From: a gamma proteobacterium symbiont of Ctena orbiculata
GTDB lineage: Bacteria; Pseudomonadota; Gammaproteobacteria; Chromatiales; Chromatiaceae
Length of the DNA: 64,000 bases
Assembly (NCBI GenBank): GCA_003058495.1
Contig: QBVC01000007.1
Coordinates: 1-64,000, forward strand
Reading direction: 5' to 3'
Part shown: one piece after another, positions 1 to 64,000 of the stretch
Layout: every line of letters begins with the position of its first letter
Numbering within the stretch: position 1 is the stretch's first letter
Notes under the pieces: generated by a model
The model's database searches: none
Seen by the model: the letters and a program-made list of their open reading frames with translations, nothing else
What the model was told of the DNA's origin: nothing
Position numbers and translations under genes: made by a program

Positions 1-845
1 AGAAACCGATCACCCATCAAACCATACAGGAGTCCGGCGTGGCCTGCGAGAGCTGCCACTTCGAGGTGGTGAGCGGAGAGGGAGAGATCGATACCGGCAA
101 TGTCGTCTCCAACGGCTGTCTTACCTGCCACAACCGAAGCCAGACCCTGCTGGCAACCGCGGGTGACCGTGATCTTATGCATGACAGGCATATACCCGCC
201 AAGGCCGACTGTTTCGATTGCCACAGCGTGATCGAACACAGGAACAGAACCGATCATCTCGATTTCGTGCGCAACGATTGCCAGCTCTGCCACGTCGATC
301 AGCACAAGTACCAAAAGCTGTTGCTTTCCGGCGCACCGGTTGACGAGGATATCTCGGGTGACCCGCATCTCATGTACGAGGTCAATACAAACTGCATGGG
401 CTGTCACCTCAAGAAGACGCTGAGTAAAGGGCATGACGTAAGAACCGCCTCGGGCGATACCTGCGCTGCCTGCCATACCGAGCAGCATAGAAAAATGCTC
501 AGTGACTGGAAGAGTCTGCTCAACAGCGAGGTGGCCGACGTGGAAGAGGTCGAGAAGGAAGCCAGGGAGCTCTTCGACGAACTAAAGGGCAGATTGGACA
601 ATCAGGATTTGGTCCAGGCGCAGGAAATGCTCGCCAAGGGCAGAGAGCTTCTCAATATTGTGCGCGTTGGAAACGGCGTACATAACAAAAAATATGCGGT
701 AAACATTCTCGATGGCGCCTTCGCCAATTTCGAGGACACCATTGAACTACTGGAAGAGACAAATGGCAGTGAAAATCTTGCAACAATCAGGCAATCCACT
801 GTAGCGGAGGGCGAGGAGATGCTTAGGAGAACACGATATGAGTGA
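1..845 (+). CDS. Multiheme cytochrome c, C-terminal part (5' end outside window)
   Basis: The open frame enters from base 3 and runs to a TGA at 843-845, so the true start lies upstream. Six CxxCH heme motifs are visible: CESCH (45), CLTCH (117), CFDCH (210), CQLCH (about 282), CMGCH (about 393) and CAACH (about 463), with interspersed His residues that can serve as distal ligands. After the last heme there is a roughly 125-residue Glu/Leu-rich helical tail without Cys. It overlaps the next gene (ferredoxin subunit) by 8 bp, which implies translational coupling. Inference: a periplasmic electron-transfer subunit shuttling electrons between a membrane quinol donor and the molybdoenzyme downstream. 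Total heme number and anchor are unknown because the N-terminus is missing. Confidence 0.9.
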   Translation, partial: KPITHQTIQESGVACESCHFEVVSGEGEIDTGNVVSNGCLTCHNRSQTLLATAGDRDLMHDRHIPAKADCFDCHSVIEHRNRTDHLDFVRNDCQLCHVDQHKYQKLLLSGAPVDEDISGDPHLMYEVNTNCMGCHLKKTLSKGHDVRTASGDTCAACHTEQHRKMLSDWKSLLNSEVADVEEVEKEARELFDELKGRLDNQDLVQAQEMLAKGRELLNIVRVGNGVHNKKYAVNILDGAFANFEDTIELLEETNGSENLATIRQSTVAEGEEMLRRTRYE

Positions 846-1689
846 CAACAAGAGACCAGACATCAACCGTCGAAAATTTCTCAGCGGTGTGGGCACGGCC
901 GCGGTGGGCGCTGCGGCATTGGCGACACCGAGGGTGAGCCTTGAAGCTGCCCAATCCAAGGCGCCACGTTGGGCGATGGTCATGGACCTGAGACGCTGCA
1001 TCGGCTGCAGAGCCTGCACGGTCGCCTGCAAATCGGAAAACGACGTCTCCCTGGGCCGCTTCCGGGCGGTCATCCAAGAGAAAACCATGGGCACCTTTCC
1101 CAATACCAAGAAGGAATTCCTGCCCCTGATGTGCAATCACTGCGAGGGCAATGAGAAGGACGGTGTGCCTCCTTGTGTGAAAATATGTCCGGAATACCCG
1201 GGCAAAAGGGCCAAGTTCAAGACAGCTGACGGCAAGACAGTACGCTATCGCACCGGCGCGACCTACAAGCGTCCTGATGGTCTGATCCTGATAGACAAGG
1301 AAAAATGCATCGGCTGCGGCAAGTGCCTCGACGCCTGCCCTTACGGGGTACGCTCATTTGATCCCTTTGTCAAAGCGGGCGGTGACCCGACGAAGCAGGC
1401 CGCGGATAAATGTGACATGTGCGCGCATCGTCTCGATAACGGGGTCGAGCCCTCCTGCGTCAACACCTGCCAGGGACGCGCACGTATTTTCGGAGACCTC
1501 AACGATCCCAACAGCGAAGTCTCCAAGCTCGTAAAGGAGCACAACCTGGCCAAGGCCGACAATGTACTGCTTCCGCAAGAGGGAACCAATCCGCATGTGT
1601 TCTACATCGATCCCGACAACTTGTTGAAGACCCTCTATACACAGCGAAAGAAGGGCAAGCTGGACCACTTCGTGGACCAGATTCCATAG
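838..1689 (+). CDS. Tat-exported 4x[4Fe-4S] electron-transfer subunit (PsrB/PhsB/DmsB family)
   Basis: 283 residues. The N-terminus carries a twin-arginine signal (NRRKFLSGVG, about residues 11-20) with an Ala-rich hydrophobic stretch. Four Cys groups follow: CIGCRACTVAC, CNHC plus CVKIC, CIGCGKCLDAC and CDMC plus CVNTC, enough for four cubane clusters as in the DMSO reductase beta-subunit family. A Tat signal on the beta subunit is less usual than co-export with the alpha subunit. It sits between the multiheme cytochrome and the catalytic subunit, so it probably wires hemes to the Mo/W site. The ATG overlaps the upstream gene by 8 bp. Confidence 0.93.
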   Translation: MSDNKRPDINRRKFLSGVGTAAVGAAALATPRVSLEAAQSKAPRWAMVMDLRRCIGCRACTVACKSENDVSLGRFRAVIQEKTMGTFPNTKKEFLPLMCNHCEGNEKDGVPPCVKICPEYPGKRAKFKTADGKTVRYRTGATYKRPDGLILIDKEKCIGCGKCLDACPYGVRSFDPFVKAGGDPTKQAADKCDMCAHRLDNGVEPSCVNTCQGRARIFGDLNDPNSEVSKLVKEHNLAKADNVLLPQEGTNPHVFYIDPDNLLKTLYTQRKKGKLDHFVDQIP

Positions 1690-1722
1690 ACCCTGAGCGC
1701 CTGTATCGAGAGAGGAATTGAT

Positions 1723-4248
1723 ATGAAAAAGTTAAATCGTCGTGATTTCATGAAACTGACCGCCGGCAGCGGTTGCGCAGTGGCCACCGGTCTGGGTTGC
1801 AGCCAGAGCGCATTTGCCGGTTCGCTGAAACTGGAGGAGGGAGGAAAGGATTTTTCACCCAAGACCGGCAAGGAGAGAGAGGCGATCCCCACAGCCTGCT
1901 GGCAGTGCGTAACCCGGGACTCCATGATCGGTTATGTGGAGGACGGACGCCTGGTAAAGCTCGAAGGCCATCCCGATTCCATCCGCACCCTCGGCAAGCT
2001 CTGCGCCAAGGGTCAGGCGGGCATCAATCAGGTCTACTTCCCCGACCGGATCCTCCACCCGATGAAACGGGCAGGCAAGCGGGGCGAGCACAAGTGGAAA
2101 AAGATCTCCTGGGACGAGGCCCTCGATCTGATCGTATCCAAGCTGAAACCCCTGCGCGATGCGGGTACCCCCGAACTCTTCATGTATCAGTACGGCAGAC
2201 ACAAGGCGTCCCAGGCCGCGACCATGTACGACTTCATGCAGGCCTACGGCAGCGGCACCATCGGCAACCACACCTCTGTCTGCGAGGCGGCAAAATGGGT
2301 GGGGCAGGAGAGCCTGTGGGGCGGCATGTACGACAACTGGGATTATGACAACACCGATTACGTGGTGATCTTCGGCAGCAATCAGTTTGAGACCCACACC
2401 AACCACATTCCGACCTCCCAGCGCCTGATCCGGGCCAAGGTCGATCGCGGCGTCCCCCTCTACGTCTTCGATGTACGCCTGACAAACACCGCGGCCAAGG
2501 CCGACCAGTGGGTGCCGATCAAGGTGGGGCATGACGGACTGGTGATGCTGGCGATGTGCAACGTCATCATGAACGAGAAGCTCTACCGGAAGGACCACTT
2601 CAAATTCATGCGTGTCAGCGAAGACTACAAGGCGACCGTCGACGAGAAGATAGCCGCGGTGAAGAAGAATGTCGCCGACTACACCCCCGAGTTTGCGGAG
2701 CAGCACAGCGGCGTGCCCGCCGATACCATCCGCAAGATCGCCCGCGGTTTCGCCAAGGCAAAATCGGCCTGCCTGGTCACCTACCGCGGCACGGTCATGC
2801 ACTATCACGGCGCCGATCAGGAGCGGGCGGCAATGCTGTTGTCGGCCATCACCAACAATCTCGATCGCCCGGGCGGTCGTGTCATGGGTGTCGGTGCGGG
2901 CTGGAAGTCCCCCTCCTCCCCCAAGGCGAAGGTCCACAAAACCCTCCACGTCAAGGACGGGTTTCCGGGTGAAGCGGCCTACCCGACTCACCACGTAAGC
3001 CACCAGGTGCTGCCGATGATCAAGGATGGCAACGCGGGCCGCCCGAAGGTCTACTGGTGGAGCTGCTACAATCCCGGATTCATCAATGGCGACAACAGGG
3101 AACTGCAATCGATTCTGCAGGATGAGAGTATCATCCCCTTCCTGATCACCACCACCATCGTCTACGACGAGTCATCCCAGTATGCGGACTTGATCCTGCC
3201 CGACGTCACCTACCTGGAACGCTGGGACTGGGAGGACATGGTGTCGGCAAACCAGATCGCCGAGTTCTACATCCGCCAGCCATTGGTGAAGCCATTGGGC
3301 GAAGCACGCTGCCAGGGCGATGTCTGGCCCGAGCTGGCCAAGCGCATGGGCTTTGAACTGGCCTACTCGAGCAAGGAGGACTTCGTACGCCAGTCCTGCG
3401 AGATGACGCCCGGGGTGCGCGAGGCCGGTGGCTTCGAGTATATGAAGAAGCAGGGGGTATGGCACGATCCGAATGCCAAGCCCAACTACGGCTTCTATGA
3501 GACCAAGGTGGACGTATCCGGCGATGGGGTGATCCTCGATGAGAAGACCGGGGTCTACTGGAACTGGAAAAAGGCGGGGGTCAACAGCGAAGCCGAGGCC
3601 AAGAGCAAGGGCTACCTGGGGACCAAAGGCGCGAAAAAGGCCTATCTGGCGCAAAACATCGACGGCACGGCCTACCTGGCCTATCCGCCCAACACCAAGT
3701 TCGTCAAGGCGGGTTATCTCGACTTCTACTCGGATAACTTCGCCGCCAAGGGCTTACCGCCGTTCCCCGCCTATACGCCGATTCCGGAACACCAGAAGAT
3801 GGCGAAAGACGAGCTGAATCTCACCACCTACAAGGTGGCGGTGCATACCCACTCAAGGACCGCTCACTGCAAGTGGCTCACCGAGATCAAGCACGACAAT
3901 CCCGGCTGGATCAACACCAAGACGGCCGATGAGCGCGGTATAAAGAACGGCGACAAGATCAGGGTCTACAACACCATGGGCGAGATCACCACCACCGCCT
4001 ATGTCACCGAGGGCATTATCCCGGGGGTGATTGCCATATCCCATCACCTGGGCCGCAAACACTCGGGAGTCTATGGCTCGGGCAACAGCTCTCCCACACC
4101 GGGCGGCGCCGCTGCAGATCCTGATGTGAAGAACATATGGTGGAAGAAGCATGGCACCCACCCCAACACCATCATCCCCAACTCATCCGATCCGATCAGC
4201 GGCACCCAGCGATGGATGGACACCGTCGTCAGGGTAGCCAAGGTATAA
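1723..4248 (+). CDS. Tat-exported molybdopterin (bis-MGD) oxidoreductase catalytic subunit with CxxCxxxD cluster motif
   Basis: 841 residues, preceded by a purine-rich SD (agagagga). Tat signal NRRDFMKLTAG near the start. The N-terminal iron-sulfur motif reads C59-x2-C62-x3-D66-x27-C94: the third Cys of the usual CxxCxxxC-x27-C is Asp. The probable Mo/W ligand is Cys187 in NHTSVCEAAKW, as in the Psr/Phs/Arr/Nap groups. The C-terminal molybdopterin dinucleotide-binding region includes THSRTAHCKW and the SHHLGRKHSG stretch. Size and partner subunits fit the polysulfide/thiosulfate/arsenate/selenate reductase branch; no NrfD membrane subunit is visible in the window. The substrate cannot be assigned; phenylacetyl-CoA-oxidoreductase-like enzymes of the same branch are an alternative. 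Confidence 0.88.
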   Translation: MKKLNRRDFMKLTAGSGCAVATGLGCSQSAFAGSLKLEEGGKDFSPKTGKEREAIPTACWQCVTRDSMIGYVEDGRLVKLEGHPDSIRTLGKLCAKGQAGINQVYFPDRILHPMKRAGKRGEHKWKKISWDEALDLIVSKLKPLRDAGTPELFMYQYGRHKASQAATMYDFMQAYGSGTIGNHTSVCEAAKWVGQESLWGGMYDNWDYDNTDYVVIFGSNQFETHTNHIPTSQRLIRAKVDRGVPLYVFDVRLTNTAAKADQWVPIKVGHDGLVMLAMCNVIMNEKLYRKDHFKFMRVSEDYKATVDEKIAAVKKNVADYTPEFAEQHSGVPADTIRKIARGFAKAKSACLVTYRGTVMHYHGADQERAAMLLSAITNNLDRPGGRVMGVGAGWKSPSSPKAKVHKTLHVKDGFPGEAAYPTHHVSHQVLPMIKDGNAGRPKVYWWSCYNPGFINGDNRELQSILQDESIIPFLITTTIVYDESSQYADLILPDVTYLERWDWEDMVSANQIAEFYIRQPLVKPLGEARCQGDVWPELAKRMGFELAYSSKEDFVRQSCEMTPGVREAGGFEYMKKQGVWHDPNAKPNYGFYETKVDVSGDGVILDEKTGVYWNWKKAGVNSEAEAKSKGYLGTKGAKKAYLAQNIDGTAYLAYPPNTKFVKAGYLDFYSDNFAAKGLPPFPAYTPIPEHQKMAKDELNLTTYKVAVHTHSRTAHCKWLTEIKHDNPGWINTKTADERGIKNGDKIRVYNTMGEITTTAYVTEGIIPGVIAISHHLGRKHSGVYGSGNSSPTPGGAAADPDVKNIWWKKHGTHPNTIIPNSSDPISGTQRWMDTVVRVAKV

Positions 4249-4277
4249 ATTGTCTGCAGTGATAGAGGAGCGCCGAA

Positions 4278-4931
4278 ATGGGAACCGACTGGAATGAAAT
4301 GGCCGATAACGCCAAATCAAGGAGTGACATTTACGGGTTGTTGACCCTGGTGTTTCGGGAGGAACCCAGCGAGGCCTTCATCAATGAACTGAGAGGGCCC
4401 CGCTTGGTTCGGGCCTTCTCGAAAATGGATCTGGAACTGGGCGGATCATTCTACAGCGAACCCGTAGCAGCCATAGCCGATCAACTCGCACTTGAATTTT
4501 CGCGGCTGTTTATCGGACCCGGACGACATCTATCCGCCCACGAATCGATCTTCGCCGAAGTGGACGGTGATTCAGGTAGTTTATGGGGCGCCAAAACCGT
4601 TGAAGTGAAGAAGTTCATCGAGACGACCGGACTTGACTACGCCTCCCAGTTCACCGGGCTGCCTGATCATATCAGCGTCGAGCTTGAGTTCATGGAGAAA
4701 CTGACCCTGTGGGAAGCCGCAAAGTGGATGGAGATGGATCGCGAAAGCGCGGAGTACTGCCTCTCGGTCCAGCGCATTTTCCTGCAACAGCATTTACTGG
4801 CTTGGATACCCGGCTTCTGTGACGCGGTGATCGCTCAGGCGGAACTTCCCTTCTACCGGGAAATGGCTGAATTGACGAAAAATTTCCTTGAGCTCGAAGA
4901 GCAGAGCCTGATAATTGAAACAGCCGCCTAG
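4278..4931 (+). CDS. TorD/DmsD-family molybdoenzyme chaperone
   Basis: 217 residues, all-helical composition. It contains the family hallmark region EFSRLFIGPGRHLSAHESIF (E-x-x-R-L-F-x-G-P) at about residues 74-93 and a YASQFTGLPDHISVELEFM stretch matching the PDHxxxELEFM motif of TorD/NarJ chaperones. An SD (gaggag) lies 7 bases before the ATG. It is 29 bp downstream of the catalytic gene, so it most likely binds that subunit's Tat signal and proofreads cofactor loading before export. It acts in the cytoplasm. It is the last gene of the operon. Confidence 0.92.
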   Translation: MGTDWNEMADNAKSRSDIYGLLTLVFREEPSEAFINELRGPRLVRAFSKMDLELGGSFYSEPVAAIADQLALEFSRLFIGPGRHLSAHESIFAEVDGDSGSLWGAKTVEVKKFIETTGLDYASQFTGLPDHISVELEFMEKLTLWEAAKWMEMDRESAEYCLSVQRIFLQQHLLAWIPGFCDAVIAQAELPFYREMAELTKNFLELEEQSLIIETAA

Positions 4932-4982
4932 ATCGCCGGCACAGTTCATCACGAGGAAACAATTGCTCCAAAGCACTTTAAG

Positions 4983-5028
4983 GACCCGAAACGCCTATTC
5001 ACCTAAGGCGTTTCCGGGTCTTTTTTTT
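4983..5028 (+). terminator. Rho-independent terminator of the molybdoenzyme operon
   Basis: Bases 4983-4995 (GACCCGAAACGCC) pair with 5007-5020 (GGCGTTTCCGGGTC) with one bulged base, followed by eight T (5021-5028). It lies 52 bases after the TorD stop. It overlaps the 3' end of the convergent gene at 4995, so the stem also encodes that gene's last codons. Confidence 0.9.
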
Positions 5029-5642
5029 GCCCCATACCGATTGCGCAACACAATCTCCTGATCAGGCTTCATTCCAAGTTCTTTCCCTTCCCTAAGAGCG
5101 AAGCCCGTTGGCGCGCCCAGGTTCATGCGGTGGGCCGCCCACATGGTTCCAAGCAGTTCTGCTCTTGGCGCATAGACCAACAGCATTCCATGGCTGGCAT
5201 CCACCACATGCTGGGTGAAACCTTCAACCTCCTCCTGGCTTGGCAGGTTGCCTTCGACCGGAATGTTGATATAGCGCATACCAAGCGCCTCGGTCTCCTG
5301 TCGATGGTGGCGGGCGCTCTTTTCCGGCGTGCCGAGATCGATTACGGTTTTGAATCCGAACGCGCTCAGTTCCCCAATACGATTGAGGGGACGCCCCATG
5401 GTCGCCCGTAAATAGGGAATGGCGCGTCCAGGATCAGGTATTGCGATCCCATACCCCATCCGTCCCGGCAGCTTTGATGAATGATGGGTCAGGATCTCGG
5501 GCAAGACCCTGCCATCCGGGGTGGTCAGGATCTCGCTATCATCCCTGTTGACTTCACCATCCCCCCACCAACCGCATGCGCGGCTATGCCCCGGCGCCAT
5601 CATAATGATACAGGACAGAACCAGAATCGTGATGAATCTCAT
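4995..5642 (-). CDS. Secreted dual-specificity-phosphatase-like protein lacking the catalytic Cys
   Basis: About 215 residues from the ATG at 5642 (start MRFITILVLSC, signal peptide ending near HSRACGWW). A longer start at 5669 would overlap the upstream stop and is possible. The C-terminal half has the tyrosine/dual-specificity phosphatase fold order (FGFKTVIDLGTP, RYINIPVEG, then LLVYAPRAELLGTMWAAHR). The last segment is where HCxxGxxR belongs, but His, Cys and Arg are replaced (YAPRAELLG), so it is probably a pseudophosphatase. The upstream gene overlaps or abuts, suggesting a two-gene operon. Function unknown. Confidence 0.65.
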   Translation of the reverse strand: MRFITILVLSCIIMMAPGHSRACGWWGDGEVNRDDSEILTTPDGRVLPEILTHHSSKLPGRMGYGIAIPDPGRAIPYLRATMGRPLNRIGELSAFGFKTVIDLGTPEKSARHHRQETEALGMRYINIPVEGNLPSQEEVEGFTQHVVDASHGMLLVYAPRAELLGTMWAAHRMNLGAPTGFALREGKELGMKPDQEIVLRNRYGAKKRPGNALGE

Positions 5643-5661
5643 ACGGATCTCAGCTATGGTT

Positions 5662-6309
5662 TTATGCATCACCACTATTGTAGACCTGATGACTCCTAAT
5701 ATCGAAGACATACCAGACAATAATGCTCATTATTATCATCTCTCCACCATCCTCGATCAGTGCGAACACCGCCTTGCCGAAGGAAACCGCAATGTGAAGC
5801 ATATCGACCAGGCCGCCGAAGAAAGCCAGGGAAACGACCAGGAGAAAAAGATGCCTGGATATCTCCTTCCCTGTGTCGTCACTATATAAATAGGCTCCGG
5901 CGATGAAGCTAAAAAGCAGAAAACCAACGGAACCAAACACCACCAGCTCCCCCAGATCCTGCGCACGCAATCTGAATACCGGCTGAAGATCGTAGAAGTT
6001 AGCCAAAAATGAACCTATATTCTCATGGAGCTGCAAGGAATCGTCGAGGAGTAGATACAAAAACAACACAGACCAGGTGAAATAGATAATACGTCTGCTT
6101 TTTATCGCCAAAACGAACAGCAGCACAAGAATCCAAAATTCCTTGATATACTGATAGACCTCCGCGTACCCGAGATCCCTGTTAATCGAAAAGAGCGTGT
6201 TCGATTTCAAAAAATACTCGACGACAATATGGACAACGATAAACGCCAGATCCGCGAGCAACAGCAAGGCTAGAAATTTAGTCGACCCCTTTTTCAAAAA
6301 AATATTCAT
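5662..6309 (-). CDS. Polytopic membrane protein of unknown function
   Basis: 215 residues with about six hydrophobic segments. Conserved-looking polar motifs sit inside or beside the segments: LLDDSLQLHE, DLGELVVFG, VDMLHIA and EDGGEMIIMS. Such buried acidic/His residues are typical of metal- or lipid-handling membrane proteins, but I do not recognise the family. An AAGAG SD lies before the ATG at 6309. It is transcribed with the pseudophosphatase-like gene. The A+T content is higher than in the flanking respiratory genes. Confidence 0.7.
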   Translation of the reverse strand: MNIFLKKGSTKFLALLLLADLAFIVVHIVVEYFLKSNTLFSINRDLGYAEVYQYIKEFWILVLLFVLAIKSRRIIYFTWSVLFLYLLLDDSLQLHENIGSFLANFYDLQPVFRLRAQDLGELVVFGSVGFLLFSFIAGAYLYSDDTGKEISRHLFLLVVSLAFFGGLVDMLHIAVSFGKAVFALIEDGGEMIIMSIIVWYVFDIRSHQVYNSGDA

Positions 6310-6716
6310 CCAATACTCTTATTCTATGTTTAGTCAACGAACCGAAGGCGCCATCGCATTCGCGACAGGTATCTTGAATCAATGATTGAACGAGTTCGAA
6401 CAGATACGCTTCTAGGACATGACTACAGGCGGCACAGAAACCTTTCTTGCTATTTGGAGTCTCGGTTTATTCACCGTCCTGTTCACTTTATTCCCCTTGT
6501 TAGCTGACTGCCAATAAACATTACCGGGCATTCCAGATGTCATCTCTCTCCTGCCTGCCGGCGAGATTTCCAATCAAACAACTGCTCATGTTGAAACTGA
6601 TTGTGGCGATCTCGCTTGTTTCACGGGTCCCTTAAAATGATTTAGTACGCACCCATCTTCTTGACATGTTTCCTATTTGCTTTATCCCGTCATTACACGC
6701 AATAAGTCATATTACA
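6310..6716. other. A+T-rich intergenic stretch without a recognised gene
   Basis: About 400 bases of A+T-rich DNA between divergent or unrelated genes. No open frame of useful length, no strong hairpin-plus-T terminator and no repeat was recognised. It probably holds the promoter of the minus-strand membrane-protein gene ending at 6309. Confidence 0.5.
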
Positions 6717-6854
6717 TTAAATTACGCCAAACTCTATAAGAATAATAATCGATAAAAGCATAACCAGGACAATTACCCCTGCAATAACGTCATTTTTAGT
6801 TTTTTGTCTTATTGTTTTTTCTAAATTACTTATAAAAGGTCTAAGATTTTCCAC
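6717..6854 (-). CDS. Possible 45-residue single-pass membrane peptide
   Basis: A GTG-initiated frame (start 6854, TAA at 6717-6719) encodes a charged N-terminal half (ENLRPFISNLEKTIRQKTKN) followed by one strongly hydrophobic helix ending LIEFGVI. The amphipathic-then-hydrophobic layout looks protein-like rather than random. The same frame continues upstream, after one TAA, into a 21-residue signal-peptide-like ORF (6879-6944). No convincing SD is seen before the GTG. It is either a small membrane protein or the 3' part of a gene broken by the TAA. Confidence 0.35.
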   Translation of the reverse strand: MENLRPFISNLEKTIRQKTKNDVIAGVIVLVMLLSIIILIEFGVI

Positions 6855-6878
6855 ATGCTTACCGTTTGTTCTCGAATA

Positions 6879-6944
6879 TTACCAAGCTGCGGGTAAAACC
6901 ACTAAAGCAAAAAGCATCAAAGCCAAATTAAATATTGACGTCAT
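6879..6944 (-). CDS. Possible 21-residue hydrophobic peptide, in frame with the next ORF
   Basis: An ATG at 6944 opens a frame for a signal-peptide-like sequence (MTSIFNLALMLFALVVLPAA plus W) ending at TAA 6879-6881. It starts 23 bases after the stop of the upstream FMN-binding protein gene. The next 45-residue ORF lies in exactly the same frame beyond the stop, so the two may once have been a single secreted small protein. Confidence 0.25.
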   Translation of the reverse strand: MTSIFNLALMLFALVVLPAAW

Positions 6945-6967
6945 GGTTAACCCGTTTTCCTACAGTA

Positions 6968-7438
6968 CTATACGCTTCGGATCTTCGGTCGGACGCCGTA
7001 TGTCTCCATCGCCTGCTCTATCTGGCTCTGCTCAGTAGTCCCCGGAAACAACCAATAGCTTGGCGCGACGATTGGCTCGGCCTCCTCGACAGCAACCTTG
7101 ATAATACTGCGAACGGGGAAATTCTCACCGCCAAGCTTGTGCAGCTCATTAAGCAACGGCTCAAACTCCGCATCATCTTTTTCAACGATAGTCGCTTTTC
7201 CTGTCAGCTTGAAGCCTTTTTGCTTGAACACATCGATAAAGCTTACGCAAACAGATGAACTGCTCTTGATATTCGCAACACTCCTCGGCGAAGCGATATT
7301 TGCGATGATTACGGCATCTTCACCGTAGTGTACAAACATCTCCTTCGGCGAGACGTTTGGATTGCCGTCAGGAGTTGCCGTGGCGAGCCAGCACAGCACA
7401 CTGGCCTCAATCGACTTCTTTATATCTGCATCCAGCAT
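6968..7438 (-). CDS. Pyridoxamine 5'-phosphate oxidase-like FMN-binding protein
   Basis: 156 residues from ATG 7438 (MLDADIKKSIEAS); an upstream GTG at 7456 is in frame, but the AGGGG SD favours the ATG. The split-barrel flavin family is indicated by LCWLATATPDGNPNVSPKEM at the N-terminus, then DAVIIANIASPRSVANIK and VCVSFIDVF. Such small proteins bind FMN or related cofactors and often act in detoxification or redox chemistry. No operon partner other than the tiny ORFs just downstream. Confidence 0.8.
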   Translation of the reverse strand: MLDADIKKSIEASVLCWLATATPDGNPNVSPKEMFVHYGEDAVIIANIASPRSVANIKSSSSVCVSFIDVFKQKGFKLTGKATIVEKDDAEFEPLLNELHKLGGENFPVRSIIKVAVEEAEPIVAPSYWLFPGTTEQSQIEQAMETYGVRPKIRSV

Positions 7439-7534
7439 CGAACGTTTTCCCCTCACAGAACGTTAAACTAAGCCGCCGACTCAGGATACCATCAGACTTG
7501 AGGCATCCTGTTTGTTGGGCATGCCACCAGCCGG

Positions 7535-8758
7535 TTATCTCAACTGCCGGGCCGCCACTTTTTGCTTTGTCTCCGGCAAGCCGAACGACAGCAGCGCCGC
7601 CACCAGCACAAAGCCCGCCGACCACCAGAGGCAGCCGGCCAGCCCGTCGAGTTGATATACCAGCCCCGAGAGCACCGTGCCCAGCAGCCGCCCCCCGGCA
7701 TTGGCCATGTAGTAGAAGCCCACGCTCATCGCCACCTTTTCGTGATCGGAATAGGCCAGGATCAGGTAGGAGTGGACCGCGGAGTTGACGGCGAAGACCA
7801 CGCCGAAGAGGATCAGGCCGATCACCAGCACGTAATCGGCGGGCCAGCCCAGCTGCAGGCCGGTGGCGATGGCGATGGGAAACAGGGCCAGGAGAAAGGC
7901 CCAGAGCCTTGCCGTGCCGCCACCCGGACCCTGGCCCTGGTGGCTGCGTCTGACCAGCCTGGGGACGCTGGCCTGGACCATGCCGTAACCGATGATCCAG
8001 ATCGCCAGGTAGCCGCCCACCTGGGTGAACGACCACTGCAACACTTCATAGAGGAAGACCGGCAGGCCCACCACGAACCAGACATCCCGGGAGCCGAAGA
8101 GAAAGAAGCGTGCCGCGGAGAGCCAGTTGATGGCGGCGACGTTGGAGAAGACCTGGGTGAATTTCGGCTTTGACTTCATCTTGCCCAGGCCGCTGGGCAG
8201 GAGGAAGGCGGTGACGATCAGCACCAGCAGCAGCATCCCCGCCAGGGCCGCCAGCGCGCCGCGGAAACCGATCAGTTCCAGCAACGCGGCGCCGACAAAA
8301 TAGCCGCCCCCCTTGAGCGCATTCTTCGAGCCGGTCAGCACCGCCACCCATTTGAAGAGCTTGGACTCGCTGCCGTCCTTCACCATGGTCTTCACCGATG
8401 CCTTGGCCGACATCTTGTTGAGATCCTTGGCGATGCCCGAGAGGGCCTGGGCGAACATCACATAGACGACGGAGAGCCAGGGATCGGGCACGGTCAGCAG
8501 CGACAGCGCCACCACCTGCAGCCCCATGCCGATATGCATGGTCAGGTTGAGACCGATGCGCGCACCCAGCCAGCCGCCCACCAGGTTGGTGACGATGCCG
8601 AAGAACTCGTAGAAGAGAAACAGCATCGCCACTTCGAAGGGGGAGTAGCCCAGCAGGTGGAAGTAGAGCACCACCAGCATGCGGATGGCGCCGTCGGTGA
8701 TGGTGAAGGCCCAGTAGCCGCCGGTGACCACCAGGTAGTTGCGCAGACCCTGATCCAT
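7535..8758 (-). CDS. arsJ: ArsJ, organoarsenical (1-arseno-3-phosphoglycerate) efflux transporter, MFS
   Basis: 407 residues, about 11-12 membrane segments. The start is taken at ATG 8758 ([19 protein letters not shown]), whose first base is shared with the stop of the GAPDH gene (TGATG). The N-terminal pattern RNYLVVTGGYWAFTITDGAI and IAKDLNKMSAKASVK are typical of the ArsJ group. Known biochemistry: GAPDH makes 1-arseno-3-phosphoglycerate from arsenate and glyceraldehyde-3-phosphate, and ArsJ exports it. The overlap with a GAPDH gene supports the assignment strongly. No ArsR or ArsC is adjacent. Confidence 0.9.
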   Translation of the reverse strand: MDQGLRNYLVVTGGYWAFTITDGAIRMLVVLYFHLLGYSPFEVAMLFLFYEFFGIVTNLVGGWLGARIGLNLTMHIGMGLQVVALSLLTVPDPWLSVVYVMFAQALSGIAKDLNKMSAKASVKTMVKDGSESKLFKWVAVLTGSKNALKGGGYFVGAALLELIGFRGALAALAGMLLLVLIVTAFLLPSGLGKMKSKPKFTQVFSNVAAINWLSAARFFLFGSRDVWFVVGLPVFLYEVLQWSFTQVGGYLAIWIIGYGMVQASVPRLVRRSHQGQGPGGGTARLWAFLLALFPIAIATGLQLGWPADYVLVIGLILFGVVFAVNSAVHSYLILAYSDHEKVAMSVGFYYMANAGGRLLGTVLSGLVYQLDGLAGCLWWSAGFVLVAALLSFGLPETKQKVAARQLR

Positions 8759-9753
8759 CAGAGGCTGGCCACTACCTTGCGGGTCAGATCGACCAGGCGG
8801 TTGACATAGCCCCACTCGTTGTCGTACCAGGCGTAGATCTTGACCAGGGAGCCGTCGACCACCATGGTGGAGAGGGCGTCGACCACCGACGAGCGCGATT
8901 CGTTGACATAGTCCACCGAGACCAGGGGGCGCTCCTCGTAGCCGAGGATGCCCTTCAGCTCCCCTTCCGCGGCGGCCTTGAAGTAGCCGTTGATCTCCTC
9001 CGCGGTGACATCCCGGGCGGCCTGGAAGACGAAGTCGGTGAGGGAACCGTTGAGCAGCGGCACCCGCACTGCGTGACCGTTGAGCTTGCCCTCGAGCGCG
9101 GGGAAGATCTTGGTGATCGCCTTCGCCGAACCGGTGGTGGTGGGGATCAGGGACTGACCGCAGGCGCGGGCGCGGCGCAGGTCCTTGTGCCCCTTGTCGA
9201 CGATGATCTGGGTATTGGTGATGTCGTGGATGGTGGTCATGCAGCCGTGGAGGATGCCGACCTTCTCGTGCATCACCTTGACCACCGGCGCCAGGCAGTT
9301 GGTGGTGCAGGAGGCGGCGGTGATCAGGTGGTGTCTGTCCGCCTGGTAGCGGTCGTCGTTGATGCCGTAGACGATGTTCAATGCCCCTTCGGTGGGGGCG
9401 GCGACGATGACCTTCCTCACCCCCTGGTCGAAATAGGCCTGCAGGGTCTCAGGCCGCTTGTGGTGTTTCCCGGTCGCCTCGATGACGATGTCGCAGTCGG
9501 ACCAGTCGGCGATATCCGGGTTCGAGTCGTAGGCCATCCGGCTCTCCCCCACCAGGAGTTCACCCCCCTCGGCTTCGCAGCTCAGATCCCAGCTGCCGTG
9601 CACCGAGTCGAACTTCAGCAGATGGGCCGAACAGGCGGCATCGCCGGCGATCTCGTTGATGCGCACGAATCTGAATGACGCCTCATCCCAGCCGGCACGC
9701 AGCGCAAGGCGCCCCATGCGGCCAAAACCGTTAATACCAATCTTCGCTTTCAA
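8758..9753 (-). CDS. ArsJ-associated glyceraldehyde-3-phosphate dehydrogenase
   Basis: 331 residues. The Rossmann start [20 protein letters not shown] follows a TTG codon at 9753, which has a clear GAGGGA SD six bases upstream; the longer frame to 9828 lacks such a site, so the TTG is preferred. The catalytic Cys lies in [13 protein letters not shown], and the C-terminal [15 protein letters not shown] motif is intact. Translationally coupled to arsJ, so its main role is probably forming 1-arseno-3-phosphoglycerate for arsenate resistance rather than glycolysis. Confidence 0.92.
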
Positions 9754-9939
9754 ATGGAAATCCCTCGGTATGAAGTTGTGGTCAGGTTTTTGTTTATCAA
9801 TATAAGCCCCGGGATGCGGGTTCCGCAATCAGAAACCCGTCGATACCCGGGCCGGATCACTGCTGCATTGGCTAAGTACCACATCTTTATGACAGAAATG
9901 TGAAATTCAGATCAGCGTGGGAAAAAGCGATCATTCAAA

Positions 9940-10084
9940 CCGCAAATGGAAGGGAATCGGCGTAAAAAATGGTTATATGGCCGCACAGATCCAACATGGA
10001 CTATGGATTTCAACAGTGAATTGATAACGGACGGATCTATACATGAACCATTAAAAATTTGCGGTGATTCGCGTCCATTTGCGG
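9940..10084. repeat. Imperfect inverted-repeat (MITE-like) intergenic element, about 145 bp
   Basis: The left end reads CCGCAAATGGAAGGGAATCG and the right end, on the opposite strand, CCGCAAATGGACGCGAATCA. Matching continues inward (AATGGTT, then AGATCC) on both arms for about 50 bases. The arms flank a short centre. No coding capacity. Related short motifs occur at about 12868 and 24444, so this looks like a member of a dispersed non-coding family. Confidence 0.5.
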
Positions 10085-10093
10085 CTAACCAAA

Positions 10094-10120
10094 TAAAAAA
10101 GGCGGCCCGAAGGCCGCCTC
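10094..10120 (-). terminator. Terminator of the PhoX-like gene
   Basis: Stem GGCGGCC (10101-10107) and GGCCGCC (10112-10118) with a CGAA loop, followed on the minus strand by TTTTTT (10095-10100). It is 50 bases after the stop of the minus-strand gene at 10173. Confidence 0.88.
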
Positions 10121-10172
10121 GATAAGGGAGTAGTCTTAATCCGTTAAGCATTCACATCCCTGTCAATTGGTC

Positions 10173-11537
10173 TTATTTGTCTCGCTTTCGACCCTCATGG
10201 TCGTGATCCTTTGTATCCGGTTCCTTGCGCGCTTCCCGGCTGATGGCCCAGGTACCGTCGCCATCCTCGGCGGCGGAATGCTGGATATTGACATAGAGGG
10301 TCTTGGGGTCTGCCGGGCTGATGTAGATACCGGTGCCTTCCGCCTCCGGGTCGGTCAGGGAGGCGAACAGCGCGACGTAGCGCGACGCGCCATACTCGTT
10401 GGTCACCTGGCTGGCTATCCAGATATCCGACGGGGTGTTGTCCTCGATCATCACCAGGTCGCCGTTCGGCGCTTCCGCAAGATTGTCGATGCTGTCGAAA
10501 CCGGTCTGGTGGCCCTCTTCACCCGGCATCCCGATCTCCACCGGCACATTGACCCCGGGCTTGACGAAGTTGGTGACCTTTAGGGTCTCGAGGTCGATGG
10601 CGATGACGCGGCCCTCATAGAGTTCGGAGGTAAAGACCAGGGTTCCGCCGCCATCGGTCCTGGTATCGCTCGGCCCCTCGGTAATGGCCACATAGAGGGT
10701 ATTGCCGATCACTTCCAGATCCTCGGGGCGCTGGTAGCTCTGCGCGCCGGCGGCACTGCCGGACCCCCTGGCGGTCAATGGATCGATCGGACCGACCCAT
10801 TCGCCCTGGCCAACGCCATCGGCGCCGTTCACTTTCAGTGCATAGAGCGAGCCTGAAGAGAGATCACCCTTGATCGCGGGGACAAACCTGTAGATACCGC
10901 CGCCGCAGGGAACGGCGCCAGCACAGCCGGAAGTACGGCCGCGATGTTCATCGACCAGGTAGACGTTGCCGTCACGATCCAGGTCTATGCCCTCGTGGGC
11001 AAGACGACCCACGGCCGGACGGTCGACAACCTCTTTGGCGGTCATCAGGTCGGCCTCCAGGAAGATCTCGAGGAGACGGCCACCGGGGATTTCTTCCGCG
11101 AAGAGGATGCTGCCCCAAGGGGTCCAACGGATGCCGTCGAGGGCATCGTAAGCGGGATCCTGGACCAGCAGACGGGTCTCGCCGCTTTGCAGGTCGACCA
11201 CGCTGACTGAACCGCCCTGGGGCTGGTTTTCAGGGTTGCGCAGTTCGTGGGTCCGGTAGATGAAGCGACCCATCATCGGTCCGGTCTCGTTGACCGTGTT
11301 CATGTCATGCCAGTCGTCGCGACCGTTATCGTAGAGATCCAGATCGGTCTCGTCGGATACCACCCACTGCCTGAAGCCCTTTGGCAGTTTCCAGGGAGAG
11401 GCGGGATCCCAATCGGCTGCCCTGGCCGACCCGTCGAGGGGCTTGAAATTGTAGCTGTTGATACCCTCCGCAAAAACGGAACCGGTAGATACCATGATAG
11501 CGGCGAGAGCGACTGCAGTTAGCTTGGGGTTACACAT
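10173..11537 (-). CDS. Secreted PhoX-like (DUF839) beta-propeller protein
   Basis: 454 residues with a Sec-type signal peptide (cleavage likely after SVFA). PhoX-family landmarks in order: GIRWTPWGSILFAEE, HEGIDLDRDGNVYLVDE, QRPEDLEVIGNTLYVAITEG and GFDSIDNLAEAPNGDLVMIE; these acidic residues bind Ca/Fe in PhoX phosphatases. Canonical PhoX is Tat-exported, whereas this one is not obviously Tat. It ends in a His/Asp/Lys-rich tail (DTKDHDHEGRKRDK). Likely a periplasmic or secreted phosphoesterase, but phosphatase activity is inferred. Confidence 0.75.
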   Translation of the reverse strand: MCNPKLTAVALAAIMVSTGSVFAEGINSYNFKPLDGSARAADWDPASPWKLPKGFRQWVVSDETDLDLYDNGRDDWHDMNTVNETGPMMGRFIYRTHELRNPENQPQGGSVSVVDLQSGETRLLVQDPAYDALDGIRWTPWGSILFAEEIPGGRLLEIFLEADLMTAKEVVDRPAVGRLAHEGIDLDRDGNVYLVDEHRGRTSGCAGAVPCGGGIYRFVPAIKGDLSSGSLYALKVNGADGVGQGEWVGPIDPLTARGSGSAAGAQSYQRPEDLEVIGNTLYVAITEGPSDTRTDGGGTLVFTSELYEGRVIAIDLETLKVTNFVKPGVNVPVEIGMPGEEGHQTGFDSIDNLAEAPNGDLVMIEDNTPSDIWIASQVTNEYGASRYVALFASLTDPEAEGTGIYISPADPKTLYVNIQHSAAEDGDGTWAISREARKEPDTKDHDHEGRKRDK

Positions 11538-11684
11538 ATGCGATCATACTAATCTAGTATTAAGTCAGCAGGCGCTCATTCTATCCGTGCTTCCGCGACT
11601 ACTCCAGTAGAGTCGGCGTAATTCTGATAAGGGTATGTTTCAGTTACTCGATTACTATGATTACAATCTCATGACTGTCAATTC

Positions 11685-12848
11685 TTGCCATTTCAAACCG
11701 ATAAAACATTGAGTGAATTTGGGACAAAACGGCTGATCGGCGAATTCTCAGGCGCTTTCGCAGATCTCGGCACCTTTCTGCCCATCGTCATTGCCGTGCT
11801 CGCACTGCATCTGATCGACCCCGCCGGCCTGTTTGTCGGCTTCGGCCTGTTCGCCCTTGCCGTGGCGCTGATCTATCGCCGCCCCATCCCCGTGCAGCCG
11901 ATGAAGGCGGTAGCCGCCATCGTCATCGCGGACCATCTCACTGCCGGCACGATCGCCGCCACCGGCCTGATTCTGGGCGCTACGGTTCTCCTGCTGACGG
12001 TCACCGGGCTTGTCACCTTCATCGGCCGCAAGATACCCCAAACCGTACTTTCAGGCATTCAGCTGGGCGTCGGCCTGATCCTCGCCTGGGCGGGCGCCAA
12101 GCTGATCATCGAGGATCCCGTCACCGGTCTGGCGGCGATGCTGTTCCTGCTCCTGCTGCTGCCCACCCGTCTCAAACCCTTTGCCGCGATCCTGGTCATC
12201 TTGGCTGCATCCATCTGGAGCATCGCCAGCCTCCCCGATCCATTGCCGGAGATCACCATCGGACTACACCTGCCGCACTGGATCGGTATCGACTGGTCCG
12301 ATGCCTGGATAGCCACCGAATCGATTCTGCTGCCCCAGCTCGCATTGACCCTCACCAACGCGATGATCGTCACCGCCGTCATTGCGAGCCGCCTGTTTAC
12401 GAACCAGGAACAGGCGATCACACCATCCCGACTCGGCCTGAGCACCGGCATCCTCAACCTGCTGTTGGCGCCGTTGGGCGCCTTTCCCATGTGCCACGGT
12501 GCGGGGGGACTGGTGGTGCAGCACAGGTTTGGCGCACGCACGGGCCTCGCCCCCGCGATCTTCGGCACCGCCTGCCTGGCGATCGGGCTCTTGCTCGGGC
12601 CGAATGCATTGCAGCTGCTGTTGCTGATACCCCTGGCGGCCGTGGGCGCACTGCTGGTTTATGCGGGTATCGATCTGGCGAAGAGCAGAGAGCTGACCCG
12701 GGGTTCGCGGGAGGAGATGGCGGTTATCATCACCACCGGCCTTGTCTGCCTGTTGCTCAATGTGGCCCTGGGATTGCTGGTGGGGATAGTGGCCGAATAT
12801 CTGCGCAGAAGATTGGGCAGGCAGCCAGCGGCACAGAAAGGGGCATGA
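11685..12848 (+). CDS. MOT1-type molybdate (or sulfate) transporter
   Basis: 387 residues, about 10 membrane helices. The signatures RRPIPVQPMKAVAAI (about 65-80) and GAFPMCHGAGGL (about 265-276) are the paired motifs of the MFS_MOT1/SulP-like molybdate transporter family. The N-terminus is uncertain: the frame can start at TTG 11685 or TTG 11709, and neither has a clear SD. Given the number of Mo/W-cofactor genes nearby, molybdate is the likely substrate. It appears monocistronic. Confidence 0.8.
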   Translation: MPFQTDKTLSEFGTKRLIGEFSGAFADLGTFLPIVIAVLALHLIDPAGLFVGFGLFALAVALIYRRPIPVQPMKAVAAIVIADHLTAGTIAATGLILGATVLLLTVTGLVTFIGRKIPQTVLSGIQLGVGLILAWAGAKLIIEDPVTGLAAMLFLLLLLPTRLKPFAAILVILAASIWSIASLPDPLPEITIGLHLPHWIGIDWSDAWIATESILLPQLALTLTNAMIVTAVIASRLFTNQEQAITPSRLGLSTGILNLLLAPLGAFPMCHGAGGLVVQHRFGARTGLAPAIFGTACLAIGLLLGPNALQLLLLIPLAAVGALLVYAGIDLAKSRELTRGSREEMAVIITTGLVCLLLNVALGLLVGIVAEYLRRRLGRQPAAQKGA

Positions 12849-12867
12849 ACTGCCGATAAAAAATGAA

Positions 12868-12902
12868 AAGCCGCAAAGAGACGCAAATCTCCGCGCATTT
12901 TC
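12868..12902 (+). repeat. Short dispersed repeat (CCGCAAA-ACGCAAAT-CCGC type)
   Basis: Reads AGCCGCAAAGAGACGCAAAT then CTCCGCGCATTTTCG, matching the arm of the element at 9940-10084 and a copy at about 24444 with the same roughly 11-base periodicity of GC cores. It lies just after the MOT1-type gene. Confidence 0.4.
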
Positions 12903-12970
12903 GCCAATAGCTTACTGTTTACGAATAAGAGGGTAATCAGCCTGGTCCCAACATCCGGTTCACCCTTTCA

Positions 12971-13141
12971 TCACACGTGAATCAGGTGTTTACCGCTGTT
13001 GTCTCGCTTGGCGAGCATGCGCTCGAAGCTCAATGCCTCTTCTCTGGTATGCGTGCGGAATTTGTGTTTGCTTTGACTGCTGCAGACAGCCTCTTTCCAG
13101 CAGCTTAAAAAAAGGCGGGCCCTGACATCCATGCAGTTCAT
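12971..13141 (-). CDS. Small hypothetical protein, 56 residues, with a strong SD
   Basis: An ATG at 13141 is preceded by AAGGAG with eight bases spacing and opens a 56-codon frame ending at TGA 12971-12973. The product starts MNCMDVRARLFLSCWKEAVC, has three Cys in the first 20 residues and a basic, helical C-terminal part (REEALSFERMLAKRDNSGKH). No family recognised. The good SD and protein-like composition argue that it is expressed; the Arg/Lys/His richness would fit a nucleic-acid-binding or adaptor peptide, but that is speculative. Confidence 0.5.
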   Translation of the reverse strand: MNCMDVRARLFLSCWKEAVCSSQSKHKFRTHTREEALSFERMLAKRDNSGKHLIHV

Positions 13142-13497
13142 AACCGTCTCTCCTTAACGAAAGTTTATACTGGGAGAAATCCTATACACAAACCGGACTT
13201 CTCTTTCCTCTCTTTTCCTTCTGTTGTGGTTTTTATCAACCGATAAAAACAGCAAAAACAACACTTGAAAAATAGATTACAAATAGACTTTATGCCAGTT
13301 GAAATGGGGGCTTGCCCCCATCAGACATGGCTGTAGTGCGTAACACGATTCGAGATGCCGATCCCCGCCTGACCGAACAGACAAGCAGCCGGGATATTTC
13401 CAACCCCTGAATTGTGCGGTTGTTTGAAAAAGCAGTTGGTGCGGCAAGCCGCACCCTACTTGTTTTAACGGTAATTACGGATAGAACCCGACCCACA
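13142..13497. other. Intergenic stretch with two hairpins
   Basis: A+T-rich DNA between the small gene and the DUF4399 gene. Two palindromes are visible: ATGGGGG-CTTG-CCCCCAT (13304-13321) and GGTGCGGC-AA-GCCGCACC (13439-13456). The second, read on the minus strand, is followed by AACTGCTTTTTC and could terminate the DUF4399 gene. No ORF seen. Confidence 0.45.
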
Positions 13498-13926
13498 TCA
13501 TTTGACCATGATGGTGATCTTGTCGGAGACGATGGGCGGATCGAAGGGGATGTGATCCTTGTCACCCAGCACCAGCTGCAGGGTGTGGGAACCCTTGCCA
13601 AGATCGAGCGTCACCTCAGTCTGACCACCGCCGAAATGGCGATGGTTGTCGTCCGAAGGCAGCGGCTTGTCCATCGGCGGCATCTTGCTCACATTGACCA
13701 GCAGATGGTGATGTCCGGTCTTCTCACGATCGATCCCCGCGGGTGCTACCCCCATGCCCCGCAGGCCGAAACGGACGTTGACCGGACCGCTTATTTGTTC
13801 CCCGTTCGCCGGCGAGATGATATAGAGTTCGACGCCTTCAGGCGCCGGGGTGCCGGCATTGATCAACGGGGAAAAGCAGGCAAGGCAGAAGATGGGGGAT
13901 AAGAATTTCAGTAAACGAGAGGACAT
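13498..13926 (-). CDS. Secreted DUF4399-domain protein
   Basis: 142 residues: signal peptide ending near LINAG, then an Ig-like fold. The DUF4399 pattern is clear: VYFISP-like start (LYIISPANGEQISGPVNVRF), GHHHLLVNV, DNHRHFGGGQTEVTLDLGKG and HTLQLVLGDKDHIPFDPP. The His clusters suggest a metal site. Periplasmic, function unknown in the family. Monocistronic. Confidence 0.85.
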   Translation of the reverse strand: MSSRLLKFLSPIFCLACFSPLINAGTPAPEGVELYIISPANGEQISGPVNVRFGLRGMGVAPAGIDREKTGHHHLLVNVSKMPPMDKPLPSDDNHRHFGGGQTEVTLDLGKGSHTLQLVLGDKDHIPFDPPIVSDKITIMVK

Positions 13927-14150
13927 GATGACCTCCAGGTAATTGTTGGATTTGAATTTATTGATCAGCAGACCCCGATTAGACAGGTCCGGGGGATCCC
14001 ACGTGTATTATGACAATCCAAGTACAGCACATGTTGAACAACTATAACCCTTCAAAAAAGGGCATTTCGCCTGGAACAAGCATCTCTCATCCTGCCTATT
14101 GGGCGATGAAACAGTCCCGCTAGCGCCGAGCGGATTCGCGATAACAGGCC

Positions 14151-15473
14151 CTAGTCCCGCTTCGATCGATTCTCGTTACACACCGCGCCGACCAGCCGGG
14201 CGATCAACCGGCAGGCATTGAGCCCCGCTGCCGGCGGGGTCGACAGGGTGCGATAGCGCGCCTCGCCGGCACCCAGCAACTGTTCGATCTTGTCGTTGGA
14301 GAGGTGGGGCTTACGCTCCTTGATCAGGGCGATCAGCCCGGATGCCTGGGCGGTGGAAAAGGAGCTGCCGGTAAAGAAGTCATACTCATCACCGGGCCTT
14401 GTGCTGAGAATATTTTCACCCGGGATCACCAATCGCCCTTCGGTTTCATTCCCGCCTTCACCCTGCTCCACCGCGATCACCCCCGCCATGGATGCAGGAA
14501 AGCGCAGCGACGGTTCCGGCCCCATGGCGGCGACAACCGTGATCTCGCGCTCGAGCGCCTTACCCACCAGGCGTTCGAGAAGGGGATCCGGGGGTCCGGC
14601 CAGGCTGAGGTTGATGATATCGACCTGTTTGGAGACCGCGAAATTGATCGCCTTTGCCAGGGTGAAGCTGCTGCAATAGGCCGCGAGTTCACCCGGACGC
14701 TGTGACCAGCAGGCCTTCAACGGCCAGTAGCGCGCACTGGGCGCGATCCCCGACATGCCCTTGCTGTTTCCGGTACGCGCGGCAATGACCCCGGTCACAG
14801 CCGTCCCATGCAGATCCTGTTCGAACTGAGCCTGGTCCTGGTCGACGAAATTCCTCGACTCATGAAACTGCCCTTTCAGGTCTTCATGGCCGGTATCGAT
14901 ACCGGTATCGATAATCGCCACATTGACACCCTTGCCCGTCGCCCAGCGATGGGTCTCTTCGACTGCCATGTCCTGGTAGCTGTGCTGCAGTTTCCCATAC
15001 GGATCGTCATAGCCGCCTGCAAGGGTCTTGAATCGCTGCATGACCTGCACGGTTTCTATATTCGCGTGTTTGCCGAGGGCCTCGACGACCTGCGCCCGAT
15101 CTCTCTCCCCGACAACCTCAAATACAAAACAGCGCACCCCGATCGATTTCAACGGCCAGTCCGCGACCCGCCTGATGCCGTAGCGCTGCTGCAGATCGGC
15201 CAGGAAATCCCTGTAGGCTGGCGGCAACAACACCCCGCCGCCCATGTCCATGGCATTGATCGGACGGCCGTCGGTCAAGCGCTCGTGCGCCCTGTCGGTC
15301 ATGGTGGCGATGAGCATCCGTTGTCCGGCGGGGACTGAAATCCGGCTGTCTTCCGGCCCCATCATATCCGCCATCATCGATGAATCACCCGGCATGCTCA
15401 ACGGCGCACCGGCACAGCCGGCAAGGATCAGCGTTATGAGAAAGAGTACCGTTATGCGTTCATGCATGGTCAT
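14151..15473 (-). CDS. Subtilisin-like (S8) serine protease lipoprotein
   Basis: 440 residues. Lipobox LILAGCAG at about residues 16-23 predicts lipidation. The catalytic triad is intact: Asp in VNVAIIDTGIDTGHEDL, His in DLHGTAVTGVIAARTG, Ser in GSSFSTAQASGLIAL. An N-terminal propeptide-like region precedes the domain. It is the distal gene of the sigma/anti-sigma operon (35 bp gap), which suggests a role in envelope-stress proteolysis or in processing the secreted repeat proteins encoded nearby. This role is inference. Confidence 0.9.
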   Translation of the reverse strand: MTMHERITVLFLITLILAGCAGAPLSMPGDSSMMADMMGPEDSRISVPAGQRMLIATMTDRAHERLTDGRPINAMDMGGGVLLPPAYRDFLADLQQRYGIRRVADWPLKSIGVRCFVFEVVGERDRAQVVEALGKHANIETVQVMQRFKTLAGGYDDPYGKLQHSYQDMAVEETHRWATGKGVNVAIIDTGIDTGHEDLKGQFHESRNFVDQDQAQFEQDLHGTAVTGVIAARTGNSKGMSGIAPSARYWPLKACWSQRPGELAAYCSSFTLAKAINFAVSKQVDIINLSLAGPPDPLLERLVGKALEREITVVAAMGPEPSLRFPASMAGVIAVEQGEGGNETEGRLVIPGENILSTRPGDEYDFFTGSSFSTAQASGLIALIKERKPHLSNDKIEQLLGAGEARYRTLSTPPAAGLNACRLIARLVGAVCNENRSKRD

Positions 15474-15507
15474 AATCCCTGAGTCAGCTAGCTGTTTGAT
15501 GAAGGTG

Positions 15508-16179
15508 TCATTCGGAGGTTCGCCGTACCGAACCCACCCCCGGATACTCCTCCAGGAACTGCATCACCGCGAGCACCCGGTCAGGCGCCGTGTCACTCGG
15601 CAATGCCATGACATAACCACCATCGGCACCGGTTTCGAGACGCGCCGCGGACGACAGGGGCCTGACGGCATGCAACAACTCAACCGCGTCCACTCCAGCT
15701 TCCGTCTCGAACCGGAGCCGTAAGACCGAGCCCGTCGGCCGTTCGCCGGATGACAGGGTTTTGTAATCGATACCCGGCGCTGCAACATCCCCGCCGCGCA
15801 TGAAGATCACGGCCACCAGGAGAATCGGCGCAACCGCCGCCCAGGCCCATCTGTTTTCAAACAGGGCGCTGAAGACACGTCTTGTTTCATGCAAAATACC
15901 CCTAACGGGATTCACCGGGCGAGCCGTTTGTCGCGGCGGCGCATCGATCTTCTCCATCAACCGGTCCAGCCTCCCGGCATCCGGCACGACCGCCGCCAGA
16001 TCATCCTGCACGACTGACTGCGCGGACCTCAACAGCTCCACCTCCTGGCGGCAGATATCACAGCCATCGATGTGCAGACGCATCGCTTCCATCTGCTCAG
16101 CGGAAAGTGTGCCGTTTACATACCAAGGCAGGTTGAGAAACTGTTGTTCGTGGTTGGATGCTGTCTGTTGAATGCTCAT
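15508..16179 (-). CDS. Anti-sigma factor with zinc-finger domain
   Basis: 223 residues. The N-terminal zf-HC2-type segment reads LPWYVNGTLSAEQMEAMRLH then IDGCDICRQEVELL, giving the HxxxCxxC zinc motif of ZAS anti-sigma factors. A single membrane helix follows at about residues 108-125 (WAWAAVAPILLVAVIF), then a periplasmic domain of about 95 residues. Overlaps the sigma gene by 4 bp (ATGA). It probably sequesters the sigma factor at the inner membrane until a periplasmic signal releases it. Confidence 0.9.
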   Translation of the reverse strand: MSIQQTASNHEQQFLNLPWYVNGTLSAEQMEAMRLHIDGCDICRQEVELLRSAQSVVQDDLAAVVPDAGRLDRLMEKIDAPPRQTARPVNPVRGILHETRRVFSALFENRWAWAAVAPILLVAVIFMRGGDVAAPGIDYKTLSSGERPTGSVLRLRFETEAGVDAVELLHAVRPLSSAARLETGADGGYVMALPSDTAPDRVLAVMQFLEEYPGVGSVRRTSE

Positions 16180-16808
16180 TGCTCTTCACCTCTGCCTGCT
16201 GCCGCCCGAGGATCCAGCTGCCCCAGGTATTCTCTAAGCTGTCGCCGCGCGTGGAACATGCGGGTTTTAACCGTGTTCACGGGACAATCCACAATCGACG
16301 CGATTTCATTACAGGAATAACCGAGCATGGTCAGTTCCATGACACTGCGGTGATTGGCGCTGAGCGACATCAGACCCGTCTGCAGCTGCACCCCGAGCTG
16401 CTGTTGCTGGAAGCGGCCTTCCGGGCCTGCATCCTCTTCATCCCGCAACCTGAGGGCGTGCTGTTCCAGTTCATCCATCTGCGGGCCGCGTGCCTCGCGA
16501 TAATAGCGCTTCAGGCCTTTTCTATAGGCGATACCGATAACCCAGGTCCTGACCTTGGAGCGACCGCGGAAATCGCCGGCCTTCTGCCAAACCGTCAGTA
16601 ACACATCATCCACCAGCTCTTCGCAGACCTCCCGCCGCTGCAACATGCGGAACAGATACTGGTAGATGGGTTGGTATAACTGCCTGTACAGAGCCTTGAA
16701 CGCAGCCTTGTCCTTCCGTGCAATGCGCTCCAGCAATGCCAGGTCCGGATCCCCGTGGCCCTCCACTGGATAATCCTCGGCTAGTTGAGTTTGTTGAATG
16801 GCTAACAT
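16176..16808 (-). CDS. ECF-type RNA polymerase sigma factor
   Basis: 210 residues. Region 2 is YRQLYQPIYQYLFRMLQRRE through VDDVLLTVWQKAGDFRGRSK (about 43-85), and region 4 is LMSLSANHRSVMELTMLGYS with the HTH CNEIASIVDCPVNTVKTRMF. The ATG at 16808 lies 36 bases downstream of the promoter-like motif TGAACC-N18-ACTCAAC on the same strand, so it is probably autoregulated. It heads the operon with the anti-sigma factor and the S8 protease. Confidence 0.93.
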   Translation of the reverse strand: MLAIQQTQLAEDYPVEGHGDPDLALLERIARKDKAAFKALYRQLYQPIYQYLFRMLQRREVCEELVDDVLLTVWQKAGDFRGRSKVRTWVIGIAYRKGLKRYYREARGPQMDELEQHALRLRDEEDAGPEGRFQQQQLGVQLQTGLMSLSANHRSVMELTMLGYSCNEIASIVDCPVNTVKTRMFHARRQLREYLGQLDPRAAAGRGEEQ

Positions 16809-16843
16809 AGCACCTATCTGTCCCTATCGCATCCTGTCTACCC

Positions 16844-16874
16844 GTTGAGTACCCCCGTTCCGTGAAAAGGTTCA
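16844..16874 (-). promoter_or_regulatory. Putative ECF promoter of the sigma/anti-sigma operon
   Basis: On the minus strand TGAACC (16874-16869), 18 bases, then ACTCAAC (16850-16844), ending 35 bases before the sigma start. The same hexamer, spacing and downstream element occur in the divergent promoter at 16908-16938, and a close variant at 19133-19163. The GAAC core is typical of the -35 element of RpoE-like ECF promoters. Confidence 0.6.
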
Positions 16875-16907
16875 TTTCCGAAGTGGAGTGACATGTTGAA
16901 GCGGGAT

Positions 16908-16938
16908 TGAACCAAATCCGGGGATGGGGGAACTCAAC
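16908..16938 (+). promoter_or_regulatory. Putative ECF promoter of the lipoprotein/caspase operon
   Basis: TGAACC (16908-16913), 18 bases, ACTCAAC (16932-16938), 40 bases before the ATG at 16979. The 33 bases around it share a run of five G just before the downstream element with the divergent copy. It lies inside the longer upstream reading frame, supporting the later start codon. Confidence 0.6.
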
Positions 16939-16978
16939 ACTATACTGGATGAAAACGACCAACCGAGGGGGCCTAGCG

Positions 16979-17758
16979 ATGATGCAAAAACAGGTAAAAA
17001 ATGTGCCTTTCTATGTTGTCTGTTCACTCTCTCTGATTCTGCTCGGCGGCTGTTCCCGTTCCGTGCCGCTGATCTCCCACGCCCATATCGGCCACGCACT
17101 CACCGCCTGGCGCGATACGCCGGGGCAGCAAGGCCTGTTCGTGATCGCCGAGGAGGAGACCGGAATCGCGCTTGACGAAACCGAGGCGGCCCGTGGAAGC
17201 GCCCCCTCATCCGAGGATCGCAAGCATCATTTGAGCAATGTTATCCATGCCCTGAATCCGGATAGGCGCGGTCGGGGCAATGGCAAGGGTTACGGGGCCA
17301 TCCGCGCCCTGGGCGGCACTGCGGATCATCTGGTGTTCGCTGCCGAATCCGACGATGCCAGCGACAACCTGATTCGAATGGCCGCGGCATTTTCCGAGGG
17401 CGCAGGCGAGGTTTCACGCCAGCTGAAGCTGGCCACAGAAGTCGCCCTGCTCGCGGAACAGGCCGATGGTGATGAACAGGATCGCCTGCTGGCCAGGCTT
17501 GAAGGGATATTGTCACACGCCGTCCAGGGGAAGGACCTGAACGCAAACGGTGTCATCGGTGATACTGTGGCGGAGTACGGACTCGAGCAGCTGCGCAATG
17601 ATATCTCCCAAGGACTGCATAACGAAACACCGGCCTATCAACCGTTGGGGAAGAAATACCTGTTCGGCCTGGTGCGCCTGCCCAGCGGCGGCTGGGCCTA
17701 CCGTTTCGATTCAACCGACAAAAAAGCCAGATCACGTTATGGCTATGGTCACTACTGA
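16979..17758 (+). CDS. Lipoprotein of unknown function
   Basis: 259 residues from ATG 16979, chosen because GAGGGG lies 7-12 bases upstream and the promoter-like motif precedes it; an in-frame ATG at 16982 is equivalent. Signal peptide with lipobox LILLGGCSRS. The mature part is mostly helical and charged, with a segment FSEGAGEVSRQLKLATEVAL in the middle and an aromatic C-terminus. No family recognised. Its 3' end abuts the caspase-like gene, so the two products are probably co-produced in the periplasm. Confidence 0.75.
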   Translation: MMQKQVKNVPFYVVCSLSLILLGGCSRSVPLISHAHIGHALTAWRDTPGQQGLFVIAEEETGIALDETEAARGSAPSSEDRKHHLSNVIHALNPDRRGRGNGKGYGAIRALGGTADHLVFAAESDDASDNLIRMAAAFSEGAGEVSRQLKLATEVALLAEQADGDEQDRLLARLEGILSHAVQGKDLNANGVIGDTVAEYGLEQLRNDISQGLHNETPAYQPLGKKYLFGLVRLPSGGWAYRFDSTDKKARSRYGYGHY

Positions 17759-17762
17759 TTAC

Positions 17763-19022
17763 ATGAACAAGGGACGAGGCCTGTTACTGGCATCCTTGAT
17801 CCTGTCTCTGGGTGTCGCCCGTGCCGAGACGGGGAAGATGCTGGATGATTGTGTCCAGATCGCGGGAGAGAGCGGGCTGAACGCCTGCCAGGAGTATGCC
17901 TATCTCCACCGTGGAGAGATAGCAACACTGTTGAAGTCCGCTGAAAGGCTGATTTTAAACGAGCGGTACCAACGGGCATTGCTGCTCTACAACACCGGCC
18001 TGCGTTACAACCCGGGAGACACGGGACTGACACGCGCCCGGCTACTGGCAACAAGCGACTGGGAAGAGAGCCGCTATCTGGGGTTGCGTGAGAACCAGCC
18101 GCAGCATGCCGGTAACATTGGCGTCAACGAGGAGCTCGACCGCATCAAATGCCAGACCCTTTCGGGTGAGGCCGCTCTCAGTGCCTGCCGCAGAATCATC
18201 CAGCCGGAACAACCTTCGAGTCGCAAGCTCGCGCTGAGATCCCCGGACTATCCGCAAGAGCCCACCTATTCCAGACTCGATCTGGGACATTTTCATGCCC
18301 TGGTGATCGGCAATAATCGCTATAGCGAATTCAATAAGCTGCAAACAGCGGTGAAGGATGCCAAGGCTGTCTCACGCATATTGCAAAACGAGTATGGCTT
18401 CAATGTCACCCGGCTCACCAATGCCACCCGCTACCAGATCTTCGATGCAATATCGAAGCTGCGCAACAGACTGACCGCCGAAGACAACCTGCTGATCTAC
18501 TATGCCGGACATGGCTATCTCGATGAACAGACAGAACGCGGCTACTGGCTACCGGTCGATGCGGAACAAGACAACTATGCGAACTGGCTTTCCACCAGCG
18601 ATATCACAGACATGCTCAACGGCATGGCCGCAACCCGGGTCATGGTGGTGGCCGACTCCTGTTACTCGGGCACGCTTTCGCGTTCCGTCAATGGCAAGCG
18701 CCTGCTCATTGACCGGGAGCAGGCCCTGATCATCAAGCGTCTCGCCGGCAAGCGCTCTCGTACCGCGCTGACCTCGGGGGGACTCGAACCGGTGCTCGAC
18801 TCCGGCTCTCATGGCCATTCCGTTTTCGCCAACGCCTTCCTCTCGGTGTTGCAAGAGAACACCGGCATCCTCGAGGGGGCGCGCCTCTTTTCACAGTTGC
18901 GCAGCAGAGTCATCCTGGCTGCGGACCAGACACCGGAGTATGCCGACATCCGTAAGGCCGGACATGAGGGCGGCGATTTCATTTTCATGAAACAGCCCAA
19001 CAGCGCCAGAAACACCCGTTAA
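17763..19022 (+). CDS. Secreted caspase-like (C14 metacaspase-type) protein
   Basis: 419 residues from ATG 17763, which gives a clean signal peptide (MNKGRGLLLASLILSLGVAR); an alternative ATG at 17739 would overlap the preceding gene. The first half is helical, TPR-like. The p20-like domain starts at FHALVIGNNRYSEFNKLQTA and has the His of LLIYYAGHGYLDE and the Cys of VMVVADSCYSGTLSR, so the His/Cys dyad is intact. Export to the periplasm and linkage to an ECF regulon and repeat-protein operon suggest a role in processing or quality control of secreted proteins; that is inference. Confidence 0.88.
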   Translation: MNKGRGLLLASLILSLGVARAETGKMLDDCVQIAGESGLNACQEYAYLHRGEIATLLKSAERLILNERYQRALLLYNTGLRYNPGDTGLTRARLLATSDWEESRYLGLRENQPQHAGNIGVNEELDRIKCQTLSGEAALSACRRIIQPEQPSSRKLALRSPDYPQEPTYSRLDLGHFHALVIGNNRYSEFNKLQTAVKDAKAVSRILQNEYGFNVTRLTNATRYQIFDAISKLRNRLTAEDNLLIYYAGHGYLDEQTERGYWLPVDAEQDNYANWLSTSDITDMLNGMAATRVMVVADSCYSGTLSRSVNGKRLLIDREQALIIKRLAGKRSRTALTSGGLEPVLDSGSHGHSVFANAFLSVLQENTGILEGARLFSQLRSRVILAADQTPEYADIRKAGHEGGDFIFMKQPNSARNTR

Positions 19023-19132
19023 TAATCCTGGTTAAACCCATTGCTCTGTGCTGAGTCTGCGACTTTGAGATAGTGCAATAAACACGAATAAAAAAATTTT
19101 CCTGGTTTTAAATCAAATTTTGTTCCTTGCAT

Positions 19133-19163
19133 TAAACCATTTCAGTCCCAGCAGGCACTCATC
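19133..19163 (+). promoter_or_regulatory. Putative ECF promoter of the repeat-protein operon
   Basis: TAAACC (19133-19138), 18 bases, ACTCATC (19157-19163), 54-57 bases before the start of the repeat-protein gene. It differs by one base in each box from the two copies at 16844-16874 and 16908-16938 and keeps the same 18-base spacing. Confidence 0.45.
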
Positions 19164-19220
19164 AAGTGAGACACAAAATTTTAGGTGTCCGATTTTTAAT
19201 TCCAAACCAGGAGATGAATG

Positions 19221-19835
19221 ATGAAAGCGAAGCTTACTCCACTCTATGCCGCGACTGCGTTGCTGATGCTGGGCGCCGGTTCGGCATTTGCCGAGTCCAC
19301 GATCGAAGGCGATGTCGAAATCAATGTCCAGACTGAGAACGTCATCAGTGCATCCATCGGTGACGGCAATACCAGCGAGGTGTCGATAGGCTCCATATCC
19401 GACAGCGAGGTCGGCGGAGACGTCACCATCGATGTCACCACGGGCAATGTCATCAGCGCCGCCATCGGCGACGACAATACAAGCACGGTAAACATCGGTT
19501 CAGTCAAGGGCAGCGAAGTGGAAGGTGACGTCCAGATCGAAGTGAATACCGAGAATGTGATCAGTGCCGCGATAGGTTCTGACAATACCAGTGAAGTCAA
19601 CATCGGCTCGATTGTCGACAGCGAGCTGGGCGGCGATGCCACCATCAGTGTCGAGACCGGGAACGTGATCAGCGCCGCCATCGGCGATGGCAATACCAGT
19701 GAGGTATCGGTGGGCAGTGTCAAGGAGTCCGAAGTCGGTGGTGACGTCAATATCAGTGTCACTGCAGGCAATATCATCAGCGCCGCCATCGGCAGCGACA
19801 ATACCAGCAAGGTCAGTGTCGGCAGTATTGAATGA
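19221..19835 (+). CDS. Secreted protein of five 36-residue beta-rich repeats
   Basis: 204 residues. ATG 19221 is preferred over 19218 because AGGAG then sits at 7 bases. Signal peptide of 24 residues (cleavage after SAFA). The remainder is five tandem copies of a 36-residue unit of the form GGDVxIxVxTxNVISAAIGD followed by xNTSxVxIGSVxxSEV, with no Cys, Trp or Tyr in the mature part and abundant Asn, Ser, Gly and Asp. The three predicted strands per unit suggest a beta-solenoid or amyloid-like fibre. It resembles curlin only in principle (N/S/G-rich repeats), not in motif. First gene of an operon with a GIN protein, a second repeat protein, a CsgG-like lipoprotein and OmpA. Confidence 0.85.
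   Translation: MKAKLTPLYAATALLMLGAGSAFAESTIEGDVEINVQTENVISASIGDGNTSEVSIGSISDSEVGGDVTIDVTTGNVISAAIGDDNTSTVNIGSVKGSEVEGDVQIEVNTENVISAAIGSDNTSEVNIGSIVDSELGGDATISVETGNVISAAIGDGNTSEVSVGSVKESEVGGDVNISVTAGNIISAAIGSDNTSKVSVGSIE
19305..19832 (+). repeat. Five tandem 108-bp coding repeats
   Basis: In-frame units of 36 codons, each with the core NVISAAIG (variants SASIG, IISAAIG). The last unit lacks its tail. Third-position differences between copies show that the repeats are not recent duplicates. Confidence 0.9.
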
Positions 19836-19891
19836 GGGTGAAGGGATTCCGCCCAAGTCGGGGCGGAATCCATAATCCGCAGGAGCTCGTC

Positions 19892-20716
19892 ATGTTCAAT
19901 CCCAACAAAAGTCTGAAATCGGGTCTGCTTTTCTACGGCGTAGTATTCGCGACCGGTCTGTTTTATACCACCCTGCTCATGGCGCTGGCCGGAAAACAGT
20001 ACCAGGCCGGCACCCTGCGGCTGGAGAGCATCTCCGCACGGATAACTATCGTTGTTGCCGATAGCCAGGGCATCAGTGTCGCAGCTTCCCCGGATCTGCC
20101 AAATGGCATGTTCGAGACCAGTCTGTTCGATGACACCCTGCTGATCAAACAGGAGGCGCAAGCCAGCCATGGCGATATCACGGTTATTTCCATGGGCAAC
20201 CGAGGCGGCAATCGAAGCGCTGTCACCATCAACGGTGAGACCACCCTGATCGAAGGTAGCGGTGTAGTGGTTGCCGGCGATACACACCACCCGCTGCCAA
20301 GCCTCACTATCACCCTGCCAGCAGGCACAAGCGTCGAGCTGATCGACTTCCGAGGCAAGGCCGATATCGGCAACATCCATGCTCCACTGTATATCACCGG
20401 TGGTGGCCAGGTCCGATGCGGTGAGGCCACGCGGACAAAGCTGGACGTTGGCAGGAACGCAAGAATCCACATTGCCAGGGTGAGTGAAGTGCTGGAGATC
20501 AAGGCAGCGGGTAACAGTCGCGTCTATCTGACCGAGGGCGGTGTTTCTCGCATGCAGGCCGATGTGGAAGGTAACAGCCGGGTCAGATTCAGCGGTCGGG
20601 CGAAAAAGGCGGCGCTTTCGGTTACCGACAACGGGCGGCTGTTTGTCGCCTCCGTCGACCGACGTGAATCCACATCCATCAGTCGCAACGGTCGCTTGAC
20701 CATCAACAACCGGTAA
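19892..20716 (+). CDS. Membrane-anchored GIN/DUF2807-type beta-helix protein
   Basis: 274 residues from ATG 19892 (AGGAG six bases upstream). One N-terminal hydrophobic segment (LLFYGVVFATGLFYTTLLMA) serves as signal or anchor. The rest is beta-strand rich. After VELIDFRGKADIGN come short repeated turns (RNARIHIARV, GNSRVYLTEG, GNSRVRFSGR, DNGRLFVASV, RNGRLTINNR), characteristic of GIN-domain putative adhesins. It sits between the two repeat-protein genes, so it may anchor, nucleate or interact with them. Confidence 0.72.
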   Translation: MFNPNKSLKSGLLFYGVVFATGLFYTTLLMALAGKQYQAGTLRLESISARITIVVADSQGISVAASPDLPNGMFETSLFDDTLLIKQEAQASHGDITVISMGNRGGNRSAVTINGETTLIEGSGVVVAGDTHHPLPSLTITLPAGTSVELIDFRGKADIGNIHAPLYITGGGQVRCGEATRTKLDVGRNARIHIARVSEVLEIKAAGNSRVYLTEGGVSRMQADVEGNSRVRFSGRAKKAALSVTDNGRLFVASVDRRESTSISRNGRLTINNR

Positions 20717-20730
20717 CAGGAGAGCGCATC

Positions 20731-21681
20731 ATGAAACTCCCCCATGCAAGATTAACCTCTGTCACTCTGCTCCTCATGGGCCTGGCAGGACCGCTCCAGG
20801 CCGACAGCAGCATCGATGGCGATGCCCAGATCACCGTCGAGACCGAGAACGTGATCAGCGCGGCCATCGGCAGCAGGACCCGCAGCGAGATCGCCCAGGG
20901 ATCGGTGATCGACAGCGACGTCGACGGTGATCTGCAGGTCGATGTCGGTACGGAAAATGTCATCAGTGCCGCGATCGGTTCCTTGTCCCGTAGCGAGGTC
21001 AACGTCGGTGCCTTGAAGAACGCGGATATCGGCGGTGATACCAGGATCAGCGTGGAAGCCGAAAACATCGTCAGTGCGGGTATCGGTGCCGGCACGTTGA
21101 GCCGGGTCAATGCCGGTTCGGTGGTGGACAGCGATGTGGGCAGCGAGGTCGATATCAAGGTCAAGGCGGAAAACGTCATCAGCGCCGCGATCGGTGCCGG
21201 TGCGGCGAGTGATGTCAATCTTGGCTCGCTCACCAACGCCGACGTCGGCGGCGAGGCGAACATCGAGGTCAATACCGAAAACGTGGTCAGTGCCGCGATC
21301 GGTGCCGGCGCCCTCAGCGAGACCGATATCGGCTCGGTCAAGAACAGCCGTATCGGCGGAGACGCCAACATCAGCGTCAGCACGGAAAACGTCATCAGCG
21401 CGGCCATCGGCGCCGGTGTCTATTCCGATGTCGCGGTCGGCTCGGTGAAGAACAGCAGTGTCGGTGGCGACGCCACTATCAACGTCAATACCGGCAACCT
21501 GGCCTCCGCGGCGATCGGCGTTGGCCAATACTCCAAGCTGCACGTCGGCAACGTGGTCAACACATCGGTGGGCGGCAGCGCCAACATCAACGTCAGCACC
21601 GGCGACCTGGCGGCCTACGCCATCGGCGCCGGACCCTTCAGCACGCGTAATGAAGTCAACATCGGCAACGTCGGCAATTGA
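20731..21681 (+). CDS. Secreted protein of eight 36-residue beta-rich repeats
   Basis: 316 residues; SD AGGAG before ATG 20731. Signal peptide of 24 residues, the same length as in the first repeat protein, and repeats begin at the same residue (G30). Eight units share GGDxxIxVxTENVISAAIGA and end in GSVKNSxV-type tails; the last two units diverge (NLASAAIG, DLAAYAIG), perhaps forming a cap. No Cys or Trp. A paralogue of the 19221 product with longer array, suggesting major and minor subunits of one extracellular structure. Confidence 0.85.
   Translation: MKLPHARLTSVTLLLMGLAGPLQADSSIDGDAQITVETENVISAAIGSRTRSEIAQGSVIDSDVDGDLQVDVGTENVISAAIGSLSRSEVNVGALKNADIGGDTRISVEAENIVSAGIGAGTLSRVNAGSVVDSDVGSEVDIKVKAENVISAAIGAGAASDVNLGSLTNADVGGEANIEVNTENVVSAAIGAGALSETDIGSVKNSRIGGDANISVSTENVISAAIGAGVYSDVAVGSVKNSSVGGDATINVNTGNLASAAIGVGQYSKLHVGNVVNTSVGGSANINVSTGDLAAYAIGAGPFSTRNEVNIGNVGN
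20815..21678 (+). repeat. Eight tandem 108-bp coding repeats
   Basis: Eight in-frame 36-codon units, core ENVISAAIG; period exactly 36 until the last unit, which has two extra residues (FSTRNEVNIG). Confidence 0.9.
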
Positions 21682-21690
21682 GGAGGCGTC

Positions 21691-22017
21691 ATGAATAACC
21701 TGCAAGCCATTCCGTTTCTCTCAGCCATGGTGTTGATGTTCGGCCTTGGCTGGGTAGAGGCGGCTGATATCAACCAGCCGACCCACCTGCCGAACCGGGC
21801 GATGAACAAGATCAACCAGGTGCGGCTCCAGGGCCTGGTGGCCGAGGACGAGATCGAAAAGGATGTTGCACAGGAGTTCGGCAATATCGGAATCGATCGT
21901 TTGCAACAGACGGGCTGCAACCTGAACCTGGGCAACACCATTGTCTCCAGCGGCAACCTGTCGGGGGATAGGGATGTCATCATCACCGGTGATGTCATCA
22001 ATTTCTGTGATCAGTGA
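21691..22017 (+). CDS. Small secreted protein of the repeat-protein operon
   Basis: 108 residues; strong SD (GAGGAGG) before ATG 21691. Signal peptide ending near WVEAAD. A short helical middle part (NKINQVRLQGLVAEDEIEKD) leads to a C-terminal strand-rich segment (NLNLGNTIVSSGNL, DVIITGDVINFC) with two Cys, one just before it and one near the end, that could form a disulfide. The C-terminus resembles a single degenerate repeat of its neighbours. Perhaps a cap, nucleator or chaperone; no family recognised. Confidence 0.75.
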   Translation: MNNLQAIPFLSAMVLMFGLGWVEAADINQPTHLPNRAMNKINQVRLQGLVAEDEIEKDVAQEFGNIGIDRLQQTGCNLNLGNTIVSSGNLSGDRDVIITGDVINFCDQ

Positions 22018-22034
22018 AATCAGGAGATCGGGTC

Positions 22035-23696
22035 ATGCTGAACGTTGAAAACAAGAATAAACCGATGGGATGCAGGTCAGCCATCGCGCTGATGCTTGCG
22101 GCAGGTCTGCTCTCATCCTGTGCCAGCCTGGATGAAAAACAGCGTGCCCGTGAGACCCATGCCACCAACGAGGTACGCATCGTCGCCACGCCCAATGCGG
22201 CGCCGCAAAGGGCGATCACCAATTTCAGCGAGTCGCTGCGCTGCATGGATGACCTCTTCCTGCGCTACCGCATTGCCGACATCAAGGTCGGCACCCAGGA
22301 CATCCCGGACCGCACGGAGGTCGTGCTGGCCGGTACCAAGGATATGCTGATCAGCGCCCTGTCGCAGATGTCCATCGAGAGCCGCGCGATCCGCTTTGTC
22401 GCCCTGGGCCAGGACCTGGAAGACATCACCCGCTTTCACAGCCTGCATAGACTGAAAAACTTCACCGCACCCGATTTTTTTATCCGCGGCGCCATCACCC
22501 AGGTCGACCGCGGCGTGATCGAGACCCAGGTGAGCGGGGGGCTGGCGGTAGCGAATGCGTTCAGCCTGAGCGCGAGCAAGGACAATATCGCCTCGATCAT
22601 CACCCTGGACATGAACATGGGGCTGGTCTCCAACCTGCAGATCATGCCCGGTATCACCTCGAGCAATTCGATCGCCGTCACCCGCAAGGGCAAGGGCCTG
22701 GATCTCAGCGGCACCATCAAGAAACTGGGTGCGGTCTTCCAGGTCGACTTCACCGAGAGCGAAGGGCTGCACCACGCGGTACGCACCCTGGTGGAACTGG
22801 GCGCCATCGAGCTGATGGGCCGGCTCACCCAGGTCCCCTACTGGGAGTGCCTCGACATCGAGACCACCAGCACCTTCGTGCAAAGCCAGATCGAGGACTG
22901 GTACAAGACCCTGAAACAGGATGAGTTGATCACCTTCGTCCAGGCCAAGCTGTTTGCCATGGGCCTCTATGGCGGTGCCGTCGACGGCGACAGGCATGCT
23001 GCCTTGAAAACCGCGATCGCACTCTACAAACGGGAGCAGGGGCAGATCGCCGACAGCAAGCTGGACTATGCACTCTACTACAGCCTGATCACCGATCCGA
23101 CCCCGGTGGAGGCGCAGCACCGGCGTCTGCTGAGCAGGACCATCGAAGTGGAAAACCGCTACGAAGAGGAGTATTTCATTACACCGCAGAGCAAAACCGT
23201 TTCTCAAAACACCGGGCTCGAAGCCGATCATGTCACACCGCTGGATCTGGTGTTGACCACCGACCATGGCACCAAACCGGTCTACCGCCAGGGTGAAGCG
23301 GTGAGCCTGCAGGCCGAGCTGTCTGTGAATGGCCATCTCTACTGTTTCTATCAGCCGAATCCCGGCGAGATCATCAAGATCTTTCCCAACCGCTACCGTC
23401 CGCAAAGTCGGGTGGATGCCCTCGAACGAATCAGCATACCGGGCAGCGATCCCTACACCATACGTTTGGACCAGCGCCAGGTGGTCGAGAAGATCCTCTG
23501 CATGGCCTCCTACAAGGATGTCGAGGAGAAGATGCCTTTTGAATTGAAGGAGAAGAACCTGCAGCCAATATCCCTGCAGCGGCTGAAAAGGATCTATCGG
23601 CGCAATATCGCATCGCTGGACGACCTCTACGGCATCTACAAGGCCTCCACCGATGTGGTGCCGCTGAAACGAAAGATCCAGTTTGAAATCCAGTAA
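22035..23696 (+). CDS. CsgG-like lipoprotein with peptidoglycan-binding-like and DUF4384-type regions
   Basis: 553 residues from ATG 22035 (AGGAG 8 bases upstream). Lipobox LLSSCASL. Region about 55-280 has a CsgG/HfaB-like layout: AITNFSESLRCMDDLFLRY, a DFFIRGAITQVD strand, a SSNSIAVTRKGKGLDLSG segment and a VDFTESEGLHHAVRTLVELG helix. About 315-350 looks like a PG_binding_1 helix set (KLFAMGLYGGAVDGDRHAAL). The C-terminal part (about 385-510) matches DUF4384 (VYRQGEAVSLQAELSVNGHL then YCFYQPNPGEIIKIFPNRY). Inference: an outer-membrane secretion pore or assembly factor for the repeat proteins, in the role CsgG has for curli. Confidence 0.72.
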   Translation: MLNVENKNKPMGCRSAIALMLAAGLLSSCASLDEKQRARETHATNEVRIVATPNAAPQRAITNFSESLRCMDDLFLRYRIADIKVGTQDIPDRTEVVLAGTKDMLISALSQMSIESRAIRFVALGQDLEDITRFHSLHRLKNFTAPDFFIRGAITQVDRGVIETQVSGGLAVANAFSLSASKDNIASIITLDMNMGLVSNLQIMPGITSSNSIAVTRKGKGLDLSGTIKKLGAVFQVDFTESEGLHHAVRTLVELGAIELMGRLTQVPYWECLDIETTSTFVQSQIEDWYKTLKQDELITFVQAKLFAMGLYGGAVDGDRHAALKTAIALYKREQGQIADSKLDYALYYSLITDPTPVEAQHRRLLSRTIEVENRYEEEYFITPQSKTVSQNTGLEADHVTPLDLVLTTDHGTKPVYRQGEAVSLQAELSVNGHLYCFYQPNPGEIIKIFPNRYRPQSRVDALERISIPGSDPYTIRLDQRQVVEKILCMASYKDVEEKMPFELKEKNLQPISLQRLKRIYRRNIASLDDLYGIYKASTDVVPLKRKIQFEIQ

Positions 23697-23709
23697 GGAG
23701 GAGTTCGTT

Positions 23710-24291
23710 ATGAAAATCGAATTGAAACAAACCGTCACGGGAACAACCGGCCACGAACGTCTGACCTGGCTGCGTCTGCTGAGCAGAAAAGCCCTGATCT
23801 ATCTGGCGCTGTGCGGCGGCATGGCACAGGCGGAGTCGCCAAACATCATCTACTATGAGGCGCCGCCAGCGGATGAGATCGCGGATATCCTGTTCAAGCC
23901 AAGGTACCGCGGTATCGAGTTCAACGACCAACCGGCACCGCAACAAGCAGCCAATGTCTTCGGCATGATGATCAATTTCGAATTCGATTCGATCAAGATA
24001 GTGCCGGACTCCCTACCCATGCTCGATGCCGTGGGCCGGATGATGCAGTTGGAACGGGTCGCCGAGCGGCGAATTGTCATCGAGGGCCATACCGACGCCA
24101 TCGGCGGCGAACCCTACAATCAGCATCTCTCCGAGCGCCGCGCCCGCACCATCAAGCGCTATCTGATCAGCCGCTTCAAGATCGCAGCGGATCGCCTGGT
24201 CATCGTCGGCAAGGGCGAGACAGAGCCCCATGACCGCCGCCGCCCGGCAAACCCGGTCAATCGTCGGGTGCAGTTCCGGCCGTTGGGCTAG
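23710..24291 (+). CDS. OmpA-family peptidoglycan-binding protein
   Basis: 193 residues; AAGGAGGAG SD before ATG 23710. N-terminal hydrophobic segment LIYLALCGGMAQA acts as signal. The OmpA_C domain is complete: INFEFDSIKIVPDS, RRIVIEGHTDAIGGEPYNQH, LSERRARTIKRYLI and RLVIVGKGETEP, ending NRRVQF. Last gene of the repeat-protein operon, so it probably ties the assembly to the cell wall. Confidence 0.9.
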   Translation: MKIELKQTVTGTTGHERLTWLRLLSRKALIYLALCGGMAQAESPNIIYYEAPPADEIADILFKPRYRGIEFNDQPAPQQAANVFGMMINFEFDSIKIVPDSLPMLDAVGRMMQLERVAERRIVIEGHTDAIGGEPYNQHLSERRARTIKRYLISRFKIAADRLVIVGKGETEPHDRRRPANPVNRRVQFRPLG

Positions 24292-24443
24292 GCTTAACGG
24301 CAGCAGCGAAGGGAGAATAAAAATAACAATGGTGGTCGCTTAAACCCTGCAAGTGTACGGCAGATTCTTCCGGTTAATACTGCCCCCAAACCAAGAACTT
24401 AGCGCGAGGGGGCAAATGTTTACATAACCAGCACTTTTTATTA

Positions 24444-24472
24444 GCGTTAATTTGCGTTCATTTGCGGACGTA
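24444..24472 (-). repeat. Short dispersed repeat (CCGCAAAT-ACGCAAAT type)
   Basis: On the minus strand GTCCGCAAATGAACGCAAAT then TAACGCTAA, matching the copies at 9940-10084 and 12868. It lies just before the stop side of the HdrD-like gene. Confidence 0.35.
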
Positions 24473-24476
24473 ATTC

Positions 24477-25751
24477 TTATTCTTTGTTTTTCGAACCATC
24501 GACCAGATGCTCGGCAACCAGCTCGGTCAGGCTGATCACCTCGGTTTCCATTTCGTACTCCTCTATCCCCTCTTCCAGGATGATCCGGCAATTGGCGCAG
24601 GCGGTGACCAGGGTGTCGACCCCCGTCTCCTCCAACTGTCTTTTCTTGCGCTCGAAGACCCGCAGGCGCAACGGCTCGGCGCGATCGTTTGCGCTGACGC
24701 CGCCGCCTCCGCCGCAGCACCAGTTCATCACCCCGTGGTCCTTCATCTCGACGAAGGTCTCCGCCACCCCGTCGAGCAGCTCCCGGGGCTGTTGCACGAC
24801 ACCGCCGCGACGCACGATCTGGCAGGGATCATGGAGGGTCATTGGGGTGGCGCTTTTACCCTCGAGCTGCAGTCGTCCATCGCGCTTCAATTGTTCAAGC
24901 AGCTCCAGGATGTGCACTACCTCGAAGGGGTATTGACGCCCGATGAGATTCGGGCCCTCCCAACGAATCGAGGTATAGGCATGGCCACACTCGGGGCTGA
25001 CGACATACTTGACGTTCAACTCCTCCGCCGCAACAACAATCCGGTTGACCAGTTCCGCCGCCGCCTCCCTGTTGCCGATCTGGATGCCGCTGTTGGTGGC
25101 CTCGAAGGCCTTGCTGCTGATGGTCCATGAGATCCCTGCAGCTTGGAAGATGCGGGCGATGCTCTCGATATATTCGGGAAAGTTGACCACTTCCATGGAG
25201 GAGAAGAGGGTCATGTAGTCGGCGCCCTTCTTGTCGATCGGGATCGCCAAGCCGGTATCCCTCTCCACGTGGGCCAGGGCCGCCTTGAGGGTCTTGAAGG
25301 TGACCCCCATGGGGCTGCCGATCTTCAATGCACGCTTGGTCGCCTCCTTCATGCCCTCCGGTGCATAACCGGCGACGGAGAATCCCTCACGCTGCCTGCG
25401 GATCATGTAGGTGATGTCGTTGCCCACCGGGCAGATCATGGAGCAGCGACCGCAGAGGGTGCAGCTGTCGTAGACCAGGGTCTCCCAATCGGCGAAGTCC
25501 TGCTCGGTCAGGGGCTCGTTGAGCCCGAACACGGCCCCCAGCTTGCCCCAGAAGGTATGCTCCCGCCGCCACAGCTTCCTCATCGGTTCCAGCTTGTAGA
25601 TCGGCGTATAGCGGGGGTCATGGGTCTCGGTATAGAAGAGACAGGCCTCGGCGCAGAGTCCGCAGTGCACGCAGCTGGAGAAGTAGGATGAGATCCTGGC
25701 GTCGATCTGCTGGCGCAGCACCTCTACACCCTGCTCGAACTGTTCAATCAT
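24477..25751 (-). CDS. HdrD/DsrK-like iron-sulfur protein of the formate dehydrogenase operon
   Basis: 424 residues. Two N-terminal cubane motifs, CVHCGLCAEACLFY (about 27-40) and CTLCGRCSMICPVGND (about 96-111). A C-terminal CCG domain follows: HDPCQIVRRGG, NWCCGGGGGVSAN and TACANCRIILEEG; an earlier half-domain keeps only SPECGHAYTSIRWEG. This architecture belongs to heterodisulfide-reductase-D-like subunits that reduce disulfides or bind a special [4Fe-4S] cluster. The gene follows the NarI-like gene in the same operon, as DsrM/DsrK pairs do. Confidence 0.88.
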   Translation of the reverse strand: MIEQFEQGVEVLRQQIDARISSYFSSCVHCGLCAEACLFYTETHDPRYTPIYKLEPMRKLWRREHTFWGKLGAVFGLNEPLTEQDFADWETLVYDSCTLCGRCSMICPVGNDITYMIRRQREGFSVAGYAPEGMKEATKRALKIGSPMGVTFKTLKAALAHVERDTGLAIPIDKKGADYMTLFSSMEVVNFPEYIESIARIFQAAGISWTISSKAFEATNSGIQIGNREAAAELVNRIVVAAEELNVKYVVSPECGHAYTSIRWEGPNLIGRQYPFEVVHILELLEQLKRDGRLQLEGKSATPMTLHDPCQIVRRGGVVQQPRELLDGVAETFVEMKDHGVMNWCCGGGGGVSANDRAEPLRLRVFERKKRQLEETGVDTLVTACANCRIILEEGIEEYEMETEVISLTELVAEHLVDGSKNKE

Positions 25752-25766
25752 GAAACCCCCTATCCC

Positions 25767-26408
25767 TTATGCGTTGACACCCTTGCGGCCCATGGTTGCT
25801 CCGGTATAGCCGCGGCTCATGACGAAAGTGAAGGTATGCATCAGCTTGCTGAAGGGAAAGTAGATCAGCAGCAACTCGGCCAGCAGCAGATGGATCAGGC
25901 GCAGGGCCTCGAATGATTGCGCCAATGCCAGACAACCGGTGAGCATGACCAGGAACACCAGGATACTCCCCAGATGGTCATCCAGATCGGAAAGCAGGCG
26001 GGTGACCGGACTAAGCAGGCGATGTATCCACAGCAGCAGCAGGCCCAGAAATGCCAGTTCGGCGGAGAGGATGAAGGCCCAATGGGGCATGGTCGCCCAA
26101 CCGAACCCGGTGATCCGCTCGGCGTAAAAATCGACATGGGGCTTGGCGAAGAAGAGCAGCGCAAACAGGCCGATGTGGAACAGATAGCCGGCGATCTGCA
26201 ACAGCCGCCCGCGGGTGGCGGCGGTGCGCTCATAGACAGAGCGGCTGAATATGGTCCGGATGGCGCCGCTGGAGGCGCTGCCCCGGGGCGTCGAGAGATC
26301 GGGCCTGTTCCCCGCCATGAGAATGGTGACGATACGCCAGACGACACCGATGACGAAAACGGCCAGGGAAAAGGTCCATAGGGGACCGTCTATAAACTGA
26401 CCGATCAT
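25767..26408 (-). CDS. NarI/DsrM-like heme b membrane subunit
   Basis: 213 residues with about five hydrophobic segments, including FSLAVFVIGVVWRIVTIL, GYLFHIGLFALLFF and a C-terminal EALRLIHLLLAELLLIYFPF. His residues in GYLFHIGLF, HWAFIL and LIHLLLAE/SKLMHTFTF are placed like the heme-b ligands of NarI-type subunits. Overlaps fdhC by 4 bp (ATGA) and precedes the HdrD-like gene by 15 bp. Probably exchanges electrons between the quinone pool and the HdrD-like protein. Confidence 0.85.
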   Translation of the reverse strand: MIGQFIDGPLWTFSLAVFVIGVVWRIVTILMAGNRPDLSTPRGSASSGAIRTIFSRSVYERTAATRGRLLQIAGYLFHIGLFALLFFAKPHVDFYAERITGFGWATMPHWAFILSAELAFLGLLLLWIHRLLSPVTRLLSDLDDHLGSILVFLVMLTGCLALAQSFEALRLIHLLLAELLLIYFPFSKLMHTFTFVMSRGYTGATMGRKGVNA

Positions 26409-27502
26409 TCCCCTGCCTCCCGCAGCTCCCTTCCCAGCGATCGATTGGTGTCGGGATCGCTGAATCGATTCACCGCCTCGTTGGATATGGCTTCACCCCG
26501 CTTCTCCATCTGGCTCGCCCAGTAGTCGTGATGCTCCTTGGCCCAGTTGAGGTCGCAGTAGCCCGTCGACATGCCTTCGATGGCGCCCTCCATGCCGATG
26601 GTGCCGATATAGATATGGCCCATGATCACCGTGATCATGAGGATCGCGCCGATGGCATGGCCCACATGGGCCAGCTCCATCCACTCCCTGCCCTGGCCGA
26701 AGATGGGAAAGATCAGCACCAGGCCGGAGGCGACGATCACCGAGCCGACGATGATCAGCATCCAGAACATGCTCTTCTCGCCCATGTTGAAGAAGTTCGA
26801 CGGAACATGCTTCTTGCCGATGATGCCGCCGCCCCGCAACAGCCAGCTCATATCCCCCTTCTGGTAGATATTGCGGCGGACAAACTTGATAAAGACCAGG
26901 ATCAGCGCCACCAGGAAGAGCGGCCCCATCAGGTTGTGGCCCTCCTTGCTGGCCGAGGCGATGACCGAGAAGAGCTCCTTGCCGAAGATGGGTATCAGCA
27001 GCGGGCGGCCGAAGAGGATGATCAGCCCGGTCAGGGCGAGAAAGATAAAGATCGAGGCGATGAACCAGTGGATCAGCCGCTCATAGCTGGTGTACCGGGG
27101 CAGCTTCCTGTCCGAGGCGCCACCCGCTATTCTCACCTTGCCGCGAATCAGATAAAAGAGGATCAGGAAGAGACCCATACCCAACAGCAGATAGCCGCCG
27201 ATGGGAATCAGCTGGTCCATGCGGAACTTGCGCCATTTATCGCCGTTGGCGTTGATCAGCACACCCGAGTCCACCCCCCTTACCTGGGTGGTGCCGGTGG
27301 TCGCCATATCCCGCTGCCTGATATCCCGCCACAGGTCCGCCGCGGGATTGAGCACCGCCGGCGGCGGCAGGCCCTTCACCTGTTTCGACTCGGCGAGACC
27401 CTGCCCTGGCAGCAGCATCAACCACAGCAGGAGTAGCGACCAGGCCGCGGCTTTGGCGCCAAGGCTGCCGGGTGGGATGGATATGCTGATCATAGACCCC
27501 AT
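26405..27502 (-). CDS. fdhC: Formate dehydrogenase gamma subunit, cytochrome b556
   Basis: 365 residues, longer than the usual ~220 because of a signal-like N-terminal helix (SLLLLWLMLLPGQGLA) and an extra periplasmic/TM segment (LIPIGGYLLLGMGLFLILFY). The core cytochrome b domain includes YTSYERLIHWFIASIFIFLA, GHNLMGPLFLVALI, and HVGHAIGAILMITVIMGHIY with heme-ligand His residues. It anchors FdhAB and passes electrons to quinone. 15 bp after fdhB. Confidence 0.9.
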   Translation of the reverse strand: MGSMISISIPPGSLGAKAAAWSLLLLWLMLLPGQGLAESKQVKGLPPPAVLNPAADLWRDIRQRDMATTGTTQVRGVDSGVLINANGDKWRKFRMDQLIPIGGYLLLGMGLFLILFYLIRGKVRIAGGASDRKLPRYTSYERLIHWFIASIFIFLALTGLIILFGRPLLIPIFGKELFSVIASASKEGHNLMGPLFLVALILVFIKFVRRNIYQKGDMSWLLRGGGIIGKKHVPSNFFNMGEKSMFWMLIIVGSVIVASGLVLIFPIFGQGREWMELAHVGHAIGAILMITVIMGHIYIGTIGMEGAIEGMSTGYCDLNWAKEHHDYWASQMEKRGEAISNEAVNRFSDPDTNRSLGRELREAGE

Positions 27503-27517
27503 CTTTCCCTATGACCG

Positions 27518-28147
27518 TTACTCTTTCGCGCTGCTCTTGCCGGCGGCGTTGTAAGGAGCGCGGAAAGAGGCGTCGCGATAGGAGACCCCCCGGGCCATCA
27601 CACTGGCACTGCGGTTGATGATGCGCTTGCGATAGATCTCGGAGATGGTATCCGAGTCACCGGCCAACAGCGCCTTGGTGGAACACATCTCCGCGCACAG
27701 CGGCAGCTTGCCCTCGGCGAGGCGGTTGGAGCCGTATTTCCTGTGCTCGTCCGAGCTGTTGTCGGCCTCGGGTCCGCCGGCGCAGAAGGTGCACTTGTCC
27801 ATCTTGCCCCGGGTGGCGAAGGCGCCATCCTCGGGAAACTGCGGCGCGCCGAAGGGGCAGGCGTAGAAGCAGTAGCCGCAACCGATGCAGATATCCTTGT
27901 CATGGAGGACGACACCATCCTGGGTGGTATAGAAGCAGTCCACCGGGCAGACCGTGGCGCAGGGCGCGTCCGAGCAGTGCATGCAGGCCACCGACAGGGA
28001 GCGCTCGCCGTCGTCGCCGTCGTTGATGGTCACCACCCGGCGGCGGTTGACGCCCCAGGGTACCTCGTTCTCGTTCTTACAGGCGGTGACGCATGCATTG
28101 CACTCGATACAACGTTCCGGATCGCAGTAAAATTTCATTCGTGCCAT
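27518..28147 (-). CDS. fdhB: Formate dehydrogenase beta subunit, 4x[4Fe-4S]
   Basis: 209 residues, no signal peptide, so it is probably co-exported with FdhA. Four cluster motifs: CIECNACVTACKNE, CMHCSDAPCATVCP, CIGCGYCFYACPFG and CTFCAG with CAEMC. It begins MARMKFYCDPERCIE. 26 bp after fdhA. It lacks the C-terminal membrane helix of FdnH-type beta subunits, consistent with the separate FdhC anchor. Confidence 0.92.
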   Translation of the reverse strand: MARMKFYCDPERCIECNACVTACKNENEVPWGVNRRRVVTINDGDDGERSLSVACMHCSDAPCATVCPVDCFYTTQDGVVLHDKDICIGCGYCFYACPFGAPQFPEDGAFATRGKMDKCTFCAGGPEADNSSDEHRKYGSNRLAEGKLPLCAEMCSTKALLAGDSDTISEIYRKRIINRSASVMARGVSYRDASFRAPYNAAGKSSAKE

Positions 28148-28173
28148 GTTGATATCCTCTGTTTAAAACCCAG

Positions 28174-31068
28174 TTATGCCTTGCTGATGCGGCAGAGACT
28201 GCATTTCGTCTCCTGCATCTGCGTCACCGAGTCGTAGCCATAGGTCATGGCCGTGTTGCAGGCTTCACCCAGCACATAGGGATCCGCCCCCTCCGGATAT
28301 TTGCTGCGCAGATCCTTGCCCAGGAAGTGACCGCCAAAATGGAACGGCATGAAGGCGACGCCGGCGGCAACCCGTCGGGTCACCATCGCCTTGACCTTGA
28401 TGCGGGCGCCCTCGGCGCCTTCCACCCAGACGTCCTCGCCATCCTTTACCCCGGCATTGTTGGCATCCCGCGGATGCATCTCGATGAACATATCCTGCTG
28501 CAGTTCAGCCAGCCAGGGATTGGAGCGGGACTCGTCGCCGCCGCCCTCGTACTCCACCAGACGCCCCGAGGTGAGGATGATCGGGAAATCCTGGGAGTAG
28601 TCCTTGGCCTGGATCGAGCCGTAGCGGGTCGGCAGGCGGTAGAAGGATTTGCGATCTTCATAGGTGGGATACTTCTCCACCAGGTCGCGCCGGTTGGTAT
28701 AGAGGGGCTCGCGGTGGATCGGCACCGGATCGGGGAAGGTCCAGACCAGGGCCCTCGCCTTGGCATTGCCGAAGGGGGCGCAGCCGTGCTTGATGGCGAC
28801 CCGCTGGATACCGCCGGAGCGGTCGGTCTTCCAGTTCTTGCCCTCCGCCAGCGCCTTCTCCTCCGGGGTCAGATCGTCCCACCAGCCCAGTTTCTTCAAC
28901 AGATCGGCGGTGAACTCCGGATGGCCGTCCTTGAGCTCGTTGCCCACCGGGTAGGAGCCCTCGGCGAGGAGGTTTTCCCCATTGCGCTCGACACCGAAGC
29001 GGGCGCGGAAGTTGAGGCCGCCCTTGGCCACCGGCTTGCTGGTATCGTAGAGATTGGGGGTGCCCGGATGGCCCATCTCCGGGGTGCCCCAGCAGGGCCA
29101 GGGCATGCCGTAGTACTCGCCGTCGCAGGGACCGCCCTCCGCCAGCAGGCTGGTATAGTCGAAGGTGCCCCAGTTCTGCTGCTGCTTCTTCATCCGTTCC
29201 GGACTCTGGCCGGTATAACCGATGGTCCACATGCCGTTGTTGAACTCGCGGGTGATGTCCTCGATCAAGGGCTCGTCGTTCTCCACCTTGATGTTCTTGA
29301 ACAACTCGTTGGCGAATCCGAGCTTGCTGGCCAGGCGATACATGATGGTATGGTCGGGCAGGGATTCGAACACCGGCTCGATGACCTTGTCCCGCCACTG
29401 CAGCGAGCGGTTGGAGGCGGTGACCGAGCCATAGGTCTCGTACTGGGTGGCGGCGGGCAGCAGGTAGACGCCGTCGGTCCTGTCGTGCATCACCGCGGAG
29501 ACGGTGGGATAGGGATCGATGATCACCATCATGTCCAGCTTCTCCATCGCCTTCTTCATCTCCTGGCCACGGGTCTGGCTGTTGGGTGCATGTCCCCACA
29601 GGATCATCACCCGCAGATTGTCTTTCTGCGCGATATTCGCCTTCTCTTCCAGCACACCGTCGATCCAGCGCGAGACCGGGATGCCCTTGGTATTCATCAC
29701 CACTAGGTCCTTGCCCTTGGACTGCTCGTAGCTGCCCTGGTCGAAGCGGCCGGCCAGCCAGTCGTAATCCACATCCCAGACCTTGGCCCAATGACCCCAG
29801 GCTCCCTTCGACAGGCCGTAGTAGCCCGGCAGGGTATGGGAGAGGACGCCGAAGTCGGTGGCCCCCTGTACGTTGTCGTGGCCGCGGAAGATGTTGGTGC
29901 CGCCGCCGGAGGTGCCCATGTTACCCAGGGCCAGCTGGAACACGCAGTAGGCGCGGGTATTGTTGTTGCCGATGGTGTGCTGGGTGCCACCCATGCACCA
30001 GATGAAGGTGCCGGGACGGTTGTCCGCCATGGTCTTGGCGGCGGCATAGATCTGGTTTTCCGGTATGCCGCTGACCCGCTCCACCTCGTCGGGGGTCCAC
30101 TTGGCGATCTCCTTCTTCACCTCCTCCAGGCCGTAGACCCGCTGGCGGATGAACTCCTTGTCCTCCCAGCCGTTCTTGAAGATATGCCAGAGCATGCCCC
30201 AGATGACCGGTATGTCGGTACCGGGGCGCAGCCGCAGGAATTGATTGGCATGGGCGGCGGTGCGGGTGAAGCGGGGATCGATGACGATCAGCTGGGCATT
30301 GTTCTGCTCCTTGGCCTTGAACACATGCTGCAGCGAGACCGGGTGGGCCTCCGCCGGATTGCCGCCGATGATCAGGATCGACTTGGCGTTGTGGATGTCG
30401 TTGTAGGAGTTGGTCATGGCGCCGTAGCCCCAGGTGTTGGCGACACCGGCGACCGTGGTGGAGTGGCAGATGCGGGCCTGGTGGTCCACATTGTTGGTGC
30501 CCCAGAAGGCGGCGAACTTGCGGAACAGGTAGGCCTGCTCGTTGTTGTGCTTGGCCGATCCCAGCCAATAGACCGAATCGGGGCTCGACTGCTCGCGCAC
30601 CTCGAGCATCTTGTCGCCGATCTCGTTGATCGCCTGCTCCCAGGAGATGCGCTTCCATTTGCCGTCCACCAGCTTGGTGGGATATTTCAGCCGCCGCTCG
30701 CCATGCCCATGTTCACGCACCGATGCGCCCTTGGCGCAGTGAGCGCCCAGGTTGAAGGGGTGATCGAAGGCCGGCTCCTGGCCTGTCCAGACACCGTTCT
30801 CGACCTCGGCAATGATGCCGCAGCCCACCGAACAGTGGGTGCAGATGGTCTTGATCTGTTTCGCCTCACCGCCCTCGGCTGTCGCCGCATTGGCCTTCTT
30901 CATCATTCCCGGCGCGAAGCCGCCGGCCAGTGCCGCACCGCCAGCGACCAGGCTGGAGTTGCGCAGAAAGTCGCGGCGGCTCATGGTCATTTCGCCGGGC
31001 GATCTCTCGGCTGGATTCGATTGGCGACTGTTACCGCTTACCAGATCGGAGGTTTTTTGCAGTTTCAT
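28174..31068 (-). CDS. fdhA: Tat-exported formate dehydrogenase catalytic subunit
   Basis: 964 residues. The ATG at 31068 has AGGA upstream; the twin-arginine motif MSRRDFLRNSS is at residues 29-39. [4Fe-4S] motif C76-x2-C79-x3-C83 (CTHCSVGC). The active-site residue is Cys201 in RICHSTTVAG, so this is a Cys, not selenocysteine, enzyme, consistent with no in-frame TGA. The C-terminal MGD-binding domain includes ILTSGRLVEYEGGGDESRSN and MHPRDANNAGVKDGEDVWVE. Mo or W could be the metal; a tungstate transporter is encoded at 54 kb. Periplasmic formate oxidation feeding the quinone pool is expected. Confidence 0.95.
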   Translation of the reverse strand: MKLQKTSDLVSGNSRQSNPAERSPGEMTMSRRDFLRNSSLVAGGAALAGGFAPGMMKKANAATAEGGEAKQIKTICTHCSVGCGIIAEVENGVWTGQEPAFDHPFNLGAHCAKGASVREHGHGERRLKYPTKLVDGKWKRISWEQAINEIGDKMLEVREQSSPDSVYWLGSAKHNNEQAYLFRKFAAFWGTNNVDHQARICHSTTVAGVANTWGYGAMTNSYNDIHNAKSILIIGGNPAEAHPVSLQHVFKAKEQNNAQLIVIDPRFTRTAAHANQFLRLRPGTDIPVIWGMLWHIFKNGWEDKEFIRQRVYGLEEVKKEIAKWTPDEVERVSGIPENQIYAAAKTMADNRPGTFIWCMGGTQHTIGNNNTRAYCVFQLALGNMGTSGGGTNIFRGHDNVQGATDFGVLSHTLPGYYGLSKGAWGHWAKVWDVDYDWLAGRFDQGSYEQSKGKDLVVMNTKGIPVSRWIDGVLEEKANIAQKDNLRVMILWGHAPNSQTRGQEMKKAMEKLDMMVIIDPYPTVSAVMHDRTDGVYLLPAATQYETYGSVTASNRSLQWRDKVIEPVFESLPDHTIMYRLASKLGFANELFKNIKVENDEPLIEDITREFNNGMWTIGYTGQSPERMKKQQQNWGTFDYTSLLAEGGPCDGEYYGMPWPCWGTPEMGHPGTPNLYDTSKPVAKGGLNFRARFGVERNGENLLAEGSYPVGNELKDGHPEFTADLLKKLGWWDDLTPEEKALAEGKNWKTDRSGGIQRVAIKHGCAPFGNAKARALVWTFPDPVPIHREPLYTNRRDLVEKYPTYEDRKSFYRLPTRYGSIQAKDYSQDFPIILTSGRLVEYEGGGDESRSNPWLAELQQDMFIEMHPRDANNAGVKDGEDVWVEGAEGARIKVKAMVTRRVAAGVAFMPFHFGGHFLGKDLRSKYPEGADPYVLGEACNTAMTYGYDSVTQMQETKCSLCRISKA

Positions 31069-31150
31069 TCAGATATCCTCGAAAATCTCAACTCACTGTG
31101 GAATGGCACTTACTTAAGCCAAGAACCACCGTCATCAGCCAAGAAATACC

Positions 31151-31227
31151 GTCATCCCGGCGCAGGCCGGGATCCAGAATGCTTGAGGGTGACGGTATTC
31201 CTGGATTCCGGCCTGCGCCGGAATGAC
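31151..31227. repeat. Palindromic intergenic repeat (GTCATCCCGGCGCAGGCCGGGAT type)
   Basis: Arms GTCATCCCGGCGCAGGCCGG plus GATCCAG (31151-31177) and CTGGATTCCGGCCTGCGCCG plus GAATGAC (31201-31227), separated by 23 bases; each arm also contains its own small stem. Next to it two copies of AGCCAAGAA-(C/A)-(C/T)ACCGTCATC (about 31118 and 31138). This kind of element is common between genes in proteobacteria. It lies inside the fdh operon, between fdhA and the small Tat gene, where it could attenuate or stabilise the transcript. Confidence 0.8.
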
Positions 31228-31261
31228 GAAAATCCTGAAATTCATCTTAAGTGAGTACAGT

Positions 31262-31477
31262 TCAACTTACGGTGGACTTGTAATAGGCCGCAATGTGAGG
31301 GGTCAGACGATAGCCCTTCTTTGCCTTGGGCGCTTCGGCGGATGCCTCATCCTCTATCGATGCCGTGGTCAGGCCGGGGAGGCTGACTGCCACGGCGGCG
31401 CCGACGCCGGCAGTCGCCGAGCCGCGCAGAAACGCCCTGCGCTTCTGATCTGGAGTCTGCTTAAGCTCTTTTTTCAT
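31262..31477 (-). CDS. Small Tat-signal protein of the formate dehydrogenase region
   Basis: 71 residues: QKRRAFLRGSATAGVGAAVA gives a complete Tat signal, followed by a short tail ending RLTPHIAAYYKSTVS. This matches the short 'formate dehydrogenase region Tat target' family, always found upstream of fdhA. Its exact function is unknown; it may be a small subunit or assembly partner. An AGGAG SD precedes the ATG. Confidence 0.88.
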   Translation of the reverse strand: MKKELKQTPDQKRRAFLRGSATAGVGAAVAVSLPGLTTASIEDEASAEAPKAKKGYRLTPHIAAYYKSTVS

Positions 31478-31593
31478 GAAATTCTCCTGCGGTCGGATTC
31501 TCGGTACGGTTTGGACTGGCCAATACTCTCTTTACGACTGAATGCGCAGCGTTCGTCCTGACCCGCTGTTGATTAGGCCGTGCTTGGCGAGCG

Positions 31594-32289
31594 CTATACC
31601 GGCATGCTCAGGTAGCGTTTCTCCATCGCCGCGAAAGCGGCGCCGAAGCGCCCCACCGCGCGATAGAAGACCGCTGTTTTCGCCTCGCTCAAATCGGCGA
31701 AAAAGCGCTCCAGCCAACCAGCCATGTGTGACTCGAAGAAGTGCGATTGGCGCTCGAATTCGATCCCTTCGGTGATCAGCATCCCCATCACCTCGCACAG
31801 TGCGGCGACGTGATCCTCCGGTTCCGTGACCCCCTCCTGGCGCTGGAAACCGAGCCTGGCGAGATCGTCGCGCAGGCGTCCCAGGGGTTTCTCCATGAGA
31901 AAACCGGTGAGATACCAGGAGCCGTAGGGCACCAGCTCGCCGCGGCCCATGCCGATGAACAGATCGTGAAACTCGATCTCCACCGCATCCGGCCTCGAGT
32001 CGGAGGCGGAGAGGCCCAGCATCGACATCGCCAGGGCCATCTCGTCCCTGTTCGGCTCGATGGCCGCGAAGCCCGCCACCCTCTCGAGCATCCCCTGGTC
32101 CGGGGACTGCCTCAGCAGATGAGCCAGCATGCCGTAGGCGCCTATTCGATAGTGTTGCTCCTCATCCAGGTCGACCGCCAAAGGCAGTTCCAAGGCCTCG
32201 GACAGCTTGCCGTCCGCGCATTCGTCTTCGGTCTGGACAGCTTGGCTCATATCGCTCATCACACTCTCCTCAATCGAACTTAGGTGCAA
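31594..32289 (-). CDS. TorD-family chaperone for formate dehydrogenase
   Basis: 231 residues, helical. Motifs EIEFHDLFIGMGRGELVPYG and GFLMEKPLGRLRDDLARLGF, plus EDHVAALCEVM, correspond to the E-x-x-x-x-F-x-G and PDH-x-x-x-x-E-x-M signatures of TorD/DmsD chaperones. It differs from the chaperone at 4278, and its position in the fdh cluster implies FdhA as client. Confidence 0.88.
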   Translation of the reverse strand: MHLSSIEESVMSDMSQAVQTEDECADGKLSEALELPLAVDLDEEQHYRIGAYGMLAHLLRQSPDQGMLERVAGFAAIEPNRDEMALAMSMLGLSASDSRPDAVEIEFHDLFIGMGRGELVPYGSWYLTGFLMEKPLGRLRDDLARLGFQRQEGVTEPEDHVAALCEVMGMLITEGIEFERQSHFFESHMAGWLERFFADLSEAKTAVFYRAVGRFGAAFAAMEKRYLSMPV

Positions 32290-32454
32290 ACAACGGACCA
32301 GCTTTTGCGGAAAAGAAATGACAAATAGGGCTGAATTCGACCAACCCCGACCCCTTCCGCACCTGCGTCACCCTGTCCGCATGGGGGACGCTTCGCCGCC
32401 CCGTCCCGGCGATCGGCGTTCGCCCGCCCTCAGCCGGTCGCTTCCGCTACGGCA

Positions 32455-34083
32455 CTATTGTCGCAGGCGCCCATCCACATCCCCGCCCATGGCCTCCTGA
32501 TCCTGCACAATATCGACAACCCGGCAGGCGTCGCAGAGGGTCAGGCGCTTCAGCGCCCGCTCGCTCTGGAACATGTAGTGATCCTTGAGCTTGCTGCGCA
32601 TCTTTTCGATCACCGAGCGGGTGGCGAAGGGCTTGCCGCAGGCGGTGCAGCGGAAGGGCTGCTCCTCGTGGAGGGTGCGCAGCCGGTTCCGGCTCTCGGC
32701 CTCGAACAGCAAGCGCGGGGTGATCCAGATCGCATCCTCCGGGCAGGTGCGGGTGCAGAGACCGCACTGAAGGCAGTTGGCCTCGAGGAAGCGAAGCTGG
32801 GGCAGCTCTCCATCACCACTCTGCAGCGCCTTGCCGGGACAGGCGCCGACACAGGAGAGGCAGAGGGTGCAGGCCTTCTGCTCCACATAGACGGTGCCGA
32901 ACGGCGCACCCGCGGAGAGGCTTGCCATCGGCTTGGCGCGCTCCGCCTGGGCAAAGAGATGATCGAGGGCGAAATAGATCGACTGCCGCTTGCCGCCGAT
33001 TCCGGAGTAGGCCGCCGCCTCGATTCCAGGCATCGCCCCGGCCCCCTCCTGGTGCAGGTTTTGGTGGGTAGCAAGCCTGATCGCGGTCTGGGGATAGCCC
33101 ATCGCGCCGAGTATTTCACCCGCCAGGGTCAACTGCTCCCGCATCGCCCGGGCAACCTTCGGCGGCATCCCGCCCCCGTCCGCCAGCACCACCCGGCTGG
33201 CGCCGTAGGCAAGCGCGCTCAGCCAGCTATCCATGCCGACACTGGCCAGCTCCTCCACTGCAACCGGCAGATAGTGGCTGGGAAGCCGATCCGGCAAGGG
33301 ATCGTCCGAGGCGGCGTGAAACACCACCACCGGGGATCCACCCCCCTGTTCCCGATAGACCTGCAACAGCCTGCGCAGCCGCTGCAGACCGTCCTTGAGC
33401 GAGGGAAAGACATAGCGAATCGCGCCGCTGGGACAGACGCTGGCGCAGGCGCCCCCGCCCTGACAGAGATAGCTGTTGACCTCGATGGTCTCGCCCAGAC
33501 TGGTGATCGCGTCGGCGGGACAGGCATCGAGGCAGCGGGTGCAGGCCTGCTTGCCCGAGCGGCCATGGGCGCAGATCGACGGATCGTAGTCGAAGTAGCG
33601 CGGTTTCTCGAAGCTGCCGGTCATCTGCGCGACCTCCTCGATCACCGTTGCGATCTGATCCTCCTCGCCGCTGCTGTGGTAGTAGCCGGGAGGGGTCATG
33701 CCCCGATCCAGCAAGGGTTGCGGCGACAGATCGAGTATCAGATCCACGGCAAGGGTCTCGGCATTGGCGCGTCCCGCCTCGCCGAGCGCTAGCTTGAAGG
33801 CGCCGAGATAGCCCTCGATGCGTAATTCGCGCCCACCCAGGGGCACTACCGGGGCGCCCGGCTCCTCGGCGCCCCGGGTCAGGATGACGATCGGACTAAG
33901 GCGCTCGTTGAGCCGCGGCGCGATCTCCTGTGCCAGTTGATCGCCGATCACCGCGATCCGGCCGCGGGACTGGTAGTTCACCAGGCTGGTCGGCTCCACG
34001 GTCACCGCCTGCAGCGCCTGCAGCGCCTGTTCCCGCGCCTTGCGGTTGACCACTGTCTGGGACCTCGTTATCGAATCACTCAT
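32455..34083 (-). CDS. Cytoplasmic polyferredoxin-like protein of the formate dehydrogenase cluster
   Basis: 542 residues. Cys motifs: CTRCLDACPADAI and CQGGGACASVCPSGAI around residues 180-215, CTLCLSCVGACPGKAL and CLQCGLCTRTCPEDAI around 410-450, then a zinc-ribbon-like CTACGKPF plus CDAC near the C-terminus. No export signal. This family accompanies DUF3305/DUF3306 genes at fdh loci; a role in supplying electrons or sulfur/iron for enzyme maturation is plausible but unproven. ATGA overlap with the DUF3306 gene. Confidence 0.88.
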   Translation of the reverse strand: MSDSITRSQTVVNRKAREQALQALQAVTVEPTSLVNYQSRGRIAVIGDQLAQEIAPRLNERLSPIVILTRGAEEPGAPVVPLGGRELRIEGYLGAFKLALGEAGRANAETLAVDLILDLSPQPLLDRGMTPPGYYHSSGEEDQIATVIEEVAQMTGSFEKPRYFDYDPSICAHGRSGKQACTRCLDACPADAITSLGETIEVNSYLCQGGGACASVCPSGAIRYVFPSLKDGLQRLRRLLQVYREQGGGSPVVVFHAASDDPLPDRLPSHYLPVAVEELASVGMDSWLSALAYGASRVVLADGGGMPPKVARAMREQLTLAGEILGAMGYPQTAIRLATHQNLHQEGAGAMPGIEAAAYSGIGGKRQSIYFALDHLFAQAERAKPMASLSAGAPFGTVYVEQKACTLCLSCVGACPGKALQSGDGELPQLRFLEANCLQCGLCTRTCPEDAIWITPRLLFEAESRNRLRTLHEEQPFRCTACGKPFATRSVIEKMRSKLKDHYMFQSERALKRLTLCDACRVVDIVQDQEAMGGDVDGRLRQ

Positions 34084-34619
34084 GTCGCAACCTCGTCGCT
34101 CGGATCGGCCTTCCCTGCTGAGTTGGATGGGGCTTCGGGCTCTTCCCCCTCACCGGCCCCACTGCTTTCTGCCCGCCTATCTCCAGCCTCTTCATCTTCC
34201 CCTTCAATCCCTGTATCCCCTGCCTCCTCTCTGCGCGCCTGCTCACGCTTCGCCTCCTGCTCAAGCCTGTGGCGCAGATCCGCGGTCATCACATCACCGA
34301 GTTTTTCAAAGCTGGTGAAGTCCTCGGCGTAATCATCCAGGCCGTCACAGACATTGAACGCCGCGCTTTGAAACAGCTTGCGCAATGCCAACTGACGCAG
34401 CCCATCGGATACCCGCGGGGAGAGAAAACCGCTGTAGTCGGCGTTTTCATCCAGGCTCTCCAACGGCGGCATATCTTCATCGCCGGGGGGCTGCTCCTCG
34501 ACAACCTCCCGCTCCTGTTCCACGGGCGCCTGGCGGGAGGCCTGTTTTCTCTCCGACCAGCGACTGTAGAAGTTGCCGCGCCGCTCGGCGATGGTCTCCG
34601 GTGAATCCTCAGATTTCAT
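34080..34619 (-). CDS. DUF3306 protein
   Basis: 179 residues from ATG 34619 (MKSEDSPETIAERRGNFYSR), chosen because the DUF3306 start FYSRWSERK lies right there and the ATG overlaps the DUF3305 gene by 11 bp. Conserved features: FLSPRVSDGLRQLALRKLF and CDGLDDYAEDFTSFEKLGDV. The tail is very acidic and low complexity (EEAGDTGIEGEDEEAGDRRA). Always linked with formate dehydrogenase accessory genes; function unknown. Confidence 0.85.
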   Translation of the reverse strand: MKSEDSPETIAERRGNFYSRWSERKQASRQAPVEQEREVVEEQPPGDEDMPPLESLDENADYSGFLSPRVSDGLRQLALRKLFQSAAFNVCDGLDDYAEDFTSFEKLGDVMTADLRHRLEQEAKREQARREEAGDTGIEGEDEEAGDRRAESSGAGEGEEPEAPSNSAGKADPSDEVAT

Positions 34620-35139
34620 GTCCCTGCGGCCTCTGCTGCGACGTCTTCCAATTGGCGCGCTTGCGTTTGCTGCGCTTGTTCGGGGTGTAGTGCTCGAGGA
34701 CGAAGGCCTCTGTCCAGCGGTAGAGCTCGGCGGGCATGGGTACCGTATAGACGGTCTCATCCCCCTCCAGGTAGGCATGGGCCTCGTCGTAACTGAGGCT
34801 GACCAGGAAGGGTTCAGGCTTGCCCTGATCATCCAGGTTCGCCACCACATAGCAGTGGGGCTGGGGCGAAAGCAGATTGTAGTAGTAGCTCTCACACTCA
34901 TCCCGGTGCAGCTTCAGGGTGAAGCCGGAATAGAGATAGCGGGCGATCCGCCCCTCCTGATGGATCCGGCTGGAGTTCCCGGCGCTCTCCTGCTGCGTCT
35001 CCGCCGCGGCGATCAGGCCCACCGCCTCCCAGCTGCTCTCCAGCCAGGGCGAACCGCTGGGCGACTGCTGCATGATCACGGAAACATTGAATTTTGTGGG
35101 GCTATCGTCCCCTCTGCGGGGATTGTTCGCTGTCGTCAT
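34609..35139 (-). CDS. DUF3305 protein, first gene of the fdh accessory operon
   Basis: 176 residues. Family features: FNVSVIMQQSPSGSPWLESS WE at the start, TKFNVSV, RYLYSGFTLKLHRDECESYY and FLVSLSYDEAHAYLEGDETV. It ends in a basic tail. 36 bases upstream of its ATG lies a sigma-54-like promoter (35175-35189). The overlap with DUF3306 implies coupled translation. Confidence 0.85.
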   Translation of the reverse strand: MTTANNPRRGDDSPTKFNVSVIMQQSPSGSPWLESSWEAVGLIAAAETQQESAGNSSRIHQEGRIARYLYSGFTLKLHRDECESYYYNLLSPQPHCYVVANLDDQGKPEPFLVSLSYDEAHAYLEGDETVYTVPMPAELYRWTEAFVLEHYTPNKRSKRKRANWKTSQQRPQGHEI

Positions 35140-35174
35140 GGTTCCAGGCCTTGGGGATATTCGAACCTGTTACC

Positions 35175-35189
35175 GCAAGTTGCATACCA
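35175..35189 (-). promoter_or_regulatory. Sigma-54-type promoter of the fdh accessory/fdh operon
   Basis: Minus strand TGGTATGCAACTTGC: GG and GC dinucleotides have the exact -24/-12 spacing, and 9 of the 11 defined bases of TGGCACG-N4-TTGC match. The -12 end lies about 36 bases before the ATG of the DUF3305 gene. Confidence 0.55.
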
Positions 35190-35605
35190 ATCGGGCAATA
35201 GGGCAGAAAAGTCGCCAAAGCGTCGCAGCGGGAAAATAATCCGTAAATCGCCAAGGGGGAAAATCAGGGCAAAATGTCCCGTTCGCTATCAGTGAAGTGG
35301 GACATTTCTGACCAGTTGTCTCACTCCCGGGTCATCCTGCATGGGTAATTCAAGCCGCAGCGACATACCGGCACGCCGGATGACGGGCCCCCATGGTCAG
35401 TTCATCGGCCGGTGCGGTCTTACCCGGCAACCGCAGAGTCGGCGTCCAGGCCCCGTCAAGCAAGGCATCTGCGGGGGCCGCGGCGGCGCACCCAGCCGTC
35501 CATCGGGCGGACCCAGGCAGGCCAGCGCCAGGAGATCATCCGGGTTTATTTCAATAGGTACGGTATTTGCGTAAGGATCCTGAGACAACCCCTGAGAGAG
35601 CGAGC
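35190..35605. other. Intergenic region between the divergent fdh accessory and moaA operons
   Basis: The right half (about 35400-35560) is very GC-rich and self-complementary, as expected of a structured leader RNA of moaA; several GGCC/GGCGG runs can pair. A Moco-binding riboswitch would be natural here, but I could not align it to that motif. No ORF of its own was supported. Confidence 0.35.
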
Positions 35606-36625
35606 GTGAACAGAGAGAGCACCGAGCAACAGATCCCCTCATCGCTGATCGATCGTTTCAATCGGCGCATCAACTATCTGCGCATCTCTGTCACCGATCG
35701 CTGCGACCTGCGCTGTGTCTACTGCATGGCGGAGGATATGCAGTTCGTACCCCGCTCCCAGCTGTTGACCCTGGAGGAGCTGTTTCGGGTAGGCAAGTCC
35801 TTCGTCGACATGGGGGTGAGAAAAATCCGCATCACCGGGGGCGAGCCCCTGACCCGACGCGGCGTGATGCAGCTCTTCGAGGCCCTCGGCGAGCTGCAGG
35901 GGCTGGATGACCTGACCCTGACCACCAACGGCACCCTCCTCGGACGCTATGCCCAGGCACTGAAGGATGCGGGGGTGACCCGGGTCAACATCAGCCTCGA
36001 CTCCCTGCGCGAGGATCGCTTTCGCAGGATCACCCGGATCGGCGATATCCACCGCACCCTGGCCGGTATCGATGCCGCCCTCAAGGCCGGCTTCAAACGG
36101 GTCAAGCTCAACTCGGTGATCATGAAGAATCGCAATGACGACGAAATCCACGACCTGGTCGCCTTCGCCGAGGCGCGGGGCATGGATATCAGCTTCATCG
36201 AGGAGATGCCCCTCGGCGATACCGGGGATCACGACCGCGGGGAGCTCTACTACTCCAGTCAGCAGGTGCTTGGGGATCTGCAGCGGCGCTACGAGCTCCT
36301 ACCCACCACCGAAACCACCGGCGGTCCGGCGCGCTACTACCGGATCGACGGCAGCGATACCCGGGTCGGTTTCATCTCGCCCCACAGCCACAACTTCTGC
36401 GAACACTGCAACCGGGTACGCCTCACCGCTGAGGGCCGCCTGCTGCTCTGTCTCGGACAGGAACACTCGGTGGACCTGCGCCGGGTGGTGCGCGCCAACC
36501 CCCTGGACGACGAGCCCCTGCGCCGGGCGATCATCGATGCCATGGAGATCAAGCCCAAGGGGCACGAGTTCGACCTGACCGCGAAGCCGGTGCTGTTCCG
36601 TCACATGAACGTGACCGGCGGTTGA
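35606..36625 (+). CDS. moaA: GTP 3',8-cyclase MoaA (molybdenum cofactor synthesis step 1)
   Basis: 339 residues from GTG 35606, preceded by a GAGAGAG purine run; a longer TTG start at 35567 exists. Radical-SAM motif CDLRCVYC (about 27-34 after the start), ITGGEPLTRRG, NISLDSL, and the C-terminal second cluster CEHCNRVRLTAEGRLLLC with the conserved RLT segment. Converts GTP to 3',8-cyclo-dihydro-GTP. The C-terminal GG tail of MoaA is present (NVTGG). First gene of moaA-fdhD-regulator. Confidence 0.95.
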   Translation: MNRESTEQQIPSSLIDRFNRRINYLRISVTDRCDLRCVYCMAEDMQFVPRSQLLTLEELFRVGKSFVDMGVRKIRITGGEPLTRRGVMQLFEALGELQGLDDLTLTTNGTLLGRYAQALKDAGVTRVNISLDSLREDRFRRITRIGDIHRTLAGIDAALKAGFKRVKLNSVIMKNRNDDEIHDLVAFAEARGMDISFIEEMPLGDTGDHDRGELYYSSQQVLGDLQRRYELLPTTETTGGPARYYRIDGSDTRVGFISPHSHNFCEHCNRVRLTAEGRLLLCLGQEHSVDLRRVVRANPLDDEPLRRAIIDAMEIKPKGHEFDLTAKPVLFRHMNVTGG

Positions 36626-36634
36626 GACAGAACT

Positions 36635-37519
36635 ATGCAGGCAGCAGACGAAAAACAGCGCCCTTTGATGTCCGATGCGGGACTCAGCGCCGCGGTGGAG
36701 GCGGTTGCCATCGACGAGTATGGCGAAGTCAGGGATGGCCATGTGGCCGCGGAACGGGCGCTGACCCTCTATCTGGATAAGAAGGAGCTGGTCACCCTGA
36801 TGACCCTGGGCACCCGGCCGGAGATGCTGGTGCTGGGCTGGCTGCGCAACCAGCGACTGGTGGAGCGCATCGACCAGATCAAGGCGATTCAGGTCGACTG
36901 GGAGACCGATTCCGTCGCCGTCACCACCCACCGGGGTGTGGAGGGGCTCGAGGAGAAGATGGCGCGCAAGACCGTCACCACCGGCTGCGGCCAGGGTACG
37001 GTGTTCGGCGATCTGATGGACGACCTGGAGAGGATCGAACTGCCGCGGCGGGGAATACGTCAATCGGAGATCTACGCCCTGTTGCAGACGCTGAACGAGC
37101 ATAATCAGGTCTACCAGCGGGCGGGGGCCGTGCACGGCTGCGCCCTCTGCAGCGAGGGTGAAATCCATACCTTCATCGAGGATGTGGGCCGGCACAACGC
37201 CGTCGACGCCATCGCCGGCCAGATGTGGCTCGAGGGGATGGACGGCGGCGACAAGATCTTCTACACCACCGGCAGACTGACCTCGGAGATGGTGATCAAG
37301 GTCGCACAGATGGGGGTCCCGATCCTGCTCTCCCGCTCGGGGATCACGCAGATGGGGTTGGAGCTGGCGAAGAAGGTCGGCGTCACCCTCATCGCCCGCG
37401 CCAAGGGCAGGCACTTCCTGGTCTACAACGGCGCGGAACAGGTCAGCTTCGATGCGGTGCCGAAGCCGCATCCGCAGGGTTCGGGTTCACGACATGTCAG
37501 TCGGATCAAAGGCCGATAA
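36635..37519 (+). CDS. fdhD: Formate dehydrogenase sulfurtransferase accessory protein FdhD
   Basis: 294 residues. FdhD motifs: TTGCGQGTVF (about 124-133), GAVHGCALCSEGEI with the paired Cys, FIEDVGRHNAVDAIAG, FYTTGRLTSEMVIKVAQMG and LLSRSGITQMG. It transfers sulfur from IscS to the Mo/W cofactor before insertion into FdhA. Nine bases after moaA, so Moco synthesis and FDH maturation are co-expressed. Confidence 0.94.
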   Translation: MQAADEKQRPLMSDAGLSAAVEAVAIDEYGEVRDGHVAAERALTLYLDKKELVTLMTLGTRPEMLVLGWLRNQRLVERIDQIKAIQVDWETDSVAVTTHRGVEGLEEKMARKTVTTGCGQGTVFGDLMDDLERIELPRRGIRQSEIYALLQTLNEHNQVYQRAGAVHGCALCSEGEIHTFIEDVGRHNAVDAIAGQMWLEGMDGGDKIFYTTGRLTSEMVIKVAQMGVPILLSRSGITQMGLELAKKVGVTLIARAKGRHFLVYNGAEQVSFDAVPKPHPQGSGSRHVSRIKGR

Positions 37520-37531
37520 GGGAGGCGAGTG

Positions 37532-38446
37532 ATGGTTGCGGTGATGTCCCAGGATCAACATGTCTTCATGAACGTCAAGCAGGTGGCGGAGTATCTCCAT
37601 CTCAACGAGAAGAAGATCTACGCCCTGGTCAACGAGGAGCGGATTCCGGCGACCAAGATCACCGGCAAGTGGCTCTTCCCGAGAGAGCTGGTCGATCGCT
37701 GGATGCTCGACTCCGCCCACGGCGGCCTGATGACCAACCGGCTGGTGATCGCCGGCAGCGACGACCCCCTGCTCTATCGTCTGATCATGACCTTCGCCAA
37801 CGAGACCGGCTCTCACGCCCTGATCAGCTACTCCCCGACGGGCACCCGGCTCGGCCTTGAACTGCTGCAGGCCAACCGCATCGACGCCTGCGGCATCCAC
37901 TGGGGCCCCAACGAGGAGAGCCATACACGCCACCCGGCGCTGCTGCGCCAATACCCCCAGTATCGCCAATGGGTGTTGATCCGCCTGTTCCGCCGCGAGC
38001 AGGGATTGATGGTAAGCCGCAAGATCGGGCAGCGCATGCTGCAGCCGGAGCATCTGTTCGACCACGAGTTCCGCTGGACCATGCGCCAGAGCGGCGCCGG
38101 CGCGCAGCGTTTTCTGCTCGAGGTGCTGAGCAACTACGGCACCAGCGCGGAAAAACTGAACACGGTCGGCACCGCTCTGTCGGAGCGCGAGGCCGCCGCC
38201 AGCATCGCCATGGACCAGGCGGACGTGGCCCCGGGAGCCCGCGCCGCCGCCAACGAATATGGCCTTGCCTTCATCCCCTTCGGCTGGGAGTCCTTCGACC
38301 TCACCCTGCCCCGCAGCATCTGGTTCCGGCGCCTGTTCCAGGACCTCATCGGACGCCTGCGTTCATCCGAATGCGGGGCCATGGCGAAGCAGTTGACCGG
38401 CTATGATCTGCGTGAGGCGGGTGAGCTGGTGTGGGGGGACGAATGA
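37532..38446 (+). CDS. HTH (excisionase/MerR-like) plus periplasmic-binding-like regulator
   Basis: 304 residues from ATG 37532 (GGGAGG six bases upstream). The N-terminal excisionase-type HTH is MNVKQVAEYLHLNEKKIYAL with KWLFPRELVDRW. The C-terminal part (about 70-300) is a PBP_like domain related to molybdate-binding proteins (RLVIAGSDDPLLYRLIMTFA, GPNEESHTRHPAL, FIPFGWESFDL). Such one-component proteins sense oxyanions or ligands. Location after moaA-fdhD suggests it senses molybdate or tungstate and controls the cofactor genes; that is inference. Confidence 0.82.
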   Translation: MVAVMSQDQHVFMNVKQVAEYLHLNEKKIYALVNEERIPATKITGKWLFPRELVDRWMLDSAHGGLMTNRLVIAGSDDPLLYRLIMTFANETGSHALISYSPTGTRLGLELLQANRIDACGIHWGPNEESHTRHPALLRQYPQYRQWVLIRLFRREQGLMVSRKIGQRMLQPEHLFDHEFRWTMRQSGAGAQRFLLEVLSNYGTSAEKLNTVGTALSEREAAASIAMDQADVAPGARAAANEYGLAFIPFGWESFDLTLPRSIWFRRLFQDLIGRLRSSECGAMAKQLTGYDLREAGELVWGDE

Positions 38447-38915
38447 ACTATCCAAACCCACCGGATTTCCCAGCATAACCTATCTTGGAAAAGAGCAGAC
38501 AAATCGTAAGCTGCTGGGAAGTATTGAGTTCTTAATTTTGAGTTGGTCAGTGGATTGATACCCCTCTCTCTAAAATACTATAGATTCATCATGACTTCCC
38601 ACCAAAGAAACAACCGCGATTGACAAGACCGAGTTCAGGCGTATACGTATTTCCAGGTAGTACATTCGTTGTTTCAGAACACATAGTGGTGGGGCAGGGC
38701 CCCACCGATTAACTTGATATGGAATCCAACAGAATTAGAGAATGGGTCTTTGATCCATATGTGCACGCATATAATCGCATCACAGCATCAAGGGTTTTTA
38801 TAGATATTGCGAAGTTTATATTCTATCTGGCAAACCGGTTTGATCTAGGCACATAAAAAAAGACACAATACTTATGAAATTCGCTGTCCTGACATCAGCC
38901 TGATGAAATATATCC
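38447..38915. other. Intergenic region with one hairpin
   Basis: A+T-rich after the regulator gene. The stem GGTGGGGC (38688-38695) and GCCCCACC (38699-38706) has a 3-base loop but no following T-run. No ORF or promoter is convincing. The change to low GC starts here. Confidence 0.4.
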
Positions 38916-39347
38916 ATGAAGACCGGCTATCTAACACTCGAGACGCATCCGGAACACCAGGGTATGGTACGCGTCATGGTAAAGGATGAGTTGCCCAACA
39001 CCCAGGACGGCAGTTACGGCTCCCATGTCCGCTATATCGCCCGCTTCAACGATATCGAGGCGGGCCAGATGCATCTGCACAACATGATGCACAACCAACT
39101 GGTCGACCTGGACAACCATATCTACCGCATCGACCTGAACAGGGCGATCGCCGCCATCGAGGCCGATGACCTCAATCATGCCCGGGTGTGGATCGACCCC
39201 TCACTGAGCGACAGCGACAGGAGCCAAATCGATCAGCAGGCAAGCAGGTTCAAATTGCGGCATAAGAGATGGAATACATTTTGGTTGTTTGTTGGCGGCT
39301 TTTTTATTGTGTTGTTTTTTGTCATGAGCACCATTGGTCATATATAG
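38916..39347 (+). CDS. Hypothetical C-tail-anchored membrane protein
   Basis: 143 residues. The N-terminal 110 residues are soluble, with a HNMMHNQLVDLDNHIYRIDL segment rich in His, Asp and Asn. The last 25 residues are one hydrophobic helix (TFWLFVGGFFIVLFFVMSTI), so the protein is probably inserted with the N-terminus in the cytoplasm. No family recognised. Confidence 0.7.
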   Translation: MKTGYLTLETHPEHQGMVRVMVKDELPNTQDGSYGSHVRYIARFNDIEAGQMHLHNMMHNQLVDLDNHIYRIDLNRAIAAIEADDLNHARVWIDPSLSDSDRSQIDQQASRFKLRHKRWNTFWLFVGGFFIVLFFVMSTIGHI

Positions 39348-39390
39348 AACCAACCATATAACAGGTAGGTTCGGCATGCCGCAACGCAGA

Positions 39391-39642
39391 TCAACCAATT
39401 TTCTTGAGTTCCTCGCGCAAAATTTTGCGTAACGTTTTTGCATCTATAGCAGTATTACTTTTTCGGAGCGTTTCCCGAAGCGCCTCGTTAATCAGTGTTT
39501 GATACCCTTGACCCAGCCCGTCTCCCTTTTTTCTATAGGCCTCGATAATATCATCATCCAAATAGATGGTAATACGCGTCTTACCCGTACTCTTTGCCAC
39601 GGCTCCGCGTTTGCCATGACTAAAATCATACTCCTTTCTCAT
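39391..39642 (-). CDS. brnA: BrnA-type antitoxin
   Basis: 83 residues: a basic N-terminus (KRGAVAKSTGKTRITIYL) leading into a ribbon-helix-helix (DDDIIEAYRKKGDGLGQGYQ, TLINEALRETL), as in BrnA-like antitoxins. Its ATG overlaps the 3' end of the brnT remnant by 17 bp. Intact although its toxin partner is frameshifted. Confidence 0.85.
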   Translation of the reverse strand: MRKEYDFSHGKRGAVAKSTGKTRITIYLDDDIIEAYRKKGDGLGQGYQTLINEALRETLRKSNTAIDAKTLRKILREELKKIG

Positions 39643-39896
39643 AACATATACGCTCCGCCTTTGTAGCCCTACGAGCCGAAATGATCCTTATTGAATCACC
39701 ACGGTATGTGTAGACAACCACAACCAATCTAGCGTGCATCAAGTCCAGGCAACACATAACGCTCTTCAATCGTTGTGCCGGGATCGGGCATCGATAGTGC
39801 ATGCAGATCGTAGAATGCTGGCTCTACATCAGAGAAGCTAACTCCGTGCTTGATTAAATTTGACCTTGCCTTTGCAGGGTCCCATTTAAACTCCAT
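39626..39896 (-). pseudogene. brnT: BrnT-type toxin, frameshifted
   Basis: ATG 39896 opens MEFKWDPAKARSNLIKHGVS, typical of BrnT, but the frame ends at a TAG (39729-39731) after 55 residues. A different frame then continues with RLVVVVYTYRGDSIRIISAR and RATKAERICYEKGV, ending at TGA 39626-39628 inside brnA. A two-base deletion (or one-base insertion) near 39731-39740, around GLDA, explains the break. The 5' part keeps the conserved WDPAKA and HGVSF. The toxin is most likely inactive unless ribosomal frameshifting restores it. Confidence 0.85.
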
Positions 39897-39902
39897 AGTT
39901 AA

Positions 39903-39931
39903 TATATATGCATATTATATGCATATGTCAA
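39903..39931 (-). promoter_or_regulatory. Strong promoter and palindromic operator of brnT-brnA
   Basis: Minus strand TTGACA (39931-39926), 17 bases, TATATA (39908-39903). The ATG of brnT begins at 39896, so transcription would start at or within a base or two of the ATG, giving a leaderless mRNA. A 21-base palindrome ATATGCATA-TTA-TATGCATAT (39906-39926) covers the spacer and the -10 element, an ideal site for BrnA autorepression. Confidence 0.7.
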
Positions 39932-40008
39932 GGTATGACTCGTACTTGGAGAGGTACAAGACAAAGCCAACCGGATAGGTTGACCTCATCAGGTCCGCGT
40001 CACGAAGG

Positions 40009-40653
40009 TCAGTTTGCCGCTGCTTGCAGCCGCCAGCCAGAACCAAATAAGCCGCGCTTGCGATTCCCTAACCTTGCGAGAACCACAAGCCCGGATATAA
40101 AAAGCACCAGCGGGGCGGGCAAGGGCACTGCATTCAGGGTGACATTCGTAGGGAAGCTGTCGAGGATATAGCCATTGTTATCTACGGCCGATAGTTCAAG
40201 GCTGAAATAGGTGCCATTCGCCGCCATGCCGTTCAATCGACCATCGATGTAGTCAAGGTGTCTTCCGAACACGTTAACCTGCGCATCAGGCGCCACCAGA
40301 AACCAATCCGTATCGAATCCACCGTACAGATTGGCTATGGAATTATCGAACAGATGAACCGTCGAATAAATGCCGCTATGGATATTTGCGATACTGTTAT
40401 CACGCATATTCAACCAGCTTATCATGCCGGCGTCGTATGCGTTGACCGTGGATTGCTGATAGGCATCTATAAAAGATGCGCCATGAAAGTTGTTGATATT
40501 GAGTGTTGATGTGTCATACACATCCACAAAAACCTCTCCCCACGGCAGCTCGACTTCTTGGTTGCCACTGACAGTCAAGGCGTTGGCCGTCAGGCTGAAG
40601 AGAGACAGGGTAACACTGAAAAGACCAGAGAGCAGGTGCTTAGAATTCCACAT
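40009..40653 (-). CDS. VPLPA-CTERM (exosortase-type sorting) secreted protein
   Basis: 214 residues. N-terminal signal peptide (ends TANAL). The C-terminus carries VPLPAPLVLFISGLVVLARL followed by a short basic run (GNRKRGLFGSGWR), the VPLPA variant of the PEP-CTERM sorting signal. The middle part has beta-helix-like repeats with DNSIANI, TVHLFDNSIANLYGG and STVNAYDA. Such proteins need an exosortase, not in the window, and commonly go with exopolysaccharide loci like the one at 42.5-48.7 kb. Confidence 0.78.
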   Translation of the reverse strand: MWNSKHLLSGLFSVTLSLFSLTANALTVSGNQEVELPWGEVFVDVYDTSTLNINNFHGASFIDAYQQSTVNAYDAGMISWLNMRDNSIANIHSGIYSTVHLFDNSIANLYGGFDTDWFLVAPDAQVNVFGRHLDYIDGRLNGMAANGTYFSLELSAVDNNGYILDSFPTNVTLNAVPLPAPLVLFISGLVVLARLGNRKRGLFGSGWRLQAAAN

Positions 40654-40882
40654 ACCGCACTTCCTTTGTTTATTTCCTTTATACCGGAACGGACCATCGG
40701 GTGATGAAGGCGGAAATATTACAGTTCCATTTATCCGAACCAGCTCCTATTGAAAACCCTGGGCTTGGCCCATGGCATCCTCTTGAACCGTCATCCTGAG
40801 TTAACTAGGTTGAGACAGCTGTGTCGGCAAACCTAACATAATTTCAACCACAAGTAATGTGGAATTTAGTTCCCATACGCTG

Positions 40883-41404
40883 TCAGCTTTCGTGCAGCCT
40901 GGGCATCAGTTCAACCAGGTTGCAGGGGCGCGTCCTGTAGTCGAGCTGGGCCGAGATCAGTTTGCTCCAGCCGTCCATGCAGGCGCCGGTGGATCCGGGC
41001 AGGCAGAAGATGTAGGTGCCGTTGGCGACACCCGCCAGGGTTCTCGACTGCAGGGTGGAGGTGCCGATTGTCTCGTAGGAGAGGACGCGGAACATCTCGC
41101 CGAAACCGTCGATCACCTTGTCGAGCAGGGGCGACACCGCTTCCGGCGTGCCATCCCTGCCGGTCAGGCCGGTGCCGCCGGTGGTGATCGCAATCTGGAT
41201 GTCCCCATCCGCGATCCATTTGGAGACCACTTCGCGGATGCGGTAGATATCGTCGGGGACGATCACCTTGTCGGCCAGCCTGTGCCCCGCCTCCTCGAGC
41301 AGCGTCTTGAGCTTGTGGCCTGATTTGTCGGTCTCCTCCGTTCTCGTGTCCGAGACGGTCAGCACCGCGATGTTTAATGGGATAAAATCTCTTTCACTGC
41401 TCAT
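40883..41404 (-). CDS. moaB: Molybdenum cofactor biosynthesis protein MoaB
   Basis: 173 residues from ATG 41404, which has AAGGAG about 10 bases upstream; the longer frame to 41596 is not supported. MoaB/MogA motifs: IAVLTVSDTRTEETDKSG, TTGGTGLTGRDGTPEAV, GFGEMFRVLSYE and FCLPGSTGACMDGW. Adenylates molybdopterin. Not linked to the other moa genes. Confidence 0.93.
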   Translation of the reverse strand: MSSERDFIPLNIAVLTVSDTRTEETDKSGHKLKTLLEEAGHRLADKVIVPDDIYRIREVVSKWIADGDIQIAITTGGTGLTGRDGTPEAVSPLLDKVIDGFGEMFRVLSYETIGTSTLQSRTLAGVANGTYIFCLPGSTGACMDGWSKLISAQLDYRTRPCNLVELMPRLHES

Positions 41405-42513
41405 CGGGTAGTATCTCCTTTGGTATAACTGCGTGATCGCAACCCACTGTCCGGTTCTAACAGACAGAGATTCATCCACAATTATTACCAATCTGTTTTT
41501 GGTGCTCTTTCGCTGTTGATCATTAGTGTAAAAATACCGGCTTGATCCATGATTTGAAAGATCATTTATCACGATTGCAACAATATGATCAGTCAAGATA
41601 GTTCAGCCTCAACCATTGTCACTTGAATCGAAACGTCAACTATCCCACCGTTATTCAGATTGCATATCCGTGCAAATGATTAAGTAGGTACCTAACGATA
41701 TAGTTGCTGCTACGCCTTCAGTCTCAAATTGGCCGCATGCAGAGAATGTCTCTCGTATTTCAATCCATGCTTGGCTAGGGTAAAACTGCGTCACTTTCAC
41801 AACGTTTGCTAATATCTCCTCCTGTCATACCCTGCTCAGATTCTGCTTCACAACCGTTTTGCGGTGTTCCGTTAAACCCGTGAATATGGCCCCCTCGAAT
41901 AACTTATTTTCAATCATGGTAATTAACCGGTTTCGCCGGGAAGCGCCATGATATGTCAAGGGGATTTATAAAATACGGCTATGTGGCTAAGTTTTAAAGA
42001 TCGATTCCAACTGACGCCATGGGGTGTCGAATAATTTAACACTGTAATATTCCTCATTAAAATTGTGAACTTGTAATCATTGTTAAGTCAACCTGTTATC
42101 TTTTTTGGCCCATATTTTGCAGGGTTTATGTGGCGTGAATAGGTTGAGTTCATAAGCTCGGGGAACGTTATTAATAGGTAGTGGATCACTCTCAAACATG
42201 CAGTTGCCAGCTCGCAATATGCAAGGTTTGCAGGGTATAGGCATTGGAAGGTTGTTGTTTTACATCATATTGACCTTGGCCCATACACTTGTACTTTATA
42301 CCGGGCCGTTAGCCACTACTTTTTTTAATATGATGCTTATGAATTCAGATCATTGATTTGATTGATTTCATCTCTCATATAATTCCAAAATGGAATAAAT
42401 ATAATGGAAAAAAAAAGAGCACGACCAATTGTTACCACTTTCGACTATCTCTGTCGTCACTAACGCAGAGATATCTGTACTGCTGATCCTTACACTACTA
42501 CAAGGTTAGTACC
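41405..42513. other. Long A+T-rich intergenic region
   Basis: About 1.1 kb with many in-frame stops on both strands. One weak frame on the minus strand (41651-41800, 49 codons from a GTG preceded at distance by AGGAGGAG) encodes a peptide ending GTYLIICTDMQSE; I do not call it. The region probably carries the promoter of the exopolysaccharide operon beginning at 42514. No terminator, tRNA or repeat recognised. Confidence 0.45.
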
Positions 42514-43326
42514 ATGAAAGTCGAAACGTTGCTTGACCCTGGTCCAGTTGAACCTGTTGATAAATCTATTCCTCAAACAAAATTTGTCACTGAACAGCCG
42601 CTCAAGGTTGGTCTGCCTCAGACACCCGCTAATAATATTCCTGCTGAAGAGTTGTTCCTACCCAGCGGAATAGATCCCTATGACAGAAGGTTTGGCGGAT
42701 TGGTACTCAATTCACTCAATTTATTTCAAACATCCGATTATGAATCCGGTATCGCGGCATTAGGATCGTTTATTACAAACGGCTTGATTAACGGGGAAAG
42801 GGTAACTCTTGCAAGTTTTCAACACCCCAAGCATCTGCTTTACAAATTATCTTTGTACGGTTTCAGTGATCTGGACACCTATCTCGAAAACGAACAATTA
42901 GTATATCTTTACTACAAGCCCTTCTTTGAAAAGTCGCTTAGTCTCTCTCTGGACTACGGAAGAATGTTTGATGAAATCACCAAGATTTCAAGTTGCGGCA
43001 TTAAACGTGTCGCACTTGATAATTGTGAAGCCTTGTTTAACAAACAAAGTCATCAACTAGCGAAGTCATCTGCCATAAAACTCCTACTTGCCGCAGAGAG
43101 GCGTGAATTTACCACCCTGGGAACATTCGTCAACGAACGCATAGATAGCGACAATGACCTGGACAAAGTATGCTCATCCACTATGACGTCATTCACCAAA
43201 ATCGATAAGCAAGTAGTTCAACAGAAGGATCTCTATCGGTTTTTGGTCGAAAAATCACCAAACATATGTTTTAACAACGCAATGATAATAGAACTGAAAG
43301 TGGGGCATGGATTTGTAAGAGTATAA
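42514..43326 (+). CDS. KaiC/RecA-fold-like protein without Walker A, exopolysaccharide operon
   Basis: 270 residues. After a Pro-rich first 50 residues, the sequence SGIDPYDRRFGGLVLNSLNL follows the pattern of KaiC-like ATPases (TGIPGLD-GG), and GLINGERVTLASFQHPKHLL and GIKRVALDNCEAL correspond to the strand-helix and Walker-B-like segments. The GxxxxGK(S/T) loop is missing (FQTSDYESG), so nucleotide hydrolysis is unlikely. Possibly a regulatory or c-di-GMP-type module for the glycosyltransferase encoded 2 bp downstream. Fold call is tentative. Confidence 0.55.
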   Translation: MKVETLLDPGPVEPVDKSIPQTKFVTEQPLKVGLPQTPANNIPAEELFLPSGIDPYDRRFGGLVLNSLNLFQTSDYESGIAALGSFITNGLINGERVTLASFQHPKHLLYKLSLYGFSDLDTYLENEQLVYLYYKPFFEKSLSLSLDYGRMFDEITKISSCGIKRVALDNCEALFNKQSHQLAKSSAIKLLLAAERREFTTLGTFVNERIDSDNDLDKVCSSTMTSFTKIDKQVVQQKDLYRFLVEKSPNICFNNAMIIELKVGHGFVRV

Positions 43327-43328
43327 CC

Positions 43329-44633
43329 ATGATGCTGCAGGATACTATCAAAAAACTTTTTCTTATTATCACACTACTGTTTTTCTTATCCTGTATTGCT
43401 TTAGGCATCAGCAACAACTCATATTTGCATGATTTGTTTTATTACTCGATATTTTCGTATCTCATATTCGTTACTTTGCGACATGTGCTTTTCTTGTTTT
43501 TTGCAATAGTTGAGGGTCGGATTGCCCGACAATTAAACAGTGAGATTGCCCCCCTGGTTTCGATTATTGTCCCTGCATATAATGAAGCGGCAGTGATAAA
43601 GGATGCGCTTTCTGGTTTGCTTGATCTGCAATATAGCAATACTGAGATTATCGTTATTGACGACGGCAGCACTGACCAAACCGAAACAATCGTCCGCGAG
43701 TTTTCCAGCACCCACCCTGAGCATGCAATCAGAGTCTATTCCCAAACGAATGCGGGAAAAGCCTGCGCATTGAATTCCGGCATCTTTCATGCCCGCGGTG
43801 AATTTATACTTTGCGTCGATGCCGACTCCAGGTTGACGCCCGACGCCCTGAACAATGCCTTCAAACATTTTGAGGATCCTGCGGTTGGGGCCGTGGGGGG
43901 GTTTATCGCCGTACGCAATCCACAATCCTTGATTGCTCAGTTCCAACAGCTTGAATACCTAATCAGTCTCAACTTTATCAGAAAAGCACTGTCTTATTTC
44001 GGCGCAGTCACAATTATTCCTGGCCCGGTCGGTCTCTTCCGCAGAGAAGCCATTAATGCCGTATTCGGCTACAGGGAAGAAAAGGATATTTTTGCTGAAG
44101 ATGCGGATCTAACAGTACGTTTACTATCCGCCGGATGGAAGGTGAAGGGCGATACCTCCATGGTTTCTGCTACTGAAGTGCCTATTGATGTATTCTCAGT
44201 ACTGAGACAACGCTATCGCTGGAAACGCGGTATTTTTCAGGCATTTTTTGATAATTTCACACACCTCGTCACGGCAAATTCAATACGTGGCATGATCATT
44301 GGAATTTATCTCGCTTTGGAAGCGATGATTCTTCCAGTACTTAATTTTGGACTTACCCTGTTTTTGCTGGTTCATTTTCTTTACTTTGGCGAGTTTCAGC
44401 TGATTTTAAAATATTATCTGATTCTTGTGTCACTCGACCTATCAACATTCATATATGTATTTTACAGACATGACAATAAATTAAAGTCTTTTGTAATTTA
44501 TTTTATTCAAAAGTTTAGCTACTCCTATCTGATGCAGGCATGGGGAATTTTTGCATTACTTGACGAGTGGCGCTCGAGTAAAATGTCCTGGGACAAACTC
44601 GATCGGATTGGAGAGGCTGCCAAAGCGAGATAG
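43329..44633 (+). CDS. PgaC/BcsA-like family 2 glycosyltransferase, membrane polysaccharide synthase
   Basis: 434 residues. N-terminal TM helices (about 8-55), then the GT-A domain: IVPAYNEAAVI, VIDDGSTDQTE, CVDADSRLTPDAL, EDADLTVRLLSAGW and QRYRWKRGIFQ, all catalytic motifs of processive beta-glycan synthases. C-terminal TM helices from about 320. Two bases after the KaiC-like gene and three before the next gene. Two neighbouring deacetylase-like genes suggest a partly deacetylated amino-sugar polymer such as poly-N-acetylglucosamine. Confidence 0.88.
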   Translation: MMLQDTIKKLFLIITLLFFLSCIALGISNNSYLHDLFYYSIFSYLIFVTLRHVLFLFFAIVEGRIARQLNSEIAPLVSIIVPAYNEAAVIKDALSGLLDLQYSNTEIIVIDDGSTDQTETIVREFSSTHPEHAIRVYSQTNAGKACALNSGIFHARGEFILCVDADSRLTPDALNNAFKHFEDPAVGAVGGFIAVRNPQSLIAQFQQLEYLISLNFIRKALSYFGAVTIIPGPVGLFRREAINAVFGYREEKDIFAEDADLTVRLLSAGWKVKGDTSMVSATEVPIDVFSVLRQRYRWKRGIFQAFFDNFTHLVTANSIRGMIIGIYLALEAMILPVLNFGLTLFLLVHFLYFGEFQLILKYYLILVSLDLSTFIYVFYRHDNKLKSFVIYFIQKFSYSYLMQAWGIFALLDEWRSSKMSWDKLDRIGEAAKAR

Positions 44634-44636
44634 ACG

Positions 44637-46568
44637 ATGAACTGGGGGTCTTTTGCAGTACTTTTCTTTTTTCTGGTTGTGTTGTTATCGCTTCTGGTTG
44701 CAGTGATCGCCTATGTTAGGCATTGGGCAAAGAGACGCGCTATTGCAATCAATGATTTTTCGCCGACAGATGGTTTATTCTTCAAACGATATGTACCGCC
44801 GTCTCTGCATAAAAAGTATGATCCGGAAAGTATTGTCGTAAGTTCCGCGCGATATTCCCGAATCAAATATCTAGAGAAGACACTTGTTACGACGGTTGTA
44901 TTGCTGGCAATTGGAATCGTTTCCACGTCTCTTTATTTACACTCTGACAAGTACATTGCCAAAACCGGCCTGGCGGAAGATGAAATCGGCAGGCTTAATT
45001 ACCAAATCATTCCTTTTTCTGAAACCCCTGATGCCCATCTACCTCGACTTGATACTGTATTACCTCTGTTACGCAGGAAGGATATTGTTTTACTATACGA
45101 TAAACCCGATCCAATCTCCGGCAGTCACCCTCACAGCAATCCAGGCTTGACCCAGTGGTCCAAGTTTCTAACGAGCCATCAAGTCAAATACATGGTATGC
45201 CGTTGGTCTCGAGTAAACTCATGCATTACCCACCATGCTGATAGTGTTGTTATCGTTTTACCTGGCAATTGGGACCTTAAGATCTTAGATGATCTTCTAC
45301 TCAAAGACAGCAATATTCTGCTATACGGACCACCAAATGATGTTTCAGAAAAGCACGTTGTATGGCAAAAGCTCAGATTCGAGAAATCTGAACATTACTA
45401 CGAGCATTTATCTATCGTTGCCGATCAAAAGCTGACTTTAGGATTTGATGCCGGTTTGCAAATCAAAGTCAGACCTTCATTCTTTGGATATCGTGCCGTT
45501 TCAGAGAAGGCTCAGGCAATTGGAATTCATACACACAATATTAAGGAAAGGAGTTTTGACACTCGTTTGTATGCGCCGGATTTATCATCGGGTAGATTGG
45601 TATGGATGGATTTTTCTCCTAATCCCAGCGATCACCCGCCGGGCTTGAACAACAACAACCTGAATTCTTTAACAGCTTCCATATTCAGGTATTTGTTGGG
45701 CATAACATACTCTGATGTAGCAACCTGGCCTCTGGGTAAAGCCTTTGCGGCATATTTATCGATTGACATAAGCCAAGGCAATGAAAACATCCGACACATT
45801 TTGGACCTTGTAGACCGCAATGAGTTTCCTTTCAATTGGTATATTTTTTCCGATTACGCTAACGGTAACAAACAGCTTATCAAGCAAATGGGATCAAAAG
45901 GGGAAATCGTATGCAAGGGTGACAATAACAGTAAATTTACCCATGACTATATCGTTGAACAAGTCAGCAGGTTGGCGAGGTGCAAAAAGACACTAGGTTT
46001 GATCAGCAGAAAAGAAATCAAGGGTTTCAGCCCTCCTGAACATGCCTATAACGAGATTACTATAAATGCATTGATTAATAACGGAATGGCGTTTTTCGCC
46101 GCCAAACCCTCGAACGACGGCGTCCCGACGATCATCAACTCCAGCCGCAACAGCAATCTCATTGTTGCGATACCCAATTCCGCCAATACCGGACTTATCC
46201 CCTGGCAAACTGATCATTTTGCCAGTGAAGAGACATTGTCACTGCTGATGAGTGAAATCGATCGTTCGCAACAGCTTGGCTCTCTATATTCCGTCACAAT
46301 CAAAGATGAATTCATATCCGATAAATCATACGTCTTAGTCTTGAATGAAATCGCCAGCTATCTTCAAAAGGCTGATATTTTCTTCTCAAGCATCAGCGGT
46401 ATCAGTGAATGGTGGACTTTGCGCGAATCGCTCAGAAACAATTTAGACCACGACGACAAACTGCTGGAGAAATACAAACCTGTGTTGCTCGAGGTCGATG
46501 AACGTGGCCACCTGCAACGAAATGATCTCTACCCGGACAAATCTGCTTCCATAACCGCCTCTAAATGA
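44637..46568 (+). CDS. Membrane-bound deacetylase/GH-like protein of the polysaccharide locus
   Basis: 643 residues with two N-terminal helices (about 5-28 and about 82-104). The large extracytoplasmic part has a NodB-like region: FAAYLSIDISQGNENIRHIL, FPFNWYIFSDYA, ISRKEIKGFSPPEHAYNEIT and MAFFAAKPSNDG. The canonical TFDDG is replaced by LSIDIS, so catalysis is doubtful. No family firmly recognised. It begins 4 bases after the synthase stop, thus the same operon. Confidence 0.6.
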   Translation: MNWGSFAVLFFFLVVLLSLLVAVIAYVRHWAKRRAIAINDFSPTDGLFFKRYVPPSLHKKYDPESIVVSSARYSRIKYLEKTLVTTVVLLAIGIVSTSLYLHSDKYIAKTGLAEDEIGRLNYQIIPFSETPDAHLPRLDTVLPLLRRKDIVLLYDKPDPISGSHPHSNPGLTQWSKFLTSHQVKYMVCRWSRVNSCITHHADSVVIVLPGNWDLKILDDLLLKDSNILLYGPPNDVSEKHVVWQKLRFEKSEHYYEHLSIVADQKLTLGFDAGLQIKVRPSFFGYRAVSEKAQAIGIHTHNIKERSFDTRLYAPDLSSGRLVWMDFSPNPSDHPPGLNNNNLNSLTASIFRYLLGITYSDVATWPLGKAFAAYLSIDISQGNENIRHILDLVDRNEFPFNWYIFSDYANGNKQLIKQMGSKGEIVCKGDNNSKFTHDYIVEQVSRLARCKKTLGLISRKEIKGFSPPEHAYNEITINALINNGMAFFAAKPSNDGVPTIINSSRNSNLIVAIPNSANTGLIPWQTDHFASEETLSLLMSEIDRSQQLGSLYSVTIKDEFISDKSYVLVLNEIASYLQKADIFFSSISGISEWWTLRESLRNNLDHDDKLLEKYKPVLLEVDERGHLQRNDLYPDKSASITASK

Positions 46569-46671
46569 GCGTTAGCGAATCATGCATATTACAGCTTGCC
46601 CAGGTACCTTTTTATAGAAACCAGGGAAACATTGTCATCCGGCAGTTGTATTAAAATACTGAGATAATGGA

Positions 46672-47871
46672 ATGAATATTACAAGATTTGCAGCTTGGCT
46701 TTTCCTTCTAATCGCATCGACACAGGCATGCTCGAAAACCGCAATCAAAAGTCAAGACCTAACACCTGTATGGCATACCGGCTGGAAAGCTCCGGGTTAT
46801 ACAGCAGATTCCTTCTCATGGACACGCTTCGGAACACTCGGTAACGGCAACGCGAATTTCGCAGCAGCATCTTTTTCAAGTACCGACCTGAGGCGTAAAA
46901 TAATAAACTTCAAGTGCAGATTCAATAGTTTAGAGGCTTTAAAGGGTTTCGAAATCAGGTTTTCGAACAACAAGGATTTCAAGAGCCACTTATCATTCAA
47001 CATACCTCTCTATGACACACCTGGCTTTAATATCATTCAGCCCAATGAATGGCATAACTTGTCATTCGGACTCGGCAACGCCGTTACCGTCGGCAACCCT
47101 GATACATCATCAATTCAATATGTAGGAGTCTATTATCAAGACAAGGGCTCTATTGCCCTGTCTCTCGATATCAGTGATATTTCCATTACTGAATCCTCCC
47201 ACAATCCAATATTGTCCTATACATTTGATGATGGGTATGTTGAGACTCTTGCAGTCGCTGATATATTGAGCGAATACAAACAGGCAGCCACTGCCTATAT
47301 CATCCCTGACGGCATAGATGAGCCGAATTACCTGACTCTCGATGATGTTGACAAGCTGGTGAAACTCGGTTGGGGAATCTCCTCACATGACACCCTCCCG
47401 TTCACACAACGAACACCGGATGAGTTAAACAAGAGACTAAATGTCCTCAACAAATATTTCCAGGATAACAACCTTCAAAAAGCCATGCGCCACCTCGCTT
47501 ACCCCCAGGGTGAGCAGAATAGATCCTATGTAGTACCGTTGGTCAGGTCAATGTATGACACCGCACGGACGGCAGGCGGCGGCATGGAAACCCTACCGCC
47601 GGGTGATTTTGCGCTATTGAGGGCCTATAACGTCCTAAATACCACATCTGTGGAAGAACTACACAAACAGGTTGTTCAGGCAAAAAAGAACAACCAGTGG
47701 TTGATCCTGATGTTCCACTACTTTCATGATCCCGAAAGCCCAGCTGAAACTCCTTTGTCATTTGATATCAATAAATTCAGGCAATTCGTTGAGATCGTGT
47801 CAAATGAGGGAATCACGGTAACACCTGTTCATCAGGTTTATGAGATGTTCACTGAAACAAAAACACAATAA
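46672..47871 (+). CDS. Polysaccharide deacetylase lipoprotein (NodB homology)
   Basis: 399 residues. Lipobox IASTQACSK. An N-terminal beta-sandwich domain (about 30-180) precedes the NodB domain: LSYTFDDGYVETL (metal-binding DD), GWGISSHDTLPF, MRHLAYPQGEQNRS and WLILMFHYFHDP. All catalytic motifs appear intact, so it may de-N-acetylate the polymer in the periplasm as PgaB does. Confidence 0.85.
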   Translation: MNITRFAAWLFLLIASTQACSKTAIKSQDLTPVWHTGWKAPGYTADSFSWTRFGTLGNGNANFAAASFSSTDLRRKIINFKCRFNSLEALKGFEIRFSNNKDFKSHLSFNIPLYDTPGFNIIQPNEWHNLSFGLGNAVTVGNPDTSSIQYVGVYYQDKGSIALSLDISDISITESSHNPILSYTFDDGYVETLAVADILSEYKQAATAYIIPDGIDEPNYLTLDDVDKLVKLGWGISSHDTLPFTQRTPDELNKRLNVLNKYFQDNNLQKAMRHLAYPQGEQNRSYVVPLVRSMYDTARTAGGGMETLPPGDFALLRAYNVLNTTSVEELHKQVVQAKKNNQWLILMFHYFHDPESPAETPLSFDINKFRQFVEIVSNEGITVTPVHQVYEMFTETKTQ

Positions 47872-47917
47872 GCAGTTATTTCACACATCAGACATGTTCT
47901 ATGTGAGCGAGAATACG

Positions 47918-48751
47918 ATGTCAAATAAATACATTTCCATATTGATTCTTTCGATAACACTCCTCCATGCAGCACCCGACTCCCTTGCTGAAATCATGTT
48001 TAACACAGAAGGTGATACTTGGGGCGGATTACGCTATCCCTCCTCGCCGGAGGAACTTGAGCAGGACAATCTGATCCTGGAAGGCGCAATCAATCAGAAT
48101 TTCGCCGTTATCCCCCTATCCCCCAGCACCCGCATAAACTTTTTCTTGAAATTGGGCTACACCTTTGATGAAGAGCGTATCGATTACAACAACAAACTGA
48201 GTCTAAGCCCCGGTTTTAAACTCACCCACACATTTTCAAACCATGGAAATATCTCCATCGGTGCGATGTATCAATACGAAAAGAGACGCGTAACGGATAC
48301 CGATGAGTCTGGTGACGTCTATTTCATCGATTGGTGGACCAGCTGGTCTCTCGAATGTATCTCTTGCGCCGAACAAGATCAAAATGGACCCCTTGGTTAT
48401 CCCGGAAGTACCTGGGGAAATTTACGATATCCATCGGCATTAAGCGAAGAGGAGAAGGATGACCTTATACTGGAAGGCGCTGCTGAACAGGGCATTGACT
48501 GGTCAAGGACTAAACTTGGAACCTTCAACACTTTCTTGGATGTGGCGTACAAGACCGACAACAAGGATATCGACTGGAATAACTCCGTCAAACTCGGCAT
48601 CGGCCTGAAACTCACAAAACAAATAGCCAATAATGTTAGCTTGTCATACGGCATTAAGCACGTCAGCGAAAGACGGTGGATCAACGAGGATATCTGGAAT
48701 CATGACATGACCGTATTCATGAGCTGGTGGAGTGGCTGGTCGGGCTTGTGA
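47918..48751 (+). CDS. Secreted protein with two tandem beta-barrel-like halves
   Basis: 277 residues from ATG 47918. Signal peptide ending PDSLAEIM. Two homologous halves: TWGGLRYPSSPEELEQDNLI (about 32) and TWGNLRYPSALSEEEKDDLI (about 170), each followed by LEGA, alternating strands and a W-rich end (YFIDWWTSWSL; MSWWSGWSGL). The amphipathic strands suggest an outer-membrane barrel or a secreted lectin. The last gene of the exopolysaccharide operon, so perhaps polymer export or attachment. Confidence 0.6.
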   Translation: MSNKYISILILSITLLHAAPDSLAEIMFNTEGDTWGGLRYPSSPEELEQDNLILEGAINQNFAVIPLSPSTRINFFLKLGYTFDEERIDYNNKLSLSPGFKLTHTFSNHGNISIGAMYQYEKRRVTDTDESGDVYFIDWWTSWSLECISCAEQDQNGPLGYPGSTWGNLRYPSALSEEEKDDLILEGAAEQGIDWSRTKLGTFNTFLDVAYKTDNKDIDWNNSVKLGIGLKLTKQIANNVSLSYGIKHVSERRWINEDIWNHDMTVFMSWWSGWSGL

Positions 48752-48786
48752 CCCGTTGTTTCGTTGCCACACAATATCTACCTCCT

Positions 48787-49464
48787 TCAATGCCAGGTGA
48801 TTGGTGATGTCGTTACGATTTTCTTCCATGGACCGTCTGGAACATTCTCTTGTTCGACAAACTGCCAATCCACCGCATCAATGTCAGAAAGCCCCAAATA
48901 ATCTCTAACCGCTGGTGATACATCCAACCCGACACCTCCGTTTATTTTGCTTTTTGGGGGGCTGTCACCAAAGACATAGTCAACATCATCATATTCAAAT
49001 GGACCTGCATCCTCCCATTGAGCATATGCAACTTTTGAGTCATGGATGATCATGATCCAGCGATTTTTGCACATCGACTCATCATCTCCCCATACTCTCT
49101 TATCCGAACTCCACGGTATACGATCATAAGCCGATTCTTTTCTACCGATCATACCAAAGTCGTTATAAGGCAGGGCAAAATAGAAGGGATTCTCCAAGGG
49201 GACGAATGCTGCCGGGTAAAAACCATCCCTATTGTTCGGATCATCAACTCCACCATAGTGCTCCGTCCACCTTATGTCCCAGGCACTTGCGTAGTTGCTG
49301 ATGTGGCGATTGTCACTGCTCTCGGCCTCACCCACCCAAAATACGGTAACCACAACATTTTTGTGTAGTGAATAGCCCGCTTGATCCGCAACCACTACAT
49401 AGTTCGATACACATCCCAGCGAAGATGTGATTAAAAGCAGGATAATGGGTATATGCGGACTCAT
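48787..49464 (-). CDS. Lipoprotein of unknown function (double-psi-barrel-like C-terminus)
   Basis: 225 residues. Lipobox LLITSSLGCVSN with Cys18. The C-terminal segment (SKINGGVGLDVSPAVRDYLG and VDWQFVEQENVPDGPW) resembles a RlpA-like barrel, and YDRIPWSSDKRVWGDDESMC contains many aromatic and acidic residues. No family recognised with confidence. Overlaps the HD gene by 4 bp (ATGA), so the two are co-expressed, which is unexpected for these functions. Confidence 0.65.
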   Translation of the reverse strand: MSPHIPIILLLITSSLGCVSNYVVVADQAGYSLHKNVVVTVFWVGEAESSDNRHISNYASAWDIRWTEHYGGVDDPNNRDGFYPAAFVPLENPFYFALPYNDFGMIGRKESAYDRIPWSSDKRVWGDDESMCKNRWIMIIHDSKVAYAQWEDAGPFEYDDVDYVFGDSPPKSKINGGVGLDVSPAVRDYLGLSDIDAVDWQFVEQENVPDGPWKKIVTTSPITWH

Positions 49465-50000
49465 CCCCTGGGCCGCTTATCATAGACCTCATCGAAAATG
49501 GCCTCGAGGATATCATGGGTGCCTCTCAGGCCATCGATCACCTCTTTGGCCCAGTCGAAATAGCCCTGCATTCTATCCAGTGACCAGCCGGCGGGCGGGC
49601 TTTTGTCGATGTCCCGCAGATTGGCTATCTTGTCCGCCAGCTTGACCAGCCTGGCCTGATACGACAGTTCGGGGGCGTGTTTTATCTGCAGCGCCTTGCG
49701 TTCCAGCTTCGGCAGGCTGCCGTCATCGGTCACCTCCATCACCAGGCCCGCCACGGTCAGTCCGAACTCCGCCTCGATCTCCTCCACCGTGGTGTCGGTA
49801 TCCTCTATGGTGTCATGGAGCAGCGCGGCTATCAGGGTTTCAGGATCGGTGACATCGCCTTCATTGACCAGGATGTCCACCAGGGTGATGGGGTGGTTGA
49901 TATAGGGCGAGGCCTCGATGTCCTTGCGCCGCTGATGGCGATGCTTCTGGGTCGCAAAAGCCAGGGTTTTTATCAGCTGTTTCAGTTCCGGGCTATTCAT
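49461..50000 (-). CDS. HD-domain small alarmone (p)ppGpp hydrolase-like protein
   Basis: 179 residues. Metal-binding HD pattern: HRHQRRKD with YINHP, LLHDTIEDTDTT (HD and ED), LVKLADKIANLRD. Matches stand-alone SpoT-like hydrolases (SAH/MESH1 type). No synthetase or ACT domain. Would lower the stringent alarmone. Overlaps the lipoprotein gene downstream. Confidence 0.9.
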   Translation of the reverse strand: MNSPELKQLIKTLAFATQKHRHQRRKDIEASPYINHPITLVDILVNEGDVTDPETLIAALLHDTIEDTDTTVEEIEAEFGLTVAGLVMEVTDDGSLPKLERKALQIKHAPELSYQARLVKLADKIANLRDIDKSPPAGWSLDRMQGYFDWAKEVIDGLRGTHDILEAIFDEVYDKRPRG

Positions 50001-50155
50001 GCATCTTCAGGGTTTGCCAATTCGATTATGATGTTGTTCATTCTGCATCGGTTTTATCTCAATTAACCACAGGGTTCTCAGAGGATATATGGAATCTGAT
50101 GCCGACCGGACCGGTTTGGACCTGCAGATTTGTACCCTTGTGGGTCTTTCCCGGC

Positions 50156-52276
50156 TCAGGCTCGCTGCTTGCTGTCTCCAACCGTCAATTCCTGCTCAGC
50201 CGAGTGAAACTGTTCCATCAACGCCGTCTCCTCCTCCTTCAAATCGGGCTCTTCCAGGAGCCAGACGCTGAACAGCGAACCCCGACCCGGATCGGAAAGT
50301 ACGGTGATATCGCCGCCATATTTCTTTATCAGCCCATAGCTCACCGACAATCCCAGGCCGGTGCCCTCCCCTACCCGCTTGCTGGTATGGAAGGGATTGA
50401 AAATCGATTCGATCTGCCGCTCCTCGATTCCCACACCGTTATCCTCCACCTCGATCACCACCCCTTTCTCTTCCCAGTCCGAGGTGGTCAGGGCGATGAT
50501 GCCGCCCTGCTTGTCCAGGGCATGCACGGCATTGACGAACAGATTGACCAGCACCTGCTGCAACTCGTGGGGATTGATCTTGATCGGCCGCGTCGCCTTC
50601 AATTGCAGCGCTATTTCGAACTGCTTCTGTTTGCGCAGGTGGCGCACCAGGGCCAGGGTGTGCTGCACCACCTCGTTGACATCGATCACCGAAGGCGTCT
50701 CCGAAATCTGGTCGGGTCGCGCATATTGCAGCAGATTGTTGATGATATCCTTGATGCGAAAGATCTGTTCGATGATCAGATCGATCTCGCCTTTCACCGG
50801 CGCCGCGCTGTCGCCCAACTCCGCCACCAGCAGGTCGAGATTGCCCAGCATCACCGCGGTGGGGTTGTTGATTTCATGGGCCACGCCGGCGGTGAGTTCA
50901 CCCAGCGCCGCGAGCTTCTCGGCGGCGATCAGCTGGGCCCGGGTTTCACGCAGGATCTGAATGGTGGTCAACAGCTTCTCATTCTTCAGCTTCAGTTCCG
51001 CGGTGCGCTCCTCCACCTTCTCTTCCAACTGATCGGCCCACTGCTGAACCTGGAGATTGCGCTCCTGCAGCAGATCGAGCAGGAGATCGAACTCGTTCGC
51101 CAGGACACCGATCTCATCCACGGATGAGATCCTGCCGATGCGCTTGGTGTAGCCCTCCCGGGTCGCACGCACCACCGCCATCATCATCTCGAGGGGCTTG
51201 AAGATCGATTTCGCGCCGCTGATGGATAGAATCGATGAGAACAGCATCAGCGCCAGAAACAGCAGGACCAACACCCCCAGCGCCTGCCACAGGGCATTTC
51301 GCGAGGGGGATTCCAGGAAACCGGCATAGAGCATACCGACCCGTTCACCGCTGACATCGATAATCGGCTGATAGGCCGAGATGTACCAGTCGTTGACGAC
51401 GAAGGCGCGGTCAATCCACTTTTCGCCGTGGTCCAGCACCTGGGTCCGGACCTCGTCGGAGACCCGGGTGCCCAGCGCCCGCTGATTGGGCGTGCGCGGC
51501 ACATTGGTGGTGATCCTCACATCGTCGAGAAAGACCGTGACCGTACCGATACTCCCCTTGGGCAGGCTGCCCGGGCCATAGACCAGGTCGCGTATGGTGT
51601 CGACGAACTTGAAATTACCGTTCAACAGCACCCCGCCATCGAGCGCTGCAATCACCTGGCCGCGGGAGTTCTTGACCGGATAGAGGGCGCGAATCATCAT
51701 GCCGCGGTTCTCCACGAGACGCTGGGTGGGCCTCGCCCGGGGGGTATCCAGCAGCGGCAGCTCGACCTGTTTGGCCAAGCCGTACGCTTGCTGTTCCAGT
51801 GCATCCGCACTGAAGATCTCTATCTCCACCCTAGGCTGTCCCTGCAGCGCGACCAGCAGCGAGGGAGAGGGATGCCCCCGTTTTTCGACTTCGCCATAGG
51901 GAAGGAAGAGGCGTTTTGCATCGGTCCCGAGCAGATGCAGATAACTGAAACCGGCCGATCTGCGCAGCGCATCCAGCTGTTCATTGATGACGAGACCGCT
52001 TCTCGATTCGAGGGCGGTGTAGAACACGTGCGACTCCGCAAGCCGCCCCAGGGTGTTCAGGTAGTCCTCCTGGAGGCGATGAAAGTTGTCTTCCGCCACC
52101 GAGAGATCGGTGCTGACCTTGATAAAGAGCTGCTCGTAACTGAATTCGGATCCCCAGTAGATGGCCAGCGCCAGGGCGATGGGCATGATAAGGAGAATCG
52201 GGAACAGCACCAGGGCCAACAGCTTATAGCGTAAGCTGCTGCGGATTGCCTGAATGAATCTGAGTAGCGGATTCAA
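50156..52276 (-). CDS. Membrane sensor histidine kinase with dCache-type sensor
   Basis: 706 residues. TM1 (LALVLFPILLIMPIALALAI) and TM2 near residue 325 (WQALGVLVLLFLALMLFSSI) bracket a large periplasmic domain of Cache type. HAMP region follows, then a coiled coil. H-box VAHEINNPTAVMLGNLDLL, N-box LVNLFVNAVHALD, G1 VEDNGVGIEER and G2 GTGLGLSVSYGLIKKYGGD. No receiver. Partner of the sigma-54 activator 29 bp upstream. The ligand is unknown; a metal oxyanion or carboxylate is possible. It is divergent from tupABC. Confidence 0.9.
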   Translation of the reverse strand: MNPLLRFIQAIRSSLRYKLLALVLFPILLIMPIALALAIYWGSEFSYEQLFIKVSTDLSVAEDNFHRLQEDYLNTLGRLAESHVFYTALESRSGLVINEQLDALRRSAGFSYLHLLGTDAKRLFLPYGEVEKRGHPSPSLLVALQGQPRVEIEIFSADALEQQAYGLAKQVELPLLDTPRARPTQRLVENRGMMIRALYPVKNSRGQVIAALDGGVLLNGNFKFVDTIRDLVYGPGSLPKGSIGTVTVFLDDVRITTNVPRTPNQRALGTRVSDEVRTQVLDHGEKWIDRAFVVNDWYISAYQPIIDVSGERVGMLYAGFLESPSRNALWQALGVLVLLFLALMLFSSILSISGAKSIFKPLEMMMAVVRATREGYTKRIGRISSVDEIGVLANEFDLLLDLLQERNLQVQQWADQLEEKVEERTAELKLKNEKLLTTIQILRETRAQLIAAEKLAALGELTAGVAHEINNPTAVMLGNLDLLVAELGDSAAPVKGEIDLIIEQIFRIKDIINNLLQYARPDQISETPSVIDVNEVVQHTLALVRHLRKQKQFEIALQLKATRPIKINPHELQQVLVNLFVNAVHALDKQGGIIALTTSDWEEKGVVIEVEDNGVGIEERQIESIFNPFHTSKRVGEGTGLGLSVSYGLIKKYGGDITVLSDPGRGSLFSVWLLEEPDLKEEETALMEQFHSAEQELTVGDSKQRA

Positions 52277-52305
52277 AGCGCCAGCTTAGGGCCCGGTCAC
52301 AGGCC

Positions 52306-53718
52306 CTACTTGACACCCCAGGCCTGGGTCTTGCGTTCCAAGGTCTTGCGCGAGATGCCGAGCACACGGGCCGCCGCCGACTTGTTGCCGCCCTCGAGGT
52401 CGAGCACCTTGAGAATATGCTGCTTCTCTATCGCCTCCAGCAGCAGGGTCTTGGCGGGGTCGAAAGGCGCCGATTGAGCGCCCACGGCCTCCGAACCTAT
52501 CATGCAGAGACTGGGCGACTTGTTCAGCAACAGGCAGCGCTCGATCACGTTTTTCAGCTCACGCACGTTGCCTGGCCAGTCATAGTCAAGCAGTCTGACC
52601 AGATCGGCCTCCCCCATCTGCGGCGGGGTGATGCCCAGCTCCGCGGAGAGGGTCTCGACGAAGTGTTTCACCAACAGGGGGATATCCTCCTTGCGTTCAC
52701 GCAGCGCAGGTATGCGCAGAGAGAGGACATTCAAGCGATAGTAGAGATCTTCACGAAAATCACCGCTGCGCACCTCCTGTTCAAGATCACGGTTGCTGGC
52801 GGCGATGATGCGCACATCCACCGGCACCTCGCGGTTCGAACCGACGGGACGGATGGTCCTCTCCTCCAGGGCGCGCAGCAGATGGGCCTGCATGCTCAAC
52901 GGCATCTCGCCGATCTCATCGAGAAAGAGGGTGCCGCCGTTGGCGTAGGTGAAGAGGCCGTCACGGGAGAGATGGGCGCCGGTAAAGGCACCCTTGACAT
53001 GGCCGAACAGCTCGCTTTCCAGCAGCTCGGCGGTCATGGCGCCGCAGTTGACCGGGACAAAGCTGCCCGATCTGCCGCTTATCTCGTGAATCGCCCGGGC
53101 CGCAAGCTCCTTACCGGTGCCCGATTCACCTTCGATCAATACGGTGGAGGGCATGGGGGCGACCCGCTTGATCACGCCGCAGAGGTTCTTCATCTGCTGA
53201 CATTGACCCACCATCCCCGAGCTGTCATAGATCTGCTCCACCTGGCGGCGCAGCACGAAGTTTTCACGCTGCATCTTCTGCCGTTCGAGATAGCGCTCCA
53301 CCGCGGTGATCATCTGCTCCATGCGAAACGGCTTGAGAATGAAATCCTCGGCCCCCGCGCGCAGTGCGGCGATTGCCGTCTCCATGTCGGCATGGGCGGT
53401 CATGAAGATCACGCCGGTGACGCCGCCCTGCTCACGCAATTCCCTCACCCACTCCACTCCGCCGACCTGGCCGGGAAGCCGGATATCGGTAATGATGAGA
53501 TCGAAATGGCAGTGCTGCCTCAGCTCTTCGGCGGTGGCGACATCCTCGGCGGTCTCCACCAGGCCAAAATATTTACGCAATCCCTTCTGCAGAAAACTGC
53601 GTATGCCCGGCTCGTCATCGACGATGAGAACGGACGCCATGCGGACCGGCGCGCCCTCCTTGATGAAGGGTTGTTTACTCTCGATCCTCGCCTCTAGTTC
53701 TTCTGCTTTTATATTCAT
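52306..53718 (-). CDS. NtrC-family sigma-54-dependent response regulator
   Basis: 470 residues. Receiver with phosphoacceptor Asp in LIITDIRLPG and VLIVDDEPGI (residues about 30-145), AAA+ with Walker A GESGTGKE, the sigma-54 contact loop GAFTGA and DEIGEMPLSMQAHLL, and a Fis-type HTH (GGNKSAAARVLGISRKTLER). The start is uncertain: the frame begins 26 residues before the receiver. It lies next to a sigma-54 promoter (54012-54026) in front of tupA, so tup-mob-moe is the probable target. Confidence 0.93.
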   Translation of the reverse strand: MNIKAEELEARIESKQPFIKEGAPVRMASVLIVDDEPGIRSFLQKGLRKYFGLVETAEDVATAEELRQHCHFDLIITDIRLPGQVGGVEWVRELREQGGVTGVIFMTAHADMETAIAALRAGAEDFILKPFRMEQMITAVERYLERQKMQRENFVLRRQVEQIYDSSGMVGQCQQMKNLCGVIKRVAPMPSTVLIEGESGTGKELAARAIHEISGRSGSFVPVNCGAMTAELLESELFGHVKGAFTGAHLSRDGLFTYANGGTLFLDEIGEMPLSMQAHLLRALEERTIRPVGSNREVPVDVRIIAASNRDLEQEVRSGDFREDLYYRLNVLSLRIPALRERKEDIPLLVKHFVETLSAELGITPPQMGEADLVRLLDYDWPGNVRELKNVIERCLLLNKSPSLCMIGSEAVGAQSAPFDPAKTLLLEAIEKQHILKVLDLEGGNKSAAARVLGISRKTLERKTQAWGVK

Positions 53719-54011
53719 CGGTTGTTCCAGTCTTCTGGGGCCTGTTGACGCTAACCCAAACGGCCCTGGCTATCGCTTGCTGAATCCGGCACTGCACGAC
53801 CAGGCCTGGTTGTGGGTCAAAATGACTAAACCTCTCCCTGGGAGTTTGCGACCATTTGTCTCACCAAAGGCAGCCAAGCCCCTCCAAATCGGCTGCCAAA
53901 CCGCCATTGAACTCCAATTTTTTCACTTTATTCCCAATAACACTCATAGAGTAGACAAAAGAAAACCAGATACTACTCCATTTGGCGATCCCGGCGGACC
54001 AGTGACAATTA
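53719..54011. other. Intergenic region with palindromes (possible enhancer sites)
   Basis: Between the divergent regulator and tupA genes. The inverted repeat GGCAGCC (53869-53875) and GGCTGCC (53891-53897) and the perfect palindrome CCAGGCCTGG (53800-53809) lie 115-215 bases upstream of the sigma-54 promoter, a suitable distance for activator binding. Binding is not shown. Confidence 0.4.
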
Positions 54012-54026
54012 TGGCACTTCTTTTGC
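54012..54026 (+). promoter_or_regulatory. Sigma-54 promoter of tupA
   Basis: TGGCAC (54012-54017), 5 bases, TTGC (54023-54026): essentially the -24/-12 consensus TGGCAC-N5-TTGC. The ATG of tupA is at 54070, so the leader would be about 30 bases. The adjacent NtrC-family regulator gene supports it. Confidence 0.82.
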
Positions 54027-54069
54027 AGTCGATTGTAACCATAAAACAACAAACCGAGGCATTTACCCT

Positions 54070-54930
54070 ATGTTAAGTCGTATTTTTCTATATTTTGCCC
54101 GTTTTCTCACCCTTGCCATTCTGTTAACTATTGGCACCAGCCAGGCGGAAACTGTTCAAAAACAGACCATCCGCCTGGCAACGACAACCAGTACCGACAA
54201 CTCCGGCCTGCTGGCCGATCTGCTGCCGGCCTTCACCGATGCCACGGGCTATCCCGTTCACGTCATCGCCGTGGGCACGGGCAAGGCGTTGCGCATGGGG
54301 CGAGACGGGGATGTGGATCTGGTCCTGGTGCACGCCCGCGCCGCGGAGGACAGATTTGTCGCCCAAGGCCATGGGGTGAAACGCTACGGCGTGATGTACA
54401 ACGACTTCGTGCTGATCGGACCGGCCGAGGATCCCGCCGGCATCGCCGCGGCCAGGGACGCCGTAGCGGCATTGAAAGCCATCGCCCGGCACAAGGCAAG
54501 CTTCATCTCCCGCGGAGACGATTCCGGCACCCACAAGAAGGAACTCGGACTCTGGAAAGAGAGCGCCATCAAGCCCGAGGGAGATTGGTATCGTGAAGTG
54601 GGCCAGGGTATGGGCAAGGTGATTCAGATCGCCTCCGAGATGGAGGCCTACACCCTGACCGACAGGGGGACGTGGCTTGCCTATCAGGAGAAATCGCCGC
54701 TGCGGATCCGCTTCCAGGGTGATCCCCTGCTGTTCAATCCCTACGGCATTATCGCGGTGAGCCCGGAACGCTATCCCGATATCAATCACCGGGGCGCCAA
54801 TGCCTTGATCAAATGGATGATTTCACCCCAGGGCCAGGAGCGGATCGGCAACTTCAGGATCGGCGACAACAGACTCTTCACCCCTTCGGCCGATGCCGGG
54901 GAGTTTGCCTCTTTCAATCGTGACCACTGA
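54070..54930 (+). CDS. tupA: Tungstate ABC transporter, periplasmic binding protein
   Basis: 286 residues. Signal peptide ending SQAE. Ligand motifs of TupA: LATTTSTDNSGLLADLLPAF at the N-terminus and SRGDDSGTHKKELGLWK in the middle. TupA is specific for tungstate over molybdate in studied homologues. Stop overlaps the start of tupB by 1 bp (TGATG). The operon continues to moeA. Confidence 0.93.
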   Translation: MLSRIFLYFARFLTLAILLTIGTSQAETVQKQTIRLATTTSTDNSGLLADLLPAFTDATGYPVHVIAVGTGKALRMGRDGDVDLVLVHARAAEDRFVAQGHGVKRYGVMYNDFVLIGPAEDPAGIAAARDAVAALKAIARHKASFISRGDDSGTHKKELGLWKESAIKPEGDWYREVGQGMGKVIQIASEMEAYTLTDRGTWLAYQEKSPLRIRFQGDPLLFNPYGIIAVSPERYPDINHRGANALIKWMISPQGQERIGNFRIGDNRLFTPSADAGEFASFNRDH

Positions 54931-55631
54931 TGGAATCACTCAGCGACACCACCCTTGCGGCGCTTCATCTGCTGTTCAGCGGCAACCGGGAGTTGTGGGA
55001 GATCATCGCCATATCCTTTCGCGTCTCCGGTGTCGCCATCCTGGTGGCGACGCCGCCGGCGCTGATGGTGGCGTTTATCCTTACCTACAAACGCTTTCCC
55101 GGCCGCCGTCTGCTGATCTCCATAAACTCGACCTTTCTCTCGGTACCGGCGGTGGTGGTGGGGCTGACCTTTTTCATTCTGCTCTCGAGGCAGGGACCCC
55201 TGGGGGAGTGGAAGCTGCTGTTCACCCAGACCGCGATGGTGCTTGGACAGATAACCCTCGCCTTTCCGATCCTGGTGGCGATGGGGCATTCGGCACTGCA
55301 GGCCTCCGACATCCGTGCCTGGGAGACATCCCGCACCCTGGGCGCCAATCCGCTGCGGGCGCTCTTCACCGTGATGCGCGAGGCGCGCTTCGGACTGATG
55401 GCGGCGCTCCTTGCCGCCTTCGGCCGCATCATTGCCGAAGTCGGCGCATCGATGATGCTCGGCGGCAACATCCTCCACTATACGCGCAATATACCCACCG
55501 CAATCGCCCTGGAATCGAGCAAGGGCGAATTCGCCCAGGGAATCGCCCTGGGTCTGGTATTATTGACCCTTGCATTCTCACTCAACGCCCTGTTGCAACA
55601 TATTCAGGGCAAGGGGCAGCCAGCCACATGA
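54930..55631 (+). CDS. tupB: Tungstate ABC transporter, permease
   Basis: 233 residues with about five to six TM helices. The EAA loop is recognisable (ASDIRAWETSRTLGANPLRALFT, beginning at EA-like ALQASD). Similar to CysT/ModB permeases. Stop overlaps tupC by 4 bp (ATGA). Confidence 0.92.
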   Translation: MESLSDTTLAALHLLFSGNRELWEIIAISFRVSGVAILVATPPALMVAFILTYKRFPGRRLLISINSTFLSVPAVVVGLTFFILLSRQGPLGEWKLLFTQTAMVLGQITLAFPILVAMGHSALQASDIRAWETSRTLGANPLRALFTVMREARFGLMAALLAAFGRIIAEVGASMMLGGNILHYTRNIPTAIALESSKGEFAQGIALGLVLLTLAFSLNALLQHIQGKGQPAT

Positions 55632-56350
55632 GCGATCGGCCCATTCTCGACGTCTCCGCTCTCACCAAGCGCTTCGCCAAAAGGGCGCTGCTGGACAGTG
55701 TCGATATCTCCCTCCACCGGGGCGAGTGTGTTCTCCTGACCGGCGGCAACGGTGCCGGCAAGACCACCCTGTTGCGCATTCTTTCCGGTCTTGAAAGGCC
55801 GGACAGCTGCGGCATATCCATCGCCGCCGACACCCCCAGAAGCTGGCGTCGATGCAGGCATGATCTGCACAACCGGATTCTCTACCTGCACCAACACCCC
55901 TACATGTTCGACGGCTCGGTGAGATACAACCTCGGTTACGCCCTGCCCAGCGGTTTGAACAAACCATTGAAACGGCGCCTGATCGACGCCGCCATCGAGT
56001 GGGCCGAACTCGGTCACCTCCATGACACACCGGCCAAATCCCTCTCCGGCGGTGAGCGGCAACGGGTATCCCTGGCACGGGCCAGGCTGAGAAACCCGCA
56101 GATCCTGCTCCTCGATGAACCCACCGCCAACCTGGACCAGGAGGCGAGACAGCGCACCCTGGACCTGCTTAACTCATTCAAAGAGCAGGGTATTGCCCTG
56201 CTCCTCGCGAGTCACGATCCACTACACTTCTCTTCATTGATCGACCGCCATATCCATCTCTATGAGGGCCGCTTGATCGCGATCGAGGAAGAGAAGCTGA
56301 TGTCGATGCCATCGCCAAACAACGAGACCGCGCTCAGGAGTACGGCATGA
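55628..56350 (+). CDS. tupC: Tungstate ABC transporter, ATP-binding protein
   Basis: 240 residues from ATG 55628, which overlaps tupB; the long upstream frame is not translated. Walker A GGNGAGKTTLLR, Q-loop LHQHPYMFDGSV, signature LSGGERQRVSLARA, Walker B ILLLDEPTANLD. No regulatory C-domain. Stop overlaps mobA by 4 bp. Confidence 0.94.
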   Translation: MSDRPILDVSALTKRFAKRALLDSVDISLHRGECVLLTGGNGAGKTTLLRILSGLERPDSCGISIAADTPRSWRRCRHDLHNRILYLHQHPYMFDGSVRYNLGYALPSGLNKPLKRRLIDAAIEWAELGHLHDTPAKSLSGGERQRVSLARARLRNPQILLLDEPTANLDQEARQRTLDLLNSFKEQGIALLLASHDPLHFSSLIDRHIHLYEGRLIAIEEEKLMSMPSPNNETALRSTA

Positions 56351-56940
56351 CCAGGCACGCGGACGTCACCGCGGTGATTCTCGCCGGCGGGCGCGGCCGC
56401 CGCATGGGCGGCGAGGACAAGGGCCTGATCGAATTGAACGGCGAACCACTGATTCAACATGTGATCACCTCGATCGCGCCCCAGGTCGGACAGATCCTGA
56501 TCAATGCCAATCGCAACCAGGCCCGTTACCAGGCCTTCGGCTATCCGGTTATCGCCGACTCCCTGCTCAACTATCAGGGACCCCTGGCCGGCTTCATCGC
56601 CGCCCTGGAAGCCATCACCACGGAGGATATGCTCACCCTGCCCTGTGATGGCCCGCTGGTCCCCGCCGATATGGTCGAGCGCCTCTATCAGGCGCGCCAG
56701 GCGGCCAATGCGGATATCGCCGTGGCCCACGACGGCAAGCGCCTGCAACCGGTTCATGCCCTGATTCCCAAGCGCCTGAGCGAGAGTCTGCACCACTACC
56801 TGGACGGCGGCGATCGCAAGATCGATCTCTGGTACGAGCGTCATCGGGTGGTCCACGCCGACTTTTCCGATATCCCCAGAACCTTCATCAATATCAACAC
56901 CCTCCAGGAACGGGACAACCTCCAGGGGAGTGCGGCATGA
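56347..56940 (+). CDS. mobA: Molybdenum cofactor guanylyltransferase MobA
   Basis: 197 residues. GTP-binding motif AVILAGGRGRRMGGEDKGLI and TLPCDGPLVPADMVE. Makes the MGD form of the cofactor needed by both large oxidoreductases in the window. Overlaps mobB by 4 bp. Confidence 0.94.
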   Translation: MTRHADVTAVILAGGRGRRMGGEDKGLIELNGEPLIQHVITSIAPQVGQILINANRNQARYQAFGYPVIADSLLNYQGPLAGFIAALEAITTEDMLTLPCDGPLVPADMVERLYQARQAANADIAVAHDGKRLQPVHALIPKRLSESLHHYLDGGDRKIDLWYERHRVVHADFSDIPRTFININTLQERDNLQGSAA

Positions 56941-57518
56941 TTGAGTTCCCCATCCCGTTGCTGGGATTCAGCGCCTTCAGCGGCACCGGCAAGACCACCC
57001 TGCTGACCCGGCTGCTGCCGATGCTTAAACAGCGGGGGCTGCGGATAGCCGTGGTGAAACATGCCAGCCACCTGTTCGAGATCGACCATCCGAGAAAGGA
57101 CAGCTACGAACTGCGCAAGGCGGGGGCCAGCCAGATGCTGGTGAGCACCCGTGGGCGCATGGCATTGATTTCGGAGTCGGACGCCAGGCTTCCGGAACCC
57201 GGGCTGGGGCAGATGCTCGGCTATCTCGACACCAGCGAGCTGGACCTGGTGCTGGTGGAGGGATTCAAGAATGAAGCGATCTACAAGATCGAACTCCATC
57301 GCCCCGCGCTGAACAAACCCCTGCTGTGTCATACTGACCCATTCATCATCGCGGTAGCCACCGATGAACTAGTCCCCGCTATTCCTCGCAGCCTGCCGAT
57401 ACTGAACCTCAACGATCCCGAGGCGATCACCGGGTTCATACTTCAATACATGCACCGATATGGAGAGAACGGATTTAATGAGCAGCCAAGCCATCGGCTC
57501 CAGCGTCAGTTGTGCTGA
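56937..57518 (+). CDS. mobB: Molybdopterin-guanine dinucleotide biosynthesis adaptor MobB
   Basis: 193 residues. Walker A FSGTGKTTLLTRLLP, KHASHLFEIDHPRKDSYELR and LVEGFKNEAIYKIELHR. Assists MobA. The 3' end overlaps moeA by 41 bp. Confidence 0.92.
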   Translation: MIEFPIPLLGFSAFSGTGKTTLLTRLLPMLKQRGLRIAVVKHASHLFEIDHPRKDSYELRKAGASQMLVSTRGRMALISESDARLPEPGLGQMLGYLDTSELDLVLVEGFKNEAIYKIELHRPALNKPLLCHTDPFIIAVATDELVPAIPRSLPILNLNDPEAITGFILQYMHRYGENGFNEQPSHRLQRQLC

Positions 57519-58749
57519 CCCGGAGGCACCCTCGACCCTTACCGTAGCCGCCGCCCGCGAGGCGATCCTGGAGAACATCACCCCGGTCCGGACGACCCTG
57601 AGGCTGCCCTTGCGCGACGCCCTCAATGCGGTGCTGGCGGAGGAGATCATCTCCCCCATCGACGTGCCGGGCCATACCAACTCGGCGATGGACGGCTTTG
57701 CCGTCGCCGGCGGCGATCTCCCGGAGGGTGAGTATAAGGATTTCACCCTGATCGGTACCGCCATCGCCGGCGCCCCCTTCGACCGGCCCTGCGGCAGCGA
57801 CGAAACCGTTCGTATCATGACCGGCGCCCCCATGCCGGCGGGGACCGACACCGTGGTGATGCAGGAGCAGAGCCTGCTCATCGACGAGCACCTGGTGCGC
57901 ATCGCCAAGGGTCAGCGCCCGGGACAGAACGTCCGCCAGGCGGGGGAGGATATCGCCCGGGGGAGTATCGTGCTCCATCCCGGCAGACGATTGACCCCCG
58001 CGGATCTGGGCATACTCGCCTCCCTCGGGTTTGCCGAGGTCAGCGTCCGCAGGCGCCCCCGTGTCGCCTTCTTCTCCACCGGCGATGAACTGCGCTCCAT
58101 CGGTGAGCCCCTCGCCGCCGGCGAGGTCTACGACAGCAACCGCTACTCCCTCTACGGCATGTTGCGCAAAGCGGATGTGGAGCTGCTCGACATGGGCGTG
58201 GTCGGGGACGATCCCGCCGCGCTCAAGGAGGCGTTCGACCGCGCCGCCGAGGCGGCTGACATCGTCGTCACTTCCGGCGGTGTCTCGGTGGGCGAGGCCG
58301 ACTATACCAAGGCGATACTGCAGCAGCTTGGGGAGATGCAGTTCTGGAAGATCGCCATGAAGCCGGGAAGACCCCTGGCCTTCGGCAAGCTCGCCAACAG
58401 CCACTTCTTCGGCCTGCCCGGCAATCCGGTGGCGGTGATGGTCACCTTCTACCAGTTCGTGCTCCCCGCGCTCCACTACCTCGCCACGGGCACCCCTTAC
58501 CAACCCCTGATCCTACGGGCCGTGAGTGGTCAGCAGATTCGCAAGAAGCCAGGCAGGTACGAGTTCGTACGCGGTCTCATGCTCCGCCAGGAGGATGGTT
58601 CCTACAGGGTGGACCCGGTGGGCCGCCAGGGTTCCGGCATCCTCACCTCGATGAGCCGGGGCAACTGTTTTATTCTGTTGTCCGAGGATTGCGCCGGTGT
58701 GGAGAGCGGCGACAGGGTGACAGTGCAGCCCTTCGAGACCCTGGTCTGA
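57478..58749 (+). CDS. moeA: Molybdopterin molybdenumtransferase MoeA
   Basis: 423 residues from ATG 57478, preceded by GGAGAG; this start overlaps mobB. Motifs: PGHTNSAMDGFAV, TGDELRSIG, YDSNRYSLYGMLR, SGGVSVGEADYTK and GLPGNPVAVMVTF. Inserts molybdate (or tungstate) into adenylated molybdopterin. Last gene of the operon. Confidence 0.94.
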   Translation: MSSQAIGSSVSCADPEAPSTLTVAAAREAILENITPVRTTLRLPLRDALNAVLAEEIISPIDVPGHTNSAMDGFAVAGGDLPEGEYKDFTLIGTAIAGAPFDRPCGSDETVRIMTGAPMPAGTDTVVMQEQSLLIDEHLVRIAKGQRPGQNVRQAGEDIARGSIVLHPGRRLTPADLGILASLGFAEVSVRRRPRVAFFSTGDELRSIGEPLAAGEVYDSNRYSLYGMLRKADVELLDMGVVGDDPAALKEAFDRAAEAADIVVTSGGVSVGEADYTKAILQQLGEMQFWKIAMKPGRPLAFGKLANSHFFGLPGNPVAVMVTFYQFVLPALHYLATGTPYQPLILRAVSGQQIRKKPGRYEFVRGLMLRQEDGSYRVDPVGRQGSGILTSMSRGNCFILLSEDCAGVESGDRVTVQPFETLV

Positions 58750-58759
58750 TTGAGGCGCC

Positions 58760-59203
58760 TCAACTATCCCTTTCCAGGCGATCGATCAGGCGCACCACCA
58801 GCTCCCAGTCCTCGTCGGAGAGCTTGCCCTCCATGGCGGCGCGCTCGACGCGGAGAATGACCTTCCTTGTCTTTGCAGACAGATACCGCTGCCTCTGATC
58901 GACCTTCAGCAAGAGGGTCTTGAGCGCCTCGCTGTCGGACTCGGCGACCCGATCATGACGCTTTGAGCGCTTGGCATGCGCATAGCCCTGTTGCTGATGC
59001 TGCAGATCCATGTAGCCATCCGCAAGATTGAGATTTTTTTCGATTCGCCGTGCCACCTCATCGCCCATGTTTCTGCGTTCGGTGACCATCTGGCTGACAT
59101 GGGCGGGGACCAGGCCCGCCTCTTCCGCAAACGCCCGCTGAGAACCGAAGCGGGCGATCTGCGCCAGCAGGTTCGCCTTTCGAATCGTCCTGATAGTGAC
59201 CAT
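58760..59203 (-). CDS. XRE-like HTH DNA-binding protein
   Basis: 147 residues from ATG 59203 (MVTIRTIRKANLLAQIARFG). HTH: SQRAFAEEAGLVPAHVSQMV then TERRNMGDEVARRIEKNLNL. A basic linker (AHAKRSKRHDR) leads to a helical tail that ends ELVVRLIDRLERDS, perhaps for dimerisation. Lone gene, convergent to moeA. Could be a prophage-derived or antitoxin-type repressor; no toxin partner seen. Confidence 0.78.
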   Translation of the reverse strand: MVTIRTIRKANLLAQIARFGSQRAFAEEAGLVPAHVSQMVTERRNMGDEVARRIEKNLNLADGYMDLQHQQQGYAHAKRSKRHDRVAESDSEALKTLLLKVDQRQRYLSAKTRKVILRVERAAMEGKLSDEDWELVVRLIDRLERDS

Positions 59204-59338
59204 AACCGGATCATAGCAATTTGCTACGTTGAATAGGAAGCACAAACCGCCTGCTCAATCCGGGAGAGTCGTTCTGCGCCTGCGCAGCCGCGTCATCCAC
59301 CAGGGCGGGAGCGGAGCGTTGCCCGGCCAGGCAGTTCG

Positions 59339-60421
59339 TCAGGGTATCTTGCTATAGGGAACCGGCTCACCGGCCTGTTCCGCCTTATGCCCGGGATGCC
59401 TCAAAGGAAAATAGAAATAGCTGAGGAATCGGTTCTTCGAGACGATGACCTTTATCAGCAACGGCAGGGTGACGCTGAAGACAAAGGAGACGGCTGCCGT
59501 GAGCAGCAACCAGTCCGGGGATAGGAACTGGTCCAGAAACCACTGCATCTTGCGTCCTAAAGCGTAGTGAAAGATCAGGATGAAGAGACTCGCGGATCCG
59601 AATGTCTTGAAAAAGGCCTTGGCCCCTGGGTAGCGGGAGAGGTAGTAGGCGCCCGAAATCACGAGATAGATACCGGACACGGCCGCCAGGGTCGCCAATA
59701 CCGGCTCCCGGTAGACACGCGTGTTGAGATCGATTCTGGCGTCGGAGAGGAATACCACCAGGAAATAGATGCAACCCGTCAACAGCAGCAGCGGGAATTG
59801 CGGGGTGAACGTCTTGACCTGCCGATTGAGGAAATGGCCGCTGAGAAAAAAGCCCATGCTGATGAACATGAAATCGACACTCAACGGCATTCCCACCCAA
59901 CTGGGCGTTTCATCGAACAGGGTGGGGGCGGCGCCACGAAACAGATTCATCGTGATCACGCCAAGCAGAATGAATCCGATCACGAGTGAGAAGCGAAGCA
60001 AGGCGGATGTTCCATCCAGACGGAAGCTGCGGGCCAGAAAATAGCAGGCCATGAACACCAGCCACAGATGGGTCAAAAACCACATCGGCCTCCACCGAAT
60101 CGTGAATCCCGTGCCGTAGAAGATGCCGAGCGCCTCTCTGAAAACACCTTCACGTCCGATCAGGACCGTGGTCAGCAGCAGCAACAGCAGGGTGGCGAAA
60201 TAGGGCTTGAGCAGGGCGTCGGTCTTGTGGATGAAAAAATCCCGGGGTGACCGCGCGGTAGTGAAAAACACACCCGAAAGGAAAAAAAACAGCGGCATGC
60301 GAAACAGCCCCATGGCGTTATTGGCGTCCTGGAACAACGCAGAGAGCTGGCTGTGATTGAATGCCACAAGCAGAATACTGATGCCTTTGGCCACATCGAC
60401 CAGGTCTACTCTTTTACCCAT
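59339..60421 (-). CDS. Acyltransferase family 3 membrane protein
   Basis: 360 residues, about ten TM helices. The family signature is RVDLVDVAKGISILLVAFNH (the conserved His) and MPLFFFLSGVFF at the N-terminus, with PMWFLTHLWLVFMACYFLAR later. Such enzymes O-acetylate surface polysaccharides or lipids. No substrate is indicated by neighbours. Monocistronic. Confidence 0.88.
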   Translation of the reverse strand: MGKRVDLVDVAKGISILLVAFNHSQLSALFQDANNAMGLFRMPLFFFLSGVFFTTARSPRDFFIHKTDALLKPYFATLLLLLLTTVLIGREGVFREALGIFYGTGFTIRWRPMWFLTHLWLVFMACYFLARSFRLDGTSALLRFSLVIGFILLGVITMNLFRGAAPTLFDETPSWVGMPLSVDFMFISMGFFLSGHFLNRQVKTFTPQFPLLLLTGCIYFLVVFLSDARIDLNTRVYREPVLATLAAVSGIYLVISGAYYLSRYPGAKAFFKTFGSASLFILIFHYALGRKMQWFLDQFLSPDWLLLTAAVSFVFSVTLPLLIKVIVSKNRFLSYFYFPLRHPGHKAEQAGEPVPYSKIP

Positions 60422-60650
60422 ACCCCATCATCCCTTTCAAACCATGCAGGCCCTCCACCCAAGGCAGCTTGAAGAAAGCGTGGATCGTCGGCGAGCATGA
60501 TGATTGATTCTGCGCAAGTATAACTGAAGCGGGATTCTGAGCCAGCAACCGGCTCGAATTGAGTAAATAGATGATTATATAGCTTTTTGCTATATATATC
60601 TCCATGAGCATCTTGCTACTTTCCTTCGCTGGCGCTAACATATTTCGGTC

Positions 60651-60857
60651 ATGGATATGAAGACCTATATCGAAACGGAAGGCCGCGATGAAGCCAGGCG
60701 GTTGGCATTCCGGGCGGGAACCAGCTATGTCTACCTGACCCAAATCGCCTCCGGCTTTCGCAAACCCAGCGGACGGCTGGTACTGCTGCTGGAGCACCAC
60801 TCCAACGGAAAGCTTACCCGGCACGAACTCAGGCCGGACCTCTACCCGGAAGCCTGA
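60651..60857 (+). CDS. Small YdaS/Cro-like HTH protein
   Basis: 68 residues. The HTH-like core is RDEARRLAFRAGTSYVYLTQ followed by IASGFRKPSGRLVLLLEHHS, similar to YdaS/Cro-type small regulators. Its start region ATGGATATGAAG has two possible in-frame ATGs. Separate from the next small gene, but both lie on one strand within 80 bases. Confidence 0.75.
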   Translation: MDMKTYIETEGRDEARRLAFRAGTSYVYLTQIASGFRKPSGRLVLLLEHHSNGKLTRHELRPDLYPEA

Positions 60858-60928
60858 GCGATGCAATCTCAGCCCGGCCGCCATCGGCAGACAGCGTCCT
60901 CCCGCGTCATATCAACGGAATCAGCCTC

Positions 60929-61186
60929 ATGTTTAAGGGATCAGGGAAGAAACCGGCCTCACTCTCCGATGAGTTGCAGTTCTACTGCCACGAATTCAAG
61001 GAATTCAACCGGCGCTGCGAAAGGATCTGCAGCGCCCTCGCGGAGATTGCCAACCAACACGAATCGATCAGCAGCTACTCGGTGCGCGGTATGCGGCACA
61101 ATGCCACCTGGTTGAAGTACAGGATCGAGGCGTTCAGCCGCCAGCTGCAGGCGCTCTACGAAAGGGCGCACAGGGAGGAGCGCTGA
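60929..61186 (+). CDS. Small hypothetical helical protein
   Basis: 85 residues. Helical with regular Cys (CHEF, CERICSAL), and HNATWLKYRIEAFSRQLQAL at the end. Cys spacing (Cys-x12-Cys-x3-Cys) is reminiscent of small metal- or DNA-binding proteins, but no family is recognised. Follows the YdaS-like gene, possibly one transcript. Confidence 0.55.
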   Translation: MFKGSGKKPASLSDELQFYCHEFKEFNRRCERICSALAEIANQHESISSYSVRGMRHNATWLKYRIEAFSRQLQALYERAHREER

Positions 61187-61272
61187 CAGCCCGCCGTCGG
61201 CTTGCGGTCATGCGGGAGCAGAGGCGGGTGGATTAAGATGCGATAGACCGGCCATCGGTTATTCTCTACTTG

Positions 61273-61327
61273 ATTTTCACTTTAACAAGGTATATTTTTT
61301 ATTTTATATATAGTATTTTCACTTTAA
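61273..61327 (+). promoter_or_regulatory. Direct-repeat operator before the TetR gene
   Basis: Two copies of ATTTTCACTTTAA (61273-61285 and 61315-61327), 42 bases apart, which is four helical turns. The second is part of a CACTT-T-AAGTG palindrome. The A+T-rich spacer contains TATATATA. A natural site for autorepression by the TetR protein. Confidence 0.55.
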
Positions 61328-61342
61328 GTGGAAGATAAGCCG

Positions 61343-62080
61343 ATGAAAGTCAGTAAGCAAGAGAAGGCGTTGACCCGTAAAAGGATTTTGCGGGCCGCCG
61401 GGGATGTCATCAGTGAAAAGGGCTACAAAACCGCATCCATGCGTGAAATAGCCCGCCGCGCCGAGGTGGGTGACGCCACCATCTACAACTACTTCCCCAC
61501 CAAGGAGAGTCTGCTCTACGGCTACTGCGAGGAGAAACAGCGAGCGGTGGCGGAGGCGCTGAAGCAGATCGAGGATTTTCACGAATACAGCCTGCGGGAG
61601 CAGCTGCAACAGCTGACCGAGACCGAACTGGCCCTCTGGCTGCCCGATCGCGCGTTCCTCACACAGGTCTTCGGCCTGACCTTCTCCGCGCCGGTGGCGG
61701 GGGCCGTCAACCTGGCCGGGACACGGCGCCTGTTCACCCGCATGGTGGAGGATATGATCGATGCCGCCATCGAGGCGGGAGAGATCCCCGAGCAGCCCTA
61801 CCGGGAGCTGCTGGCCCCCCTCTACTGGGACTACTTCACCGGCATTCTCGCCTTTTGGCTGCACGACGACTCGGAGGGTTTCGCCAACACCACCCAACTG
61901 GTCGACCGCAGCGTGGAGATCATCGCCATGGTGTTGCAGACGGCGATGATCGGCAAGGCCCTGGATCTCCTCTCCTTCCTCTTTCGCAGCCAGATCAGCC
62001 GCCATCTGGAGAAGCTGGGGGAGTACACCGGGCCCTGGAAAAAGGCCAAGCGGCGCTTCATGGAGGGGGGGGATGTCTGA
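61343..62080 (+). CDS. TetR-family transcriptional regulator
   Basis: 245 residues from ATG 61343 (GTG 61328 is an alternative). TetR HTH: RILRAAGDVISEKGYKTASM and REIARRAEVGDATIYNYFPT. The C-terminal ligand domain is about 180 residues. Overlaps the UbiB-like gene by 8 bp, so it heads an operon that it probably represses. The related gene arrangement (TetR-ABC1 kinase-hydrolase) suggests lipid or quinone-related metabolism. Confidence 0.9.
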   Translation: MKVSKQEKALTRKRILRAAGDVISEKGYKTASMREIARRAEVGDATIYNYFPTKESLLYGYCEEKQRAVAEALKQIEDFHEYSLREQLQQLTETELALWLPDRAFLTQVFGLTFSAPVAGAVNLAGTRRLFTRMVEDMIDAAIEAGEIPEQPYRELLAPLYWDYFTGILAFWLHDDSEGFANTTQLVDRSVEIIAMVLQTAMIGKALDLLSFLFRSQISRHLEKLGEYTGPWKKAKRRFMEGGDV

Positions 62081-63368
62081 CTCCATCCCCACCGGCAAGC
62101 TGGCGCGCAGCGGCATCGCCGGGGGCGCCCTGCTGAAGGCGGGGGGCAGGCAGCTCGGCCATGCCGCCAAGCGGCCCTTCCTCAGCGAACCGGCGAGACG
62201 GGAGCAGCAGCTGCAGCTCGATGACGACACCGCGAGGATTCTGTTCCAGGCCTTCTCCAGGCTTCGCGGCACCGCGCTGAAGATTGCCCAGATGTTGAGC
62301 ATGGAGAGCAATCTCGTGCCCGAGTGGTTTCGCCGCGAGATGTCGAAGTCCTACCACCAGGTTCCCCCCCTGGGTCGGCCGCTGATACGCAAGCTGATCC
62401 TGCAGGAGTTCGGCAAGCCGCCGGAGGCGCTGTTTGCCCGGTTCGAGGCGGAGGCCTTTGCCGCCGCGAGCCTGGGACAGGTCCACGCCGCCAGCGGACA
62501 GGGCGGCGAGGCGCTGGCGGTGAAGCTGCAATATCCGGGCATCGGCGTCACCATCGACAACGATCTGCAGCTGCTTCGCACCCTGATCAGGCCCACCCGC
62601 TATGCGAAACTGCTGCTCTCCTCCATCGACGAGATCGAGCTGCGCCTCCATGAAGAGGTGGACTATCACCGGGAAGCGGACAATACCGAGTGGTTCAGGA
62701 ACCAGCTGCAGCTGCCCGGTGTCGAGATCCCCGCAGTCCATAGAGACTACTCATCGAAACGCGTCCTTTCCACCGAGCGCTTGCCGGGTCTTCACCTTGA
62801 GGCCTGGCTGGACACCCGTCCAGCACAACAGGCGCGGGACCGGTTCGGGCAACAACTCTATGACATCTTCGTCCACTCCTTCTATGGTCTGCATGCCCTG
62901 CATGCCGACCCCAATCCGGGCAACTATCTGTTCGCCGATGACGGCAACTTGGGATTGGTCGACTTCGGGTGTGTCCGCCGCTACTCGGCGGACTTCGTCG
63001 AGCTGATACCCCGACTGCTGCGTGCCTACAAAGAGCGGGATGCCGTCAAGGTGATTTCGACCTATCAGCGGCTCGGCATGGTTGCCGAGATGGAAGAGGA
63101 TGAACTGCAGCGCTTCTACGATGAAGTCCTGCAACCCTTCGGGGACTGGTTGACCAAACCCTTCAGGGCGGGGCGATTCAATTTCGCCAATCAGGGGTTC
63201 TCCTACACCGCCGAGGGATGGGCCTCGTTCCGACAGCTCGCCAAGGTCCGCAAGATCAACAGTCTCGCCAACGAATTCATCTATTTCGACCGTACCTTTT
63301 TCGGTCTCTACCAGCTTTTCGAAAGGATGGGCGCATGCATCGATATGGAACATCAATGGTTGGTATGA
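62073..63368 (+). CDS. UbiB/ABC1/AarF-family protein
   Basis: 431 residues. Atypical-kinase features: LRGTALKIAQMLSMES (KxGQ variant KIAQ), an Ala-rich loop AAASLGQVHAAS, AVKLQYPG, ADPNPGNYLF and LVDFGCVRR. The family acts in ubiquinone synthesis or lipid homeostasis, often as an ATPase. No C-terminal TM helices are visible. Overlaps the following membrane-protein gene by 4 bp (ATGA). Confidence 0.88.
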   Translation: MSDSIPTGKLARSGIAGGALLKAGGRQLGHAAKRPFLSEPARREQQLQLDDDTARILFQAFSRLRGTALKIAQMLSMESNLVPEWFRREMSKSYHQVPPLGRPLIRKLILQEFGKPPEALFARFEAEAFAAASLGQVHAASGQGGEALAVKLQYPGIGVTIDNDLQLLRTLIRPTRYAKLLLSSIDEIELRLHEEVDYHREADNTEWFRNQLQLPGVEIPAVHRDYSSKRVLSTERLPGLHLEAWLDTRPAQQARDRFGQQLYDIFVHSFYGLHALHADPNPGNYLFADDGNLGLVDFGCVRRYSADFVELIPRLLRAYKERDAVKVISTYQRLGMVAEMEEDELQRFYDEVLQPFGDWLTKPFRAGRFNFANQGFSYTAEGWASFRQLAKVRKINSLANEFIYFDRTFFGLYQLFERMGACIDMEHQWLV

Positions 63369-63787
63369 ACAGGCCCCTGATGTGGGGCGGCCTGTTGAGC
63401 CTGACCGCCGCGCTTCTTCACATCGCAATCATCGTGGGCGGCCCCGCCTGGTACCGCCTGTTCGGCGCCGGTGAAGCGCTTGCCTTGCTGGCGGAAGAGG
63501 GGTCGGCGATACCCGGCGCGATCACCGCGCTGATCGCCCTGATCCTGCTCACCTGGAGCCTCTATGCCTTCGCCGGCACGGGCCTGATCCGCCCCCTGCC
63601 CTGGCTCAAGGGGGTGTTGATAGTGATTACGGCCGTCTATCTGGTGCGCGGCATGGCGCTCTTGCCAGCGGTAATGTTCATGCCCCAGACTGTCGATAGT
63701 TTTCTCATCGCGAGTTCGCTGGTCTGCCTGGCGATCGGCATGCTCCATCTCAGTGGTACGCGTCAGTTGATCTGGGAACTCTCATGA
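63365..63787 (+). CDS. Four-helix membrane protein of unknown function
   Basis: 140 residues from ATG 63365 (MNRPLMWGGLLSLTAALLHI); the upstream frame is not translated. Four hydrophobic segments with a His in the first (LLHIAII) and a His in the last (GMLHLSG). Lies between the UbiB-like and hydrolase genes with ATGA overlaps on both sides, so the four genes (with TetR) are one operon. Confidence 0.78.
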   Translation: MNRPLMWGGLLSLTAALLHIAIIVGGPAWYRLFGAGEALALLAEEGSAIPGAITALIALILLTWSLYAFAGTGLIRPLPWLKGVLIVITAVYLVRGMALLPAVMFMPQTVDSFLIASSLVCLAIGMLHLSGTRQLIWELS

Positions 63788-64000
63788 ACGACAGCAGCAG
63801 CGGCCCGGCCCCGGATAGCAACCCCTTCACCAATCACCGCCTCCCGTTGGGGGTACGCCTCTATCTCAATGCCGCGAGGATTGTGTTCCGGATCACCGGC
63901 GCGCTGTCACCCCGGCTCGCCGCCCTGTTGGCGCTGCGCCTGTTCATGACGCCACCCAGTTTTCCGATACCGCGACGGGAGCAGAAGGTAAGAGAGCGGG
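63784..64000 (+). CDS. Alpha/beta hydrolase-like protein, N-terminal fragment (3' end outside window)
   Basis: The 72 residues visible begin MNDSSSGPAPDSNPFTNHRL and include LLALRLFMTPPSFPIPRREQ, a segment that commonly precedes the alpha/beta hydrolase core. The catalytic motifs lie beyond the window. ATGA overlap with the membrane-protein gene. Confidence 0.55.
   Translation, partial: MNDSSSGPAPDSNPFTNHRLPLGVRLYLNAARIVFRITGALSPRLAALLALRLFMTPPSFPIPRREQKVRER

Follow-up and report, generated by a model that had tools for sequence, protein, structure and literature searches.

A candidate CsgG/HfaB-type exporter encoded with 36-residue repeat proteins in an eleven-gene cassette of a sulphur-bacterium genome

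The systems that most resemble the locus described here are curli and the holdfast anchor HfaABD of Caulobacterales. Curlin repeats are 23 +/- 5 residues long (available text of PMC10192328), and the accessible part of PMC3521004 describes some curli loci that have neither CsgE nor CsgF. HfaB is a CsgG-type outer-membrane protein on which its secreted partners depend for their outer-membrane targeting (PMC6707917, in the portion available). The cassette resembles both systems in encoding a CsgG-type lipoprotein alongside secreted-looking partners; as in curli, these include tandem-repeat proteins with a predicted beta-solenoid fold and, possibly, a small nucleator-like protein.

The window is the whole stretch of DNA analysed, 64,000 nucleotides long. 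An earlier note had proposed an undescribed secretion system at 14151..24291, and every gene that it claimed there was found at its coordinates by open reading frames and profile searches. Searches of the open-access literature found no description of the system. The eleven genes lie in three units, each with its own promoter motif; secretion signals and lipoboxes were called by rule and by eye.

14151..15473, minus strand: S8 subtilase lipoprotein, encoded third in the sigma unit (Pfam Peptidase_S8, E 1.6e-30)
15508..16179, minus strand: anti-sigma factor (zf-HC2, E 5.3e-6), with a hydrophobic TM-like stretch from residue 112 and a C-terminal domain without a known family
16176..16808, minus strand: ECF sigma factor (Pfam Sigma70_r2, E 3.7e-10; Sigma70_r4_2, E 6e-8)
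16846..16874, minus strand: ECF-like promoter motif of the sigma unit, 0 mismatches, 38 bases to the start codon
16908..16936, plus strand: ECF-like promoter motif of the lipoprotein-caspase unit, 0 mismatches, 43 bases to the start codon
16979..17758, plus strand: lipoprotein, family unassigned, with a lipobox-like LGGC (inspection), no Pfam family and relatives in loci L003 and L004
17736..19022, plus strand: secreted-looking caspase-fold (C14) protein (Peptidase_C14, E 4.3e-22), start codon uncertain
19133..19161, plus strand: ECF-like promoter motif of the repeat/exporter operon, 0 mismatches, 57 bases to the start codon
19218..19835, plus strand: repeat protein A, 205 aa, five repeats of 36 aa, signal-peptide-like N-terminus
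19889..20716, plus strand: GIN/DUF2807-like protein (DUF2807, E 2.5e-4, under the gathering cut-off)
20731..21681, plus strand: repeat protein B, 316 aa, eight repeats of 36 aa, predicted beta-solenoid
21691..22017, plus strand: small secreted-looking protein whose C-terminal tail has two Cys, the exporter gene lying directly 3'
22035..23696, plus strand: CsgG/HfaB-like lipoprotein, candidate exporter (alternative start 22014), with a PG-binding-like segment, DUF4384 and lipobox Cys 29
23710..24291, plus strand: OmpA-domain protein, probable peptidoglycan anchor (Pfam OmpA, E 4.3e-19)

As judged by profile comparison and phylogeny, the exporter is remotely related to CsgG and HfaB, carries additional peptidoglycan-binding and DUF4384 domains and belongs to a clade of its own. 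Its family aligned with the CsgG set at an hhalign probability of 96.3 (E 1.6e-9) and with the HfaB set at 98.7 (E 1.8e-16), and five other cassette alignments gave probabilities below 1%. The HfaB and CsgG sets are closer to one another (E 1.8e-33) than either is to the exporter family, and one gene occurs in both, L092 of the CsgG set being the HfaB-like row L120. Eight of the 22 Pfam-CsgG loci were dropped from the CsgG set for having no ORF that fitted the selection rule; two members, L095 and L098, stand on very long branches, and their frames may be wrong. In the tree all 27 exporter family members group in a single clade (100/99), separate from both HfaB and curli CsgG; the fragment L067 was excluded from this 27-member alignment. 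Most members carry PG_binding_1 (24/27) and DUF4384 (24/27), and a lipobox pattern, doubtful in some, is present in 23. The window protein itself matches DUF4384 at E 2.6e-14 and PG_binding_1 only at E 0.15; it has no Pfam CsgG match, and a sequence search for solved relatives reached CsgG only at E 3. The name ‘CsgG-like’ in the earlier note is upheld by profile-profile comparison of the family but not by Pfam. It can be refined: by these comparisons the holdfast-anchor protein HfaB is the nearest among known exporter families, before curli CsgG. The HfaB model was matched by 22 members, with a best E of 5.3e-9, far from the level of its 300-bit cut-off; the window exporter scored 14.3 bits, and the source genome gave no HfaB match at E 1e-20.

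The peptidoglycan-binding and OmpA domains, the ECF sigma and anti-sigma factors and the secreted-looking proteases would also suit periplasmic envelope maintenance. The CsgG-fold lipoprotein would then be an LpoB-like scaffold, not a pore, reaching from the outer membrane to the peptidoglycan, the solenoid and GIN proteins would remain periplasmic, and an envelope-stress module would be made up of the ECF factor and the two proteases. This is unlikely. The LpoB model was weakly matched by one of the 27 exporter members (E 0.07) against 22 for HfaB, and secreted-looking repeat proteins recur next to the exporter. The hhalign match spans E. coli CsgG residues 68-259, a span that takes in the part of the protein where the membrane hairpins lie.

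The cassette differs from HfaABD in several respects. Proteins in the HfaD position of six HfaB or HfaB-like loci, assigned by that position, have periods of 42-59 residues (z 1.4 to 6.7), and the HfaB proteins of those loci are mostly 292-404 aa long as against about 550 in the present exporter. The cassette also adds the OmpA, GIN and caspase genes and the ECF unit. NCBIfam, in so far as it has models of HfaA and HfaD, gave no Hfa match to the small and repeat proteins of the window at E 0.1 or to ten small or repeat proteins of distant loci at E 1. A kinship of the repeats with HfaD, suggested by eye at locus L118, was not recovered by the repeat profiles.

The earlier note's claim that the layout parallels curli is sustained by hhalign and the locus scan, in that repeat proteins adjoin a CsgG-type protein, and so is the claim that the repeat motif differs: the 36-residue repeats, longer than those of curlin, contain no QxGxxN in either A or B, whereas E. 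coli CsgA and CsgB have five apiece. Pfam curlin found no match among window proteins at E 0.1. The likeness to the CsgG-family exporter exists at the superfamily level only (the E of 1.6e-9 above, and a separate clade). Neither CsgE nor CsgF appears among the Pfam matches of the cassette proteins, which were the scope of the CsgE search, and CsgF is absent from 22 of the 23 genomes with the exporter, lying in the remaining one on a contig other than the exporter's. As some curli loci are described without these genes, their absence is not decisive alone. With no curlin motif and no CsgE or CsgF among its Pfam matches, the cassette is, on sequence criteria, not curli. It is also unlike the two-partner-secretion beta-helix adhesins such as EtpA, there being no TPS domain or transporter among the cassette Pfam matches.

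The repeats of A and B had been called exact, which is correct for their spacing, 36 residues throughout, but not for their sequence: pairwise identity among the 11 complete units is 39-75% (mean 55%), and the last unit of each protein is incomplete or altered. Protein B has a period-36 self-alignment score of 2.72 compared with 0.16 for the best of 1000 shuffles. A structure model, as the earlier note had suggested making, was computed for B and predicts a confident beta-solenoid (pLDDT 89.7, pTM 0.86). Its Foldseek neighbours are a mixture of adhesins, SufB/SufD, lyases and tailspikes, and so the list shows a solenoid and no more; neither a TPS nor a curli conclusion is drawn from it. A sequence search for solved relatives of B found none that was credible.

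The cassette probably represents a curli- or Hfa-like exporter with its cargo, the solenoid proteins building a surface layer or fibre. In this reading the CsgG/HfaB-like lipoprotein would be a channel in the outer membrane, tethered to the peptidoglycan both through the binding domain that it carries itself and through the OmpA protein. Proteins A and B would cross the channel unfolded and, once outside, fold into open-ended beta-solenoids that pack as a fibre or layer, and the small Cys protein, in a role like that of CsgB or HfaA, may cap, nucleate or anchor them. Beta-solenoids are common among proteins that do not polymerise (PMC10192328, available text). A product without a polymer, in which the exporter secretes soluble or coat-forming adhesins that the proteases shed, is a reading to which we give rather less than an even chance. 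It is a variant of the layer or fibre reading that differs in its product alone, and the weight given to it overlaps with that given to the latter.

Ca. Thiodiazotropha, the genus in question, consists of clam symbionts, and the records of loci L003 and L004 name a bivalve host. All eleven genes recur in the same order in two congeners, making three genomes with the source, and across the genus the exporter and the repeats occur together in these 3 of 22 genomes, both being absent from the other 19. The earlier note held that repeat genes regularly found without the exporter, or the reverse, would speak against one system. Neither pattern was seen in the genus, which was the scope of the search for repeat genes without the exporter, nor was an exporter without a repeat gene the rule at 25 distant exporter loci. 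A repeat protein lies within 4 kb in ten of these by a strict test and in nine more on weaker evidence (19 in total); at two, L065 and L068, none turned up nearby although there is adequate room, and four are interrupted by contig ends. Seven of the 35 exporter loci, in genomes G387, G440, G576, G661, G672, G734 and G846, were left out. When secreted-looking ORFs were scanned without supervision over periods 25-54, periodicity appeared in 26 of the 155 lying within 4 kb of the exporter gene and in one of the 101 farther away; the 26 have periods of 35-38, and two of them are antisense reading frames. Caspase matches near the exporter number 18 of 102, as against 0.45 expected, and GIN genes are likewise enriched, both counts being drawn from 23 of the 33 genomes that gave an exporter match. 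The sigma/anti-sigma/subtilase unit and relatives of the lipoprotein were each found at 0 of the 25 distant loci.

The window repeat unit was rejected as a detectable homologue of the distant repeat proteins, its profile mostly scoring them no higher than shuffled sequence. The highest score among 1500 shuffled sequences was 8.2 bits; L057 alone surpassed it (10.6 bits), and L060 came close (8.1). Since the profile misses most of these proteins, only a common period and position are claimed, and common descent is unproven.

The earlier note spoke of shared promoters but named no motif. There is a specific one: TRAACC-N16-GNACWCA stands before each of the three units, and each of the three draft genomes contains exactly three exact matches, every one inside the cassette. 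This exclusiveness, with the constant gene set and order, bears out the proposal of one system, and the cassette looks like one regulon on this pattern of matches. Its own ECF sigma factor may well read the motif. The membrane anti-sigma factor would keep the sigma factor inactive; once released, the latter would activate all three units jointly, namely its own, that of the lipoprotein and caspase, and the repeat/exporter operon. The anti-sigma C-terminal domain seemed by eye a relative of subtilase propeptides and was rejected as such (no such Pfam match; hhalign probability 0.5%). Searches for sigma-70 promoters and terminators gave no excess over shuffled sequence, and an Rfam scan at gathering scores had no match.

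If the layer or fibre reading is true, functional fibres are exported through CsgG-type pores in more systems than curli and the holdfast, with subunits that escape curlin searches (0/10 distant repeat proteins with a Pfam curlin match at E 1). The cassette would be a candidate surface structure of Ca. Thiodiazotropha, and would set a secreted bacterial caspase beside candidate substrates, because caspase genes adjoin the exporter far above expectation. As the regulon is small and self-contained, the claim is directly testable. Tentatively, and falling somewhat short of an even chance, the locus might belong to a third CsgG-type surface-fibre branch across Pseudomonadota, beside curli and the holdfast anchor. 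Such a branch would have a distinct family of beta-solenoid subunits with repeats of about 36 residues, a pore to which peptidoglycan-binding and DUF4384 domains are fused, and proteolytic control by secreted caspases; in the present genus it would be under a private three-promoter ECF regulon.

In the layer or fibre reading the subtilase and caspase might mature the subunits, trim the fibre or free the sigma factor. They might instead be effectors of a defence or cell-death module whose trigger is delivered or sensed by the pore and repeat proteins. Generic PADLOC models do match the caspase (E 6.8e-15) and the subtilase (E 7.6e-19), the latter also weakly matching IetS (E 1.4e-7), and the enrichment of caspase genes next to the exporter suits this reading too. 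It is nonetheless very improbable: the lipoprotein, the anti-sigma factor, both repeat proteins and the GIN, small Cys and CsgG-like proteins have no PADLOC match, the OmpA protein matches MotB-like ZorB through a common domain only, both proteases bear export signals on inspection, and S8 and lipoprotein relatives were found at none of the 25 distant loci. The PADLOC scan, which covered ten of the eleven cassette proteins (all but the sigma factor), recovered no complete known defence system.

The caspase-fold protein has a signal-peptide-like N-terminus (inspection) and the motifs YAGHG and DSC, presumably its catalytic His and Cys motifs. IIDTG at 187, HGT at 222 and GSSFS at 369 of the subtilase are taken to be its catalytic Asp, His and Ser motifs; its best NCBIfam match is the T7SS mycosin model (E 2.3e-40, under that model's cut-off). 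The small Cys protein has no Pfam or NCBIfam match at E 0.1. The GIN-type assignment falls just short in the window protein, which scores 21.3 bits with DUF2807 against a Pfam cut-off of 24.2, but succeeds in its two nearest relatives, both above that cut-off.

The cassette (14151..24291) consists of eleven genes, arranged in three units in the window:

Sigma unit, minus strand: ECF sigma factor, anti-sigma factor and subtilase lipoprotein
Lipoprotein-caspase unit, plus strand: lipoprotein and caspase-fold protein
Repeat/exporter operon, plus strand: repeat protein A (19218..19835), GIN-like protein, repeat protein B (20731..21681), small Cys protein, CsgG-like lipoprotein (22035..23696, the candidate exporter, hereafter "the exporter") and OmpA protein

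The lipoprotein-caspase unit lies 195 bases from the repeat/exporter operon, which is itself tight, with intergenic gaps of 9–53 bases. Export signals were assigned by eye and with a crude rule. Periodicity in repeat protein A (19218–19835) scores best at 72 residues, twice the repeat unit, as if two unit types alternated. The C-terminal domain of the anti-sigma factor (15508–15822) matches no Pfam family, and the subtilase gene beside it suggests protease control of the sigma factor.

Alignment of the regions 5′ of the three units in three genomes gave the motif TRAACC-N16-GNACWCA, which precedes each unit, with no mismatches, in the window and in the two congener loci L003 and L004. The motif was built from these nine sites, which makes their matches circular; this does not apply to its recurring ahead of three unrelated genes, nor to the lack of exact matches elsewhere. 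Across the draft genomes G000, G135 and G136, searched whole, it is present exactly three times in each, always inside the cassette, against 0, 2 and 3 matches for a backward control pattern. Changing the spacer to 14, 15, 17 or 18 leaves no match in the three regions, and allowing one mismatch adds a single match in the window, at 56942. We infer that the cassette’s ECF sigma factor reads this motif. Among 25 distant exporter loci the exact motif is absent, and a one-mismatch match is present in three.

The exporter belongs to a distinct family remotely related to HfaB and CsgG. The window protein matches Pfam DUF4384 (E 2.6e-14) and, weakly, a peptidoglycan-binding domain (E 0.15), and does not match Pfam CsgG; the sole Pfam CsgG match in its genome is a different gene. 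DUF4384 and PG_binding_1 are each found in 24 of 27 exporter relatives, the HfaB model matches 22 (best E 5.3e-9) and Pfam CsgG nine (best E 1.6e-6). Profile–profile alignment joins the family to six HfaB or HfaB-like proteins (E 1.8e-16) and to 16 CsgG-family proteins (E 1.6e-9), whereas five other cassette alignments, used as controls, all gave <1% probability. The closest pair is HfaB with the CsgG set (E 1.8e-33, with one gene common to both sets), both lying farther from the exporter family. The 27 relatives form one clade (100/99), separate from HfaB and E. coli-type CsgG, in a tree of 49 sequences with an arbitrary root and long branches for several CsgG rows.

Within the genus (Ca. Thiodiazotropha), the exporter gene is present in 3/22 genomes and the repeat genes in those same three. 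In L003 and L004, both from Ca. Thiodiazotropha (ex Monitilora ramsayi), the full set of eleven genes is present with gene order conserved; the flanks, by inspection, are unlike the window’s. The full-length exporter is matched in 11/210 genomes of the order at E 1e-10, eight of them in the CsgG-like part. The domain profile is matched at E 1e-8 in 7/369 genomes of the class and 20/398 of the phylum, own genome counted in both. No description of the cassette, or of the CsgG–PG_binding–DUF4384 family as an exporter, was among the matches listed from open-access full texts, most subscription papers and all preprints lying outside that scope, and neither is described in passages of PMC6707917, PMC3521004, PMC12019908 and PMC10192328.

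Repeat proteins recur beside distant exporter genes. Of the 35 exporter loci, 28 had their neighbourhoods compared: those in the window, L003 and L004, plus 25 distant loci. The unsupervised periodicity test required a signal-peptide-like start, z >6 and score >0.8, on both strands and with overlapping frames allowed. Periodic ORFs made up 26 of 155 at ≤4 kb from the exporter gene versus 1 of 101 farther off. Antisense frames account for two of the 26 and for the lone far one (L073, 7.8 kb off); the remainder of the 26 fall in 13 of the 28 loci, ten of them distant, with periods of 35–38. Nine loci are weaker cases: L073; L057 (z 6.6, failing the signal rule); L019 (z 4.9, 4.4 kb off, opposite strand); L062, L063, L064 and L066 (periods 38–40, z 2.7–4.4, equalled by 0, 1, 2 and 0 of 300 shuffles, respectively, and with no whole sense-strand ORF above z 5); and L074 and L075, where giant repeat proteins have a different period. 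No repeat protein is found near the exporter gene in L065 and L068 despite room, nor in L020, L023, L067 and L071, whose contigs stop ≤2.6 kb away on the 5′ side.

L074 (4516–9154) and L075 (10590–15312) represent a second exporter type, in the genomes of L066 and L062, with giant secreted-looking repeat proteins (ORFs of 1,214 and 1,285 aa) and a small protein gene directly 5′ of another CsgG-like gene. At the comparison locus L118, the protein encoded next to an HfaB-like gene, in the position of HfaD (7433–8383), has SAAIGN words in repeats of ~48 residues; these resemble the window’s SAAIG repeats by eye, and profiles gave no link.

CsgG secretes curli subunits (PMC3521004, in part), and outer-membrane targeting of HfaA and HfaD depends on HfaB (PMC6707917, in part). 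By analogy, the exporter most likely passes the repeat proteins, which would be unfolded, across the outer membrane. Open-ended solenoids are able to polymerise, yet there are many solenoid proteins that form no polymers (PMC10192328, in part), so a fibre formed by the repeat proteins is something we infer. The proteases may mature the product, trim it or release the sigma factor, the evidence favouring none of the three.

Other partners accompany the exporter gene to differing degrees. By motif, 17/28 loci encode, 5′ of it, a small protein whose tail is conserved, at ≤195 bases in 16 and at 567 in L057; this tail has two Cys in 15 loci. An eighteenth candidate, L074, was rejected as a motif match in the wrong frame. 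OmpA genes are common; relatives of the cassette’s lie at ≤6 kb in 18/25 distant loci, and 13/20 (L056–L075) is cleaner, the profile having contained the sequences of L019–L022 themselves. Relatives of the S8 protease, sigma factor, anti-sigma factor and lipoprotein were found in none of the 25 (≤6 kb, E 1e-5). Of the 33 genomes that match the exporter, 23 are covered by the caspase and GIN counts, among them three genus members that are mutually non-independent. In the 23 genomes, 18 of 102 caspase matches, spread over 13 genomes, lie ≤7.1 kb from the exporter gene, against an expectation of 0.45 matches and 0.43 genomes at an 8.5 kb radius picked once the distances were known; for DUF2807, 7 of 13 genes are near the exporter versus 0.06 expected. 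G001, the genome of L021, has 41 caspase-domain matches in 3.6 Mb, none of them on its exporter-locus contig. In L019, the exporter locus has a caspase gene followed by one for a protein that by eye is pentapeptide-repeat-like, with a period of 20 (11712–12350).
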